DNA of 64,000 nucleotides. Source: Cepaea nemoralis. Lineage: Eukaryota > Mollusca > Gastropoda > Stylommatophora > Helicidae. The notes under the pieces are model-generated. The model made no database searches. It worked only from the letters and a program-made list of their open reading frames with translations, and was not told where the DNA came from. The translations under genes were made by a program, and so were the position numbers. The stretch spans positions 682,001 to 746,000 of the forward strand of contig JACEFZ010018349.1 in NCBI GenBank assembly GCA_014155875.1. Reading direction: 5' to 3'. Shown here piece by piece: positions 1 through 64,000 of this stretch; position 1 is the first letter of the stretch, and each line of letters begins with the position of its first letter.

Positions 1-480
1 CCATCCCACATCCCACTGTAGAGTACCCGGAAACGACAGAGCTGATCAATTGGCTAAGGAAGGAGCCAAAGAAGAACAGCCTGATGTGCCCGTTACATAC
101 CACCAAAAGAAAAGAATGATCAAATCAGTCAGAAAGCCACCAAAACCTGCTCAAGATGACTACCACGTTATGGATAGACCAGAACAAGTCATTATTCTGC
201 GCCTCAGAACAGGACACAATAGATTACGCAACCACATGTATACAAAATTCAAGATTGGTGAAACAGCCATGTGCACATGTGGATTGGCGTCGCAGACAGC
301 AGAGCACATACTCCAAGACTGCCCAAAATATAACATATCTAGGCAAACCTTCTGGCCTAGAGAGACAACAGTGGAAGATAAACTCTATGGACCGCTGTGT
401 GAACTGAAAAAGACAGTTCAATTCATACAAGAGACAGCATTGCAGTTATAGACATATTTCAAGCGAACGAAAGAAGAAGA
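1..480 (+). mobile_element. LINE-R 3' end (RNase H-type non-LTR retrotransposon, 5'-truncated by window edge)
   Basis: An open frame at 50-451 encodes 133 residues with the C-terminal signature of RNase H-bearing LINEs: a LRTGHNRLRNHMYTKF stretch, then a Cys-x-Cys...His...Cys motif (CTCG...AEHILQDCPKY). A stop follows. About 20 bp later there is an AAGAAGAAGAAG tail at 467-479, preceded by GCGAACGA. Upstream sequence runs off the window. Related copies lie at 12155-12440, 13455-13745, 33636-35295 and 38870-40010. It is a fragment of a mobile element and not a host gene. Confidence 0.8.
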
Positions 481-1669
481 AGAAGCCTGGGCAGCAGGCT
501 CATCAGTCTGATATTTTCAACTTCCTTGTGTACACGGCTCCAAGGTTTTTGCCATCCTTCCAGAAGGCTAGATATGCGATCCACTACTTGAAAATCAATG
601 AGTATACTGTCCTGTTCTCATTTTGTACCCCCACATAAATCAAAACAGTCTGTTTGAGGCGAGCGACATAAATTTAAGTCACTCTACCCCCAAGATTACA
701 TGAGATGACCAATTACCTCCCATTAAATTTCTTCTTGGTTCATGCTGAAATAACATCTACCATGTAAAGTCTGCATATCTTAGTTTTCCCTCACCATGAA
801 ACAAACCCAATGATGACCCCCACTTGAAAACTGGTCACGAAAATCAATAACTGATGCAAAAACAAGCTAAACTGAATGTTAACAAATGTCACTGACATTA
901 CAGGAGCCGGGGCTCCAGCTGTCATCATTACTTCATGTGGTACATGGAGTTCATCAACTGGCTTTTTTTTCCTGATCTCACTTTGGTGAAAGTAACAATA
1001 TCCAGATATCAGTAGGATATTAATTAGGTACCTACCTTTTTAGATAGCAATGTAGACAAAGACTGGAGAACAGATATAGGAAATTAAGAATCTAAAAGGC
1101 AAGACGAGCTTTTATAGCACTAGGCAGAAGACTGCCGTGCGTTGGGTTTTTTATAAAATGGTATGAGTGCCGGTCGTTTAGAAAACAGTGGCAAACTACT
1201 GAACGTAAACTTGCCAATAAATCACAAACAGCCAAAAAATGCTGGGGTTGGCTGCGAGGTCCTGTAAAGGATATGCAACTAATTTTTCAACATAGATTAA
1301 ATTTAGCACCAACCTTATATTCAATTCTAATATTGACTAAGTACCACTATGTGCATCCAAACACAGAACGACTAAAGGATTATAAATAAACTTCAAACAT
1401 TCACTTATTGTTGCTTGTGCAAATTACAAACACTAAACTGGTATGACAGAATCACCAATGTCATGGACAGGAACTAAACAAATACCAGTGAACCACGAGG
1501 AAGACAAGACGCTGGCACTGAACAAGGCATACACAGAGAGCTGGACGCTCAAAGCGGGGGAGGTTCAACAGTCCTGTCAGGATATGTACAAAGCAGTGAG
1601 CTGTGGTTGGGTTATGTTCAGGTTAAATAAATGTCTGAAACTGAACAACAAATACAATCAGCTACTGAC
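481..1669. other. Gene-free stretch with a partial SINE-B
   Basis: No exon was recognised here. Positions 1146-1280 are the 3' two thirds of a plus-orientation SINE-B (GTATGAGTGCCGGTCG to the AAGGATATGCAACTAA end). The last HMGB exon, for the acidic tail, would be expected in this stretch or beyond the window edge. I see no run of GAA/GAT codons on the minus strand that would encode it. Confidence 0.5.
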
Positions 1670-1838
1670 CCTTTCATATCTGGCTTTATCTTCCAGGGCC
1701 AACTGTTCAAACTTTGGTTTGTTGGGACACACCTCCCATTTTTTGCCGAGCTCTTTGGCGACATCAGCAACACCTATGCCTGGGTTGGCTGCACGTACAG
1801 TTGGACGCTCTTCAGCACAGAAAAAGAAAAAGGCTGAC
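1670..1838 (-). CDS. HMGB: HMGB-like protein, box B exon
   Basis: This is the third visible coding exon, 56 codons after one split codon. It encodes SAFFFFCAEERP...GVADVAKELGKKW...EDKARYER, the body of the second HMG box, which binds and bends DNA in the nucleus. The acceptor on the minus strand is ttcttttcag before GTCAGCC. Joined to the previous exon it restores the reading frame exactly, giving the family-typical AL-SAFF transition. The donor at the far end is GTCAGT after AGG. The ER sequence at the exon end corresponds to helix 3 of box B, where vertebrate HMGB genes also carry an intron. The remainder of helix 3, the basic linker and the acidic tail should follow at lower coordinates but were not found. 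The 55-bp minisatellite lies in the intron between this exon and the previous one. Confidence 0.88.
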
Positions 1839-2029
1839 CTGAAAAGAAATAACACAAATATGCAATTCTTGTGACCTTTTCAATGTTTTGTGGAAGATTT
1901 ACATTTGTTTATAACAGTGTAATAACAGACACATTTTTTTAAAACAATACAGACAGTCACAGATATCTGTAGAAATACTCTTTTAAAAAAAAAAACAGTA
2001 GGTAAAGGACCTTTTTCCCCACATGCCTT

Positions 2030-3425
2030 GAGGCTAGCTAGCTCCATATTTGTACAGATCAAACAGCACTCACGGGGTCATGTGGCCAATAGCTAGCTCC
2101 ATATTTGTACAGATCACACAGCACTCACGGGGTCATGTGTCCAATAGCTAGCTCCGTATTTGTACAGATCAAACAGCACTCACGGGGTCATGTGTCCAAT
2201 AGCTAGCTCCGTATTTGTACAGATCACACAGCACTCACGGGGTCATGTGTCCAATAGCTAGCTCCATATTTTTACAGATCACACAGCATTCACGGGGTCA
2301 TGTGGCCAATAGCTAGCTCCATATTTGTACAGATCAAACAGCACTCGGGGGGTCATGTGGCCAATAGCTAGCTCCATATTTGTACAGATCACACAGCACT
2401 CACGGGGTCATGTGGTCAATAGCTAGCTCCATATTTGTACAGATCACACAGCACTCAGGGGGCCATGTGGTCAATAGCTAGCTCCGTATTTGTACAGATC
2501 ACACAGCACTCAGGGGGCCATGTGGTCAATAGCTAGCTCCATATTTGTACAGATCACACAGCACTCACGGGGTCATGTGGCCAATAGCTAGCTCCATATT
2601 TGTACAGATCACACAGCACTCAGGGGGCCATGTGGTCAATAGCTAGCTCCGTATTTGTACAGATCACACAGCACTCAGGGGGCCATGTGGTCAATAGCTA
2701 GCTCTATATTTGTACAGATCACACAGCACTCGGGGGGTCATGTGGCCAATAGCTAGCTGCATATTTGTACAGATCACACAGCATTCACGGAGTCATGTGG
2801 CCAATAGCTAGCTCCGTATTTGTACAGATCACACAGCACTCGGGGGGTCATGTGGTCAATAGCTAGCTCCATATTTGTACAGATCAAACAGCATTCACGG
2901 GGTCATGTGGCCAATAGCTAGCTCCATATTTGTACAGATCAAACAGCACTCGGGGGGTCATGTGGCCAATAGCTAGCTCCATATTTGTACAGATCACACA
3001 GCACTCAGGGGGCCATGTGGTCAATAGCTAGCTCCGTATTTGTACAGATCACACAGCACTCAGGGGGCCATGTGGTCAATAGCTAGTTCTATATTTGTAC
3101 AGATCAAACAGCACTCGGGGGGTCATGTGGCCAATAGCTAGCTCCATATTTGTACAGATCACACAGCACTCACGGGTCATGTGGCCAATGGCTTGCCTGC
3201 CACCCTTGAGGTTAGCTAGCTCCGTATTTGTACAGATCACACAGCATTCATTCACGGGGCCATGTGGCCAATAGCTTGCCTGCCACCCTTGAGGTTAGCT
3301 AGCTCCGTATTTGCACAGATCACACAGCACTCACGGGGTCATGTGGCCAATAGCTAGCTCCATATTTGCACAGATCACACAGCATTCACAGGGTCATGTG
3401 GCCAATAGCTTGCCTGCCACCCTTA
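2030..3425. repeat. 55-bp minisatellite in HMGB intron
   Basis: About 25 head-to-tail copies of a 55-bp unit containing AGCTAGCTCC, TATTTGTACAGATCACACAG and GGGGTCATGTGGCCAAT. Units differ at a few fixed positions: ATATTT or GTATTT, CACGG or CAGGG or CGGGG, GGTCATG or GGCCATG, and CCAAT or TCAAT. The right end also has copies of an extra GCTTGCCTGCCACCCTTGAG segment. A related CCTTGAGGCTAGC segment marks the left edge, so the array may have grown from a longer unit. Confidence 0.92.
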
Positions 3426-3996
3426 CATCCCAGGATATGTCCTGGCACACAGGATTACGTTGGGTTGAGTTCGGATCCCTGGCCATTCATTATTAAAGAA
3501 CGCATTGATACAAATTTGAGCGCATGATCACAGAGCTGGCAGACAAGCGTGTTAGCCACTGTGCTAACGCAGCTCCCAAATGCAGCACAGTGTGGCATGA
3601 TCATTTGTACAATAATGTCAAAGAGTGGGGGTCATGAACCTCTGGTGATACCATTGAGCCTATCAAGGCTGCCATTCTAGAGTATTTGTTAAAGACTACA
3701 TGGCAAGTAAACAATGGTACATGAATGAAAGCTTATGTGGGGAGATCCTCAGTAAGGATGTAAAGGGGTACTAAAAATTAGAGTAGCCTTAATGTACAAC
3801 ATACAATGCTCATGTTGAATAAGAAAAGACAAAGATCAGCAAGACATGGGAAGTAACAACAGACCAAAACCAGAACACAATAAATTATAAAAACTAACAT
3901 AACATGATGACAGATGGTCATCAGAAACAGAATGCAAAGAAAGTTACTAGGGTATACATCAAAGTGATTAGACAAGACAGTAAGACACAAACTTAC
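3426..3996. other. HMGB intron remainder; SINE-like sequence
   Basis: Positions 3430-3600 carry a GTTAGCCACTGTGCTAACGC stretch and a TTGAGTTCGGATCCC box-B-like motif, suggesting the remains of a tRNA-derived SINE. No coding exon was recognised between here and 3997. Confidence 0.35.
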
Positions 3997-4148
3997 AAAG
4001 CTCTTTTTGGTGCATTTGGATCTTTTGTTCGTTTCCTCTTTTTAGTCTGACCTCCCACTGGTACATAGGATGACATCTCTCTTTCATATCTGGCTTTATC
4101 TCTTTCTGCCATGTCTTCAAATCGTTTCTTCTCTTTGGGAGTCATCTC
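3997..4148 (-). CDS. HMGB: HMGB-like protein, exon for box A helix 3 and linker
   Basis: Second visible coding exon, 50 codons plus two bases. It starts with [20 protein letters not shown], the end of box A. It ends in a basic linker ([16 protein letters not shown]) that leads into box B and is typical of HMGB nuclear-localisation and DNA-contact sequence. Splice sites on the minus strand are clear: tttttgcag before GAGATGACT and GTAAGT after GCTTT. The phase is 0 at the start and 2 at the end, matching the neighbouring exons. KDPNAPKR is a near-invariant HMGB linker signature. The intron to the first coding exon (4149-6133) holds LINE, SINE-B and element D insertions. Confidence 0.93.
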
Positions 4149-4272
4149 CTGCAAAAAAGAATGTGCATGGTCACCTCTGCACTGACTATTTAACAAACAC
4201 ATAAATGCAATTGTTAGCTGCTTTTCATGGACACTGTGGCAAGAGACTGACAGAAATGGACACAATAAATAT

Positions 4273-4575
4273 TTATTCATTCATCATGTGCCATGCCGAT
4301 AAACGTGGGCGGCCATCTCACACGATCACCTGAATCGTGGATCAGCTCAGTGTTCTTGTCCTGACCATAGCACGTGGCAAAGCCATCCAGGTACTTACTT
4401 CTCTGCCTTCCCCTTGCTCTTGCCAGTTGTCATCTAGTTCTCCAATTTATTTCTTCTCATAACGTGGCCAAAAAATATTAACTGTCTACGTCTAATTTCT
4501 CTAATCAGTACACGCTTTTCATTTGTTTCTTGAAGGACTTGCTTACCTCTCTTCTCCATGAGTTTTTAATGTCTT
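4273..4575 (-). mobile_element. RTE-like LINE 3' end fragment
   Basis: Closely resembles the 3' part of the RTE-like copy at 59784-60765: ATCATGTGCCATGC, GTGGATCAGCTCAGTGTTC and AAGCCATCCAGGTA. On the minus strand it corresponds to the C-terminal region after the LFGH motif. The left edge has an ATTCATTCAT simple tail, equivalent to the ATCAATCAATCA tail of the other copy. The element is 5'-truncated. Confidence 0.75.
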
Positions 4576-4956
4576 TCTCTATTTCTTTTGCCCTGGGACT
4601 TCCTGACTAAGGCTTTTCTAGTTATACTATTCTCAAGTTTTCTGAATTTATGGTCTATCCAGCATCAGTGTCTTTTCTTTACCTCTAGGTTTATTGCTAT
4701 TTGTCTAGTTCTCTCATTGAGCTCCACATTGGTGATTTTGTCATACCATTTTCTTCCTTCTATTTTGCACAAGCACCAATTAGTTAATCTTTGTAGTTTG
4801 TAATCTTTTTTGTTGTTCTCCCTATTTCCTATACATACAAGCAGTATTCATTTAACATTAGAATACAGATTCTAAGTTTTGTGCTAAGTTTTAATTTCTT
4901 TTGAATTCTACAAATTTCCCAGTGTTATAAAAGTACTGTATTCTTATTCTGATATC
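4576..4956 (-). mobile_element. RTE-like LINE fragment, second family
   Basis: Shares long stretches with 25915-26150 (TAAGTTT(G/T)GTGCTAAGTTT and TCTTTATCTGTTC) and with 50437-50990. It is broken by SINE-B at 4968 and resumes at about 5209. No open frame of note remains. Confidence 0.6.
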
Positions 4957-4967
4957 TTTATCTGTTC

Positions 4968-5197
4968 GACTCAGTGACGAAGGGGTTACGGACGCAATTC
5001 GTAATCTTGCATACTACGTTCGAAACGCAGCTGTGGGCGATTTGGATTTTGCGTTCGTTTCCATGTAATGGTACGAGTGTCGGTCGTTCAGAAAGCAAAG
5101 GCAAACTACTGAACATAAACTTGCCCAGGGCATCACAAACTGCCAAAAATTGCTGGGGTTGACTGCTATGTCATGTAAAGGATATGCAACTAACATT
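4968..5197 (+). mobile_element. SINE-B, complete, with 11-bp target-site duplication
   Basis: 230-bp tRNA-like SINE. The box A-like segment is GTGACGAAGGGGTTACGGAC and the box B-like segment is TACGTTCGAAACGCAGC. The body has CCGGTCGTTCAGAAAGC and the end is GTAAAGGATATGCAACTAAC. It is flanked by exact TTTATCTGTTC duplications at 4957-4967 and 5198-5208. Confidence 0.88.
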
Positions 5198-5249
5198 TTT
5201 ATCTGTTCCACCCCTCTTGTAATTGATGTCAGCTCCTGGAGAGCTTGAT

Positions 5250-5905
5250 GCTTCTTCTTCTTCTGCGTTCATCCAGTTTTTTTTTTTTCCGGACGTGATT
5301 GCATTGTGCCTGTTTACAGCAGAGCTGCGTTCTTGCGCCGTTAGGTCGACACATCAGACTTCTGCGGGCATTTGTTGACCAGGTTAACCTTCCCGGGGGT
5401 TTCTTAAGACGTTTGACTCTCACTGTTGTGGTGTTATCCCCCATCCTAGCTGGCCCATATAGAACAGCCAAAGACATCCTGGTCAGCCCTCAAGGGAAGG
5501 CAGGGGCAGACCATGGGCATTCCCCGCCATCCAAGGAGGCTTCCATACTTGCAGAGCCGACACATAGCGCTCTGGTACTGGGCTCACCCAAGGAATCATC
5601 ACGTCCTGCACATGGCTGCTTAGCCTCACTTCCGTATATTGGGCCTTACTTTCACCATAGGCTGTTCTTCCGGAAACCAGAAGAATGCAGTCTGCAGATG
5701 ACATCCACACAGTGAGCTTTCGATTCGGATTTTCCACGTAATGGATTTGCTATCCAAGCAATATTCCATTTCGTGCCACTAGGACACTTTTTCCACCTTT
5801 CATGACGCCCACACAGTGAGCTTTTGATTCGGACTTTCCACGTAATGGATTTGCTATCCAAGCAATATTCCATTTCATGCCCTTGGGACGCTTTTGTAAC
5901 CGACA
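5250..5905 (-). mobile_element. Element D copy, 5'-truncated, with internal duplication
   Basis: Starts on the plus strand with CTTCTTCTTCTTCTGCGTTC, the reverse complement of the (AAG)n 3' tail. It follows the D consensus (GCAGAGCTGCG, CCGACACATAGCGCTCTGG). A segment beginning CACACAGTGAGCTTT occurs twice in tandem, about 100 bp apart (5707-5808 and 5809-5905). The small overlapping ORFs here are not conserved genes. Confidence 0.8.
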
Positions 5906-6133
5906 TACCTGTGGTATGAAGTGTGGCATTCTAAATAGACCTTGATGCAATCATGTGGTATTTAATTTCAGCTGTTAACTAGAGCACAGTTTACATAAAA
6001 TCTGCTCAAACCCTGATCACATTACCCCAGTCATGTATGTAACTGCAGATTTTTACTAAGCATAAAAACATCATTCATATTAATACAATTGTGTTATAAA
6101 TAAGAACAAGACACAGAGCATAAATAAATATAC

Positions 6134-6286
6134 CTTCCATTTCTCTGCACACTTTTTGGTGAATTCTGCAAATACAACTGTATCATTGGGATGCTTCTTC
6201 TTATGCTCCTCCCGACACGTTTGCACAAAGAATGCATAAGATGACATTCTGCCTTTAGGTTTTCCGTCATTGTCTTTTTTACCCAT
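6134..6286 (-). CDS. HMGB: HMGB-like protein, first coding exon (box A)
   Basis: Encodes the N-terminus of a high-mobility-group B protein, a nuclear architectural factor that bends DNA. The 51 codons begin [20 protein letters not shown] and continue through [15 protein letters not shown] to KKCAEKWK, the first two helices of HMG box A. The start at 6286-6284 is the only ATG in place, and MGKK is the usual HMGB beginning. The two box A cysteines that form the redox-sensitive pair in vertebrate HMGB1 are present (C24, C46), as is a Phe at position 39 near the intercalating site. The donor is AAG/GTATAT. Upstream, ttttgcttacag at 6316 gives a good acceptor, so this exon probably runs to 6315 with a short 5' UTR and an earlier non-coding exon. 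Confidence 0.93.
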
Positions 6287-6372
6287 GATTTCAGGCAAGG
6301 ATCTTGATTATTACTCTGTAAGCAAAAGTGACATGTTTAGTGACTTATCGAAACAAAATTCAGTCCATTCAC

Positions 6373-6740
6373 TACTATAAATAGTATGTATGGACTACGC
6401 TTGAGTTCAAAGCGAGTGAGCACACACAAAAAAGCTGATTTATCATCTAAACAGAGCACATTAAGTAAATGAAGAACACAGTATAAGAAGACCATCAGGA
6501 GGTCAGCATGGCTGAATGGATAATAGCGCACATTCTTTAACATCCGGTGTGCTGATGCTGAGGTAAGGGGTTGAATTCCCTACACTGGACAGTTGGACTA
6601 AAATGTTGACTTCTCAGTCCTAGATTTGGGGATGTAAATTACAAGTTTCTCTGAAGTCTGAGTGAGTTCACCTGCCTAGTAATGTGTATGGGCTACGCTT
6701 GAGTTCAAAGCAAGCGAGCGCAAAAAAAAAAAAAAAAAAC
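6373..6740 (+). mobile_element. SINE-A copy (6501-6740) preceded by a SINE-A 3' scrap (6373-6430)
   Basis: The 5' head is GGTCAGCATGGCTGAATGGA with a box B-like AAGGGGTTGAATTCCC. The middle is TTGGACTAAAATGTTGACTT and the end is GAGTTCAAAGCAAGCGAGCG followed by about 18 A. The scrap at 6373-6430 carries only the 3' terminal part. It lies upstream of the first coding HMGB exon, in its 5' intron or leader. Confidence 0.8.
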
Positions 6741-7156
6741 ATTCATTCTTTGAACATGCCATGGGGAAGACCTATAGAGAAAATGATAGCACTGTTAAGA
6801 CATGGAGAAATATCTTTAGAATTAATGGCAATGCTCGAGACAGGAGGCTGTGGACAAACACAATGGATGACCTGCATCATATTGCTTAGCATAAGAAGAA
6901 AGAGAAAGTAGCAAACAGAGAAGTGCTAACCACTCATGGATGAGTAGATTTTTTAAAACTATGAGTGACTAGTGAAATATTTTGATTCTCATATGATTTT
7001 CCCCCCCAATTTTCTGTCAGAACAGCCATGGTTATAAATTGGGGACTATTAACTACAAATTACCTTTTTAAATTTGTAACATCATAAAAGGAGTTACTTT
7101 GCACTACTTTGTCAAGTTTATGGCATCTGATTTCTACAAACATTTTTTACTGTACT
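6741..7156. other. No gene recognised
   Basis: Positions 6760-6905 resemble the degraded tail region of an RTE-like LINE on the plus strand, but the match is weak. The rest is AT-rich and without recognisable content. Confidence 0.35.
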
Positions 7157-7256
7157 AGTCTTAAGATTTATGGCAGTCCTTGGTCATGATACATGTTTTC
7201 CTGTCCTAGTCTTAAGATTTATGGCAGTCCTTGGTCATGATACATGTTTTTGGAGA
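7157..7256. repeat. 50-bp tandem duplication
   Basis: TAGTCTTAAGATTTATGGCA through TGATACATGTTTT occurs twice in succession with almost no differences, which suggests a recent local duplication. Confidence 0.85.
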
Positions 7257-7460
7257 TCGCAAAATGTGGAGAAGCATGATCATCACACCAGTCGACAAGA
7301 CAATTAAATCTTTGACTGTTCAGGCTACCAGGAAGGCAGCAGGTGTTTGTGCTATTATTAGTATTGGAACTCGTCACTGGCTGTTGAAGGTGAGAATGGC
7401 ACACGTATGGGAATGTTCTGAGTACTGTGTTGTCAGTTCTAGACTACACTTAATTTAAAT
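7257..7460 (+). mobile_element. LINE-I 3' end relic
   Basis: The reading GVCAIISIGTRHWLLKVRM...VWECSEYC matches the C-terminus of the better copy ending at 48431 (GTISVGTLRWLLRMG...LWECPECCDVGS). It has diverged and lost its upstream part. Confidence 0.65.
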
Positions 7461-7499
7461 GATTCTCCCTTTGTTGTTAAAACACATTCATTTGAATGT

Positions 7500-7690
7500 G
7501 TTTGAATCCCCTTTGATGCCAGATTTTTTTTTACCTGGGTTCCCATGTTGACCCAATTTAAAATGGGCACTAAAACAATTTTCTGGGAAGTAAAGGCATC
7601 CCGCATATATTTACCACATCACCCATCAAGTGCTGATTGGTAAAAAAAAAATGGCTAGGACCATATTCCCAATAACCTAAAGGGGTCAAA
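7500..7690 (+). mobile_element. SINE-C 3' body fragment
   Basis: Has CCTGGGTTCCCATGTTGACC, TAAAATGGGCACTAAAA, GGGAAGTAAAGGCATC and ACCACATCACCCATCAAGTG, in the same order as the SINE-C copies at 32315 and 58772. Confidence 0.6.
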
Positions 7691-8112
7691 ATGGGATTCT
7701 GTAAGTTTGTTTATTTTTAAACTGAGGCTACACTATGTTAACTGCTAGACACCGAAGCGCTAACAGTTATTCTTCCTAGTGCAGAATCATCATTGCATAG
7801 TGCAGATATACTCATCTGTCAGGCAGGGTCTGCCAAGTTGGAAAAGGACCATGTTCAAATCTACCACCTAGCTTCTTTTTTAATTTAACCTTTTACAAGG
7901 CACAGCGGCCAAAAACATCTTTAATATCGAACTGGCAAAACGGCCGAAAGCGACCAGTGACAACTAATCACAAGACTTTGCGAGACTACCCATTGTTTAC
8001 GTCCGGTGTTGTCGATAACTTGATAACGTGGGCAGCCATTTCCAAGCGTTTTCTTTAAATTTGATCGGATTTTAAAGATAGTTTTTGGCGTTTTTATGCT
8101 TTGTTTTACAAA
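7691..8112. other. No gene; degraded tRNA-like sequence
   Basis: A CACCGAAGCGCTAACAGTTA and GGCAGGGTCTGCCAAGTTGG stretch near 7750-7860 looks like a worn SINE head. The 7900-8110 part has more CG dinucleotides than its surroundings. No exon was recognised. Confidence 0.3.
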
Positions 8113-8196
8113 ATGGATTTCAACAATTCTTCAAGTGATAGCGGAGATTTCACTGGGTTCAATTTAAGTGACATTGAAGTGCACGAAGTTGACTGA
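8113..8196 (+). other. 27-codon ORF of unknown meaning
   Basis: An ATG opens 27 codons beginning MDFNNSSSDSGDFTGF and ends at TGA. The Ser/Asp/Phe-rich acidic start resembles the first residues of some transposase-like proteins, but it is too short to classify. It follows a locally CG-richer segment, so it could be the first exon of a decayed element. Confidence 0.2.
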
Positions 8197-10311
8197 ATCA
8201 GAGCTAGATATCAAGAGATATCCAGCATAAGCAGTGTACACTACACACTTCGGATCTCTCCGAGACTTTTACAAACAATTCCCATTATTCCTACAATATA
8301 ATAATAGCATAGGAGTTGGGTCCTTTTCCTTATTACATACATTCTTCTTCTGCCTAATTTCCCCCAAATGATCAATGGCTTACAACCAACTCATCCCAAG
8401 ACCTATCTGTAGAGTTGTTCATGAATGAGTTGAAATTTGCAGCTAAAGTTCATCAACAGCCAACCCTCCTTGCCTTGCTTACATCACAGGCTAATTGAAA
8501 TTGTTACTATTTTTTGCTTGCACTAAATTATGGAACCCAGTAATATCAAATGCACGATAGTATATTGATTACTTACAAAACACTATTAGCAAGACAACAC
8601 ATTATTCTGTCTTGGTGATGATCAAAAGTAAAGCCATCAGTTATTCATTCGCAACTGACAACAGTCAACTCAACAGGTATCCTATTTCATGGTAAGGCAT
8701 TAGACAATATATTATTTTCAACATTTGTATATCTCCATCTAGGGTTTCTTATATTTAAATTTTTAATTTGTTTTATTTTATGATACTGATGGGATGGGCT
8801 TTGAAGGCTGGATCTTTCTCATTAATTATATGCTTGCTAGTCTTTCATGAATGAGGCACCCACCCCGCTGGAAAGCATTTTTAGCTTTTAGTCTCTCATT
8901 GGCTGTGCTGGCGTAAATAAATTTAGAACAATTGTGACCACAAAAGTACGAAATTGATGGGGCTTTTTTTTAAAACATTTTATCCAATCCTGATTTAGTA
9001 ATGTATAGCAGATTAGCTGAGTATCACAGAGACTGTGCTACTTTATTTATTAAACGTTTATTTTATTAATCAACACTCAGTCATCTGAAATTTAAATATT
9101 ATAATTATCATAATTATGCTTCACTCACTAGTCCTACTTCGCCTGAAAAAGTTATTACTGACTACTGTTAATGTATTTTGAATCATAATCATTCATTAAT
9201 TAAAATGGTTTATTACTGCCAAGTCATACACACGGAAGATGTGCAAGCAATAATGTTCACAGATCAGCTATTTTGTTCATCTCATCCTACTTTGCTTTCA
9301 CAAAGTTTTCAGTTAGCAGAAAACGCAACAAGCAAGCGGGCTAGTTTTCGCTCAGAAAAAAGCATTTAATGATGTCATACATGATACTACAATATTTTTT
9401 TTAAGTTAAATTGACGTTCATTTTAAACAAACTAGGTCAAAAGAAGGGCTTCATTATTGCATGTCTTTACTAGCTTGACATAACTTGAATAAAATAGAAT
9501 ACTGTGCTAGTGCTACCGGCTCAATCCAACAATATATAGTATAGTGGAAAGGTAAACCAGTCAACACGCGCGTTAAGAACAGATTTACAAACCGAGCGGT
9601 AGACCACAGCACCGCAACCACACCACTATTTCACTACGTCGAATGGCGGCAAGAACCATCAACCACGACAAACTCCCAACTTAAAGCTTTCGAATGTCGG
9701 ATAATCACACTTCTATTTATGAAAAGATATACAAAAATCATCCATTAATATTTTCCTGAAGTTTAGCCATTGACTACACTGTAAGGAATATAATAAATAA
9801 AACGCAATGTATCAGCTCTACCTCCCTATGATTTGCTATGGGAAGTTACAATATTGGGCAGACGTACAGCAGACGGCAATGGAAGCCTGCCTTGCCGCAT
9901 TCACTTAGGCTTAACCACAGTACAGGAATAACGGGCCATGGGTAGAATGTTTTGCGGCTTAACTATTACAAAGCTCTACCACTATATTAGCTATAAACTG
10001 TTGTATTTTGTAACAGAATGGTCAAAGATTACAACTGATATACTTGTAAGGAGTGCGGCGTTACCGAAGTTGTCAAAAATATAATATTAGCGGACGTCAA
10101 TTTTTGACATCTTGTCATTACAAAATCATGGCGTTCCTTCTCTGTGAAAATGAACTCCAGGTGTCAATTTGTCTTTTCGTTTATGGCACTAAAAACAATA
10201 CATAAAACGAAGTAGCCTAAACAAACGTGTACATTATTATTAACAATACGTTGTTTCATATTATTAAACTAGTTTAAGAAAATATACATGAAGGAAACAG
10301 ACGCAACTTAC
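8197..10311. other. Long AT-rich stretch without recognised genes
   Basis: Both strands were read without finding an exon or a clear mobile element. From about 9560 the sequence becomes richer in CG dinucleotides (for example CACGCGCGTTAAG and CTACGTCGAATGGCGGC). This could mark a promoter-proximal region for the minus-strand HMGB gene. Confidence 0.35.
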
Positions 10312-10400
10312 AGCTAATATAAATGCTATACACTCTCCCTATGTGAACAGCCCAGAAATCGACCCACGCCAGAGCGTTTGGTGTCTAGCAGCGGCCTAGT
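10312..10400 (-). promoter_or_regulatory. Candidate HMGB non-coding first exon and promoter
   Basis: On the minus strand, ATATTAGCT is followed by a consensus donor GTAAGT at 10311-10306. The upstream sequence is relatively CG-rich (CGCTCTGGCGTGGGTCG). The acceptor at 6316 requires an upstream exon and vertebrate HMGB1 has a non-coding first exon, so this is a plausible partner. There is no transcript evidence. Confidence 0.25.
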
Positions 10401-10763
10401 TAAGCGACTTTATGAGATCTCATTGGTTGGTTTCGAATTCGCGGGTCACACTCAACCAATCAAATCTGCAGACCTCTGACGTACACAAGGCCCGTCTAGA
10501 ATCCAAACAAATGAGAATCGTTGTAGAAGTCATATGACTTTGTTGTGCTTTTTTAGCGGTGATCAAAACTGCATACATCCCATTTATATTTGTTATGTTG
10601 TTGTTTGTTTTGCTTTTACCAGTATTTTTACTCAATAGATACCGAGGCCCATGAGGAAAGCTAAAAATAGTAGCATTGTAACATACCATACATGTCATAA
10701 GAGGTGATTAAGGATGGTTGATGTGAGGCATGCTACCTAATATCGTAAAAATATGATTTAAAT

Positions 10764-11050
10764 TAGTGGAACTGCGGTAAATCTGAAGAAATGTAAACAC
10801 TATAAAATAACACAACCAAAGTATGCAGCTTTACAGAACAGAATTACACAAACCACAAAACGTTGCGGTGACTAGCCTTAATCAGCAAACAAATACATAC
10901 ACAAAACACAACATATCACGGAGAAGACCCTCCAGTGACTACATTAAGGCATACAATAGGTTGGGAAGAATGAAAAAATGAGAACAATGAAGAAGAAATG
11001 AAAACTTTAAAAAAAATGTTGCTACTTATCTCAGAATCCCAGGCTGTGAT
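10764..11050 (+). repeat. Left arm of a long inverted repeat
   Basis: Pairs with 12445-12712 in reverse complement. Shared blocks include the ACTATAAAATAACAC/TGTTATTTTACA end, GCAGCTTTACAGAACA/GTTCTGTAAAGCT, and TCAGAATCCCAGGCTGTGAT. The left arm extends about 30 bp further out (TTAGTGGAACTGCGGTAAAT) than the right arm. The same terminal sequence makes up the 122-bp foldback at 39327. Confidence 0.75.
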
Positions 11051-11159
11051 TGCTTACCTAGTATCGTTGAATACTTTGCCAAATCCAACAAATCATTAGC
11101 AAATCTACAAATGGCTTTGCATAAGTTGCACGAGCGCCTATACTCCAAAGGGAAAACCA

Positions 11160-11703
11160 GAGATGAAAAACGTCCCAGAGCCACGAAATGGAATATTGCT
11201 TGGCTAGCAAATCCATTATGTGGAATGTCTGCATCGAAAGCTCACTGTGTGGATGCCATCTGCAAACTATCTCTCCTGGTTTCCTGAGAATCAATCTGTG
11301 GTGGACGAGAGGCCCAATATACGGAAGTGAGGCTAAGCAGCCGTGTGCAGGACATGACGATTCCTTGGGTGAGCCCAGCACCAGAGCGTTATGTACCGGC
11401 TCTGCAATAACGGAAGCCTCCTTGGATGGTGGGGAATGCCCAGGGTCTGCCCTTGTCTTCCCTTGAGAGCTGACCGTTATATCTCCGTCTGATCTAAATG
11501 GACCAGTTGGAATGGGGATAACACCACAACAGTGAGAGTTAACCGCCCTACGAAACACCCTGGAAGGTTAACTCGGCCAATAAATGCCTGCAGAAGTCGA
11601 ATGTGTCGGCCAAAAGGTGCAAATATCGCTGCTTTGCTGTTAACAGGCACAACGCAATTACGTCCAAAAAATATTCAGAATGAACGCAGCAGAAGAAGAA
11701 GTG
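11160..11703 (+). mobile_element. Element D copy, 5'-truncated
   Basis: Plus-sense D sequence ending AGAATGAACGCAGCAGAAGA and an AAG tail near 11700. It contains GCCAATATACGGAAGTGAGG and CATTCGACTTCTGCAGGC-type D blocks. It lies between the two arms of the inverted repeat. Confidence 0.78.
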
Positions 11704-12154
11704 TATGTATGTAAGCGCGCTCACGCGCATTTGTGTGTGAGGTTCTTTTCGCAACGAGTTCTTCTCTCGGTGTTTGCTGTTTACATTATTTCTTAAAAAG
11801 AAAGCAAAGGATGGTAAAATCCCCCCTTGGAGTGCTTAAGGAAGTATCGGCGTGTATTTATCCGTGTGGCATGAATGAGATCTTCTACAAACCACATCTT
11901 TCATTTTGATTTAACGTAGAATTCGCTTATCTCACGCAGTATATGCATCATCGTCAAGTTCCATTTCCACACTGAAGGTCGACTGTATTGCATCTCGAAC
12001 ACATTCTGCCCTGCGTCTTCACAGTTCACTCACACAGGCTTCTTCCAGCTCATCTCTTTAGGTACTGACGGACGCAGCATCAATACTTCAGGCATTCTGT
12101 TCTGAAAATTGCCAATACTACGGATATTACTTTCCTGAACGTAAGGTCACCATA
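11704..12154. other. No gene recognised
   Basis: Spacer between element D and the LINE-R fragment. No exon or clear repeat was recognised. Confidence 0.4.
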
Positions 12155-12440
12155 TAGTGAATGTCATCTCACCTTGGAGTTAGCGAAAACCAGAGAATTG
12201 ATCAACTAGGGGATGTACAAAAGAAGAGTAATCTGATGTACCAGTTACATACCATTAAACGAAAAACTATCAGCCACAAAGCACAAGACAATGACCATAA
12301 TATGGACAGACCAGAACTAATAATTATGCCTAAAGAGAGCAGTCGATTAGGCAGCAGCATGTTTACAAAATTTAATCAATGTATGGGTAGCGCCAACAAT
12401 TTTTGCACGTCGTTCTATAGAAGAAAACAAAATTGCTAAA
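12155..12440 (+). mobile_element. LINE-R fragment
   Basis: Reads LGVSENQRIDQL...YQLHTIKRKT...DNDHNMDRPELIIM. This parallels the copy at the window start (YHQKKRMIKS...DDYHVMDRPEQVII), with further decay and loss of the Cys/His motif. Confidence 0.65.
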
Positions 12441-12444
12441 GTAC

Positions 12445-12712
12445 GTTAGTATCACAGCCTGGGATTCTGAGATAAGCAGCACATAATTCATTTTCATTTT
12501 TTCATTGTTCTATTTTTTTTTTTCATTTTTCCATTCTTCTCATTTCGTTCTTATGCCTTAAATATAGTCAATGCAGTGTCTTTCCCCTGTTTAAATGTTG
12601 TGTTTTGTGCGTTTGTTAGCTAATGAAGGCTAGTCGCTGCAATGTCCTGTTTTTCATAATTGTGTTCTGTAAAGCTACATTACTTTGTGTTATTTTACAT
12701 TGTAAAGAAAAA
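12445..12712 (-). repeat. Right arm of a long inverted repeat
   Basis: Reverse complement of 10764-11050 with scattered differences. The inner edge is CACAGCCTGGGATTCTGAGA and the outer edge is TGTGTTATTTTACATTG. The two arms enclose about 1.4 kb containing element D and LINE-R fragments. Confidence 0.75.
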
Positions 12713-12834
12713 TAGAAAGAGTATATGCTATATCATGGCAGAAGAAGAAAGCAAACAAAAGTGTTGTCTGAAAACTGGGATTGAAGAAAACTATTACATG
12801 ACATCAATATCAGACGATGAATGTTTAATATTGT

Positions 12835-13079
12835 ATTTTATATTCGCATATCCTTGACAGGACATTGCAGTCAACACCAGCATTTTTCAGCTGCTGTTGA
12901 TGTCTTGGCAAGATTACGCTCAGTAGTTTGCCATTGCTTCCTGAGCGACCGGCTCACATACCCCCGTAAGTAACCAGAGCGACGCGATCGGCTACCGAAT
13001 CCCACGCAGTTGCGTTACCCACATGGAGATACGGGATTACGGAGAAAGTCGTTAAAACCTTCGCCAGGGAGACTGGCAT
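12835..13079 (-). mobile_element. SINE-B, first of a tandem pair
   Basis: Minus orientation: CATATCCTTGACAGGACATT near the left edge and GGAGACTGGCAT at the right. It is bounded by AATATTGT at 12827-12834 and 13080-13087. Confidence 0.85.
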
Positions 13080-13087
13080 AATATTGT

Positions 13088-13334
13088 TTTTTTTTTCCGC
13101 ATATCCTATTACAGGAAATCGCTGTCAACACCTAGCATTTTACTGCTGTTGTTGATTTCTGGGCAAGATTACGCTCAGTAGTTTGCCATTGCTTTCTGAG
13201 CGGCCGGCTCACATATCCCGTTAGTAACAGGCGCGGCGAGAACCGCTACTGATTCTCGCGCAGCTGCGTTTGCCCACGTGGATAAATGGGATTACGGAGA
13301 AAGTCGCTAACGCCTAGGCCAAGGAGAACGGCAT
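13088..13334 (-). mobile_element. SINE-B, second of a tandem pair
   Basis: Same family and orientation, following a run of T (the reversed A tail). It is bounded by AATATTGT at 13080-13087 and 13335-13342, so three copies of the same 8-mer frame two SINEs. Confidence 0.85.
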
Positions 13335-13454
13335 AATATTGTATAGGATCACTTAAAAGTGACATAACTCCTTGGAGGACGTGTTGGGGGAAAAGTGGAG
13401 GACAAACATGCAAGGAGAAGGGCGTTACATGTGGATGGACAACATCAAGTGATT

Positions 13455-13745
13455 TCTCTTCTTCTTTTGGTGGCTTGAAATAGATTGTCTACATATTCAA
13501 TACAGTCTCTTGTATAAACTTAACAGTTTATTTTTAGTTTACACAGTGGTTGGTAACTGTTGTTTCGCTAGGCCAAAAGGTTTGCCTGAATATGCCATAT
13601 TCAGGCCAGTCATGGGGTGTATGATTTGCAGTCTGGAGCACCAGTCCTCATGCGAACATTATGATTTGCCGATCTTAACTTATTCAATGCCAAAGGATAA
13701 TGTATCGCCTTATGTGACCTCCCATTTGGACATGAGGACGCTATC
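13455..13745 (-). mobile_element. LINE-R 3' end fragment
   Basis: The left edge CTCTTCTTCTTTTGGTGGCT is the reversed AAG tail. The body carries GTTTCGCTAGGCCAAAAGGT and GGTGTATGATTTGCAGTCTG, matching the minus copy at 33636 (TTGTTTCTCTAAGCCAGAAA and GGAGTATGTGATCTGCTATC). Confidence 0.7.
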
Positions 13746-14593
13746 ACCGACGTAGTAGGGTTACCGTGTTATTTGTTTTGTTTCGTGTATCTTCCTCAGT
13801 TTCAATGCTCATTGAACATAAATTTACATTATAATACTTTTTCTTTTAATTGTGTACAATATCTGGTCTAAACTTACTTTTTGTTTGGCACTGAATCATT
13901 GTCTGCGGCAGAGTAAAAGTAACATTTGGTCACTCTTAATCTTAATTGGTAACTACGCTGTTTAAATTTCAGTAGCTTTTTTTTTTAATATTGTTAAATA
14001 TTACGTTTGAACGCCTACTCTCTTTCTTATATTTTCTTCACACCTGCCATCAGCTGCAATTAATTGTCCTGAGTATACAGCCACCGAGTTTTACCGGAGT
14101 TTTTCAGGAAATCAAAGTTACCTGCATATCGTAGGGAGGCGACTAAGGCCACTAAGGGTGACGGTTTGCTACCCCATCTTGTAGTAAACTTTAGCTGCAA
14201 ATTCTAACTATTAAAAATTCTAAAGATAAGAATAATTTAGCCAACCAAGAGTAGAAGAGGCTCTTCTAGAAGCGGAAAGGCAAGATGCCACAAAGAGTCC
14301 AGATCGCCGAATGACTTGATTTCACACAGGAAAATCTCTAGAATTTGCACCTAAAGTGTCAGACCTATGTATGAAAAAACAACAGAACAACGTATTCGGG
14401 GGAAGGGGGGGGGGGCATCGCTGGTGGCCGAAGAAACGATATATTTTAATATTAGCATTTTGGGAGTATGCGAAACAAGGTTCATATGAGTAGGCAAAAC
14501 AGCTTCTAAGAACAGGTAAAAGCAGTGCTGATTTCAGGGCATACAGAAAAAAGTGGACCTCACAGTGAATGAGTGGTATTAAAGCCTTCTAAC
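13746..14593. other. No gene recognised
   Basis: AT-rich sequence with a G run near 14400. No exon or named repeat was found. Confidence 0.4.
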
Positions 14594-14840
14594 ATCCGGC
14601 TCCGTGGCAATGGAGTTAGGACACAGTTTGTAATCCAGCATACCCTCGTTCGAAACACAGCTGTGGGTGATTTGGCAGCAGACCACCATACGTTGTTTTT
14701 TTATGAAATGGCATGAGTGCCGGTCGTTCAGAAAGCAATGACAAATTACTGAACGTAAACTTGCCAAGACATCACGAACAGCCAACAAATTCTGGGGTTG
14801 ACTGCAATGTCCTGTACAGGATACGCAACTAACTTTTTTT
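14594..14840 (+). mobile_element. SINE-B with 8-bp target-site duplication
   Basis: Begins TCCGGCTCCGTGGCAATGGA, contains CGTTCGAAACACAGCTGTGG and GAGTGCCGGTCGTTCAGAAA, and ends in a T-rich tail. Flanking TTCTAACA occurs at 14586-14593 and 14841-14848. Confidence 0.82.
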
Positions 14841-14986
14841 TTCTAACAGAGTGAGAAGCAGTGAATTCTAGAATAATAAGAATAAGACCAACATTTAGAG
14901 CCACATAAAAAGTTAAGATGAAAGCGATCTATTGTTACGCACCTAGAAATAATGAATCTTTTAAAGATACATTTTACATGAATCTT

Positions 14987-15230
14987 TTGCAGGTCAGCAT
15001 GCCGAATGGGTAAGAAAGCGGTTCAACCCCTACACATGATAGTTGGACTAAAATGTTGAACTATCGTCCTTGACGTGGAGACGTAAATTACAGACGTCGG
15101 AGTGGGTTCGCCTGATGGTGAGGGACACTGTTAATAGGGAAAGCTAATCCACACGCAAAATTCTGTCCACCACTATTATAATTAGTGTTTATGGACTACG
15201 TTTGAGTTCAAAGCGAGCGAGCGCAAACAA
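14987..15230 (+). mobile_element. SINE-A with 9-bp target-site duplication and internal deletion
   Basis: Head GCAGGTCAGCATGCCGAATG, missing most of the segment between box A and box B. The rest is intact to GAGTTCAAAGCGAGCGAGCG. ATGAATCTT flanks it at 14978-14986 and 15231-15239. Confidence 0.85.
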
Positions 15231-15489
15231 ATGAATCTTCTAAGTACTATAGGGCATCAAAGAAACTGCAATATCAACAGTTTGATGGGCGACTAAATGC
15301 AAAGATAGGATTGAATAACATGACTTATTACGAGATCACGAGGGAAATATGGACCATGGGTAACGAAAGAAAATGGAGAATTGTTCATTTTTTTCTGCAT
15401 TTACAAGTTTTAAGTTAAGAGGATAGACTTCTATTCGTTATTCTTCGGTCTCTGCCGCAAGCGGACTGCCGAAAGCGTCGTACATAGCA

Positions 15490-16310
15490 CAGACTTCGTG
15501 ACTTTAACTACCATCACCAAGCGTCTCAGCAAAAGAAAAACCGCACTGGTGAACAGATGGAAGGAACGGACCATAATGCCTCTAGCAAGGCTTACAGAGA
15601 GTGATAGTCACGTTGGACCAAGGGTGTCGGCACTAGACAGTGAGCGAGACAAAGGCATCCGATCATTAGTTGATAAGTGACAACACACACCCAGGTGCTG
15701 TAATTATTATATACACGGGTGGGTCTGTGTGTGAGGTAAACGAAGAGTGTGGGGCCTCTATGTAAAAGTTACTGGACGCTGTGTAAAAAAAGGAGAGTCA
15801 GGCGTATGATATCACGACTTCCAGTATGAGCATGGAGGTGGAGGGTGTAACGGCGGCGATTCGATGAGTACAGAACGACATGCTGTGTTTGTGACAGACT
15901 CGCAAAGCATGGCAAGTAGTATAGAAACTGGCATGTTCCGCGTGGAGTGGCCTCTCAGCTTGAAAAGACGATGGTCAAGAGCGTATAATTTCTGCCTAGG
16001 GCATACGGATATGCGTGGAAACGAACGATTGACAAACTGGCCGCTGTTGCCTCTTTGTGTGGCGAGTGTCGACTATGACAAGAATGAGCTGGTGAAGGCT
16101 TTGTCGGATCAAGTGGAAAGTGCAGCAAACAAAAAAGATTTACATCTTGAAAGGTAGATTCAGCAAGGCATGAGAATAGGTTTTTGACGACCCTCAACCC
16201 ATAGAATGCAGAATTCAGTCACGCTGCTACTGGTACCATCAGCAAAGAACTATATTAGTCTCTGTTGGCTACAGAAGAAGGGGACAGAGCACGAATGTCT
16301 TAAAAGTCGA
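15490..16310 (+). mobile_element. LINE-I RNase H domain relic
   Basis: Reads IIIYTGGSV, YDITTSSMSMEVEGVTAAIR and FVTDSQSMASSIETGMFRVEW in order. This parallels VIIYTDGSV, YDTTTSSLRMEVEAVSAAFR and ATDSESMLSRVRTGRLRAEW of the copy at 47700-48300. The first catalytic Asp is replaced by Gly in IYTGGS. Several stops and frame changes show it is a pseudo-copy. Confidence 0.75.
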
Positions 16311-16429
16311 AAGGATCAACTTCATGGCACCGGGTTTTATCCCACATGGCTCGGCCTATGTCCACAGGGCGGCCTGCCAAAAGCGTCGCACAAAGCACGA
16401 AATCCATAGCTCGAATCTCCGAGAAAAAT

Positions 16430-16530
16430 GCACACGTGAACCGAAAGACGTAGCCTAGAATCGAACCTACAACTTTTGGAGCACAAGGCAGACGGTTTCA
16501 CCACTTCGCCTCGGAGACTCCCGGAGCCCG
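16430..16530 (-). mobile_element. tRNA-derived SINE head
   Basis: On the minus strand: GGAGTCTCCGAGGCGAAGTG (box A-like), CTCCAAAAGTTGTAG and GGTTCGATTC (box B). It has no matching acceptor stem, so it is not a functional tRNA. The box A region recalls SINE-B. Confidence 0.55.
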
Positions 16531-16598
16531 TGAAAGTCCAAGTGCAATCATATTGATTATTGATTTTAAAATTTAATGTATTCGTGTTGAATGATTGA

Positions 16599-16766
16599 AG
16601 GTATACGAAGACGAAGGATTTGCTCGTTTCATAATAGATCAAATGGGTACCAGTGATTTTCTTTTGGAAGACAAGTTAGTTGTTCACAAAGAGCTGGTCA
16701 CCCAATATCAGATGGTTCCTGAGAAATTAAGCATTATCTGCCATGAGATTACTTTCATCATTTAAT
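16599..16766 (+). other. Unassigned open segment without ATG
   Basis: From GTATACGAAGACGAAGGATT a frame is open for about 55 codons to TAA (VYEDEGFARFIIDQMGTSDF and onward to HEITFII). The composition is protein-like and no repeat copy is seen in the window. It is preceded by AATGATTGAAG, a poor but possible acceptor. I cannot assign a family. It may be a terminal exon of an unknown gene or decayed element coding sequence. Confidence 0.25.
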
Positions 16767-17708
16767 ATAATAGGTCGGAGCTTCACATTTTATTCTTGAC
16801 TAAGTAAGGCTTACTTCCTTTCTTAAAAACAAACAGAAATACTGAAATAGCACCAGAAGCAGAAGAGGTGTATATTTTTAGATTAGACAAATTTGACTAG
16901 TATCCGGTCAAACACAGGCAGACGTGAATTTGCATAGGCATTTTGACATTGCATAAAACTTGTGATATTTCATGCTTTGTATTTAAACGTCAGTGATGGA
17001 ATCAACATTTTCGTCACTCTTGAAAATGTCGAATATAAGGTAAGAATACAAAACTGCTAGTGTAGCATCGAGTAACTGTGACGGTGCTAACTGATGATTG
17101 AATAATGAATGACATGAGACATGATTGATGAAAATGAACGTCGTCAGGAGATGGACCTTCGCGCTGATGTTTAGTTTTACTCTTTAGTACTTTAGTACTT
17201 TTTAGTACAACTGTACAAGAACAGTGTTGTTTAGAAGTCGAAGTTTCAGTATAGAGGCAATAACCCAAATTCTTACTCTGAAGAGAGCGTAGTCAGACTA
17301 TTGCTTAAAAATTGTTGTCTGTATACTGTGTAGTGTATCTGCAGATTTAACGAGTGAAGTGCCAAACATCAGCGTTCTTTCTACTTTCTTATTTCTTAAT
17401 CTTAAAATTAATTTAAATTATTATTATTATTATTCATTGTTCCTGTCATTTTATTTTTCATGAATATTGACATTGCTAAAATAATATTAATATTCTTATT
17501 GTCAATATCCATTCTGTGTGTACAACACTTCTGTTATAATAATATAATATAATATTATTATTATTAGTATTAGTAATGTAATATTAGTAGTATAGTATAA
17601 ATATATTTTTTTATTAGGATATATATAATATATTATTATACACATATGTTATATTTAAGTATTCATTTTTATTCATAATCTGATATAGATATCGTTTTTT
17701 GTTATTTT
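16767..17708. other. AT-rich stretch with simple repeats, no gene
   Basis: Positions 17410-17700 hold TTA/ATA-rich simple sequence (for example ATTATTATTATTATT). No exon was recognised. Confidence 0.5.
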
Positions 17709-18008
17709 GTGTGTGTGTCTTCGCTCGCTTTTGAACTCAAGCGTAAGTCCATACACACTACTCTACTTCTTAAGTAGTAGTATTAAGTGCTGAACTGAAT
17801 TTTGTGTGTTGATTAGCTTTCCCTATTAGCAGTGTTCCTCGCTATCCCCACTCTCAGAGGTACTTGTAATTAACGTTCTCAAGTCAAGGACGAGAAGTCA
17901 ACATTTTAGTCCAACTGTCCGGTGTAGGAGTTGAACCCCTTAACTCAGCATCAGCATACCGGATGTTTAAGAACACACGTTCTTATCCATTCGGCCATGC
18001 TGACCTAC
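17709..18008 (-). mobile_element. SINE-A, full length, with 10-bp target-site duplication
   Basis: 300 bp on the minus strand from the GTAGGTCAGCATGGCCGAAT head (right) to TTGAACTCAAGCG (left). TTGTTATTTT flanks it at 17699-17708 and 18009-18018. This is the clearest full-length SINE-A in the window. Confidence 0.9.
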
Positions 18009-18028
18009 TTGTTATTTTATAATGTACT

Positions 18029-19385
18029 AGCTGACCCGGCCCGGCTTCGCCCAGGCCCTGGAGGGGATCTATCTATCTATCAGTCTGTCTGTCTGCTTGT
18101 TTGTCTGTCTGTCTGTCTGTCTGGCTGACCCGGCCCGGCTTCACCCAGTCCCTGGTGGGGAGCATCTCATTTAATTCATATAAGTAGTCATATAAGCTCT
18201 CCCGTTCCCGACTATCTGTCTGTCTGTCTATCTGTCTGTCTGTCTGACCCGGCTTCACCCAGTCCCTGGTGGGGAGCATCTCATTTAATTCATATACGTA
18301 GTCATATAACCTCTCCCGTTCCCGACTATCTGTTTGTCTGTCTATCTGTCTGTCTGTCTGTCCCGGCCCGGCTTCACCTAGTCCCTGGTGGGGAGCATCT
18401 CATTTAATTCATATAAGTAGTCATATAAGCTCTCCCGTTCCCGACTATCTGTCTGTCTGTCTATCTGTCTGTCTGTCTGTCTGACCCGGCTTCACCCAGT
18501 CCCTGGTGGGGAGCATCTCATTTAATTCATATACGTAGTCATATAACCTCTCCCGTTCCCGACTATCTGTTTGTCTGTCTATCTGTCTGTCCCGGCCCGG
18601 CTTCACCTAGTCCCTGGTGGGGAGCATCTCATTTAATTCATATACGTAGTCATATAAGCTCTCCCGTTCCCGACTGTCTGTTTATCTGTCTGTCTGTCTG
18701 ACCCGGCCCGGCTTCACCCAGTCCCTGGTGGGGAGCATGTAATTTAATTCATATAAGTAGTCAAATAAGCTTCCGTTCCCGACTATCTGTCTGTCTGTCT
18801 ATCTATCTGACCCGGCGTGGTTTCGCCCAGCTCCTGGCGCACAGTAACTTAAAAGAATGTCCTTCCACACACCATTCATTATTTTTAATGAAAACAGTTT
18901 TTAATCACCGACATGACAGTTGATAAGTTCTGTAAGCAGAAAAAGATGGGTTACAATGTTATGCATTATGCATTATTTTTATGCAAACTTTGAAAATGCC
19001 TTAAAGATTATATCATTATTTATTATAACTCACATGCCTGAAAATAACTATAGACAAAGAGTTTAACAATAGTGCAAGTAAGTCCAACAATATGACTATA
19101 AAATATATAGAAATGTTATTAAAAGTTATGCTCCTTGAAATAACTTTTCTAGAGTGAAGTCCCCCTGCTATATAGACATTATATAATGAAAATGGAAAAG
19201 TAAATGTTATTAAATAAGTAGAAGATTTTACATTAAGAAATTATTATAGTCGGTTGCACAGGAATGAAAGGAAGACGTGTAGAAAATTTCATCTCAATCG
19301 GATGTACCGTTATCGAACGCATCCAATACATAAATACCCACAAACATACACTCTGTTTTATAGATATAGATGTATGTATATGGCG
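18029..19385 (+). mobile_element. Non-autonomous element with CTGACCCGGCTTCGCCC-type start
   Basis: Begins TAGCTGACCCGGCCCGGCTT and ends with ATTTCATCTCAATCGGATGT...CAAACATACACTCTGTTTTA and a TAGATATAGATG edge. Sequences with this start and end pattern are common in invertebrate genomes, although the autonomous partner is not obvious. No coding capacity was seen. The left third is expanded into a tandem array. Confidence 0.6.
18060..18825. repeat. 118-bp tandem array with CTGT simple repeats
   Basis: About six units, each a GACCCGGCTTCACCCAGTCC block, TCATTTAATTCATATA, and CTCCCGTTCCCGACTATCTG followed by variable (CTGT)n. Two unit types alternate over the first four units: AAGTAG with AAGCTCTC, and ACGTAG with AACCTCTC. 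This gives a short dimeric higher-order pattern. It lies inside the element starting at 18029. Confidence 0.88.
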
Positions 19386-20826
19386 TTCTGTCTATGTATG
19401 ATACAGCTGTGAGTGTTTATTTATTGAATTGAATATATTATTAGAATATCACCTTCTATGAAATAAGCAAGTATAATTTCTAAAACTGTTATTAATAGCT
19501 TTCAAAGTGTCATATTATACTTCTCATATATATCTCCTCCTATATATGGATTTTAGGTTTGCTTATATTATTGCTTAACGTATCCCCTCATCTCTCTAGG
19601 ACCATCTGCCTATCTGCAATACATTTCCCACTAACATATGGAGATTTTGAGTGGTTTTCTTTGTAGTACACTTTCTTACACTCCAGTTAAGTAGTGTGCA
19701 TTATTACTTGGCTTCCTGACATAATTCACAAGTTTGATCTGTTATAGCAGATAGGCCCATCCAAATGGTATCCTCAATAATCTTCTGTTAAGTGATTTTA
19801 GAATGAGGATGAAGGTTAAGCTTGAAACTTGCACTCTTGAAAGTGGCTCATTTATTTATGTAAAAGGGGATTGGTGAAATGTAATATTTTGACAAAAAGA
19901 CACTAAATACATTTAGTAAGGGCAAGGGTTTCTGAATGAAAAATAAATAGTGTTTTGATAGCAAAATAATAGTATGGCATATGAACGAAACAATGGAGCA
20001 AAGAAAATTGGTACAACTTGAGATAGTTAAAGAAATAAGATAACTCTATAAAAGTTAAACACCAGAGTTTAAACTAAGGATATTTTAAATACACATTGTA
20101 TATTACTGAAATATGTAGACACTGTGCACATTGACTTGCTTTCAAACTCACATGTGCTGATCACTACCCCATAAAGCACATGGTTGGTTGTGAATGCTCT
20201 GGAAGACAGAGATTTAACTCTTAAATCCTTTGCATTGGTGTTCAGCTCAGCCAGGAATTTATTGGAGTGCATGGAATTTTCACTAAAGTACCATCTCCGT
20301 GCAGATTGTGCTGCAGAGTTCTCCTTCTTCCCCCCTCCCCACCCACACACACACACACACACGCATGCACACACACACACACACACACCCCCCCACCCAC
20401 CCCCCCCCCCCCACCCCCCACCCCCAGCAACCATCTGGGTGTTTTAAACCGGTATTGGAACTTTACATTTGGAGAGAGACATATTAGGATATCTTAGAAG
20501 GTTGTGGGTTTTTTTGTTGTTGACTCGGTCATTCATTTCACTGGCTGACATTACTTCTGTTGTTTTGTTTTTATTATATGATGGTATTGACATTATTATT
20601 CGTTTACAGAAGAGCTGCCTTTTGACTCATACATCCGACTTCATTACATCATCTGTTGTTAGGAAATGTTAGGAATTAGTGTTCTTGATCAAAGTCACAC
20701 TTGTTTCTTATGTACTTTCAGGTATCTTTAATTTTCTTATTCATGTATCAGTTCAAGCTTAGCATAAAACTTACAATTGTCATGTGGCCATGGATTAACA
20801 ATTCTTGCCTTTTCTCCCTCCCACAG
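19386..20826. other. Gene-free stretch with a CA/C-rich microsatellite
   Basis: Positions 20342-20427 are (CA)n followed by a C-rich run. Long ORFs here on both strands are produced by the simple repeat. An upstream exon carrying the SAP30L start codon should lie in this stretch or further left, but none was identified. Confidence 0.5.
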
Positions 20827-20989
20827 CCTAAATGGTTTCAGCACAGAAGATGATAGTCATTCCAACCGTGACCAAGTTTGTTGTCTGATAGACAGTAGTG
20901 GGAAATGTCAAAGGCAAGCTGGCAATGCCAGTTACAACAAGCGTATTCAGAACCAGGCAAGGAAGTTGAAGTTAACAAGAGATGAGAAG
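20827..20989 (+). CDS. SAP30L: SAP30/SAP30L-like protein, first recognised exon (zinc-finger part)
   Basis: Encodes a subunit of the Sin3-histone deacetylase corepressor, a nuclear protein that binds DNA and phosphoinositides and bridges to Sin3. After one split-codon base there are 54 codons reading LNGFSTEDDSHSNRD, then CCLIDSSGKC and AGNASYNKRIQNQARKLKLT, the start of the SAP30-type C2CH zinc finger. Human SAP30L begins MNGFSTEED, but here the codon before NGF is CTA and no in-frame ATG lies upstream. The sequence just before is a good acceptor (ctccctcccacag). The start codon is therefore probably in an unidentified upstream exon ending in phase 1. The donor is AAG/GTATGA at phase 0. The two nearest known relatives, SAP30 and SAP30L, cannot be firmly separated, but the start favours SAP30L. 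Confidence 0.88.
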
Positions 20990-21589
20990 GTATGATATTG
21001 TGATGATTAGTGGCCTTGTTTCTGCCATCATGGTGCTAGCATGTCTTTTCATTCAGCAGTGCTCATACCTTGAGATCCCCTTAAGCTCTTCCAAGATATT
21101 TTATTTTACTTAATAGTTTTAGTTTAGCTGGACAAGTCTACTTGCTCTCGGGATCTTTCTCAGACTTTGATTCTAGTTTTGTATTGTTATTCGGGGTGAT
21201 AGCTTTGACTGAGTGGTTACATTTTTTTGGGTCTCAGGCTCAAAAGGTGCAGGGTTAATTCACTGCTTAGGGCTGGTAATCTTTCCAAGAACCAGTTATA
21301 CTGCACATATCCCTTGTCTCTTGGGTAGAGACATCGGATGCCTAGTCTTCTCAGATAAGGGTGAAACAACAGGAGGCAAATTGTGCATGTTACAAATTCT
21401 ACAACAGTTGGAAATTGCAAAGAGTAGGCCATAAGGCTGCTGTCCTGACAAAATTATTACTAAAGAAAATCCATTTACCTTGGATGAAATCTGCCTTGAG
21501 GAACCATATCTTACACAAATGTCTGACTTTGACCTTTAAGGTGTATAACTATGAAATAAGCAAAGTATAAACTCTCAAGTTAGTATGCC
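20990..21589. other. SAP30L intron, no repeat assigned
   Basis: Start of the 4.2-kb intron. Small ORFs occur on both strands in 21.2-21.4 kb, but none shows conserved features. Confidence 0.4.
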
Positions 21590-22058
21590 TGGAATTTGAT
21601 CTGTAACCAGTGTTAGTACTTAATAATTTTTTTCTTTGTTTGGGCAGTCTTGTCTGATTGTGTTTATCCCCTGACAAAGAATGTAGGTTCAGATGGGATT
21701 CTTTGATAGAGGCGATATTGATCTTTGTTTCATTTAGGAACATCTTAAATTCTGGTTTCTTCAGTTGGATGTCTTTGGCACTTCGTCCAAGCCTGTTTCT
21801 AGGGTAATGATTTTGGTGTGTCCAGTTGCATAATTGATCTTCCCATTATCTGTGAAAACATTTCCTGAGTATATAAGTTCTTAGCAGATATTGGTGTTTT
21901 AGATTTGAATTTTAAGTGGGCTAAACATTCTAGTGATTTTTATAGTCCAATATTCAATCTATTGATCTTCATATTGTAAGTTTCAAGTGTTGTGATAAAG
22001 ATCTCTTAGCATCTTTCTTCTTCATAAAAGATGTTTTGGTCCTCTGCAAACAGCACTG
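21590..22058 (-). mobile_element. RTE-like LINE reverse-transcriptase fragment
   Basis: On the minus strand the reading TVLFAEDQNIFYEEE...TYNMKINRLN resembles the stretch after the catalytic Asp pair in RTE-type reverse transcriptases. Many stops are present. SINE-B at 22069 abuts it. Confidence 0.5.
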
Positions 22059-22068
22059 TAAGAACAGT

Positions 22069-22294
22069 TAAAGTTAGTTGCATATACTTTACAGGACGTC
22101 ACAGTCAACCCCAGCATTTTTTGGCTGTTTGTGATTTCTTGGCAAGTTTACATTCATTCAGTAGCTTGCCATTGCTTTCTGAACGACTGACACTCATACC
22201 ATTCTATAAAAACCACCACAAGCTGTCTGCTGCCAAATCGCCAGCAGCTGTGCTTTCAAACTGTACCCGTAACCCCTTCACCACAGGGCCGGCA
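22069..22294 (-). mobile_element. SINE-B with 10-bp target-site duplication
   Basis: Minus copy from TTTACAGGACGTCACAGTCA to CCACAGGGCCGGCA. TAAGAACAGT flanks it at 22059-22068 and 22295-22304. Confidence 0.86.
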
Positions 22295-22429
22295 TAAGAA
22301 CAGTAACAGTTACAAATATTAGCTGAATTTGTGCAAACTTCTGAGACATTAAGTTTACCTTCAAACTAGTTATGGTTGCTGCTATTATGCTTATGAATTT
22401 TCATGGAAACATTTTTACTGTGGCATTGT

Positions 22430-23035
22430 AAGAAGGAAAAATGCTTAAGAAAGTCAATACATTAAATATTTTGAGGCAGTCGTATCAGATGGAAGATGCA
22501 TGACAGAGATTAAGAGCAGAATAGGCCAAGCAAAAAACAGCATTTCAGAAGATGACAAATTCACTTGCATTGAATGACAGAAAGAGACTATTGAAATGTT
22601 ATGTCGAATCTGTTCTGCTGTAGAGTAGTGAATTTTAGAATAAGCAAATCAGAAAGAGCTTGGAGGTAGCAGAGATTTGGTTCTGAGATAAACATTGCAA
22701 ACACCTTGGCCTACCAGAATAACCAACAAGTGATTGCCTGAAAAGACTAATGAAAGTAGATCGTTATATGCAACAATAAGAAAGAGACAGCGTTCTTTGG
22801 TCATTTAATGAGAAGAGAAGCATTGGAGAACATTGTGATGACTGGAAAGATTAGTGGTAGTAGAGGTGGAGGCAAACAGGGAAAAATTATGCTGGATACA
22901 ACAAGATTGTGTCATAGGAGGAATATCAATAGAATTGATCCAGAACACCAGAGACAAATGTGTTTGGAGAGACATGAAGGCCAACACAATTTGGCAAGGC
23001 ACATGATGGTGAATGTGATAATTATTCTAAACCAT
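22430..23035 (+). mobile_element. RTE-like LINE 3' region, degraded
   Basis: Contains ATTCTTTGGTCAT-type FFGH sequence, GAAGCATTGGAGAACATTGT, and a late block encoding NINRIDPEHQRQM...ERHEGQ. The same blocks recur at 58934-59085 and 59480-59780. The frame is broken in several places. Confidence 0.65.
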
Positions 23036-23640
23036 GATGATATTATAGGTGCCACTCCCTGCATGTCATTTATAGAGAAACAACAGAGTGGCTCAGTCAT
23101 CTTATGAGAGCAAAACCCCATCAGCTACCACTTTGTTTCTAGAATTAAAAATGGTCTGGTTGTAGAGATGGAGGAAGACATAAGAATCACAAGGATAGAT
23201 TCTGTCAAGGTTGTATAATATACAGACTCAATGCTGTCCTGGTGATAAATTTTACTCTAAATCTAAAATGTGAACTTCTGTGTTTAACAGCAAATCTAGA
23301 CCACTAAGCCATTATCAGCATGGGGATTGGTTGATTGGTTGTTATGTTGATTGATGGTTGTTTCGTTGGTTCATTAGATAGTAAATCATCTAGAAGACTG
23401 ATGACCTGATGAGATGCAGTGAAATATGCCAGGCAATAAATTTTGCAACTAATGTTTTTAGCTTCTGTGTTTAAATTCACTAATGGAATACATTGGTTTG
23501 AGCAAACAGGAAGTCAGAAATGGACTTGGTCACCTACCCCATGAAGTCACCTGAATTAGTTTCTTTGTTGCATCTCGTCAGGTACATACTGCAGAATTCA
23601 CACAACATAGAGTAAAATAACTAGATACATCTTTCGTATC
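23036..23640. other. SAP30L intron, no gene
   Basis: Includes a short GGTTGATTGGTTGTTATGTT simple stretch near 23325-23370. Nothing else was recognised. Confidence 0.4.
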
Positions 23641-23776
23641 TCCTTCCTATACAATTGCCGGCACCCATTTTGTGAGGCGGAGTTGAGTCACGAGTCGTAT
23701 GATCATGTAAAAATCCCACCTTGAGAAGAATTTGAACCCAGGACAGGTGAGTACACTAGCCATTATGCTGCCACAA
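23641..23776 (-). mobile_element. tRNA-derived SINE, interrupted target of element D
   Basis: On the minus strand: GCAGCATAATGGCTAGTGTA, CTGGGTTCAAATTC (box B) and CAAAATGGGTGCCGGC. This resembles SINE-C heads. Its outer edge is the insertion site of the element D copy that follows. Confidence 0.55.
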
Positions 23777-23788
23777 ATCCTGGTATTT

Positions 23789-25108
23789 CTTCTTCTTCTT
23801 TTCGTTCATCCGGAGTGTTTTTTCAGATGTGATTGCGGTGTGTCTGTTATGCGCCCTTGGGCCGAGACCCGTAGGCCAACACATCCGACGATAGCGTGCT
23901 TTTTTTGACCAGGTAGCATTCCTGGGAGACTCTCACTTTTGTGGTGCCATCTACAACCCAGCAGACCAAATTGGAACGGTCGAAGACAACGGTCATCCCT
24001 CAAAGGAAGGCAGGGGCAGTCCATAGCATTTTCCGCCATCCAAGGTTGCTTCCATAGTTGCAGGGCCGACACATAGCGCCCTGGTCCTGGGCTCACCGAG
24101 GGAATCGTCACGTCCTGCTCATGGCTGCTTTAAATCCTCACTTCAATATATTGGGCGTTCCTTCACCACGGGCCGCTCCCGCACAAACCAGGCCAGTCTG
24201 CAGACGGTATCCACTCAGCGAGTTTTCGGTTCGGACATGTGCTTGTCTCTGTGCCCTTCAGAGCTGTTCCAGGCACGAAGGACATTAGGAGAACTACCTA
24301 GTCAGAGCTGTTCCGAGCAAGAGCGGCATTCGGAAACAAGGTAGATTTTCCTAGCACTAGGGAAGACTAGTTAGAGCTTTTCCGGTCACGAAAGGTTTTC
24401 ACTCGGACGTAGTTGCGTAGTGCCATTTTTATTTTGCCGCCCGTAGGCTGGCACTTCGGCTTCTGCGGGTATTTTTAATGAGGTTAGCCTTCCTCAGGTT
24501 CGAGACAAGTTAGACTATTATTTCGACTTCCACACAGCAAGCTTTTCCTTTGGTCTGCCACGTAATGGATTCGCAAGCCAGGCGTTCCATTTCGTGTCAT
24601 CGAGACAATTTTCCACCTTTGACTACACTCACTCCATGAGTACGGTTAAAGACTTTCATCGGAACGTGCGACCGAGGTGTTTTTTCACCTTTTAGTACTC
24701 GCTCACGAGGTAGGCTACATGTGCTGCCTGCTCAGCACCTTACCTCCGTACAGCAGTAAGCGAGAAATGGCCAGGCCCTCTCATCCGGGGATCCCTTATA
24801 TCCCCCAGCTGAGAGCCTTTGGACAAGTATCTGAACTGGGCATGTAGCGTGCCCAGTATCTCACCTCCATTTATCGGTGGAGGCGTTTGTGTAAGTATCT
24901 GGACCAAGATTGTGGCTTCGTGCGCCGGAGCTTAAATTTTGACTGCTATCCTCAGTCTTCCTGCAGAGCAGCAGGTTGTGTCTCTCTTAGTCTGGTCCCT
25001 ATCCAATATGCTGTCCGATATGTAGTTTTTCATCCATCGGCAAGCACATGGGGTCGATGGGACACGCAAGCTCCTCAACCACGGCAAGGTGGAGACACAT
25101 CGGGAGAG
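23789..25108 (-). mobile_element. Element D, both ends present, internally shortened, 12-bp target-site duplication
   Basis: ATCCTGGTATTT at 23777-23788 and 25109-25120 brackets 1320 bp. The left edge CTTCTTCTTCTTTTCGTTCA is the reversed AAG tail. The right edge is the reversed 5' end (AGGTGGAGACACATCGGGAG). Relative to the 1.66-kb copies at 28646-31983 it lacks part of the interior. Only 42 bp separate the right duplication from the next SAP30L exon. No ORF longer than about 100 codons is present. Confidence 0.93.
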
Positions 25109-25162
25109 ATCCTGGTATTTGAAGTGGCACCTTGTAAAATGATATATTTGTATCCTATTTAG

Positions 25163-25282
25163 AGCTCACACAACTACATCTGTGACTATCACAAGACACA
25201 GATACAGAATATTCGGACAAAAAGGAAGCGTAAGGACAGTGAAGATGATCAGTTACAATACGGAGCTGAAGAAATCATGGAG
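25163..25282 (+). CDS. SAP30L: SAP30/SAP30L-like protein, exon 2 (zinc finger end, basic region)
   Basis: Forty codons in phase 0 at both ends: [20 protein letters not shown] followed by RKRKDSEDD and an acidic tail. ICDYH supplies the last Cys and His of the C2CH zinc finger begun in the previous exon. The KRKRK cluster is the nuclear-localisation and DNA/lipid-binding segment, followed by the acidic central region typical of SAP30L. The acceptor is tttgtatcctatttag and the donor is GAG/GTATGT. An element D insertion ends 42 bp before this exon, close to where a branch point would be expected. Confidence 0.93.
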
Positions 25283-25309
25283 GTATGTTCACTATATTAT
25301 TCTTCTTTT

Positions 25310-26150
25310 GTCTGTTATCATAATTGAGGCATGAGCCATAAAATCAACTCACACATAGCCATCCTATCTTTTGCTCTCTCCTGCAGTCCCCCTCCATGTC
25401 CTCCATATAGTTCAAATCTGTCTGTAATTATTTTTTTCTCCATGTATTTTTAGCTCTCCATGTATTTTTAGCTATCCCACTATTGTTTTATAGGTTCCAT
25501 ACTAGGGAGTGTCTAGTTTTATTATCATCATGTCTTCTCAGTGTGTGTCCTGTCTAGCACCAGTGTCTTTTACTCACTGATTTTTATTGTCTTCTCCTTG
25601 AGAATAACATTGGTGATTCTGTACTACCATTTTAGTCATACTATTCTGCACAGGGCCGGTCTCTCTGGCTGTGGGGTTACAACACTTTCTCTCTGTAATC
25701 CCGTTTATCACGCAGAGTCTCGTAGCGGAGCGAGAGCTGAGGCGGTTCGACCCCCGCTCGTGACTTGCGGGATACTGAGCCGGCCGCTCAGAAAGCAATG
25801 GCAAACTACTGAGCGTAATCTTGCCAAGAGATCAACATACAGCTGAAAGATGCTGGTGTTGACAGCTAAGTCCTGTAAAGGATATGCTAAAAAAAAAAAA
25901 AATTCTGCACAGGGACCAGTTAATTAATTTTAAAAAATTTATTAGTAACTTTGTTTAGTTGTTCTCCATTCTTTGATTCATACAGTAGTACTGGTTTAAT
26001 GTTGGAGTTTAATAATTTAAGTTTGGTGCTAAGTTTAATTTCCTAAAACTTCTGCAAATTTTCCAGTTCTGTGAAAGCTCCCCTTGCTGCTTATATTGTA
26101 ATTTTAATATCTCTATCTGTTCCCTCATCTTTATCTACATTGCACCTAAA
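25310..26150 (-). mobile_element. RTE-like LINE fragment split by SINE-B
   Basis: 25310-25642 and 25915-26150 belong to the same family as 4576-4956 and 50437-50990. Shared motifs include TGAGGCATGAGCCATAAA, TCCTATCTTTTGCTCTCTCC and GTGCTAAGTTTAATTTCC. On the minus strand it corresponds to the protein end preceding a GCCTCAAT-type 3' region. Confidence 0.6.
25656..25901 (+). mobile_element. SINE-B with A tail and 13-bp target-site duplication
   Basis: Head CCGGTCTCTCTGGCTGTGGG (box A-like), GGCGGTTCGACCCCCGC (box B), body GCCGGCCGCTCAGAAAGCAA, then 14 A. ATTCTGCACAGGG flanks it at 25643-25655 and 25902-25914. It is the best evidence that SINE-B is tRNA-derived and retrotransposed. Confidence 0.93.
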
Positions 26151-26314
26151 TAGGTGTATGATTGTACCTCCTGAAGAGAATGTTCATATTTCTTTTATTT
26201 ATTTTTGTTGTTGGTAAGAGAAATTTAAATTAAAACACTTTCATTTGTTGTTGTTGTATAACCCTGTTAATTGCTTTGTTCACACTTGTATAACTTGATG
26301 TGTTGAACGTGGGT

Positions 26315-26617
26315 GTTTTTTTCTTTGGCGTTTGCCCACTTTGAACCCAAGCATAGTCCATACATGTCCTTCTACTTCTTGTGCACTGGACTGATCTTTA
26401 CATGTGGATTAGCTTTCCCTATTACCAGTGACCCTTGTCATCAGGCGAATGCACACCGACTTCAGAGGTACTTGCAATTTACATCCTCAAGTCAAGGACG
26501 AGACATCAACATTTTAGCCCAACTGACGAGTGTAGGGGTTGAAGCCACTACCTCGGCATCAGCACACTGAATTTAAAGAACGAGTGCTCTTATCCTTTTG
26601 GCCATACTGACCTCAGA
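26315..26617 (-). mobile_element. SINE-A copy
   Basis: Left edge TTTGAACCCAAGCATAGTCC, middle CAAGTCAAGGACGAGACATC, right head GGCCATACTGACCTCAGAGG. A short GTGGGTG on both sides could be a weak target-site duplication. Confidence 0.8.
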
Positions 26618-26625
26618 GGTGGGTG

Positions 26626-26849
26626 AGGTCTTGGCTCTGTCCAAGTAGGCAAGCAACATACTCATGGCAGGCATGACTCCTGAGCTCTCCAAGGGGTGAG
26701 TGCAAGACGTGGGTGCTGATTGTCTATCATCATTGTGAGGACTTGGCTCTGTCCAAGTAGGCAAGCAACATACTCATGCCAGGCATGCCCCTGAGCTCTC
26801 CAAGGGGTGAGTGCAAGACGTGGGTGCTGATTGTCTATCATCATTGTGA
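26626..26849. repeat. 112-bp tandem duplication
   Basis: Two adjacent copies of a segment containing TTGGCTCTGTCCAAGTAGGC and CAAGACGTGGGTGCTGATTG, differing at only a few positions. Confidence 0.92.
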
Positions 26850-26891
26850 GGACCTGCTGTGACTCTTTTGCAGTCTTGCGAAAAGCTAAGT

Positions 26892-27132
26892 TGCATGCCC
26901 TTTTACAGGACTTTGCAAATAACCGCACCATTTATTGGCTGTTTGTGACCTACTAGACTGTTATTATCTTCAGTAGTTTTCGTTGCTTTCTGAAAGGCCA
27001 ACTCCAATGCTATCAAAACCAATGGAAAGCGATCTGCTCCCAAATCACCTGCAGTGATTTTTGAACCCTCAACTCAGTATGTCTGGGAATTGTGAAGCTG
27101 CATTCACTAACCCCTAAGCTACAGATGCCGGC
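26892..27132 (-). mobile_element. SINE-B copy
   Basis: Left edge GCATGCCCTTTTACAGGACT, body CAGTAGTTTTCGTTGCTTTC, box B-like TGATTTTTGAACCCTCAACT on the plus reading, right edge CACTAACCCCTAAGCTACAG. Confidence 0.75.
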
Positions 27133-27226
27133 TGCGGTCTTGTAATGGGCACATCTTGAATCCTCAGCAGGCTTCATTACAGTGGACACCATGATCGATC
27201 ATCCATGAATTTATGTTTTTTTTAAA

Positions 27227-27470
27227 GTTGCATATCCCTTACAGGACATTGCAATCAACACCAGTATTTTTTAGCTATTGTTGATGTTCTTGGCAAGATT
27301 ACGCTCAGTAGTTTGCCATTGCTTTCTGAGCGACCGGCTCACATACCCTGTAAGTAACCAACGTGACACGATCAGCTGCCAGATCTCACACAGCTGTGTT
27401 CCTCATGTGTATATATGGGATTACGGAGAAAATCGTTAAAACCTTCGCCAGGGAGACCTGTCTCCATTTA
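27227..27470 (-). mobile_element. SINE-B copy next to the 21-bp minisatellite
   Basis: Left edge TTGCATATCCCTTACAGGAC, body GCTTTCTGAGCGACCGGCTC, right edge ACCTTCGCCAGGGAGACCTG. This is the same subtype as the tandem pair at 12835-13334. Confidence 0.82.
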
Positions 27471-27524
27471 TTAGACAGGTTATTTTCTGCTCAGGGTGTT
27501 CTGCATGCAGGTGAAGAGAGGTCT

Positions 27525-28645
27525 GTGTTAGTGTGCACATTGACCCTGTTAGTGTACACATTGACCCTGTTAGTGTACACATTGACCCTGTTAGTGTACA
27601 CATTGACCCTGTTAGTGTACACATTGACCCTGTTAGTGTACACATTGACCCTGTTAGTGTACGCATTGACCCTGTTAGTGTACACATTGACCCTGTTAGT
27701 GTACGCATTGACCCTGTTAGTGTACGCATTGACCCTGTTTAGTGTACGCATTGACCCTGTTAGTGTACGCATGACCCTGTTAGTGTACGCATTGACCCTG
27801 TTAGTGTACGCATTGACCCTGTTAGTGTACGCATTGACCCTGTTAGTGTACGCATTGACCCTGTTAGTGTACGCATTGACCCTGTTAGTGTACGCATTGA
27901 CCCTGTTAGTGTACGCATTGACCCTGTTAGTGTACGCATTGACCCTGTTAGTGCACGCATTGACCCTGTTAGTGTACGCATTGGCCCTGTTAGTGCACGC
28001 ATTGGCCCTGTTAGTGCACGCATTGGCCCTGTTAGTGCACGCATTGGCCCTGTTAGTGCACACATTGGCCCTGTTAGTGCACACATTGGCCCTGTTAGTG
28101 CACACATTGGCCCTGTTAGTGCACACATTGGCCCTGTTAGTGTACACATTGGCCCTGTTAGTGTACACATTGGCCCTGTTAGTGTACACATTGGCCCTGT
28201 TAGTGTACACATTGGCCCTGTTAGTGTACACATTGACCCTGTTAGTGCACACATTGGCCCTGTTAGTGTACACATTGACGCTGTTAGTGTACACATTGAC
28301 CCTGTTAGTGTACACATTGACCCTGTTAGTGTACACATTGACCCTGTTAGTGTACACATTGACCCTGTTAGTGTACACATTGACCCTGTTAGTGTACACA
28401 TTGACCCTGTTAGTGTACACATTGACCCTGTTAGTGTACACATTGACCCTGTTAGTGTAACACATTGACCCTGTTAGTGTACACATTGACCCTGTTAGTG
28501 TACACATTGACCCTGTTAGTGTACACATTGACGCTGTTAGTGTACACATTGACCCTGTTAGTGTACATATTGACCCTGTTAGTGTACACATTGGCCCTGT
28601 TAGTGTACACATTGACCCTGTTAGTGTACACATTGACCCTGTTAG
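27525..28645. repeat. 21-bp minisatellite, about 53 copies
   Basis: Unit ACATTGACCCTGTTAGTGTAC. The unit length is a multiple of three, so several frames stay open for hundreds of codons (for example repeats of LVYTLTL) and mean nothing as proteins. Variants come in runs: TACACATTGACC first, TACGCATTGACC about 27660-27960, then CACGCATTGGCC, CACACATTGGCC, TACACATTGGCC to about 28215, and TACACATTGACC again. Element D interrupts the array and seven more units follow at 31984. Confidence 0.95.
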
Positions 28646-31600
28646 TCTCCCCCGATGTGTCTCCACCTTGACGTGGTGGGGGAGCTTGCGTGTCCCATCG
28701 ACCCCATTTGCTTGCCGATGGGTGAAAAATTACATATCGGACAGCTTATGGGATAGGGACCAGACTAAGAGAGACACAACCTGCTGCTCTGCAGGTATAG
28801 ACTGAGGATAGCAGTCAAAATTTAAAACACGTGCACGAAGGCGGAATTCCTTGGTCCGGACAAAACTCTTAAGGCTCCCTGTCGAGGGCTGTGGCTGAAC
28901 GCCTCTAAGCCACAAACCCTCGGATCTGAGAGCCAGGCCGATACGCGTCTACCGGAAAATAGAAACGTGATACAGAGCAAGCTACATGCTCAGGTCTGAT
29001 ACATGTTCGAAGGCTCTCAGCTGGGGGATATGAGGGATTCCCGAATGAGAGGGCCTGACCGTCTCTCGCTCACTGCTGCACGAAGGTAAGGTGCTGAGCC
29101 GGCAGCACATGTAGCCTACCTCATGAGCGAGTACAAAAAAGTCAGAAAAGTGCCCCAGTCGAAGGACATGGTTACGGAAACTCTGTATCTAACTCATAAA
29201 GAGTGTAGACAAAAGTGGAAGAACGTCTCAACAACGCGAAATGGAACGCACGGCGAGCGAACCTATTTCGTGGTCTGAAGTCACAAGCAAAAGCTTACCG
29301 AGTGGATGTCGCTCGCAGTCTGACCGCTCCTGGTGTGTGCCTGAGCGATCAGTGGCAAGCGGGTTGCCCAACACATGGAAGTGAGGAACTAAAGCAGTCA
29401 TGAGCAGGACGTGGAAACTCCTTGGGTGAGCCCAGTCTCAGAGCAATATGTGCCGGCTCTGCAATTATGGAAGCCTCCTTGGATAGCGAGATAATGCCCA
29501 TGGTCTGCCCCTGCCTTCCCTTGAGGGTTGACCATTTTGTCGTTGACCGTTCTATCCTGACCAGCTGAGATGTGGGCGGCATCACAACATTAAGTCTAAC
29601 GTGCCTCAAAACCCGAGGAAGGCTAATCTCATTAAAAAATGCCCGCCGAAGCCGGCAGTGCTGGCCTACGGGTGGCAAAATAAAAACTGGCACTACACAT
29701 TTTACGTCCGAGTGAAACGTCTCGTCCATTTGTCTCTCGTGCTAGGAACAGCTCTGACTACCTAGTTTCCGAATGCCGCTCTTGCTCGGAACAGCTCTGA
29801 CTAGGTAGTTTTCCGAATGTCCGCCGTGCCTGGAACAGCTCTGAAGGGCGCAAGGACAAGCACATGTCCGAAAACTCGCTGAGTGGATACCATCTGCAGA
29901 CTTGTCTGGTTTGTGCAGGAACGGCCCGTTGTGAAGGAAAGCCCAATATATTGAAGTGAGGATTTAAAGCAGCCATAAGCAGGACGTGACGATTCCCTCG
30001 GCTAGCCCAGAACCAGGGCGCTATGTGTCGGCCCTGCAACTATGGAAGCAACCTTGGATGGCGGAAAATGCTATGGACTGTCCCTGCCTTCCTTTGAGGG
30101 ATGACCGTTGTCTTCGACCGTTCTCTTCTTCTTCTTCTTTGCGTTCATCCGGAGTGATTTTTTCAGATGTGATTGCGGTGTGTCTGGTTAGGCACCCTCG
30201 GGTCGAAACCCTCAGGCCAACACATCCGACTTTTAGCGTGCATTTTTGACCAGGTTAGCAATCCTGGGAGACTCTCACTTTTGTGGTACCGTCCACATCT
30301 CAGCTGGTCTAGTTGGAACAGTCGAAGACTACACGGTCATCCTTCAAGTGAAGGCAGGGACAGTCCATAGCATTTTCCGCCATCCTGGGTGGCTTCCATA
30401 ATTGCAGAGCCGGCACATAACGCTCTGGTGCTGGGTTTACCTGAGGGAATCGTCACGTCCTGCTCATGGCTGTTTTAATTCCTCACTTCAATATATTGGG
30501 CATTTCGCTCGCCCTGGGCCGTTCCTGCACAAACCAGTCAGCTCTGCGGTTGGTTTCCACTAAGCGAGTTTTCGGACATGTGCTTGTCCCTGTACCCATC
30601 AGAGCTGTTCCAGGCACGGCGGACATTCGGAAAAGTACCTAGTCAGAGCTGTTCCGAACAAGAGCGGCATTCGGAAACTAGGTAGTCAGAGCTGTTCCTA
30701 GCACGAGAGACATTCGGACGAGACATTTCACTCGGACGTAATTGCGTAGTGTCAATTTTTAGTTTGCCACCCGTAGGACGACACTTCCGACTTCCGGCGG
30801 GCATTTTTTAGTGAGGTTAACCTTCCTCTGGTTTCGAGGCACGTTAGACTGTTGTGATGTCGCCCACATCTCAGCTGGTCAAGATAGAACGACCAACGAC
30901 ATCGCGGTCGGCCCTCAAGGGAAGGCAGGGGCAGACAATGGGCAGTCCCTCGCTATCCAAGGAGGCTTCCATAATTGCAGAGCCGGCACATATTGCTCCG
31001 AGACTGGGCTCACCCGAGGAGTTGCCACGTCCTGCTCATGGCTGCTTTAGTTCCTCACTTCCATGTATTGGGCATCTCGCTTGCCACTGGTCGCTCAAGT
31101 GAGCTCCAGGGGCGGTCAGACTGCGGGCGACATCCACTCGGTAAGCTTTTGCTTTTGACTTTGGACCACGCAATAGGTTCGCTCGCCGTGCGTTCCATTT
31201 CGCGTTATTGAGACGTTTCTCCACTTTTATCTACACTCTCTATGAGTTAGATACAGACAGTTTTCGTAACCATTTCCTTCGACTGGGGCATTTTACTGAC
31301 TTTTTGTACTCGCTCACGAGGTAGGCTACACGTGCTGCCGGCTCAGCACCTTACCTTCGTGCAGCAGTCAGTGAGAAACGGCCAGGCCATCTCATCCGGG
31401 AATCCAACATATCCCTCAGCTGAGAGCCTTCAAACAAGTGTCAGAACTGGGCATGTAGCTTGCTCAGTATCTCGATTCCAATTTTCGGTAGGTGGATATC
31501 GGCCCGACTCTCAGATCCGAGGGTCTGTGGCTTAGAGGCGTTCAGCCTAAACCCTCGACAGAGAGCTTTAGAGTATTGTCCGAAACAAGAACTGCCTTCA

Positions 31601-31983
31601 TGCGCCTGATTTAAACTTTTGACTGCTATCCTCAGTCTCCTGCAGAGCAGCAGGTTGTGTCTCTCTTAGTCTGGTCCCTATCCCATACGCTGTCCGATAT
31701 GTAGTTTTCACCCATCGGCAAGCACATGGGATCAACGGGACACTCAAGCTCCCCCACCACGGCAAGGTGGAGACACATCGGGGGAGGTCTTCGACCGTTC
31801 CATCCTGGCCAGCTGGGTTGCAGACGGCACCGCAAAAGTGAGAGTCTCCCAGGAATGCTACCTGGTCAAAAAAGCACGCTAAAGTCGATGTGTTGGCCTA
31901 CGGGTCTCGGCCCAAGGGCGCATAACAGACACACCGCAATCACATCTGAAAAAAACACTCCGATGATCGTAAAGAAGAAGAAG
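28646..31983 (+). mobile_element. Element D, full-length outer copy inserted in the minisatellite
   Basis: The outer copy is 28646-30123 plus 31801-31983, 1661 bp when the inner copy and one duplication are removed. The left junction follows ACCCTGTTAG (28636-28645) and the right junction precedes ACCCTGTTAG (31984-31993). This fits a 10-bp target-site duplication but cannot be told apart from the array period. The 5' end has strong stems, and the 3' end is CTCCGATGATCGTAAAGAAG with an AAG tail. The longest frames are short, for example MEERLNNAKWNARRANLFRG (62 codons at 29215). A counterpart of this frame exists in the inner copy at 31224-31036. Confidence 0.9.
30124..31786 (-). mobile_element. 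Element D, full-length inner copy nested in the outer copy
   Basis: 1663 bp in the opposite orientation. The left edge TCTTCTTCTTCTTCTTTGCG is the reversed AAG tail; the right edge is the reversed 5' end. GTCTTCGACCGTTC flanks it at 30110-30123 and 31787-31800, a 14-bp duplication of outer-copy sequence. The near-identical length to the outer copy indicates both are complete. Confidence 0.93.
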
Positions 31984-32112
31984 ACCCTGTTAGTGTACAC
32001 ATTGACCCTGTTAGTGTACACATTGACCCTGTTAGTGTACACATTGACCCTGTTAGTGTACACATTGACCCTGTTAGTGTACACATTGACCCTGTTAGTG
32101 TACACAATGACC
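31984..32112. repeat. 21-bp minisatellite, right-hand remnant
   Basis: About six to seven more units of the array that stops at 28645, beginning ACCCTGTTAGTGTACAC. It shows that the element D complex split a once continuous array. Confidence 0.93.
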
Positions 32113-32314
32113 CTGCCACATCAACACCTTTGAATACCAGACACTTTGATTTCATATACGATGGTCCTGTTTCATCACTTGGGAGTTCATATTCTGGAGA
32201 GTATCAAACAGACTAAACATTGATGTTATGCAAGGTTATACAGGAAATATTTAAAAATTATGAACAGGACCAAACAAAATATTTGGATAAAGCTACTCAC
32301 CTCTTAGTGAACCA

Positions 32315-32530
32315 CAATAGTGCAGTGGCTATCATGCTTGCCTGTCGGCCGGGTGGACATGTGTTTGAATCCTACTTGAGACATATTTTTACAAATTGAC
32401 CTGGGCTCCCAGCTTGATCCAGCCTAAAATGGCTGGAAAGAAGTGCCTGACAAGTTAAGGTCACTGGCTGGATTTGATCATATCACCCCTTGCATAGCGA
32501 TTGGTCTATACAAATATGGGGCCAGCATCA
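32315..32530 (+). mobile_element. SINE-C copy
   Basis: Head TAGTGCAGTGGCTATCATGC, then GGACATGTGTTTGAATCCTA (box B-like), CCAGCTTGATCCAGCCTAAA, GGATTTGATCATATCACCCC. It lies in the SAP30L intron between exons 2 and 3. The downstream intron to 32781 holds only AT-rich sequence. Confidence 0.7.
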
Positions 32531-32781
32531 CTTAGCGAATACACCTCACGGCAAGTAAAAGGGCCCTTTGCTTATTTACTTACTTCCTCATTTCTGGACA
32601 TTTATGAATAAGTTTGTAACATTTGTTTGAAACTGAATTTTTACAATAAAACAATTTGTTATTTAATATCATGTGAAAACTATAAGAGTTAAGCAGTTTG
32701 ATTTTACAGTTAATATGCATGCAGCATACAGTAACTCATAGGTCGTTTGTTATATATATATATTCTACATATTTTTTCTAG

Positions 32782-32880
32782 ATTGATTTCTATCAGATGC
32801 CAGTTAACACTCTGAGACGTTACAAAAGATATTATAAACTACCTACACGACCAGGACTCAGTAAGGCTCAGTTGGCTGAT
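32782..32880 (+). CDS. SAP30L: SAP30/SAP30L-like protein, exon 3 (Sin3-interaction domain)
   Basis: Thirty-three codons, phase 0 at both ends: [20 protein letters not shown] then [13 protein letters not shown]. This is the first helix and loop of the Sin3-binding domain (human: [20 protein letters not shown]), the most conserved part of the family, which contacts the PAH3/HDAC-interaction region of Sin3. Splice sites are atattttttctag and GTAAGT. The upstream 7.5-kb intron carries the minisatellite and the nested element D pair. Confidence 0.95.
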
Positions 32881-33635
32881 GTAAGTAATGTCTTTGTATA
32901 TATGGAGAGGAAGACTGTACTGTACCATTTTTCTGTGGGATTTGTTTGGAATATTATTTATTAACGAAATCATTGTCACTGCAGACTAAGTAAACACATG
33001 GATTCTGAAAGGATAAATATGGCTATTACCATGGAAAGAATGAGTGAAATTCAGGTGAATAGTGATGTAAGGAAAAGATTCCATGCTGTACACTCAAGCT
33101 GGGGAAGTCAATTAATAGCATAACGAGATAGTCCTTCATCTGGAACCCACAAGATTAATTAAATGTAAGGAGGCTAATCATACACAGAGAAGACAATTAG
33201 AGATGGAGAGAAGTAACTTGGAAAGACTGGAAGGAATTACAAGAGATAACAAAGGATTAGAGAACTTGGTCTGAGATACTTAAGGCTCTCAACTTCTTTG
33301 GGAGATGAAAGACAGAAGTAGAATATGATGTATGCTTCGTGTCCAGCCCACAATAGTAGTGTATGTGTCTAGTCAGTCCTCTACATGCTCTTTATGTCTT
33401 CTACCAAGTTACATTTGATGTTTTGTTTGGGCATAGAACTACTTTATGATAAGGGTGATGTGATGTAGACTTTCTAAGACCAAATGGAGAGTGTAACTGA
33501 ATAGACAATGTGTCCACAACTAGAGAGACTTGTTCATGAAAGTGTGATTAGAGAATCTGGACAAACGTCAAAGTGTTAAGAAAAAAGCAGGTGACATTTT
33601 AATTAAACCGCTACTGGAAATTAGCATGGAAACGT
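32881..33635. other. SAP30L intron, degraded repeat sequence
   Basis: Purine-rich text such as CATACACAGAGAAGACAATT near 33180-33310 looks like a worn LINE 3' region on the plus strand. No exon was found. Confidence 0.35.
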
Positions 33636-35295
33636 CTTCTTCTTTTGTTCGCTTGAAATTTGTCTATAACTGCAATGTTGTGTACATTTAACTGTCTTCT
33701 GTAGTTAACTCAGTGGTCCATAGAGATTATCTTCCACTGTTGTTTCTCTAAGCCAGAAACTTTGCCTAGATATGTTATATTTTGGGCAGTCTTGGAGTAT
33801 GTTCTTTTGTTTTGCGCTCGCTCACTTTGAACTCAAGCGTAGTCTATACACACTATTTACATTAGTGATGGACTGAATTTTTCATGTGGATTAGCTTTCC
33901 CTATTAACAGTGTCCTTCGCCATCAGGCAAACCCACTCCGACTTCAGAGGTACTTGTAAATTAATCCCCAAGTCAAGGATGACAGGTCAAAATTTTAGTC
34001 CAACTGTCCTTGTAGGGGTTGAACCGCTTACCTCGGCACCAGCACAATGGATGTTTAAGAACACGCGTTCTTACCCATTCGGCCATGCGGATCTGCCATG
34101 GAGTATGTGATCTGCTATCTGCAATGCCAGTCCACATGTGCACATGGCTGATTCGCCAATCTTGAATTTCGTATACGTGTAGTTGCGCAATCTTTATTTC
34201 CTGTTCTGAGGTGCAGAATAATGATTTGTTCTGGTCTGTCCATAAGGTGGTAGTCATCTTGAGCAGGTCTTGGTGGCTTTCTGAATGATTTGATCATTCT
34301 TTTCTTTTGGTAGTATGAAAGGGTACATCAGGTTGTTCTTCTATTGCACCTTCCTTAGCCAATCGATCAGCTCTGTTTCCAGGTACTCCACAATGGGATG
34401 GTATCCAATGTATGGTGACCTTAAATTGGCTGTAAAGTTAAGAAAGTAGTGTCCATAGTACTGGAAATTTCCTGAACAGGAGTGCCTCGGGTACTGATTT
34501 TGCATCAGAGAGAAGCAATAGCACCACAGATTGTGTACCAAGGCTGGTATTTAGTAAGTTCTCTATTGCTATCTTGATAGCCTCAATTTCAGCATCATAG
34601 TTATGGCAGTACTTTCCTGTTGGTACTCTGGCCATGTCCCTAGTATTATTTGGGTATTCTATGTGCACTCCCGCTCCTTCATTTCGAACAGCATTTTGTG
34701 CTGACCCATCTGTGTAGGTTCGGATCCAGAGGTCCTGTGAGTATTCTTCATCAAGGAAACTGAGAATGGCTGTTCTATATTGTACACAGTTCTGTCGATT
34801 ATTTCTCTCACTTTTGTCTGGATTTGTAGTGTTAGTCTATGTTCCTCTTTCCATGGAGTTCATTCTGAAATAGTTTTTCAGGAGGATACCAACTGTGGGC
34901 AGCTCAGTGGTTTCTCTGCAGAGTCATTTGGCCTGGTGGATAAAACTGCAGCATACCTAGGTTTTCATATCTGTTCTTCATAGGATGGCCTGGCATGCTG
35001 AGGAACTTTTCTGCTTGTATTAGCGTTTTTGTAAATCTGTGCTCTCTCAGAACTTGTGTCAGCATGGGAACTCTTTGGTGTCTTCTGTGGATGGAGATAG
35101 AGCATGTTTGGAAATGTCCGGAGTGCATTGATATTGATTCTGTTACCAAGTATTTTAGATTTAAGTGCTCTTAAACTCATACATTTAATTATTGTGATTA
35201 TAACATGTGAATGTTCTTTCAAGACAGTCTTGCTATTCTTGAGAACATGGTCTTGCCCTAAATTTAAAAAAAAGATCAACCTGCTGCATTGCAGC
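33636..35295 (-). mobile_element. LINE-R copy, RNase H region, split by SINE-A
   Basis: The left edge TCTTCTTTTGTTCGCTTGAA is the reversed 3' end. On the minus strand the C-terminal motif, then RNase H pieces are readable (KYCHNYDAEIEAIKIAIE and LLLSDAKSVPEAL, the Asp/Glu-bearing segments). Stops and frame changes are frequent. SINE-A at 33803-34099 interrupts it. The far (5') boundary near 35295 is approximate. Confidence 0.7.
33803..34099 (-). mobile_element. SINE-A inserted in LINE-R, 9-bp target-site duplication
   Basis: GGAGTATGT at 33794-33802 and 34100-34108 flanks a full SINE-A on the minus strand (left CGCTCGCTCACTTTGAACTC, right CATTCGGCCATGCGGATCTG). Joining the two flanks restores continuous LINE-R sequence. 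Confidence 0.9.
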
Positions 35296-35701
35296 AGTGA
35301 TAGGACATTCAAAGGCTAACTGTAGCAGAAGCAGGTCTGGTAGACTGAAATGAACTCAGTTACAGATCTGATTATTCAGGAGAAACATCTTTACACCTAA
35401 TCTTACTCCCTTAGTTGCAAGCCATATTTAGGGCTCAGCTGACCTGAATGCCAATGCATCAGACTTCAGAGTTAAGACTCATACTTCCAGAGGATTAACA
35501 ACAAACCAACCAGTTGATAAAGTTATGTCATCTCCAGGGTGATCCTGTTTGGGAAAATATCCATGTTCTACCACTGCCATGGATGGAGCCACAGACTACC
35601 ATGTTAGTTCAAAGGAAAACTAACTACTGTGCATCACGGCTCTGAACTCACTAGATAAAGGTTAAATTCATCATAACCATGTTCTTTCATTGATTTTGCA
35701 G
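35296..35701. other. SAP30L intron, nothing recognised
   Basis: No exon, SINE or LINE signature was identified. Confidence 0.4.
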
Positions 35702-35809
35702 GTGGTTGCCAGCCATTTCAAGACAATCCCTGTTATGGAGAAGGAGACATTGCAGTTGTTTTTCTACACTGCCAAAGCAAAGAAATTTGATAATAAGGAC
35801 TCGTCTTAG
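35702..35809 (+). CDS. SAP30L: SAP30/SAP30L-like protein, last coding exon
   Basis: Thirty-five codons and a TAG stop: VVASHFKTIPVMEKETLQLF followed by FYTAKAKKFDNKDSS. It completes the Sin3-interaction domain (human: VSRHFRNIPVNEKETLAYFIY). The acceptor is ttgattttgcag in phase 0. The visible protein is 162 residues over four exons, close to the 183 of human SAP30L. The missing part is at the N-terminus, where human SAP30L has a variable Ala/Pro-rich segment. No obvious AATAAA was seen immediately downstream, so the transcript end is undetermined. Confidence 0.93.
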   Translation: MVASHFKTIPVMEKETLQLFFYTAKAKKFDNKDSS

Positions 35810-36497
35810 AATGTTATCTTTCGTCAGCTTTCTGGTCCTTTTTTGCCATTTATTTGAGCAAATTTTAAAAACTGTTGGTAGAGAAGAACCTTGCTTATGT
35901 TCGGTTTACTTATTATGTGTTGGATGTTTTAATTGTCTGCTACAGTTTAAGCTTTCATGGTTTTCAAGACATGTCATTACCAACATGTTACCAGGGCCAA
36001 AGACAAGCAAAGAATAGTAACACTGTAACTTACCATGCATGTCATAATAGGCAGCTAAGGAGGTTGGCTTGAGACTTGCTACTTCATCCCATGGAAAATT
36101 GTAGCTGTAAATTCCAACCAATCATGAACAAGTTTACAAAGGGCTTGGTGATTCATTGGGAGATGAAAAACAGAAGAAGAAATGTTAGGGCATTCAGTAC
36201 AATGACTGGTACGGTTTTGTTTGAGCATGTTACTCCACTAGATCTAGCCTTGTCACTGCCCATATACATATTCATTAGACATTAAAGTGATGGTTTACCA
36301 TTGCCTTCCACATTCAGATGAGAAATGTACATGCTGTATATATTCTATTGTAGGTGACTTTTGATAGTAAGAGATGTTGCCCAGGCAGGAGCCTGCTCTT
36401 TACAATTTCCAAGTACTAAGTACTATTGTATCTTTATCAAGTGCAACGTTATCACAGGACCTCCTATAGTTTTACTCTTAACTTCAAGTTAGTTAAT

Positions 36498-36665
36498 TGT
36501 ATGTTCTTTACAGGATGTTGCAATCAACCCCAGCATATTTTGACTGTTTGTGATTTTATAGGCAATGTTATGTTCTGTAATTGCTTTTTGAATGGCCTGC
36601 AGTTGACTTTGAATCCATATGTCAGGACTGTGAAATTGTGTCCACTACCACTATGCCACAGATAC
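36498..36665 (-). mobile_element. SINE-B copy, shortened
   Basis: TTCTTTACAGGATGTTGCAA at the left, GTTTGTGATTTTATAGGCAA, then CCACTACCACTATGCCACAG at the right. The middle, including the GCCGGTCG block, is reduced. Confidence 0.7.
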
Positions 36666-38869
36666 TATTATCTTCCAGAACTCAACTGAAATAACTAATT
36701 GTGTAGCAGTTAAATGGTTTACAACAAAATAATCATATTTATGTTATTTATAAATATTGGTATTATATAATTGTTATTGTTTATTAACTATTTGACCAAC
36801 AAATATGGTGGCTTAGATGTCTTAGAAATGTGAAATCTGATCAACTACTGATCAAGATCTAGGAATAGAGTAAAAAAAAAGTGATGTATAGATAATCTCA
36901 GTGGTACATTAAGCAAATACTGATATCACAAAACAACGACAACAAATTTGATCTTTGGGATGCAAGCTTAGGTTCTTCCCTAGTTCTTAACACAAGTGTG
37001 GATAGTAGTAAAAGAGACATAATCTGTTGTTAATCCCAAAACTGCTGAGTTGTCATCAAGGGACTAATTTTTGACACCGGACAGGCAACCAATTTGTCAG
37101 AATTCACGGGCGCTGCTGCCAATTCGGTCAGTTGACTAATTAGATTCCAGACGTGCCGTCCAATATGTCGTAGTCACTGTTTCTCACACGGGTTGAATCC
37201 TGGGTGCCGGATCAGATCCCTTACATTCCAGATCCCAGAGAGGCAATTGTCTTTTATAGGCTGCACAAAGACTACGTCCCTGGATACCCAAGAGTACAGC
37301 TAAGAATAGCTCGTGAATAGGTTTACATAGCTGGTCTTGGTATCCCCCCAAGAAGGTTAGATGCCTAGGTTTAATTCTATTACTTTGCTACTAGGCAGGA
37401 CAAGTTTTCTCCCTGACAATTTCCTTTCCTTGGGTACAAGTAATCCTCCACCGAGATACACAACACAATTGCTTCCCTTGGAAATTAAATAAAGATATAA
37501 CCATGAGTTAAAAACAAACTACTCTGGTTTTTCTTTTCTATAAAGATCAAAATTTAATAAGAAAAACATGATGGTTGGTGTTATGATGATATTGAGTAAT
37601 ATTAGTTGACATCAACATTAAAAACACAATACATAACTGATATTTGTGGTTGTTGTTTGACATCAGGAATCCAGGATTTCCATACAGGTGAAATCTGCCT
37701 CGATTCTCTTAGGATCCAATAAGACCACCTGAGTCGGTATTCTGGGCTACTGCCAGTCCTGGCTCTGCCAGTTCTCTCCTCATCATTGAACGGGATCTAT
37801 AGAGAACTTGACGCTCCGCTGAGAGCTTGAAAATAGATTAAAAAATGTGTGGGGTATAAGTTCTACACATATACAGTCCTAGGTAATGCAAATGATCTAT
37901 CACCCACATACACATATACACACAATGGGATGTCTGGCAATGTCTCTCTTCCAGCTTTAATGCGTTCACTCTCCTTTCTCTCTAACTTTCACACCCTGTC
38001 AAGTCTGGGAGGTCTTTCCAGTAGTCAAACACGCTCTGTTGTTACACTCTCTGCCTTCCCCTTTCTGTCCCGTCATTAGAAATGGAATGTTCTACGTCTG
38101 TGTCACTCATTCAGGCACAAGGTTTTATTTCCTATCCAGATATTTACAACAATAGGCAATGTGTATAAAGAATGCTACTTTTTTACTTAGCCACTGCCAT
38201 GGTAAGAACAAAATCTAGTAAGACACGAAAGGGAAGTCAGAAAAGATACAGACTTATTACTTAGATGACTAGTAATTATTTTCATAGGAAATTCTTAACA
38301 GAAGAAAGTCAGACTTATCTATAAGTGATATTTATACATATAAATCACTTTATATTTACCTGATCCTTGGAATAAACAAGTCTAATTTGTGCAGTTCCAG
38401 TCAGAGTACTTATACTAGGTATGACAAATACCCTTATCTTAGCTAACCTTTGATTTACTGATCTTGCATCTTTGATTCAGCTTCAGGTCTCTTTAACTCT
38501 CACACCGCGGTTAGTCCTGAGCCCGGGGTGTTAGACGTGTTGGTTTTCCAGAATCTGCCATGTAACTTCCAGCCACTGGTGTTTCACACTTCTGCCTGTC
38601 TCCCTTGGTGGCTGGGTACATCGGTCGGCATCCTTGTTTGATGCGGAAACTTCTCAAGTTATCATCCTTTCTAGTGTCTCTAGCTGGTAAACAGATGGCT
38701 CCTTTTGGCGTCTAATTTGAGATTTTACAGATGTATAAACTAAGTGAGCCATCCATCTACTGGCGCAATTGTTCATCATAGTTTCAAACGCCAAGCGCTC
38801 ATTTTTAGTCAGATTTTTAAATGATGTGTGTACCGATTTATTCCTCTGTCCTCTCTTATTTCTTCTTTA
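36666..38869. other. 2.2-kb stretch with no recognised gene
   Basis: Both strands were read. Positions 37030-38600 have a less AT-rich composition with GGGTTGAATCCTGGGTGCCG and similar text, which could be a decayed element. No coding signature was found. The short ORF at 37849-38079 shows no conserved features. Confidence 0.4.
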
Positions 38870-40010
38870 ATGTTTGTGGAGTGAGAGAGTCATTCTTGTG
38901 GAACCCCTGCGTTCTGTGACAGTTGTCTATGTCTTCTCTGAACAACCCACTGCCATTTTTATGAAGGTACATGTCCTCTGCTGCTACTCCAAGGTCCCAT
39001 AGAGTGAGTTTGTAACTGTTAGAGATTGCTCTAGTAGCTTTTCCCTAACATTTGAAAATGCAGGACATTTGAAGAGAATGTCATCAGTGGTTTCATATGG
39101 TTGAGAGCAATGTCAGCACAGGAATTGATACGGTTTAGATGGCTATTGATTCTAGCATACCGTGTTAAAAACTGTAAAATTAGGTTCTATTTTATTTTCT
39201 GCAAATACCATTATTGTTGTCATTTACTTTTGGTTGTGTTATTTCATTGAAAAATGTTGGCCCATTGTTCCCTTTGCTCATTTTTCAATGTCTTCTCTTG
39301 TATTATAATGTTATACTGATGGAATAACATTAGGTGGAACTGCGGTAGAGCTGTGAAAGTGTAAATAATATAAAATGACACGAAGTAGTGCAGCTTTACA
39401 TAACAGTGTTATGTAAAGCTGCACTACTTTGTGTCGTTTTATATTGTTTACTGATGGAATAGGATGCTATCAAGTTGTGAATTGTCCTTCTTATTATTAG
39501 AGAGGTGTCTTTGCTTTCATATGGAATGTTTTTCAGTAATTCAAGGACAGACAAAGCATAACTGAAAATGACAATATGACTTGTGATTTATTTTCTGCAA
39601 AAGATCACACTGCTGGTGTAGAAGTTGAGTAACAGTTCTTATTGCAATAGTCTCTGCTTCATAGTTTGCTACATTTGCTGCAAGAGTTTTCAACATACGC
39701 AGAACAGAAACAAATTGCTTTTGGTCTACACTGGCTCTCAGTTGAGGATAAATTCTATGGAGATGTTAATAGCGCGAAGTTGACTGCTACTTTCCTTAAA
39801 TATATTCAGGATGGCATCTGAAGGTGTAGGAAGAGGAATGGGGACTTGATTGTAATTTTCCAGTGGCATGTACTGTGCAGAATAGTCTTTCAGAATGTCT
39901 CTTTACCGTACGCTCGATGTCCTGCCTCTGTTGCTGTCATGTATAAATTATCTGTCACTTCCTGAATCCGTCTATCTTGTGGTCTTCCTCCTGTAAGGAT
40001 ACAACATGAG
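38870..40010 (-). mobile_element. LINE-R-related fragment, split by a foldback element
   Basis: On the minus strand around 39170-39060 the reading INSHLNRINSCADIA...DDILFKCPAF matches the C-terminal Cys/His region of RNase H LINEs. The upstream RNase H part is degraded (39600-39900). It is more diverged than the copy at the window start. A 122-bp foldback interrupts it at 39327. Confidence 0.6.
39327..39448. mobile_element. 122-bp foldback insertion with 13-bp target-site duplication
   Basis: TACTGATGGAATA flanks it at 39314-39326 and 39449-39461. Inside, an arm of about 42 bp (AATATAAAATGACACGAAGT and GTGCAGCTTTACATAACA) faces its own reverse complement with three mismatches and a 1-3 base centre. 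The left side has an additional ACATTAGGTGGAACTGCGGT segment with no partner on the right. The terminal sequence is shared with the arms at 10764 and 12712. Confidence 0.85.
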
Positions 40011-40358
40011 AAAATATTAGAGCTAAGGCTTGAGAGGTTTTGTTAATGGAGAAACAATGATCTATTATTTATTTATTATGTAGGGCCATGTATTTGTGCA
40101 GATGTGTGTCCTCACATGCTTACACATGTGAATGAGAGAAAGATTTTAATTCTTACATATATTCATGTATTCGGTAGTGCTGGTTGCAAATACTGCTTAG
40201 TTATTTAGTTACTGCACATGTCTGAGAGAGATGTGTGTGTGTGTGTGAGTGAGAAGGAGAAAGAGAGATTAATTGATTGATGTAAATCTTACATATATTT
40301 ACATATCCAGTGGTGTTGGTTACAAATACTGGTTTCATTAGGTACTGTAAGTATGTGT
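40011..40358. other. Simple-sequence stretch, no gene
   Basis: GT/GA-rich text including (GTGT)n at 40225-40245. The motif CAGTGGTGTTGGTTACAAATACTG occurs in diverged form about 130 bp apart and again at 41225-41420, suggesting an old tandem unit. Confidence 0.4.
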
Positions 40359-40496
40359 CTTCTTCTTCGTTCATCCGGAGTGTTTTTTTGGACGTAAATA
40401 CGTTGTGCCTGTTTACAGCAGAGCTGCGTTACTTGTGCCTTTAGGCTGACACATCCAACTTCTGTAGGCGTTTGTTGACTGGGTTAACCTTCCCAG
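40359..40496 (-). mobile_element. Element D, 138-bp 5'-truncated copy, 12-bp target-site duplication
   Basis: GTAAGTATGTGT at 40347-40358 and 40497-40508 flanks the last 138 bp of element D (left edge CTTCTTCTTCGTTCATCCGG). This shows 5' truncation from the AAG tail, as expected for target-primed reverse transcription. Confidence 0.93.
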
Positions 40497-40901
40497 GTAA
40501 GTATGTGTTTCAGAAAGAGAGATGGTTAGGACACAGGTGTATGGATGATGGTAGAGTACCAAAGGACATCTTTTTTTAATGGTGAATTACAGATGGGTAA
40601 AGGATCTCGAGGTCAGCCTCTACTACAGTACAAAGACGTGTGTAAGTGGGACATGATTTATTGAGGCATTGATATTGCACTTGGGAGTAAGTCGCCGTAG
40701 ATAGTGTTGCATGAATGGAAAAGATCAGGAATGGAATAAACACAGGAGAAAATGATTGCAAATAGGTCAAACACTGAATGTGTGAAACTTCATATGGTAC
40801 TTGATGATGGAAATGATCATATGCACACAAGCGTCCATTGTTGACAAACAATTACCGCACGAATTAGTCTGTTCAGTCACGTTCGCTACCGCCATGAGTT
40901 G

Positions 40902-41042
40902 CTTCTTCTTCTGCTGCGTTCATCCGGAGTTTTTTTCGGATATGATTGCATTGTGCCTGTTTACAGCAGAGCTGCGTTCTTGTGCCATTAGGCAGACACA
41001 TCCGACTTCTGCGGGTATTTGTTGACCGGGTTAACCTTCCAA
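40902..41042 (-). mobile_element. Element D, short 5'-truncated copy
   Basis: Left edge CTTCTTCTTCTGCTGCGTTC, body GCAGAGCTGCGTTCTTGTGC, ending near TTAACCTTCCAAGGC. It stops within a few bases of the same D position as the copy at 40359. Confidence 0.85.
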
Positions 41043-41047
41043 GGCAG

Positions 41048-41225
41048 GGGGGTCTTGAGCCTGAGGAATTAAGGCCGTCTGGCTAGTGCAGTCGCTGCGA
41101 ACTGTAGGTTAAAGTTTCCTTTTTGCCCCAACAGAAAAAAACAACCACACCTTACCGAGGATTCGAACCCGGGTCTCCCGAAGGAAAATCTGGCATGCTA
41201 GCCACTCAGCCAGCCACTCCTCATG
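41048..41225 (-). mobile_element. tRNA-derived SINE of a further family
   Basis: On the minus strand: GGCTGAGTGGCTAGCATGCC (box A), TTCGGGAGACCC and GGGTTCGAATCCTCGGTAAG (box B). The resemblance to a Leu/Ser-type tRNA is strong, but the flanking acceptor arms do not pair, so this is a SINE and not a tRNA gene. Confidence 0.7.
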
Positions 41226-42120
41226 CCCAATAGTGCTTGTTACAAATACTGCTTGGTTAGGTAATATTATGTGTCTGAGAGAGAGTAAGTATGTATACTA
41301 AAACAAAACAAAAACTAAACATGTATGCATGTGTGTATGTGAATAAGAAAGATGAATGATTAACTCTTTGAATTCCTTCATATATTCATATCTCAGTAAT
41401 GCTGATTACGAATACTGCTTTGTAAAATATTACAATTTTGGTCTTACTGAAAACACAGTTGTGCAAAAAACAAGGTCTACATGGTAATAAATAAATGAAT
41501 ATTTTGTTTCATTCTATTTTGTTTCTGGTTATTTCAAAAGATGGAGAATGAACAGGTTGATTGTTTTCATAGTGTGCTGTCCGAGATAAATATTGCTATT
41601 GTAATTTAATGTTTAGGGGGTAAGGATCGCACTTTTCTTGTGCTACAGTACCGCACTTTTCTTGTGCTTCAGTACCGCAAAGTGTCTGTAAGGTGGGTGC
41701 CATAGCAGCTTACTCCAGAATTGAATCGACGACGCATTGATGCTTGTTAAGAATTAGCCCCAAGTGAATTCGACCTGTTAGACAACTAAAAGAGTCACTG
41801 GGAGAACAGACTTTTCTGTCCAATGAAGAGGTACAGCAAGTGGTGAATAAGTGGTTTCACACGTGACCAAGACAATTTTTTTTACATGAATCCAAGAAAT
41901 TTATCGGAGCTGGAGGACTGCATTGAATGCAGTTGTGACTACATCATAAAATGATACATTTTTTCTTTACTTTATCAGAATAAATTCACCACACAAAAAA
42001 ACACACACACACACACATTTAAGGTTTTCATTTGCAATTTGGTGCATGTCAAAAGTGGGGCGGTCATATTTAAACTGTCCTTATGACGTCATGTGCTGAA
42101 CACTAGCAATTCTTAACAAC
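41226..42120. other. No gene recognised
   Basis: Contains two adjacent near-copies of TACAGTACCGCACTTTTCTTGTGCT at about 41630-41680 and a CA run at 42000. Otherwise nothing was identified. Confidence 0.4.
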
Positions 42121-42129
42121 AATATTGGA

Positions 42130-42625
42130 TTGGTAGCTGGTTCAACTCATGACCTACAGGTCAGTTCGAATAAAATGTTGACTTCTCATCCTTGGGGACG
42201 AAAATTGCACGTACCTCTGTAGGTCAGCATGGCCGAATGGATAAGAACACATGTTCTTAAACATCCGGTGTGCTGATGCCGAGGTAAGGGGTTCAACCCC
42301 TACACCGGGCAGTTAGACTAAAATGACCTATCGTCCTTGACTTGGAGTGGGAGTGGGTACGCCGGCTTCAGCGAGGGACACTATTAATAGGGAAATGTAA
42401 TCCACATGCAGATTTCAGTCCAGCTACTTCTAGAAGTAGTGTGTATGGACTATGCTTGAGTTCAAAGCGAGCGAGTGCAAATGAAAAAAAAAGTACCTCA
42501 GAAATGGCATTGGGTTGGCCTGATCGCGAAAGACACTGGCAATAGGGTCAGCTAAACCAGTCCGATGCACTAGAAGTAGTAGACGTGTATGGACTGCACT
42601 AGAGTTCAATGCGAGCTAATGCCGA
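42130..42625 (+). mobile_element. Cluster of SINE-A copies
   Basis: A partial SINE-A (42130-42207) runs into a complete one (42208-42485: GTAGGTCAGCATGGCCGAAT to GAGTTCAAAGCGAGCGAGTG and an A tract). A third, 3' partial piece follows (42490-42625). Confidence 0.8.
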
Positions 42626-42661
42626 CACGGAGATTGACTAAAACAATTACACATAATTTAC

Positions 42662-42969
42662 AGTTAGAGCGCTGTGTGTCGGATCTGCAATTATGGAAGC
42701 CACCCAGGATAGCGGAAAATGCTATGGACGGTCCCTGCCTTCCGTTGAGGGATATGACCGTGAAGTCTTCGACTGTTCCAGCTTGACCAGCTGGGAGGTG
42801 GACGGTACCACACAAGTGAGAGTCTCCCAGGAATGCTAACCTGGTCAAAAATGCACGCTAAAAGTCGGATGTGTTGACCTAAGGGTTTCGATCCAAGGGT
42901 GCCTAACGAGACACAACGCAATCACATCTGAAAAAACACTCCGGGTGAACGCAAAGAAGAAGAAGAAGA
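42662..42969 (+). mobile_element. Element D copy, 5'-truncated
   Basis: Plus-sense D sequence ending CTCCGGGTGAACGCAAAGAA and an AAG tail. It contains GAGAGTCTCCCAGGAATGCT and TGGTCAAAAATGCACGC. Confidence 0.85.
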
Positions 42970-43144
42970 TTTATAGTTATTCATTACCTGCACATAATAT
43001 GAGTAAAATGGTGTGGCGGAATCACTAGCGTAAAACTTAGGGGTAGAAATAGACAGATTCCAGCGAATCTAGAGGTGAGGGAAAGATACTGCAGTTGGAT
43101 AGTACACACATTGAGAACATCTGAGAGTAATATTGTATCTGGGC

Positions 43145-43420
43145 GTGTGTGCATTCACTGGCTTTGAACTCAAGTGCACTCCATGCACGTGCTACCACTT
43201 CTAGTGCACTGAACTGGTTTGTGTGCGCGGTTAAGCTTTTACCAGTGTCCTTAGCCATCAGGCGGACCCACGCCAAACTCAGAGGTATTTTAAAGTTGAG
43301 TCCCAAAGCCAAGGATGAGAAGTAAACAGATCGGTGTAGAGGATGAACAGCTATCTCAGCATCAGCACACCAGATGTCCAAGAACGAGTGCTCTTACCCA
43401 ATCGGACATGCTGATCTCCA
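43145..43420 (-). mobile_element. SINE-A, diverged copy
   Basis: Left edge GGCTTTGAACTCAAGTGCAC, middle CCATCAGGCGGACCCACGCC, right head GGACATGCTGATCTCC. Confidence 0.75.
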
Positions 43421-43789
43421 GCTGGGACTGACAAGGCAGCAGAGAACTCAAGTGCTAAACATCTTAGGCGTATCTGAGGAGACAGTCTCATATTGACTAC
43501 TGAACAACCGGAACGATCAATGAAATACATCGATGCAGTAATATGCCATCAGAGCACAAGCCAATTACGCTCTCAGAGCGTAAACAATAACGCCCCATGA
43601 CTCCGGGCGTCTGTCCTCTAAATACCAAGAGGAGCCTGTAAACATTATAAACATTACTTGAGTAGTGAACTGGAATAGTTGCATAATGATTGTAAAGTGT
43701 GTAGAAAGCAAGCAGAGGCAAAACCCAGCCAAGAGCACCACAATAAATATCAGCACGCAAAAGCCAAATTTCAAACGACCAAACTGCAG
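43421..43789. other. No gene; possible LINE-I 5' portion
   Basis: No signature was recognised. It adjoins the LINE-I coding remains and may belong to that element. Confidence 0.35.
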
Positions 43790-45389
43790 GCTAGGCTGAA
43801 AAGCTGACAGGAGAAAACAGAGTCACTGAACATTGAAAGAGACACGAGGAAGTCGTGGAACCTAATAAAACAACTTAACAATGAGGGCACATGGAGAAAC
43901 TCAAAAATTGCACTACATAAAGAAGGAAACATCTTAACAGGAAAGCAAGCAGCTGACCATTTTGCGCACTCATTCGCACAAGATAACAATATCGAAATTA
44001 GTCCAGAGAAACAACAAGAGATTCGAGAGAAATGGCAACATACAGGGCAGAAAAAAATAATACAAGAGATTCTGGAGACACCTATCACAATCCGAATCAG
44101 CGAACTGGAGCTAGCCATATCAAAACTGAAAATAAGAAAGTCACCAGGAGCTGATGGTATCTCCAGTTAAATTATCAAGCAATTAGCAAAGCTGTTGCAG
44201 ATCTTCAATAACAGCTGGACTTTAGGCAGTTTTCTACAAGTCTTGAGAGAAGCAGTCATGATACCCCTCCTAAAATCAGGGAAAGACGTAGCCTCCAGCT
44301 ACAGACCAATTAGTCTCACCAGCTGTCTCTGCAAAGCAAAATAATGAAGCGCACCATCAATCACAGTCTGCAGTGGTACATTGAAAGTGGAAACATCCTT
44401 GTGCCACAGCAGGCAGGCTTTAGGCAGTGCTACTCTACGGAAGATCAGACAACCTACCTCTCTCAAGAAATTGAGGATGCATCATAAGAGAAAAATCTGG
44501 TGCTTACGGCATGGATAGATCTGAAGAAAGCCTTTGACAAAGTCTGGAAAGAAGGTCTGATGAAGAAACTGAGAAACTGTAAAGTTAATGGAATAATGTA
44601 CCAATGGGTAAAAGCATACTTGCACAACACAAGAGCCCGAGTACAGATAGACGGACTCGAGAGCAAGAAAGTTATACTGTGTCACGATGTTCCCCAGGGC
44701 GAAGTCTTGTCCCCCACACTTTTTCTAATTTTCATCAATGATCTTGTTGCTAATCACCCGCATGGAATTAAAGCGGCAATGTACGCTGATTACCTGGTTC
44801 TATGGAGCACAAATGAACATGCATCAGTGGCCGCCAGATTGCTACAAAGAGCTGTAGATGCATTTGTTGCATGGACAAACAAAGTGTGTGTCAGCATAAA
44901 CACTGACAAGTGCAGCATCACTCTATTTACCCTCTCTCCAAAACAAAAGGCAGTGATCATCCAGATAAATGAAATACCCCTAAGAGAAGATGAAGAACCA
45001 AAATACCTTGGAGTAACACTTGATGACAGGCTGACATGGAGAAAGCACACCAACAAAGCAGTAGCAAAAGCCAGAAAGAAAACTAAGTGGAACCATATGG
45101 GGAGCCAGTGGAAAAATACTTAGCAAAGTTTATCAATAAAGCATACGAGCACACCTATAATACGGATCAATTGCGTGGTGTTCAGTTTAAAAAAATCACA
45201 CTAGAAGAGCTGAACAAGGTGCAAAATCAAGCACTTAGAGTCACCACAGAAGGGATGAGATCAACCCCTATAGTGGAGAACACAAGCAAGCAAGCAGTAA
45301 CACTGGGTCGGGAGTGCAGAGAATGGACAGCAGGCCGCACAGAGGTTTAGGTACAACAACGGTTCCAGAGTAACACACATCAAGAGACA

Positions 45390-46049
45390 TAGTTTTTTTT
45401 TGGCGCTCGCTCGCTTTGAACTCAAGCGTAGTCTATACACACTATTGTGATAGTAGTGATAGACTGAATATTGCGTGTGGGTTAGCTTTCCTTATTAACA
45501 GTGTCCCTCGCCATCTGGCGAACCCACTCCGACTTCAGAGATACTTGTAATTAACGTCCCCATGCGGGAGTACAAGGAAATGAGCGGGCTGACAAGCTCG
45601 CAGGTGAGGCTACTGTGGAGGGCGGACGTGCCATGGACCAGGCTGACATTCTGAATGCTCTACGAGAAGTGAGACTTTTGCAAGAACCAAGTGATGACTG
45701 TGAATCTACAACAATGGCCAGACTGCGGGAGCAGCAAATTAAAAGAGGGGTGGCCAAACAAGAACACTACGCAGGAAGCCAAAGAAGATTGATAAACCAA
45801 CACAGAACTGGCGTCGTTAGCCGCTACACGCTGCGGGATTTGCTGAGGAGGGGATCCGAGCACTTATGGACTGAATGGTCCGATGTGCAACAAGGATGAT
45901 CTGTCGACTAACGTCCCCAAGTCAAGGACGACAGGTCAACATTTTAGTCCAGCTGTCCGGTGTAGGGGATGAACCGCTAACCCCGACATCAGAACACCGG
46001 GTGTTTAAGAACACCGTTCTTATCCATTCGGTCATGCGGACCTGCGGGT
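45390..46049 (-). mobile_element. SINE-A inserted in LINE-I, itself interrupted
   Basis: The left part 45390-45561 starts with a T run and CGCTCGCTCGCTTTGAACTC. The right part 45909-46049 ends CATTCGGTCATGCGGACCTG. Between them lies a LINE fragment with TAACGTCCCC at both junctions. GACATAG at the left and GACGTAG at the right of the SINE could be an eroded target-site duplication in LINE-I. Confidence 0.85.
45562..45908 (+). mobile_element. 347-bp LINE 3' fragment nested in SINE-A, 10-bp target-site duplication
   Basis: TAACGTCCCC at 45552-45561 and 45909-45918 flanks a segment reading GNERADKLAGEA, then ADILNALREVRLLQEP and LRDLLRRGSEHLW. This is the C-terminal end of an RNase H LINE related to LINE-I. 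It is 5'-truncated inside the GHxGxxGNExAD motif. Confidence 0.9.
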
Positions 46050-46889
46050 GACGTAGTGATCTACACCGATGGGTCAGTGGTGAGAAACAATCGCAGTGAC
46101 TGGGGTTTCATCGCAAAGGCTAATGGACGATGCTTGAAAAAAATGAGAGTCTGGCATATGAGACCACGACCTCCAGCATGAGAATGGAGGTGGAAGCAAT
46201 CACAGCGGCATTCCGTTGGTTAGAGGAGACCGCAGAAACACACATTGCATTCATTACGGACTCATGGTGTATGCAAAATAAGATGGTGAACGGAACGTTT
46301 CAAATGGAATGGCTATCTTCGCTTCAGAGGTCACAGATTGCTAGAATTGTATGGGTTTTATGCCCTGGCCATGTGAGAGTGTGGAGGAATGAACAGGCTG
46401 ATAGGCTGGCGGGGAATACACCTCTATGGACAAGGAAGAGGTGGTCGAGCACCTGTGGAACCATGTGGAGCAGACAGGGTAGCAGATTGAGAACCCGTAT
46501 GTTGAAAGGCAGAGGGAAGACAAGAAGAATTTTCAATCAGATAGCTGTAGGAACGATTACTAACTTGACTCTTCGCTTGCTGTTGAACGAGGGGGCGAAG
46601 CGCGTATGGGAATTTCTGAGTGCAGTGATGTCAGTTCTTAGCTCAACTCAACTCAACTCTACTTTTTTTATCGGACCAACTTGGCCTACCGGTTAAGTAG
46701 AAGTTGCACCATTGCATCATGCATAATGAACACTACAATAACAAAATGCCATCCGAAAATCCACAATCGCAGCCAAACCGTGACGGGAGTCGCAGACGGT
46801 AGAGTGTGAAACCGCACAAGGGACGCTTTCTGTTGCAGAATGAAAAGTAATAGGAATGAAGGAATCAGACCACTAACAATGGTGACAGC

Positions 46890-48452
46890 AGTGTGGAAGA
46901 TTTAGCTTCTTCATTAGAGTGTGCAAAAATGCAGTTTCTGTAGCCATGGATGGAGTCAGTGCAAAGAAGACAAGATAGCATAGGTGTCTATTGTGGTAAA
47001 ACGAACCACGGATGTGGAAACACATGCCGAGCAGTCTGCGAGAGAAGCCGGCTTTCTCCCTAAAAAGTTAAAGGTGTCTTGGTAGTGAAGCCAGCCATGG
47101 TGCACCGGGTGCATACTTTCGCCTTCCTGGGGACAGGGTGATTTTCGGTCAGGCACATATAGTGGCCTTTTGTAGGACAATTGAAGCACTGTCTCAAAAC
47201 TGGCATAAACGGTGCTAATGGAAATAACACCAGGAGAAATACACCTACAGACACAGAGCAGTGAATGCTTTTCACACTATACCAGCACTTAATCCTCTCA
47301 GTGATTGATTATGGACTAGGACTGCTCACTGTCTCAAAGAGTCAGCTGGTGAAATTAGAGCGCATACAGATCGATGCTATGCGAGTGATTCTGGGATGCA
47401 CCAGAGACACCCCAGTTGTGTGTATGCGTTACATCCTCGGTTTGCCGACTGTCGCAGGTAGTCTCAAGGTGATGCAGGCAAAGGCATACCTCAGAGTAGC
47501 TGCAGACACAGATCACCCGTTGCATGAGGCGCTGGACGCAGTTAAGGGTCAGCGACTGATAAGAGGGAAATCATGGATGGCTCTGGCGGAGGATATGATC
47601 AGACAGGTGTGCCCCTTGGAGAACATTAGGAGAGGAGTGGGTCAGAGTGCCAGCCGAGCAGTCAGACTTGTGCAGAGTTATAATCACATTAAGCCGGGAG
47701 TGCAGAGAATGGCCAGCAGGGGCCACGGAAGTGGAAATCCAGCAACTAATTCAGGATAATGCTCGCTCGGGTGATGTGATTATCTACACAGATGGGTCGG
47801 TGTTGAGAGGTAGGAGAAGTGCCTGGGGGTTCTTAGCAAACGCTAATGGTCGACGTTTGGCGCAGGAGAACCTGGCATATGATACCACAACATCTAGCTT
47901 AAGAATGGAGGTGGAGGCGGTCAGTGCAGCTTTCCGCTGGATAGAGAATATCGATACACACACACACACATCGTGATTGCAACTGACTCAGAAAGCATGC
48001 TGAGTAGGGTGAGGACAGGCAGGCTTCGTGCAGAGTGGCTTGCTTCGCTTCGGAAGTCACGGGTGACAAGCATCTTCTGGATCTTTTCTCCGGGGCATGC
48101 TGGTGTGCTGGGGAATGAACAGGCGGCCAGATTGGCTGGTTCGGCAAAACTTGGTGGAGTATTTATGCATGACAAAGGAGACGTGGTTGCGGCCTTGTGG
48201 GAGCATGTGTACACCTCGGAGGAGCAAATGGATCACCATGGTCTGGCAAGAATGCGACAGCGAGGGGTGACGAGGGGATCTGGCCGACGATCGACGCTCA
48301 GAGGAAAGGCGAGACGGACATATAATCAGATTGCTACTGGTACTATTAGTGTTGGAACTCTTCGCTGGCTGCTGAGGATGGGGACGGAGCGCTTATGGGA
48401 ATGCCCCGAATGCTGTGATGTCGGTTCCTAAATCAATCAATCAATCAATCAA
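46890..48452 (+). mobile_element. LINE-I copy 2 with apparently inverted 5' part
   Basis: From about 47265 the plus strand encodes the thumb region (VIDYGLGLLTVSKSQLVKLE), then RNase H: DVIIYTDGSVLRGRRSAWGF, SSLRMEVEAVSAAFRWIE, ATDSESM, FSPGHAGVLGNEQAARLAG. It ends TISVGTLRWLLRMG...ECPECCDVGS, stop, and an (AATC)n tail. The catalytic Asp, Glu, Asp and His-Asn positions of RNase H are present, but a (CA)n tract at 47955 shifts the frame. From 47275 down to 46890 the minus strand carries a gag-like Cys/His stretch (CFNCPTKGHYMC and further CxxC), typical of LINE ORF1, in opposite orientation. Confidence 0.82.
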
Positions 48453-49315
48453 AATACACCTACGAGTCATAACTCAAGTGCCCCCCCCCACCCCCAATGA
48501 GAGTAAAGAAGATAAAGAGGCCGATATATTCGTAGCAGAGTGGGATAGGGAGGGAGAGGTGACCCGGAGGAGATTACTTCTGACCATCTGAAGCCTCATG
48601 TCATGTTTGCTCCATAGTGAAATTTATACTACAAACAAATTAAGGTTAAGACAAATCTTTATTTTTTTTCTGCGGAGTAGCTATCAAACACTAACTTCCG
48701 GAACATGGTTCCCTTCTGCAAAGTTATTTAGCTAGGCATAACGGTTTTGTCAATGCGGACACGCTTAGAATAAATTAGAACTATTCATTTAGGTGAGGAA
48801 AATCCGAATTTTTTTAGTGTATGTTTTTGCATTTGTTGTTTACTTAATGTTATGTAACACTGTTTTTGGATTTTAGCTTTTTCTAGAGCATTGAATTTTT
48901 GTTTGTTGTTAACAACACAACTGTTTCAATGTTTCTTCATTTATCAGTCAGTGTTGTGAATGTGAGTTTGCGGCGGTGAGTCTGTGAGTGAATTAAGGTA
49001 AGGCAAATCAAGTTTAAGAGTGTCGACTGTAGTTGTCCCCTTTTAAGCACATGACATTGCGATATGAATCATTGACTGACATGTTATAAATTACACCAAC
49101 AAGTAGGGGTTGTTAAATACACCATTACAAGTAAAGTAAAGTAATTTAATTTCTAACCTTTTAAGTTAAATAAAAGTAAACTAAAAGTGTAATGCCAGTC
49201 TGGTAACTAAACACTAAACTGTCTACTAAATTTCATTAGCAGATCATATTTAAAAGATCTAGCTACATTCTAACACATAATTTAGCATTAGTTCAAGTTT
49301 TCCATTTGTCTGCAT
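48453..49315. other. No gene recognised
   Basis: AT-rich, with a C run at 48480. The promoter of the NFRKB-like gene could lie between here and 52143, but no clear signal was seen. Confidence 0.4.
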
Positions 49316-49875
49316 ATCTTCTTCTGCATTCATCGGGAGTTTCTTTTCGGACGTGATTGTGTGCCTGTTTAACAGCAGAGCTGCGTTCTTGCGCCGTTAG
49401 GCCAACACATCCGACTTCTGCGGGCATTTGTTGACCAGGTTAACCTTCCCCGGGGGTTTCGTAAGACATTTAACTCTCACTGTTGTGGTGTTATCCCCCA
49501 TCCCAGCTGGCCCATTTAGAACAGCCAAAGACATAATGGTCAGCCCTCAAGGGAAGGCAGGGGCAGACCATGGGCATTCCCCGCCATCCAAGGAGGCTTC
49601 CATAATTGCAGAGCCGACATATATAGCAATTTGGTACTGAGCTCACCCAAGGAATCGTCACTTCCTGCACATGGCTGCTTAGCCTCACTTCCGTATATTG
49701 GGCCTTCCGTTCACAACAGGCTGTTCCTCCGGAAACCAGAAGAATGCAGTCTGCAGATAACATCCACACAGTGAGCTTTCGATTCGGACTTTCCACTAAT
49801 GGATTTGCTATCCAAGCAGATATTCCGTTTCGTGCCACTAGGACACTTTTTTCATCTTTGATGACTCCCACACAA
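49316..49875 (-). mobile_element. Element D copy, 5'-truncated
   Basis: Left edge TCTTCTTCTGCATTCATCGG. D blocks GTTAGGCCAACACATCCGAC and GAGGCTTCCATAATTGCAGA follow. It resembles the copy at 5250 but without the internal duplication. Confidence 0.83.
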
Positions 49876-50436
49876 TTTGTCTGCATATTATTATTATCAA
49901 TTCGTTACATGTTATATAATCTCACAAAAGTGTTCCCTTGATTGCGCACACTCACTATCCTATACTACGTAACTATGCTATTGAAGGTTTATCCATGTGA
50001 AAGCTGCCTCCCAAGTGACCAGGGCAATAAATTCATCATGATCATAGCATCTGGAGGTTAGTTGCGCTCATGAAAAGCATCCATACATTTCATAGGTGGC
50101 TACTTTTCAGACTTTTCACCATCTTATTGACAGTGACTTTGGCATAATTATTTAAATTATTGGATGGGAGTCATTTAGAGGCTGCATTACTATGTTGAAT
50201 ATTGTGGTTGTGGTCTTATAAATCTTGCTCTGCTCTTCAACAATTATACCCTGCAGTCTGGAATTATTTCTCCATCCTGAGCTACTCCATACTATGTAGC
50301 ACAGATCCATCAGTGTAAATAATGAAATAAAAATCACTGGCATAATTAGATAACATTTGATGAATTTCTATCCCAGCTTGCAGGCGATGCCAATAGCAAT
50401 TTGCACATTTTCATGGTATAGTTTATCCAGCCTTCT
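49876..50436. other. No gene recognised
   Basis: AT-rich. CTGAGCTACTCCATACTATG near 50278 recalls LINE-R-type RNase H text in minus orientation, but the similarity is weak. Confidence 0.35.
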
Positions 50437-50990
50437 TCTGTCCTTTATTCCCCTATTGAGGCATAAGCCATCAGCCATCTAACACCAAGCTGTCCTATAT
50501 TTTGCTATCTCCTATAGCTCCTTTATATTCTCTCCATATTATTCACCTGTCATCTAATTCTCTTCTCCGAGTGTTTTTACGTCTCCCTCTTTATCATTTG
50601 CCGGCTCCGTGGCGAAGGGGATACAGACACAGTTCATAATCCCACATACCGCGTTCGAAACACAGCTGTGCTGGTTTTTTATGAAATGGTATGGGTGCCA
50701 GTCGTTCAGAAAGCAGTGGCAAACTAATGAACATAAACTTGCACAGGAATCATGAACAGCCAAAAACTGCTGGGGTTGACTGCTACATCCTGCAAATGAT
50801 TTGCAAGTAACTTTAATTCATTACAAACTGTTTTTTCTTCTCTGATAACACTTATGATTTTTCTCATGTAGTGTTTGTGTATAAGAATATTAATTTCTAG
50901 CCCAGTTTGCATTCACTTTCTTCTTTCTTCTATTACCCTGAATGTTTCCTCTGTGATATATCTCTATTCTTTTGCCTTTTTTAGAAATCA
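50437..50990 (-). mobile_element. RTE-like LINE fragment split by SINE-B
   Basis: Left part TTGAGGCATAAGCCATCAGC...CCTATATTTTGCTATCTCC and right part TTCTCATGTAGTGTTTG match the family at 25310 and 61498. SINE-B (50604-50815) sits between: GCCGGCTCCGTGGCGAAGGG, CGTTCGAAACACAGCTGTGC, CCAGTCGTTCAGAAAGCAGT. Confidence 0.65.
50604..50815 (+). mobile_element. SINE-B inserted in an RTE-like fragment
   Basis: Plus-orientation copy with a slightly shortened middle. No certain target-site duplication was identified. Confidence 0.8.
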
Positions 50991-51416
50991 TGTTTTGTGC
51001 TGATTTTATGTGACTAGCTCATCAGGAGTCATTTGCCAAATGGTTTATTAAAATAAAATGCTAGCACCATATGCACAGTGTGCCTTAAGTTGTGTAAAAA
51101 GGGTGTTTTACTTATTTTTTAACTTATAAATCTACAGTTGTGTGTGTGATCAATTTCTTTCTTTCTGTCTTCTTGATTTTTAAATGAAGATGCATTTTTT
51201 TACTTTTTATTATGATCGTTGCAAATTTTCTGTAGTTTCCTCTAATGTTTTGCTATTAAGACAGAGTGAAGTTAAAAATAGAACCCTTTTTCATGCCTTG
51301 AGATGTATTGGGCATATTGTTCTATCCCTATGTTTTTTATAGACCATTCAGTATTCGATTGATGATTTGGTTAATATCATGCTGGTTGCTTTTACTTTCC
51401 AGCACCTTTTCTGGTA

Positions 51417-51627
51417 CTGGAAGGCCCCACGTCTATACGTCGCTTTGGTTTATGTCATATCGCTGTAATGTCATCGTCACAGTGTGACATAACTTCACTT
51501 TACGTCGCTAGTTCTGCCATAACGTCGTCACCTGTGTATACACCTGTATAGTGTTTTGCTATACGTCGTTTCACGTAAAGTTGCGTTTTCCAAGAACGTA
51601 AACCAGATGTTAACTGGAGCCTTCCAG
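51417..51627. mobile_element. Small pogo/Tigger-like inverted-repeat element (MITE)
   Basis: 211 bp flanked by TA on both sides. Termini CTGGAAGGCCCCA and CTGGAAGGCTCCA (right end read in reverse) match at 12 of 13 positions. Sub-terminal text of the type TATACGTCGCTTTGGTTTAT and GTTTACGTTCTTGGAAAACG is typical of pogo/Tigger ends. It has no coding capacity. Confidence 0.72.
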
Positions 51628-51760
51628 TACAATCTGTAGACTCGGGTTGACCTCATAGGCCTGGTAAAAAAATGTGCTATAAGATTTGAACACATGACAA
51701 CCATGCCGGTAGGCAGGATTGCTCGCCACTGTGCTGCTGCATCTCCCATATCAAGACAGT
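51628..51760 (-). mobile_element. SINE head remnant
   Basis: TAAGATTTGAACACATGACA (reverse box B) and GGATTGCTCGCCACTGTGCT (reverse box A) indicate a tRNA-derived SINE remnant related to SINE-C. Confidence 0.5.
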
Positions 51761-52059
51761 TTATTTGGCGTTTGCTCGCTTTGAACTCAAGCATAGTTCA
51801 TACATATTCTACTATGTCTAGTGCACTAGACTGATTTGTGTGTGTAGATTAGCTTTCCCTATTATTACCAGTGTCCCTAGCTATTAGGCCAACCCACTCT
51901 TGACTTCTAAGGTATGAGTAATTTATGTCCCCAAGTCAAAGACGAGAAGTCAACATTTTAGTACCAACTGACCAGTGTAACTGTCTACCCACTACCTTGG
52001 CATCAGCACAATGGAATTTATGAGTGAGTGCTCTTATCTATTCAGCCATGCTGACCTCC
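51761..52059 (-). mobile_element. SINE-A next to NFRKB first coding exon, 11-bp target-site duplication
   Basis: Flanked by ATCAAGACAGT (51750-51760) and ATCAAGGCAGT (52060-52070), one mismatch. It ends 84 bp before the exon acceptor at 52143. Confidence 0.85.
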
Positions 52060-52145
52060 ATCAAGGCAGTGTTGTCAGCATACGTTTTGTGTGTGTAATG
52101 ACATAATAACACATATAATCTGTATTGTAATTTTCTTCACCAGTC

Positions 52146-52292
52146 ATGGAGGAGTCTGATCAAGAAATGAGTGAAGACATGGACAGTGACAACGATGCAT
52201 GGGCGGCACTGATACCTGGCCCCGATGAACGCAGAGAGCAATGTCGACTAGGGAAAGATACACTTTTGCTGCCTGAGCTGTTCTTAGAAAAG
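52146..52292 (+). CDS. NFRKB: NFRKB-like INO80 subunit, first coding exon
   Basis: NFRKB is a metazoan subunit of the nuclear INO80 chromatin-remodelling complex; its N-terminal DEUBAD domain binds and inhibits the deubiquitinase UCH37. This exon encodes 49 residues: MEESDQEMSEDMDSDNDAWA, then a less acidic RREQCRLGKDTLLLPELFLE. The last part corresponds to human EDCLLGGTRVSLPEDLLED. The ATG is the first in the exon and is preceded by ttttcttcaccag, so a short non-coding exon lies upstream. The donor is AAG/GTGAGA, phase 0. The assignment rests mainly on the following exons. The acidic opening resembles the human N-terminus only in character. Confidence 0.85.
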
Positions 52293-53981
52293 GTGAGAAA
52301 ACTTTGAATTACCTTGGTAATGAAAGAGAAGGCGATTTTTTTAATTCCTAGAAAGTGGCATAAGTCGTCTTTTTGTGCATTGTAGTTAAGCCTAGACTTG
52401 TTAGTCATGTATGTGTTTTTGTGGTAAAGTGGTCAAGCAGTTTGCCTTGTGCAATAAAAGTCCTGGATTATTTTTCGAAATGCATCATTCTGACCATGAG
52501 TTCAACTTTTCAGAAGACACCTGTGTCGTTGGAGCTAAAGACTTTGTGCTCTAAATGATGCTTTCAGCAGGTGGCTTACCTTTCTGCGGCGAGACTGAGC
52601 CACATGGGGTGAAACAATGTGCAATGAAGTTAATCCCCTTGGCTGTAAGCCCCCTTAGTTATTTTGTGCTATCTGTTGATTCTCTTCAGTTTTTTTCTTG
52701 CCCAAACAATTGTTGACGTCATTGTAGCATTTTTGTTGTTGTTGTTGCGTATCCCTTACGGGACATTGCAATCAACACCAGCATTTTTCAGCTGCTGTTG
52801 ATGCACTAGGCAAGTGTTACGTTCAGTAGTTTGCCATTGCTTTCTGAACGACATTGTAGTATAGTGGATAGATAATACTCTTTCCTAGCAATGTAGCACT
52901 CTGAAGTAAGTCCGACGTTGAGATGGAATTTTCTTAATGACTGCATACAGTCCCTAAAACAAGTATCAGAAATTTTTCTGGGGAAAAATATAGCAATGAA
53001 AAGAACTGGTTGTTCACTCTCATAATATATCTAGTGACTTCACAGTCCTGTGACAATATCTCTCTTGGCATTAACTGTATCCGGTTGTTGATTTTAAATG
53101 AATAATTGTAATGTTAAAGTTAAGGGAACAATTGTAAACAGAATAAACAAATGGATATTCATCTTCAATTCTTGATATAGTTTATATTTCCTAGCACATG
53201 TTAAAATATTCTGTAAAAAGTTAGTTGTTTGACAACTATAGTTTAAGACACGAAGACACCACAAGATCAGCAATCATCATTTTTTGGCCACATCACATGA
53301 AGAGAAAAATTGGAACATATTGTGACAGTCAGTAAGACACTTGATGATGATGATGATGCTAGTGTAAAGCAGAGAAATTAATGCTTGATAAGATCAGAGT
53401 CAGACAGTTAAAATATTTTAGGTAAATAAAACCCTTTTGAAAGTTTTGCTTTGGGAAAAAGTGTAAGACAAGCATGCAAGAGGAGGATGTTGCATGCATG
53501 AGGACAATATCAAAGGTTGAACTGGAAGATGCCTGAGTGGACCACAACTATCTTCTTCTTGCTTCCTCAATCCCTTGTCTGGACATAGACCCAAAACCGA
53601 CTCACATCAAGCTGTCCTATCATTTGCTACTTCCTGCAACTCACACCATTTAGGACTTTGCAACTAAAGTTTTCTATGGTGTGGGGTAACCAGCCCCAAG
53701 ACCAACTCTCCTTAGTCACCTTTTATGACATGCATGGTAGGTAACAGCGTGAACTGTTATTTGCTTTCCTTAGGGGCCCCATAAACACATGGGTACAACA
53801 ATTTTTGAACCCATATCTTACGACCTGCATAGTAAGTTAGTGCTTGAGACTAATAACTGCTGACTGTCAGTGTGGAGATAGTACTAAATCATGTTACAAA
53901 TGATGATGATAGTGTATTGTACTTAAAGATGTCTTGTTTATGGATTGTCGTTGACAGTGTGTTATTTTAATGTTGTTACAG
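52293..53981. other. NFRKB intron 1 with repeat fragments
   Basis: Positions 52748-52855 are a partial minus SINE-B (CGTATCCCTTACGGGACATT). Positions 53270-53540 look like a worn RTE-like LINE tail, and 53560-53660 match the 25310 LINE family. Positions 53690-53770 carry TTTATGACATGCATGGTAGG, a motif repeated in diverged form near 10690 and 36040. No exon was found. Confidence 0.5.
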
Positions 53982-54059
53982 AAGCATATATTTATGTCAG
54001 TGCTGTCGCTGGATACCTGGGATACTGTCCTTACTGCGGAAGAAAGGGAGCGACTTGAG
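53982..54059 (+). CDS. NFRKB: NFRKB-like protein, exon 2 (DEUBAD start)
   Basis: Twenty-six codons: KHIFMSVLSLDTWDTVLTAE then ERERLE, matching human EIFFDVVSLSTWQEVLSDSQREHL at the start of the DEUBAD domain. Acceptor ttgttacag, donor GAG/GTATGT, phase 0 at both ends. Confidence 0.92.
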
Positions 54060-54880
54060 GTATGTTTTATATTTTGGTATAATGTCAACTGAGTATTAGG
54101 CTTAATGTTTGTTTTCTTTAGTTAGTTAGTCAACTGATCATCCTCACTGCACATTGCACTGTTCAGTCCTTAAGTGCTTGCTCATATCTCCTTCATTGTT
54201 TAGAGACCGATGACACTCTGTAATGGTTGACTATTCTTCTGTGAAAGATGATGTCAAATTTGAATCTCATTTTAAAGCAAATTTAGCATATCTTATAATT
54301 TGTAAAGTGAACTGCCTAAGGAGCCAAGATTTTTATGTATGAAGCACATTGTTTTTGCAGTAGGCAGGAGAAGCAACAAACAATGTAAAGTATCAAACTG
54401 ACAAGGAAATGTAAAGATTGTACATAATTATTTCTTTTGAGGTTTCAATTGGGACAGTGAAGCTGTTATAACATTCACAGTCTCTTAGCCTCGCCTGTCT
54501 AAGTTTACCTTACCTACAAATGAAAGCGGTGTTACTCACAGAAATCTGCTCTAAAATTGTGTTTAAATACCAGAGGCTTGCCAGATGGGACAGCAAACAA
54601 GGTAAAGCTGAAATCTACATTTCCTGCCTGCAAGAAGTAGCTCCCAATAGAGTTGGAGATCTGTCAACTGTGCATGTTTGAGTACTCAGTGTATTAACAA
54701 CAAATAGACACACATGAAACCACCTGATAGATTGTGCCTCAGTTTATGCGTGTCACAGAAACATTTATCTAATTTGTAAACTTGTGTAATGAGTGATTCA
54801 TGCTTTTCTGACATAAATTGCCCAAAGAAGAAGGAAGTTTTGTAGGCTTTATCATTTACTACCTTTATTTTATTAAACAG

Positions 54881-54936
54881 AGACTTCTACCATCTTTTTC
54901 TTCTAATGATGACACAGAGAAACGAGAGACTTTAAG
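54881..54936 (+). CDS. NFRKB: NFRKB-like protein, exon 3
   Basis: Eighteen codons plus two bases: RLLPSFSSNDDTEKRETL, matching human QFLPQFPEDSAEQQNELI. Acceptor tattaaacag, donor AG/GTAAGC. The split codon AG+G gives Arg with the next exon. Confidence 0.9.
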
Positions 54937-56032
54937 GTAAGCAACTTGCTATTGTAAATTGCATGTAAAGAATCTGAGACAAAAAAAGAACATTTTGTAA
55001 ATAGAAGTATGATCCATACAGAACTCCCAGAGCACAGCTCTAATCCTCAGTAACCTCTGGTCGAGACACCCTGCTGGAAGATCTCTTAGCACTTAAAGTA
55101 GTATCCAAGTTCTTGTCTGAAACTGGAATTATAGTCTGACTGAGAAAGAACGCAAGAAGAATATGAAGAAGCAAGAGAAGAAAATATTGTTGTACATACA
55201 TTGGGTCATTTTAAAAGCAATACAAATGATCTTTTCATTCCTCTTGTATTGCTTTTGACGTTAACAGTTAAAGGAATAACTTCATTGCATCATGTTTTAC
55301 CACAGCTAGATCAGTCTCTCACTGCAGAGCGGCAAGTCAGCTGTCGAGAGCACAGCACGATTTACAAACTCTGGAGCTCCAGCAATGACACCAGGGGTCT
55401 TTGGAAAAATTGTACGTGTAGTCTGAATGACACAGTAAGGAAGCTAAGCCATATTCTTAAGATCTTGAAGCTGACTGACATCTTAATCATTTGCCACAGA
55501 GTTCCCTGTTTTTGAAGTGCTATTCTTTAATTAGGACTGTCATAGTATAATGGTCAGTACACTAGCTTACCAGCATAGTGACCTGTGGTTCAATCACTTT
55601 TCTCTGACGGAATGCCTCAGGGATTAACCCAGTTTAATTAAATGGGAACCAGATACTTTTAAGAATTACTGGAAAGGAAAGGAGATGAAGAAAGGAACTA
55701 GCCACTCTACTTTATTATACCATAGCTTAGTACAGGGTCTGGTTTGGAATATACACTTACTCACCTGAAAGTCTAAAACCATAATCCCCGTCAAAGTACT
55801 CTTTTGGGATTACACACTTTTCCCAGTGGTCACCATTGTTGGAAGCATTTTAGGAAGACCTCTTTGGAAGTGAAGAAAAATGAGGCTGTCATACTTCACA
55901 TAATGTCTTAGCATGACTCAAGACAGGTTCCATTCAGTGGGATTGTCATCTTGGGGATCAGCCAAAAATCGCAAGGAGGTAGGGTAGGTTGGAAGAGTGG
56001 GAAGCCTGACAAACCAGTGGAATATTGAATAT
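54937..56032. other. NFRKB intron 3, left part
   Basis: Positions 55535-55690 are a SINE-C copy (AGTATAATGGTCAGTACACT, TGTGGTTCAATCAC, GTTTAATTAAATGGGAACC). A 104-codon ORF at 55201-55515 on the plus strand has a hydrophobic N-terminal stretch but no splice, repeat or family support. I treat it as chance. Confidence 0.5.
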
Positions 56033-58080
56033 CTTCTTCTTCAGCGTTCCGAGCCATTGAGGTTCTTTGCTGCAGATACAATCCGTCTCCATTCGTCTCT
56101 CTGGTGGCCCTTCTCTTGCCAGTCGTTGATTCCAAGTGCTTGTAGGTCTGTATATGTATTATCTCTCCACCGCCTTCTTGGTCTACCTCAGGGTCTATGG
56201 TAATTTATTTCCTGAGTGTAAGCGAGTTTTGTTTCCCTATATCTTCCATTCTTTCTATATGCTCCAGCCATTGTAGTCTATTAGCCTTCATGATACCAGT
56301 GATTAGCGGGGACTTAAACAGATCATAAATGTCTTTGTTACTTCTTCTTTTCCACTCTCCACTTTGTGTATCCCTAATGGGTCCAAAGATGTGTCTTAAA
56401 ATTTTGTTCTCAAAGGTTTGTAACAAGGCTTCGTCTCCTTTCGTTGTACTCCAGGTTTCAGAGCCATACAGCACAACTGGTCTGATCAGTGTTTTGTATA
56501 TTGTGATTTTGGTGTTACGAGATAGCGCCTTTGATTTTAGTAGATGTTGTAGTGCATAGTATATCTTATTTCCAGAGTTGATTCTAGTTTGTATTTCTTC
56601 CCTTATGATGTTGGAGCAGTTGAAGATTGTACCCAGGTATTTGTATGTTTCCGTTCTTTTAATGGTCATATTATCTATTTGTATGTGGCCAGAGTTTTTA
56701 GCCATTCCGTCTCTTGAAATTACCATATATTCTGTCTTATCTTGGTTGATAACCAGCCCCATCTGTTGGGCTTTTTCCTTTAAGTGAGTCAATATTTCCA
56801 ATGTCTTTTGTTCACTTTGCCCTATAATATCTATATCATCTGCATAACCAAGCAGCTTGGATGTTCCTCCAATATCACATTCCTCCTTTACCTTCCTTAA
56901 AACTTTCTCTAGAGCCAGATTGAAGAGTAGCGGCGATAGTGCATCACCCTGTTTCAAGTCAGATGTTATTTGGAAGGGGTCTGATTTCCTGCCTTTATAT
57001 GTTACTATATTATAAGTATCTTCCATGCATAGTCTGGTCATGTTGATTAACTTCCTTGGTATTCCAAATTCCTGCATAGCATTCCATAGACTATTCCTAT
57101 GGACACCTTTTTAAAATCCACAAAAATGTTATGGAGATCTCTTTTATATTCCCAATTTTTCTCAGCTATTTGTCGTAAGATAAATATCTGATCTGTTGTT
57201 GATCTGTTTTGTCTAAAACCCGCCTGGTAGTCACCTAATATATCTTCTGAATATGGTTTTAGTCTATTTAGTAATATTGCGGATAGTATCTTATAGCTTG
57301 TGGACAGTGGTGATATTCCTCTATGATTTCCACATTGGAACTTGTCTCCTTTCTTAAAGATAGGTATCAATAATGACTCTTTCCAGTCATGGGGTAATTC
57401 TTCTGTCCTCCAGATTTTTATTATTAGTTCGTATAGCTTTAGATGTAATGCATGGCCACCTGCCTTTATAAATTCAGCAGCAATTCCATCAGTCCCAGTT
57501 GCCTTATTGTTTTTAAGTCGTGTGATTACATATAGGATTTCTTCAAATGTAGGTTCTTCAATTTGTGGTTTGCATGTTAGAACCTCTTCCTGTGGGAAAA
57601 TGTTACTTGGAGCTTCACAAATTAGTAATTCAACAAAATATTCTTTCCATGTGTTGCACATTTCCTCATTGGTATTTATCATATTCCCATTTTTGTCTTT
57701 TAAACCATATGTGTTTTGTTGGTGCCCTCGTTTCATTGACTTCAGTTCTTTAAACAATTTTCTGGATTCATTTTTCTGGTGATTAGTTTCCATATCTTTG
57801 ATTATATTACTCATATATTCTCGCTTCTGCTGTCGGACTATTTTTGTAGCCTCTTTACATTCATTTCTATAATGCTCTTCCTTTTGGATGTTGTTGATGT
57901 CATTTAACCATAAATGTCTGGCATTCTTTTTCCTAATGACTGCTTCTTCACATTTTTGATTGAACCATCTGTTCTTTCTATGCGTGGTTAACACACCGAG
58001 ACATTCTTCTGCGGTAGATTGAATTGTATTCTTGATGTTCAACCAAGTTTGGTCAACGCTTTCCTCCAAAGAGTTTTGCA
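56033..58080 (-). mobile_element. RTE-like LINE, 5'-truncated, 14-bp target-site duplication
   Basis: GGAATATTGAATAT at 56019-56032 and 58081-58094 brackets 2048 bp. On the minus strand it encodes, with one frame break near 57100, a post-endonuclease linker (NRWFNQKCEEAV), RT motifs GTDGIAAEFIKAGG, NHRGISPLSTSYKI, AGFRQNRSTTDQIF, IFVDFKK, LKQGDALSPLLFNLALEKVL and LGYADDIDIIG (intact catalytic Asp pair), then YKTLIRPVVLYGSETW, FGPIRD and LQWLEHIERM. It ends GGAACGCTGAAGAAGAAG. The endonuclease is missing through 5' truncation. The LGYADDIDI and GSETW motifs are typical of RTE-type and related LINEs. Confidence 0.93.
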
Positions 58081-58094
58081 GGAATATTGAATAT

Positions 58095-58519
58095 GGCCAA
58101 GAAAATCTGAATAAGATGCAAAGAATGCAAGTGAACTTGTAGGTAACTGGAATTTGGCAGCTCGACCATGACAACACACCTACTCATTCTTTCCTATTCT
58201 GTGTTATTTCCACTCAAGACCTACATTTTTGCACCCAAATCTGAGAAGGCTGGGTATATATACAGTCTCGCTAGCCAGGAGATCGGTGGCAGGGGATGAG
58301 ACACTTGATATTAGAAATCAGTGGGTTTTGTAAACATTCCAGCTGTGTACCAGCTAACTTTGACCCTAAGACAAAGACACACAACTTAGCCACATCTCCC
58401 CAGATGCATTTAAATGTTGATGAGATTATATAAATAATCATTTATTGTAGCGGCATGCTTTATGGCACAGTTATTTCTGTTGTATACAACTTTATAGCCT
58501 CTTATTTAAATATTTACAG
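58095..58519. other. NFRKB intron 3, right part
   Basis: Nothing recognised apart from AT-rich sequence before the acceptor. Confidence 0.4.
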
Positions 58520-58587
58520 GCGGCTTTTTAATGGCGAGAATTTTAAGTTTGGAAATCCGCTTGATGTCATGCACAGGAAGTTGAAAG
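58520..58587 (+). CDS. NFRKB: NFRKB-like protein, exon 4
   Basis: Completes a split Arg codon and encodes RLFNGENFKFGNPLDVMHRK then LK. The GENFxFGNPL core matches human ALFSGENFRFGNPLHIAQKL and is the strongest single signature for the family. Acceptor atatttacag, donor G/GTATGA. Confidence 0.95.
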
Positions 58588-58771
58588 GTATGATATAATT
58601 GTTGGTACACTTTATAATAGTTTCAAGACTTTTTATTGTATTTTACATGTTTGTTGCTTTTAAAGTTAATGATAAATATTACTGCAGTAACAATAAATCT
58701 ACTTATATGGTATTTTCTGTAACACTTATAACTTGTCTTTAACTTGAGGAGATGGAGTCTCTGAGGAGCAG

Positions 58772-59151
58772 AGGCAGCGCAGTGGCTAGATGCTTGCTTG
58801 CCAGCCTTGTGTTCATGGGTTTGAATCTGCTTTGTGGATTTTCAAAAGTGACATGATCTCCCGTGTTGATCCAGTCTACAATGGGAACCCAGAAATGTCT
58901 TTGGGAAGTAAATACTGATAGTGACCACATCACAACTTTTTTCGGTCATGTGACGAGAAGAGAGGCATTGGAGAACATCGTGGCATGGAGGAATATCATC
59001 AGCAGAATTGATTCAGATCACCAAAGACCGAGATCTGTGGAGAGACATGAACGCCCATGCCAGCTGGCAGGGCACTTGATGATGATGACCACATCACCCA
59101 TTGAGTGCCATTTGGTCTATGAAAATATGAATCTAACACTATGTGCCCAAT
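58772..59151 (+). mobile_element. SINE-C split by a LINE 3' fragment with 12-bp target-site duplication
   Basis: SINE-C (GCAGTGGCTAGATGCTTGCT, ATGGGTTTGAATCTGC, GTTGATCCAGTCTACAATGG) is interrupted at 58934-59085. The duplication TGACCACATCAC occurs at 58922-58933 and 59086-59097. The insert is 152 bp of RTE-like LINE end (TTTTTCGGTCATGTGACGAG to ACATGAACGCCCATGCCAGC) with a (GAT)n tail. Confidence 0.88.
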
Positions 59152-59780
59152 TCACCTTCTTTGGTCACATCATACAACATAATCTACTGAAAATTATAAT
59201 GGAGGGCAAAAAGAGTTAGAGGGCTTCAAAGATATAAATGGACAAAACATGAAGATATGGTCAGGATATAATCTTACAGAATATATAACAAAGGCTCAGA
59301 GCAGGAAACTGTTCGAGTTCTATTACTGCCAACCTTACCATAGAAATAACATTGGGTCATGGTGATGATGATGAAAGGTTCCTGTAGGACTGACAGAGAT
59401 CTATAAATCACCTCAGAATAATGTATTAAGTAATTTATTATTATTTTCAGCAATTTACCATCTTCACAATTTAAATTCTTAGGCATCTGTTCCTGTGATA
59501 AATGTTGCAAATACCTTGGACTGCCAGAGTAAGCAACAATGATTGCCTAAAAGAGGCTAATGAAATAAGAATATTATATACAACTATTAGAAAGAGACAA
59601 ACAACATTCTTTGGTCATATAATAAGAAAAGAGGCATTGGAAAATATTGTGATGACTGGAAAGATCAATGGGAGAAGAGGCAGGGACAGACCAAGAGATG
59701 ATGATGTTGGATGGATTGAGACTAGGGCATGGAGGAATATCATTAACAGGGTTGCTCCGAAGCACAAGGAGTCAAATCTG
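59152..59780 (+). mobile_element. RTE-like LINE 3' end fragments
   Basis: 59152-59372 reads FFGHIIQHNLLKIIMEGK and ends in (GATGAT)n. 59480-59780 reads KYLGLPE, RDKQHSLVI-type text and GRRGRDRPRDDDVG. Both are degraded ends of RTE-like elements in plus orientation. Confidence 0.65.
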
Positions 59781-59783
59781 TCA

Positions 59784-60765
59784 ATCAATCAATCATGTGC
59801 CATGCGGAAAGTGTGGGCAGTCCTGACTCGCCATTTCACTCGATCACCAGAGTCGTGGATCAGCTCAGTGTTCCTGTCTCGTCCATGCCATGTGGCCAAG
59901 CCATCCAGGTATTTTCCTCTCAGTCTTCCTCTTGGTCTGTTCCCTTCGATCTAGCCAGTTGTCACTAAGTTCTCCAATCCATTTCTTCTCATAACATGTC
60001 CAAAAAGTTTTGACTGTCTACGTCTAATTTCTCTAATCAATTTACGATTGTCATTTGTCTCCTGTAGTACTTGGTCATTGGTTTTTCTGTCTGTCCATGG
60101 TGTTCTTTGCATTTTCCCCAGAAACCACATTTCTGCAGCCATCAGATGTTTCTTTCAACTTGACTGCTCATTGTCCAAGTTTCACATCCATACAAAAGAA
60201 CAGGCTCTATGTATCCCAACACTCTTTTTCTCATTTCAGTTGACATCTTTTTATTGGTCAGAATGTTTTTCATCTTGCTAAAGGCTACTTTCGCCATGGC
60301 GATTCTTGTTCTAATCTCTTCAAGGCATCTCCCATCAGATGTTATGACTGTTCCGAGATAATTGTACCGATTCACTTGTTGAAGAATAGTCCCATTTACT
60401 TGTATATTACATTGTGGTATTTCGTTCTTCCTAGTGACTACCATAACCTGTGTCTTTTTACAATTTAATTCTAACCCCAGTTGCTCACTGTGTACAACAA
60501 CCGCATCTACTAATTGTTGCAGATCCTGCGCATTGTCTGCAATCAATACTGTATCATCTGCATATCTAATGTTATTGATGTTTCGTCCTCCAATGCTGAT
60601 TCCATTTATATCTTCTACATTTCTGAAAATATTTTCACTGTATAGGGAAAAAAGATCTGGAGACATTACACATCTCTGCCTAACACCTCTCTTAATAGGC
60701 TGATATTGTCCCACTTCATTATCAATCCTTATGGCAGCTTGTTGTTTCCAATATATGTTTATATG
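59784..60765 (-). mobile_element. RTE-like LINE copy, 5'-truncated, with ATTG-type tail
   Basis: On the minus strand 60714-60142 encodes GQYQPIKRGVRQRCVMSPDL, IRYADDTVLIADN (catalytic Asp pair intact), NRYNYLGTVITSDGRC and EPVLLYGCETWTMS. After a frame break come RRRQSKLFGHVMRRNGLENL and the end region, then a (TGAT)n tail at 59798-59784. The mutated RQRCVMSPDL (normally RQGCVLSP) and frame break show it is inactive. Confidence 0.88.
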
Positions 60766-61075
60766 CTAAAAATTACCATTACATAAATTATGTACTCTTC
60801 TAAGTAATAGTGGTGTGTTGGTGAGGGCAGTATGCTGACAGTGGCATGAGCGTGGTCAAACAAGGCTGGATGCCAGTTCTCATCTCTTGATATGGGAGGG
60901 AACGACAGGCCACCCATATCTCCTTGCACTCAGTCCCACAAAATGTTAGGTCCTAAAACTTCAGATACCCACAGCAGACTTCTGCTACTGGATATGTTCG
61001 TTCTTTGTTCTTTTTCAAAGAAGTGCTTTATTAACAATGATCAAAATGATATTGCGTTGTATATTTTTATTCCAG
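60766..61075. other. NFRKB intron 4, right end
   Basis: Positions 60830-60960 (GTATGCTGACAGTGGCATGA) may be a worn SINE head. Nothing else was seen. Confidence 0.35.
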
Positions 61076-61203
61076 AGGGCTACTTACACCCAGAAATAGC
61101 ATGCTACAGGAAGCAGACACGCCAGTTCCGTTACAGAGATTATAAAATGAGGCACCAGAGTTATTTGTCAGATCTGTTAACTCATTTACTACTTGCAAGA
61201 CAG
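61076..61203 (+). CDS. NFRKB: NFRKB-like protein, exon 5
   Basis: Completes a Glu codon and adds 42 residues: GYLHPEIACYRKQTRQFRYR, DYKMRHQSYLSDLLTHLLLA, RQ. This matches human DGHFNPEVVKYRQLCFKSQYKRY...YFHRLLKQILASR, the last helices of the DEUBAD domain. Acceptor tttttattccag, donor CAG/GTATGC, phase 0 at the end. Confidence 0.93.
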
Positions 61204-62243
61204 GTATGCTGTATATATGCAGCATATGTGCCATACAATTATTTTAGTCGAAGGCATACAATTTTAATTCAGGCAAATTGTGAGCACTGTGTTGTGCTAT
61301 GAACAAGACTCTTTTAGCAGTGTGTAAATTTAATGGAAGATACTTCCATATTCATGTAAAATGCTCAGTCTTCACATATACTAGGTCTAGGCATATTAAG
61401 GTTGTAAGACCAGCTCACTTTTCACCACCTTATCTTCCCAGAAACATCTTTGGTACATATTTAACGAGGCTGGGTTGACTTCAGAGCTGTACTACATCTT
61501 CTGCCTTTTATCCTCCATTGAAGCATAGGCCCTCAACCCACTCACACCAAGCCTTTCAATCTTTTGCCATCTCCTGCAACTGTCTCCATGTCCTTCTCAT
61601 ATTATTCATGTCTATCTCTGATTCCCTTTTCCATGTGTTTACTACACCTCCCTATATTTCATTTGCCCCGCGTGTTCTAGAGAAAGAATTTTGTAGTTAT
61701 ACTGTCAGGTATTTTTAATGTGTGTCCTACCTTGCGCCATTGAAATTTCCTCATGTCATGATTCACTGGGATTGCAATACAAAGATTCTGGAGAGAATGG
61801 AAATGAAGAGAGAGTTGATGAAAGAAATACAAAAAGTGAGACTAGTTAAATATTTTGACCATATTAAAAGGCATAGCATTCTTTTAAAAAGCTTACTGGA
61901 GGGAAGAACTGAAGACAGGCGAGCAAGAGGTTAACTGTAATACTAGTTGAAATGTAACATCAAAATGTGGACAAACAGCAGACTATCAGAGTGTATAACA
62001 AGGACTAAAGACAGTGTTGGAGACCTGTTGCAACCAAACTTCACGGTGGAAATGGCACCTGATTAATTGTATATTGTTGTATTATAACATTTTCTTGGTT
62101 GCATTGTGTAAAACTGAACATACCCCTTTCAAACAACATGTAACAATTTACGCTAGTTAGTTTAAAAATGATTGTTGTTCTGTAAGTTGTGTCAGATTTA
62201 TGTCACTATTATTTTCTAACATGCCCAATTTGTCTCCTTGCAG
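61204..62243. other. NFRKB intron 5 with LINE fragments
   Basis: 61498-61720 is a minus fragment of the 25310 LINE family (TCCTCCATTGAAGCATAGGC). 61722-62065 is a plus RTE-like tail (MKRELMKEIQKVRLVKYFDH, then a block ending in GGTGGAAATGGCACC-type text). Confidence 0.55.
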
Positions 62244-62362
62244 GAACTTTTTGAACATGCATCTACATTAGCACCAGGAGAATCCATCAAATTTAAATAT
62301 CGTCCACCCCCAAAGAAGAAATCTACACCTCTAGAACAAACTGTGAAGAAAAAAACATTCAG
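62244..62362 (+). CDS. NFRKB: NFRKB-like protein, exon 6
   Basis: Thirty-nine codons plus two bases: ELFEHASTLAPGESIKFKYR, PPPKKKSTPLEQTVKKKTF. This corresponds to human DLLEMARRSGPALPFRQKRPSPSRTPEEREW, the basic linker after DEUBAD. Acceptor tgtctccttgcag, donor AG/GTAGTG. Confidence 0.92.
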
Positions 62363-63976
62363 GTAGTGTAGGAAATAATGATCTGTAGAAGAAGCAAAAA
62401 ATATTTTATAAAGTTTTTCTTTTCTTATGAATTGAGGCTGGCTCTGTTATGTTCCATGACATATCTCCATTTTCAGCATGCTTGTTAACATCTAGGAATA
62501 GAAACTTGTATCTTTGAGCTCATTGTTTGCACATTTCTTTGACAATGTGTGTTTTTTATTAGCATAGTGGAGGTTGGCATGGCTGAATGGATAAGAGCAC
62601 ATGTTCTTACACTTCCGGTGTGCTGATACCATTTGAATGAAAGAATGTATGAGAGGAAATAGAGAAGAAGGGCAGAATGTCAGACGGGCCTGCGTGCCCA
62701 ATTCTTAACCCTTTGAAAATGATGTTCGTTCGTTCACTCGTTCGTAGCTGGTTCAACCACTACACTGGTCATTTGGACTAAAATGTTGACTTCTCGTCCT
62801 TGACTTGGAAACGTAAATTACAAGTACCTCTGAAGTTGGAGTGGGTTTGCCTGATGGGACACTGGTAACGGACAATAATTCACATGCAAAAATAAGTCCA
62901 GTTCATGGGGAGAGATAAATTTGAAAACTTATAATGCCTTCCTCTGGCTCTTTTCCCATCATTTTTGTCACTAAGTGTTTAAGTTTATTTCTTATAACAT
63001 GCCCAAAAAAACCTGTGACAACTGGCACACTTGTACCATACCAATAAGCATAGGCAGAAATGACATGCCATCTCAGACAGTGGTTAGAGTATTGGACTAG
63101 GTCCGTGTTCTTGTCCTAACTATGCTATGTTTGCCAAGCCATCAAGATATACCTCTTTGCCTTCCTCTTGTTCTTTTCCCATCAAGTTTCTCCTAAATTT
63201 TCAAGTATTTCTCCTCATGACATGCTAGACTGAAATACCAAGTTCAGTTGTCGATAGCATTTCAGCTTGTTTTAGAGCTAGGAGAAAAGGTAATGGTAGT
63301 CTTGTAGCACGTACTGCCTTTGGGGTAGTGAAGTGTTGGACCGTCATATATTCTAGAGAGTTTGAAGCCTGCACTCATCATACTGTTAGAGAGGGAAAGA
63401 CTGGCCACCCTTTCACTGTGCATCCAGGCCTACAAAATGTGATGGTGTTAACACTTCACAGATCCATAGCCGGTTCTTGCTTTTGGACTTGCTTGTTTGG
63501 AAATCAAAAGCATGTCACACAATATGAAAATATGTCACAAACATGCACAATATGGTCACTCAACGTTATTGGGAATAAACTGGAGGTTTAATGTATCAAC
63601 TGTTGTAAACGATATTAAAGAATTTACAAAATATTGTCAGGTCAATGTAATTCAGTCCCATAGATTGGTATACAGCTTTTGAACTTGTAACATCTCCATT
63701 CCAGGTTTGTGACCTGCTCATAAGCATATTCTAAGAAGAATAAGCTAGTGGTTTTCCCTTGAATACAATATGCACATGCATGGTTTGGTAGGGAAGCTCA
63801 ACCTTGCAGCTCTAATTTCCTGCCATTCAGAACGAGTGAGGCTTCTTCTGAGCTCAAGCATAGAACAAAACATTAACAGTAGAAACCGGAAATTTGTTTA
63901 GACAAGTCTCATGTGGAAAACACAGTGTTAGAAACAATGTCATTTGTAATATGGGAAGTGTTTTTTTTGTTTACAG
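62363..63976. other. NFRKB intron 6 with SINE-A and LINE fragments
   Basis: 62571-62905 is a plus SINE-A whose head and body are separated by about 125 bp of unrelated sequence (62637-62750). 62937-63240 holds worn fragments of the RTE-like family seen at 4273. 63241-63976 contains nothing recognisable. Confidence 0.5.
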
Positions 63977-64000
63977 AATTCTAAAGGAAGTAAGAGAGGA
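63977..64000 (+). CDS. NFRKB: NFRKB-like protein, exon 7 (cut by window edge)
   Basis: Completes the split Arg codon and reads ILKEVREE, matching human KVLREVKEE. The acceptor is ttgtttacag. The gene continues beyond the window; human NFRKB is about 1300 residues, so only roughly the first fifth is present. Confidence 0.92.

Follow-up and report, generated by a model that had tools for sequence, protein, structure and literature searches.

Element D is probably a non-autonomous LINE-type retroelement of about 1.66 kb headed by a candidate HDV-like ribozyme, and in the window (the whole 64,000-nucleotide stretch of stylommatophoran DNA that was analysed) one copy of D lies head-on inside another within a 21-bp minisatellite. 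The D-within-D nesting is real and as such an ordinary event. No long ORF is present in D, the longest stop-free sense frame being 74 aa in the inner and 113 aa in the outer copy; a simple 3′ tail, variable 5′ truncation and flanking duplications complete the features of a LINE-dependent retroelement. The tail is of the AAG type in all seven copies examined, with only two full AAG units in s2, and the copies sit at unrelated sites, the insertion flanks differing from one copy to the next. Coordinates are collected in Table 1.

Table 1. Features of the nested block, its host gene and related elements in the window
Feature	Position	Strand	Basis
LINE-A fragment 3′ end, ...GCGAACGA(AAG)5, possible autonomous partner	1..485	+	
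s1, 5′-truncated related element, AAG tail, flanks GCATCAAGGTCT/GCATCAAGCTCT	5252..5936	-	
s3, 5′-truncated related element, 5′ limit approximate	11158..11702	+	
SAP30-family exon	20879..20992	+	tblastn
D3, third copy to have a 5′ end, some 340 nt less than inner, duplication AAATACCAGGAT	23789..25108	-	
SAP30-family exon, matched part, frame runs on downstream	25169..25234	+	tblastn
Left part of 21-bp minisatellite, about 53 units (53.3)	27526..28646	.	TRF
GACCCTGTTAGT, outer-copy flank, candidate target duplication, ambiguous in array	28635..28646	+	second copy 31983-31994
Outer element D, 5′ part	28647..30123	+	reading, alignment
Candidate HDV-like ribozyme, outer copy	28647..28778	+	
Inner target duplication GTCTTCGACCGTTC, left	30110..30123	+	direct reading
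Complete inner copy of element D, antisense to SAP30 and outer copy	30124..31786	-	alignment, tblastn
Candidate HDV-like ribozyme, inner copy	31656..31786	-	
Inner target duplication, right	31787..31800	+	direct reading
Outer element D, 3′ part including (AAG)n tail	31801..31983	+	reading, alignment
Right part of 21-bp minisatellite, about 6 units (6.3), unit as left part	31983..32115	.	TRF
SAP30-family exon after nested block	32782..32880 (match to 32883)	+	tblastn
Second fragment of LINE-A, with an RNase H match under the Pfam cut-off, ending ...GCGAACAA(AAG)3	33636..34836	-	
D4, 5′-truncated, inner copy's subfamily, flanks ATTTACAGTTA/ATTTATAGTTA	42666..42969	+	
s2, 5′-truncated related element, duplication ATATGCAGACAAAT	49317..49874	-	

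Nested insertion in a SAP30-family intron

The initial annotation had placed the nested block in an intron of SAP30L, which is borne out at the level of a SAP30-family intron; tblastn finds the three exons of Table 1 and a fourth match at 35693-35785, all on the + strand, with match ends that lie a few bases off the true exon ends. Because these matches flank the block, the block is intronic, in an intron starting after 25234 and ending at 32781. The joined SAP30 translation has its best match in Candidula unifasciata (83% over 121 aa); the GC content of the window is 41.0%, and that given for the C. unifasciata assembly is 40.69% (PMC8496239). The inner copy and D3 are antisense to the SAP30-family gene, while the outer copy is sense.

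The exact 14-bp duplication first noted on each side of the inner copy is present as GTCTTCGACCGTTC, and both copies are complete, as had been claimed; the alignment proposed at that stage, of the reconstructed outer copy against the inverted inner one, runs from end to end at 89.2% identity (1,663 nt inner, reverse complemented; 1,661 nt outer, rejoined with the earlier cut), with 1,469 matches, 177 mismatches and 32 gap columns. Mismatches thus fall at 177 of the 1,646 sites aligned, a divergence of about 11%. The nesting is beyond chance because an exact 14-bp repeat adjoins both ends of a full-length relative. A large imperfect palindrome with arms of about 1.5 kb had also been described and is confirmed, with arms of 1,477 bp (28647-30123) and 1,471 bp (30316-31786) around a spacer of 192 nt; the inverted arms are 89.6% identical (1,311 matches, 152 mismatches, 22 gap columns) and contain 19 perfect runs of at least 21 nt.

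The extent proposed for the outer copy holds, with its start corrected from 28646 to 28647, since the array includes the T at 28646 and C is the first base of the inner copy and of D3 as well. Its location inside the 21-bp array also stands, whereas ACCCTGTTAG at both junctions is weak evidence; alone it is not proof of a target duplication, because the phase of a period-21 array alone yields a shared flank of 0-20 bp. The flank GACCCTGTTAGT, found at both junctions, is 11-12 bp long, as its G can be assigned to the tail, and this length fits the flanks of 11-14 bp at other copies. Continuity of the array phase once one flank is removed is true by construction and hence provides no evidence. 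A 111-bp tandem repeat (26623-26853; 2.1 copies, 96% matches) lies about 0.7 kb before the minisatellite.

Flank duplications were read for the inner copy (14 of 14 positions), D3 (12/12), s2 (14/14), s1 (11/12), D4 (10/11) and the array-ambiguous outer copy, the fragments near 40.4 and 41.0 kb being left out; one was looked for at s3 and not found. Over the last 300 bp at the 3′ end, the inner copy is grouped with D4, and the outer copy with D3, at 19 sites; no site favours either other split and 3 are unresolved. The inner copy accordingly belongs to a different subfamily from the outer copy and was not copied from it.

Inverted pairs of 1.5 kb are a recognised assembly hazard, and the palindrome might on that account be a fold-back artefact of assembly or library preparation, or an inverted duplication made by repair with no retroposition at all. 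This is highly improbable, because the copies are 11% divergent and carry subfamily-specific sites, the inner copy siding with D4 at 19 sites and with the outer copy or D3 against D4 at none; the inner copy furthermore has its own 3′ tail and its exact 14-bp duplication. The order of array, outer copy and inner copy that had been proposed is upheld by the layout, the alignment and the inner duplication, and its first step has a competitor, in which the outer copy came first and the array grew round it. Minisatellites do grow, the flank shared within an array is uninformative and the two parts are unequal (53 units on the left, 6 on the right); like units nevertheless lie on both sides of the element, which one-sided growth would not produce, and this later growth is judged quite improbable, the insertion of D into a pre-existing array being preferred.

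D is considered, from comparison of its parts, to be a composite or partial dimer of two modules related to shorter AAG-tailed elements; nt 720-941 and 1295-1512 of the outer copy are 78% alike, and its nt 644-1033 and nt 1223-1577 both show a match to the short s elements. Sub-repeats of 43-44 bp lie between these two modules in the outer copy. The likeness of s1 to s2 and s3 begins at about 5895; near the 5′ end of s1 (5698-5895, - strand) is a 94-bp direct duplication, 90% identical, which is perhaps a template jump.

The motif GAACG is found at most 10 nt upstream of 7 of the window's 16 runs of at least three AAG units, namely those of the inner copy, D3, D4, s1, a fragment at 40367 and LINE fragments at 471 and 56041; it is absent from this position in the outer copy and in the LINE-A fragment at 33644. 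The 3′ sequence common to D and two LINE fragments is short, being limited to GAACG and the AAG tail, and hints at a 3′ end common to D and a local LINE.

A candidate ribozyme at the 5′ end of D

The 5′ end of D looks like an HDV-like ribozyme fold with a catalytic cytosine, and is regarded as a candidate. In the outer copy the fold consists of P1 (28647-28653/28678-28684), P2 (28656-28663/28771-28778), P3 (28665-28667/28675-28677), L3 (28668-28674), a P4 domain (28685-28764) and J4/2 CTAAGA (28765-28770); the inner copy has P1 at 31786-31780/31755-31749, P2 at 31777-31770/31663-31656 and J4/2 at 31669-31664. P1, CTCCCCC/GGGGGAG, starts at the first base of the element (28647, 31786) in two of three copies; D3 fails P1 through two mismatches and keeps P2 and J4/2. 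P3 is ACC/GGT and L3 is TTGNCGT with its U and G five apart, the P1′ strand directly follows P3′, and J4/2 CTAAGA is followed by GAGACACA, which pairs with TGTGTCTC as P2 in the outer copy, the inner copy and D3. By eye, P1.1 has a single possible G-C pair, which is unscored; a P1.1 of one or two pairs is described for HDV-like ribozymes in PMC4908430, and the L3 U/G pair is described in PMC3774820 and PMC3386971. J4/2 of such ribozymes opens with the catalytic C, and activity is reported to be abolished by its change to U (PMC10879173); the HDV-like ribozyme of R2 is given as having a P1 of 6-7 bp and a variable P4 (PMC3774820).

The catalytic C lies within a 49-nt block that is identical between the inner and outer copies, and CTAAGA is kept in D3. 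Across the ribozyme domain (nt 1-132) D3 is 92% and 93% identical to the inner or outer copy; among the other bins with more than 8 sites, 17 of 20 fall below 92% (73-89%) and three near the 3′ end reach 92-96%, conservation thus extending beyond the ribozyme domain too.

A descriptor of the fold (P1 of 7 bp, P3 of 3 bp, a 7-nt L3 in which U and G are five apart, P1′ directly adjoining P3′, J4/2 CNRA and P2 of at least 6 bp) has two matches with the catalytic C on both strands of the 64 kb, at 28647(+) and 31786(-), and both start at the 5′-end bases that the flanks define independently. As the descriptor was settled after the viral comparison described below, the scan tests consistency and was not blind; what gives it weight is that both matches begin at the base given by the flanks. 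D3 is missed because of its two P1 mismatches. Forty shuffled windows contain one match in total; with T in place of the catalytic C there is one match (36750) and with G none, while A recovers the same two loci via AAGA inside CTAAGA. A loose test of J4/2 and P2 is passed by 19-23% of 20,000 shuffles per copy, but shuffles rarely pass it in the strict CNRAGAG form (25, 34 and 28 of 20,000). Another register, with P2 as GATGTGT/ACATATC, contains no catalytic C and was dropped after comparison with the phage-like relatives; P1/P2/P3 fits in that register occurred in 4.2% of 3,000 shuffles for the outer copy, 4.6% for the inner copy and 1.5% for D3.

It is also conceivable that D is a non-autonomous LINE-type element whose HDV-like fold is fortuitous or long dead, its 5′ end being set by a promoter. 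Rfam is silent, the window having no match at the gathering threshold and the 5′ ends of the outer and inner copies no HDV-like match with E up to 10; as single strands the three 5′ ends fold in an unexceptional way (z -2.06, -1.02 and -0.84), though by a method blind to pseudoknots; P1 is lost in D3, and P1/P2/P3 fits in the discarded register arose in 1.5-4.6% of shuffles. Such a reading would leave as coincidence the fact that the two window-wide matches coincide to the base with two element starts defined independently, and it sits poorly with a catalytic C inside the identical block, with the CTAAGA retained by D3 and with a J4/2 that is as in covarying phage-like relatives; it is considered rather unlikely, and a ribozyme-headed D is preferred.

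Phage-like relatives of the fold

Across 25 viral-contig loci there are 29 occurrences of the core CCACCTTGNCGTGGTGG. Eight of the 29 are framed by P1, P2 and J4/2, all of them in the IMG/VR contigs L001, L126, L131 and L142, with CTAAGAG, CCGAGAG or CCAAGAG as J4/2; the other 21 lack the full set, so that the fold is found in 4 of the 25 loci and is absent from 21. The heptamer CTAAGAG is common to D and five of the eight. Six of the eight are distinct, because two in L142 repeat two in L126, and among these six P1 and P2 change yet still pair. A similar descriptor applied to 1,296,628 bases of viral loci has 15 matches with C, none of them outside these four loci, the corresponding controls being 2 with T, 4 with G and 13 with A.

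These matches number four in L001, four in L126, two in L131 and five in L142, on one strand in each locus (starts include 4404-, 6439- and 6859- in L142 and 9113- and 10388- in L126), and pairing is kept in P1, P2 and P3 although their sequences vary. At least 11 of the 15 are placed, as judged by eye, in the gap before a same-strand ORF, two of them starting directly after a stop codon; three L142 matches lie in a stretch without ORFs of at least 110 aa. Matches of phage or transposon type were obtained for three of ten ORFs scanned in the viral loci. A tRNA was found in none of L001, L126, L131 and L142, and the viral HDV-like matches may be mRNA-processing leaders, unlike the tRNA-linked theta ribozymes. 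The only Rfam hit in the four loci is a near-threshold Hammerhead type II at L131:9794-9854 (36.8 bits; Rfam threshold 37), about 1.6 kb from an HDV-like candidate.

Searches of prokaryote genome contigs gave 0 matches for two core patterns, and the core with TTGCGTG gave 0 in viral contigs. The pattern CTCCCC..CCACCTTG has at least 123 matches in at least 121 viral loci; a nearby GGGAG is seen only in L001 and L108 among the matches listed, and L108 has no match to the viral-loci descriptor.

Known systems, proposed mechanism and significance

Four known systems come closest to D. The L1Tc/NARTc/SIDER elements of trypanosomatids are described as carrying the Pr77 HDV-like ribozyme at their very 5′ end (PMC4035085), and resemble D as a non-LTR family with non-autonomous partners whose RNA is cut just upstream of nucleotide 1; D differs in its animal host, its sequence and its tail, and has a ribozyme that is a candidate only, with one signature found where SIDER2 is described with two. 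R2, as presented in PMC3774820, resembles D in having an HDV-like fold at its 5′ end or close to it, a P1 of 6-7 bp, a variable P4, the catalytic C and the G of L3; R2 is 28S-specific and protein-encoding, whereas D has no long ORF and occupies unrelated sites with duplications. D was accordingly rejected as an R2 element, as its flanks differ between copies and it lacks an ORF of its own of any length. In theta and minimal HDV-like phage ribozymes the catalytic C is given as the first base of J4/2, as in D, and the phage-like loci used as templates for D resemble them; theta ribozymes adjoin tRNAs, which the four phage-like loci lack, and D is a retroelement (PMC10879173). No tRNA was found by ARAGORN in 23700-32200, a program that would miss degenerate tRNA-like heads. 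In SINE/LINE partnerships the non-autonomous element has a simple tail in common with its LINE; D departs from these in that result and in the shortness of its LINE-shared 3′ part. The literature searched, within the terms used, yielded no paper on an HDV-like ribozyme in a gastropod retrotransposon.

It is hypothesized that, in its stylommatophoran host, D is mobilised by a LINE and inserted by target-primed reverse transcription. The candidate ribozyme would cut D RNA from a longer read-through host transcript and so fix its 5′ end at nucleotide 1, as R2 (PMC3774820) and L1Tc (PMC4035085) RNAs are reported to be cut out by their own ribozymes; the LINE protein would then recognise the 3′ end of D and reverse transcribe it at the nick. 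Copies that have a 5′ end would begin at one base and be full length owing to this self-cleavage. One copy entered the minisatellite in the SAP30-family intron in the sense orientation, and a copy of another subfamily later entered it head-on, the nested structure being a by-product of the two insertions. Such nesting is expected in a genome like that of C. unifasciata, whose assembly is reported to contain 34% transposable elements, with LINE at 25% (PMC8496239).

A working outer ribozyme would be sense in the SAP30-family intron, and the inner copy would supply the complement of that ribozyme to the same transcript, about 3 kb farther downstream. The two copies could in principle form a cut-or-fold device, in which fast folding of the ribozyme would cut the pre-mRNA intron and slow folding would give a 1.5-kb RNA hairpin hiding the ribozyme; such a device is improbable, and an effect on SAP30 of a sense ribozyme with an antisense copy is unlikely.

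The ribozyme reading offers a mechanistic reason for both copies being full length to the base, and D would represent a new, ribozyme-headed element of an already known kind. If the ribozyme cuts, ribozyme-headed non-autonomous elements would extend to land snails, and introns with sense D copies would be candidate self-cleaving introns.
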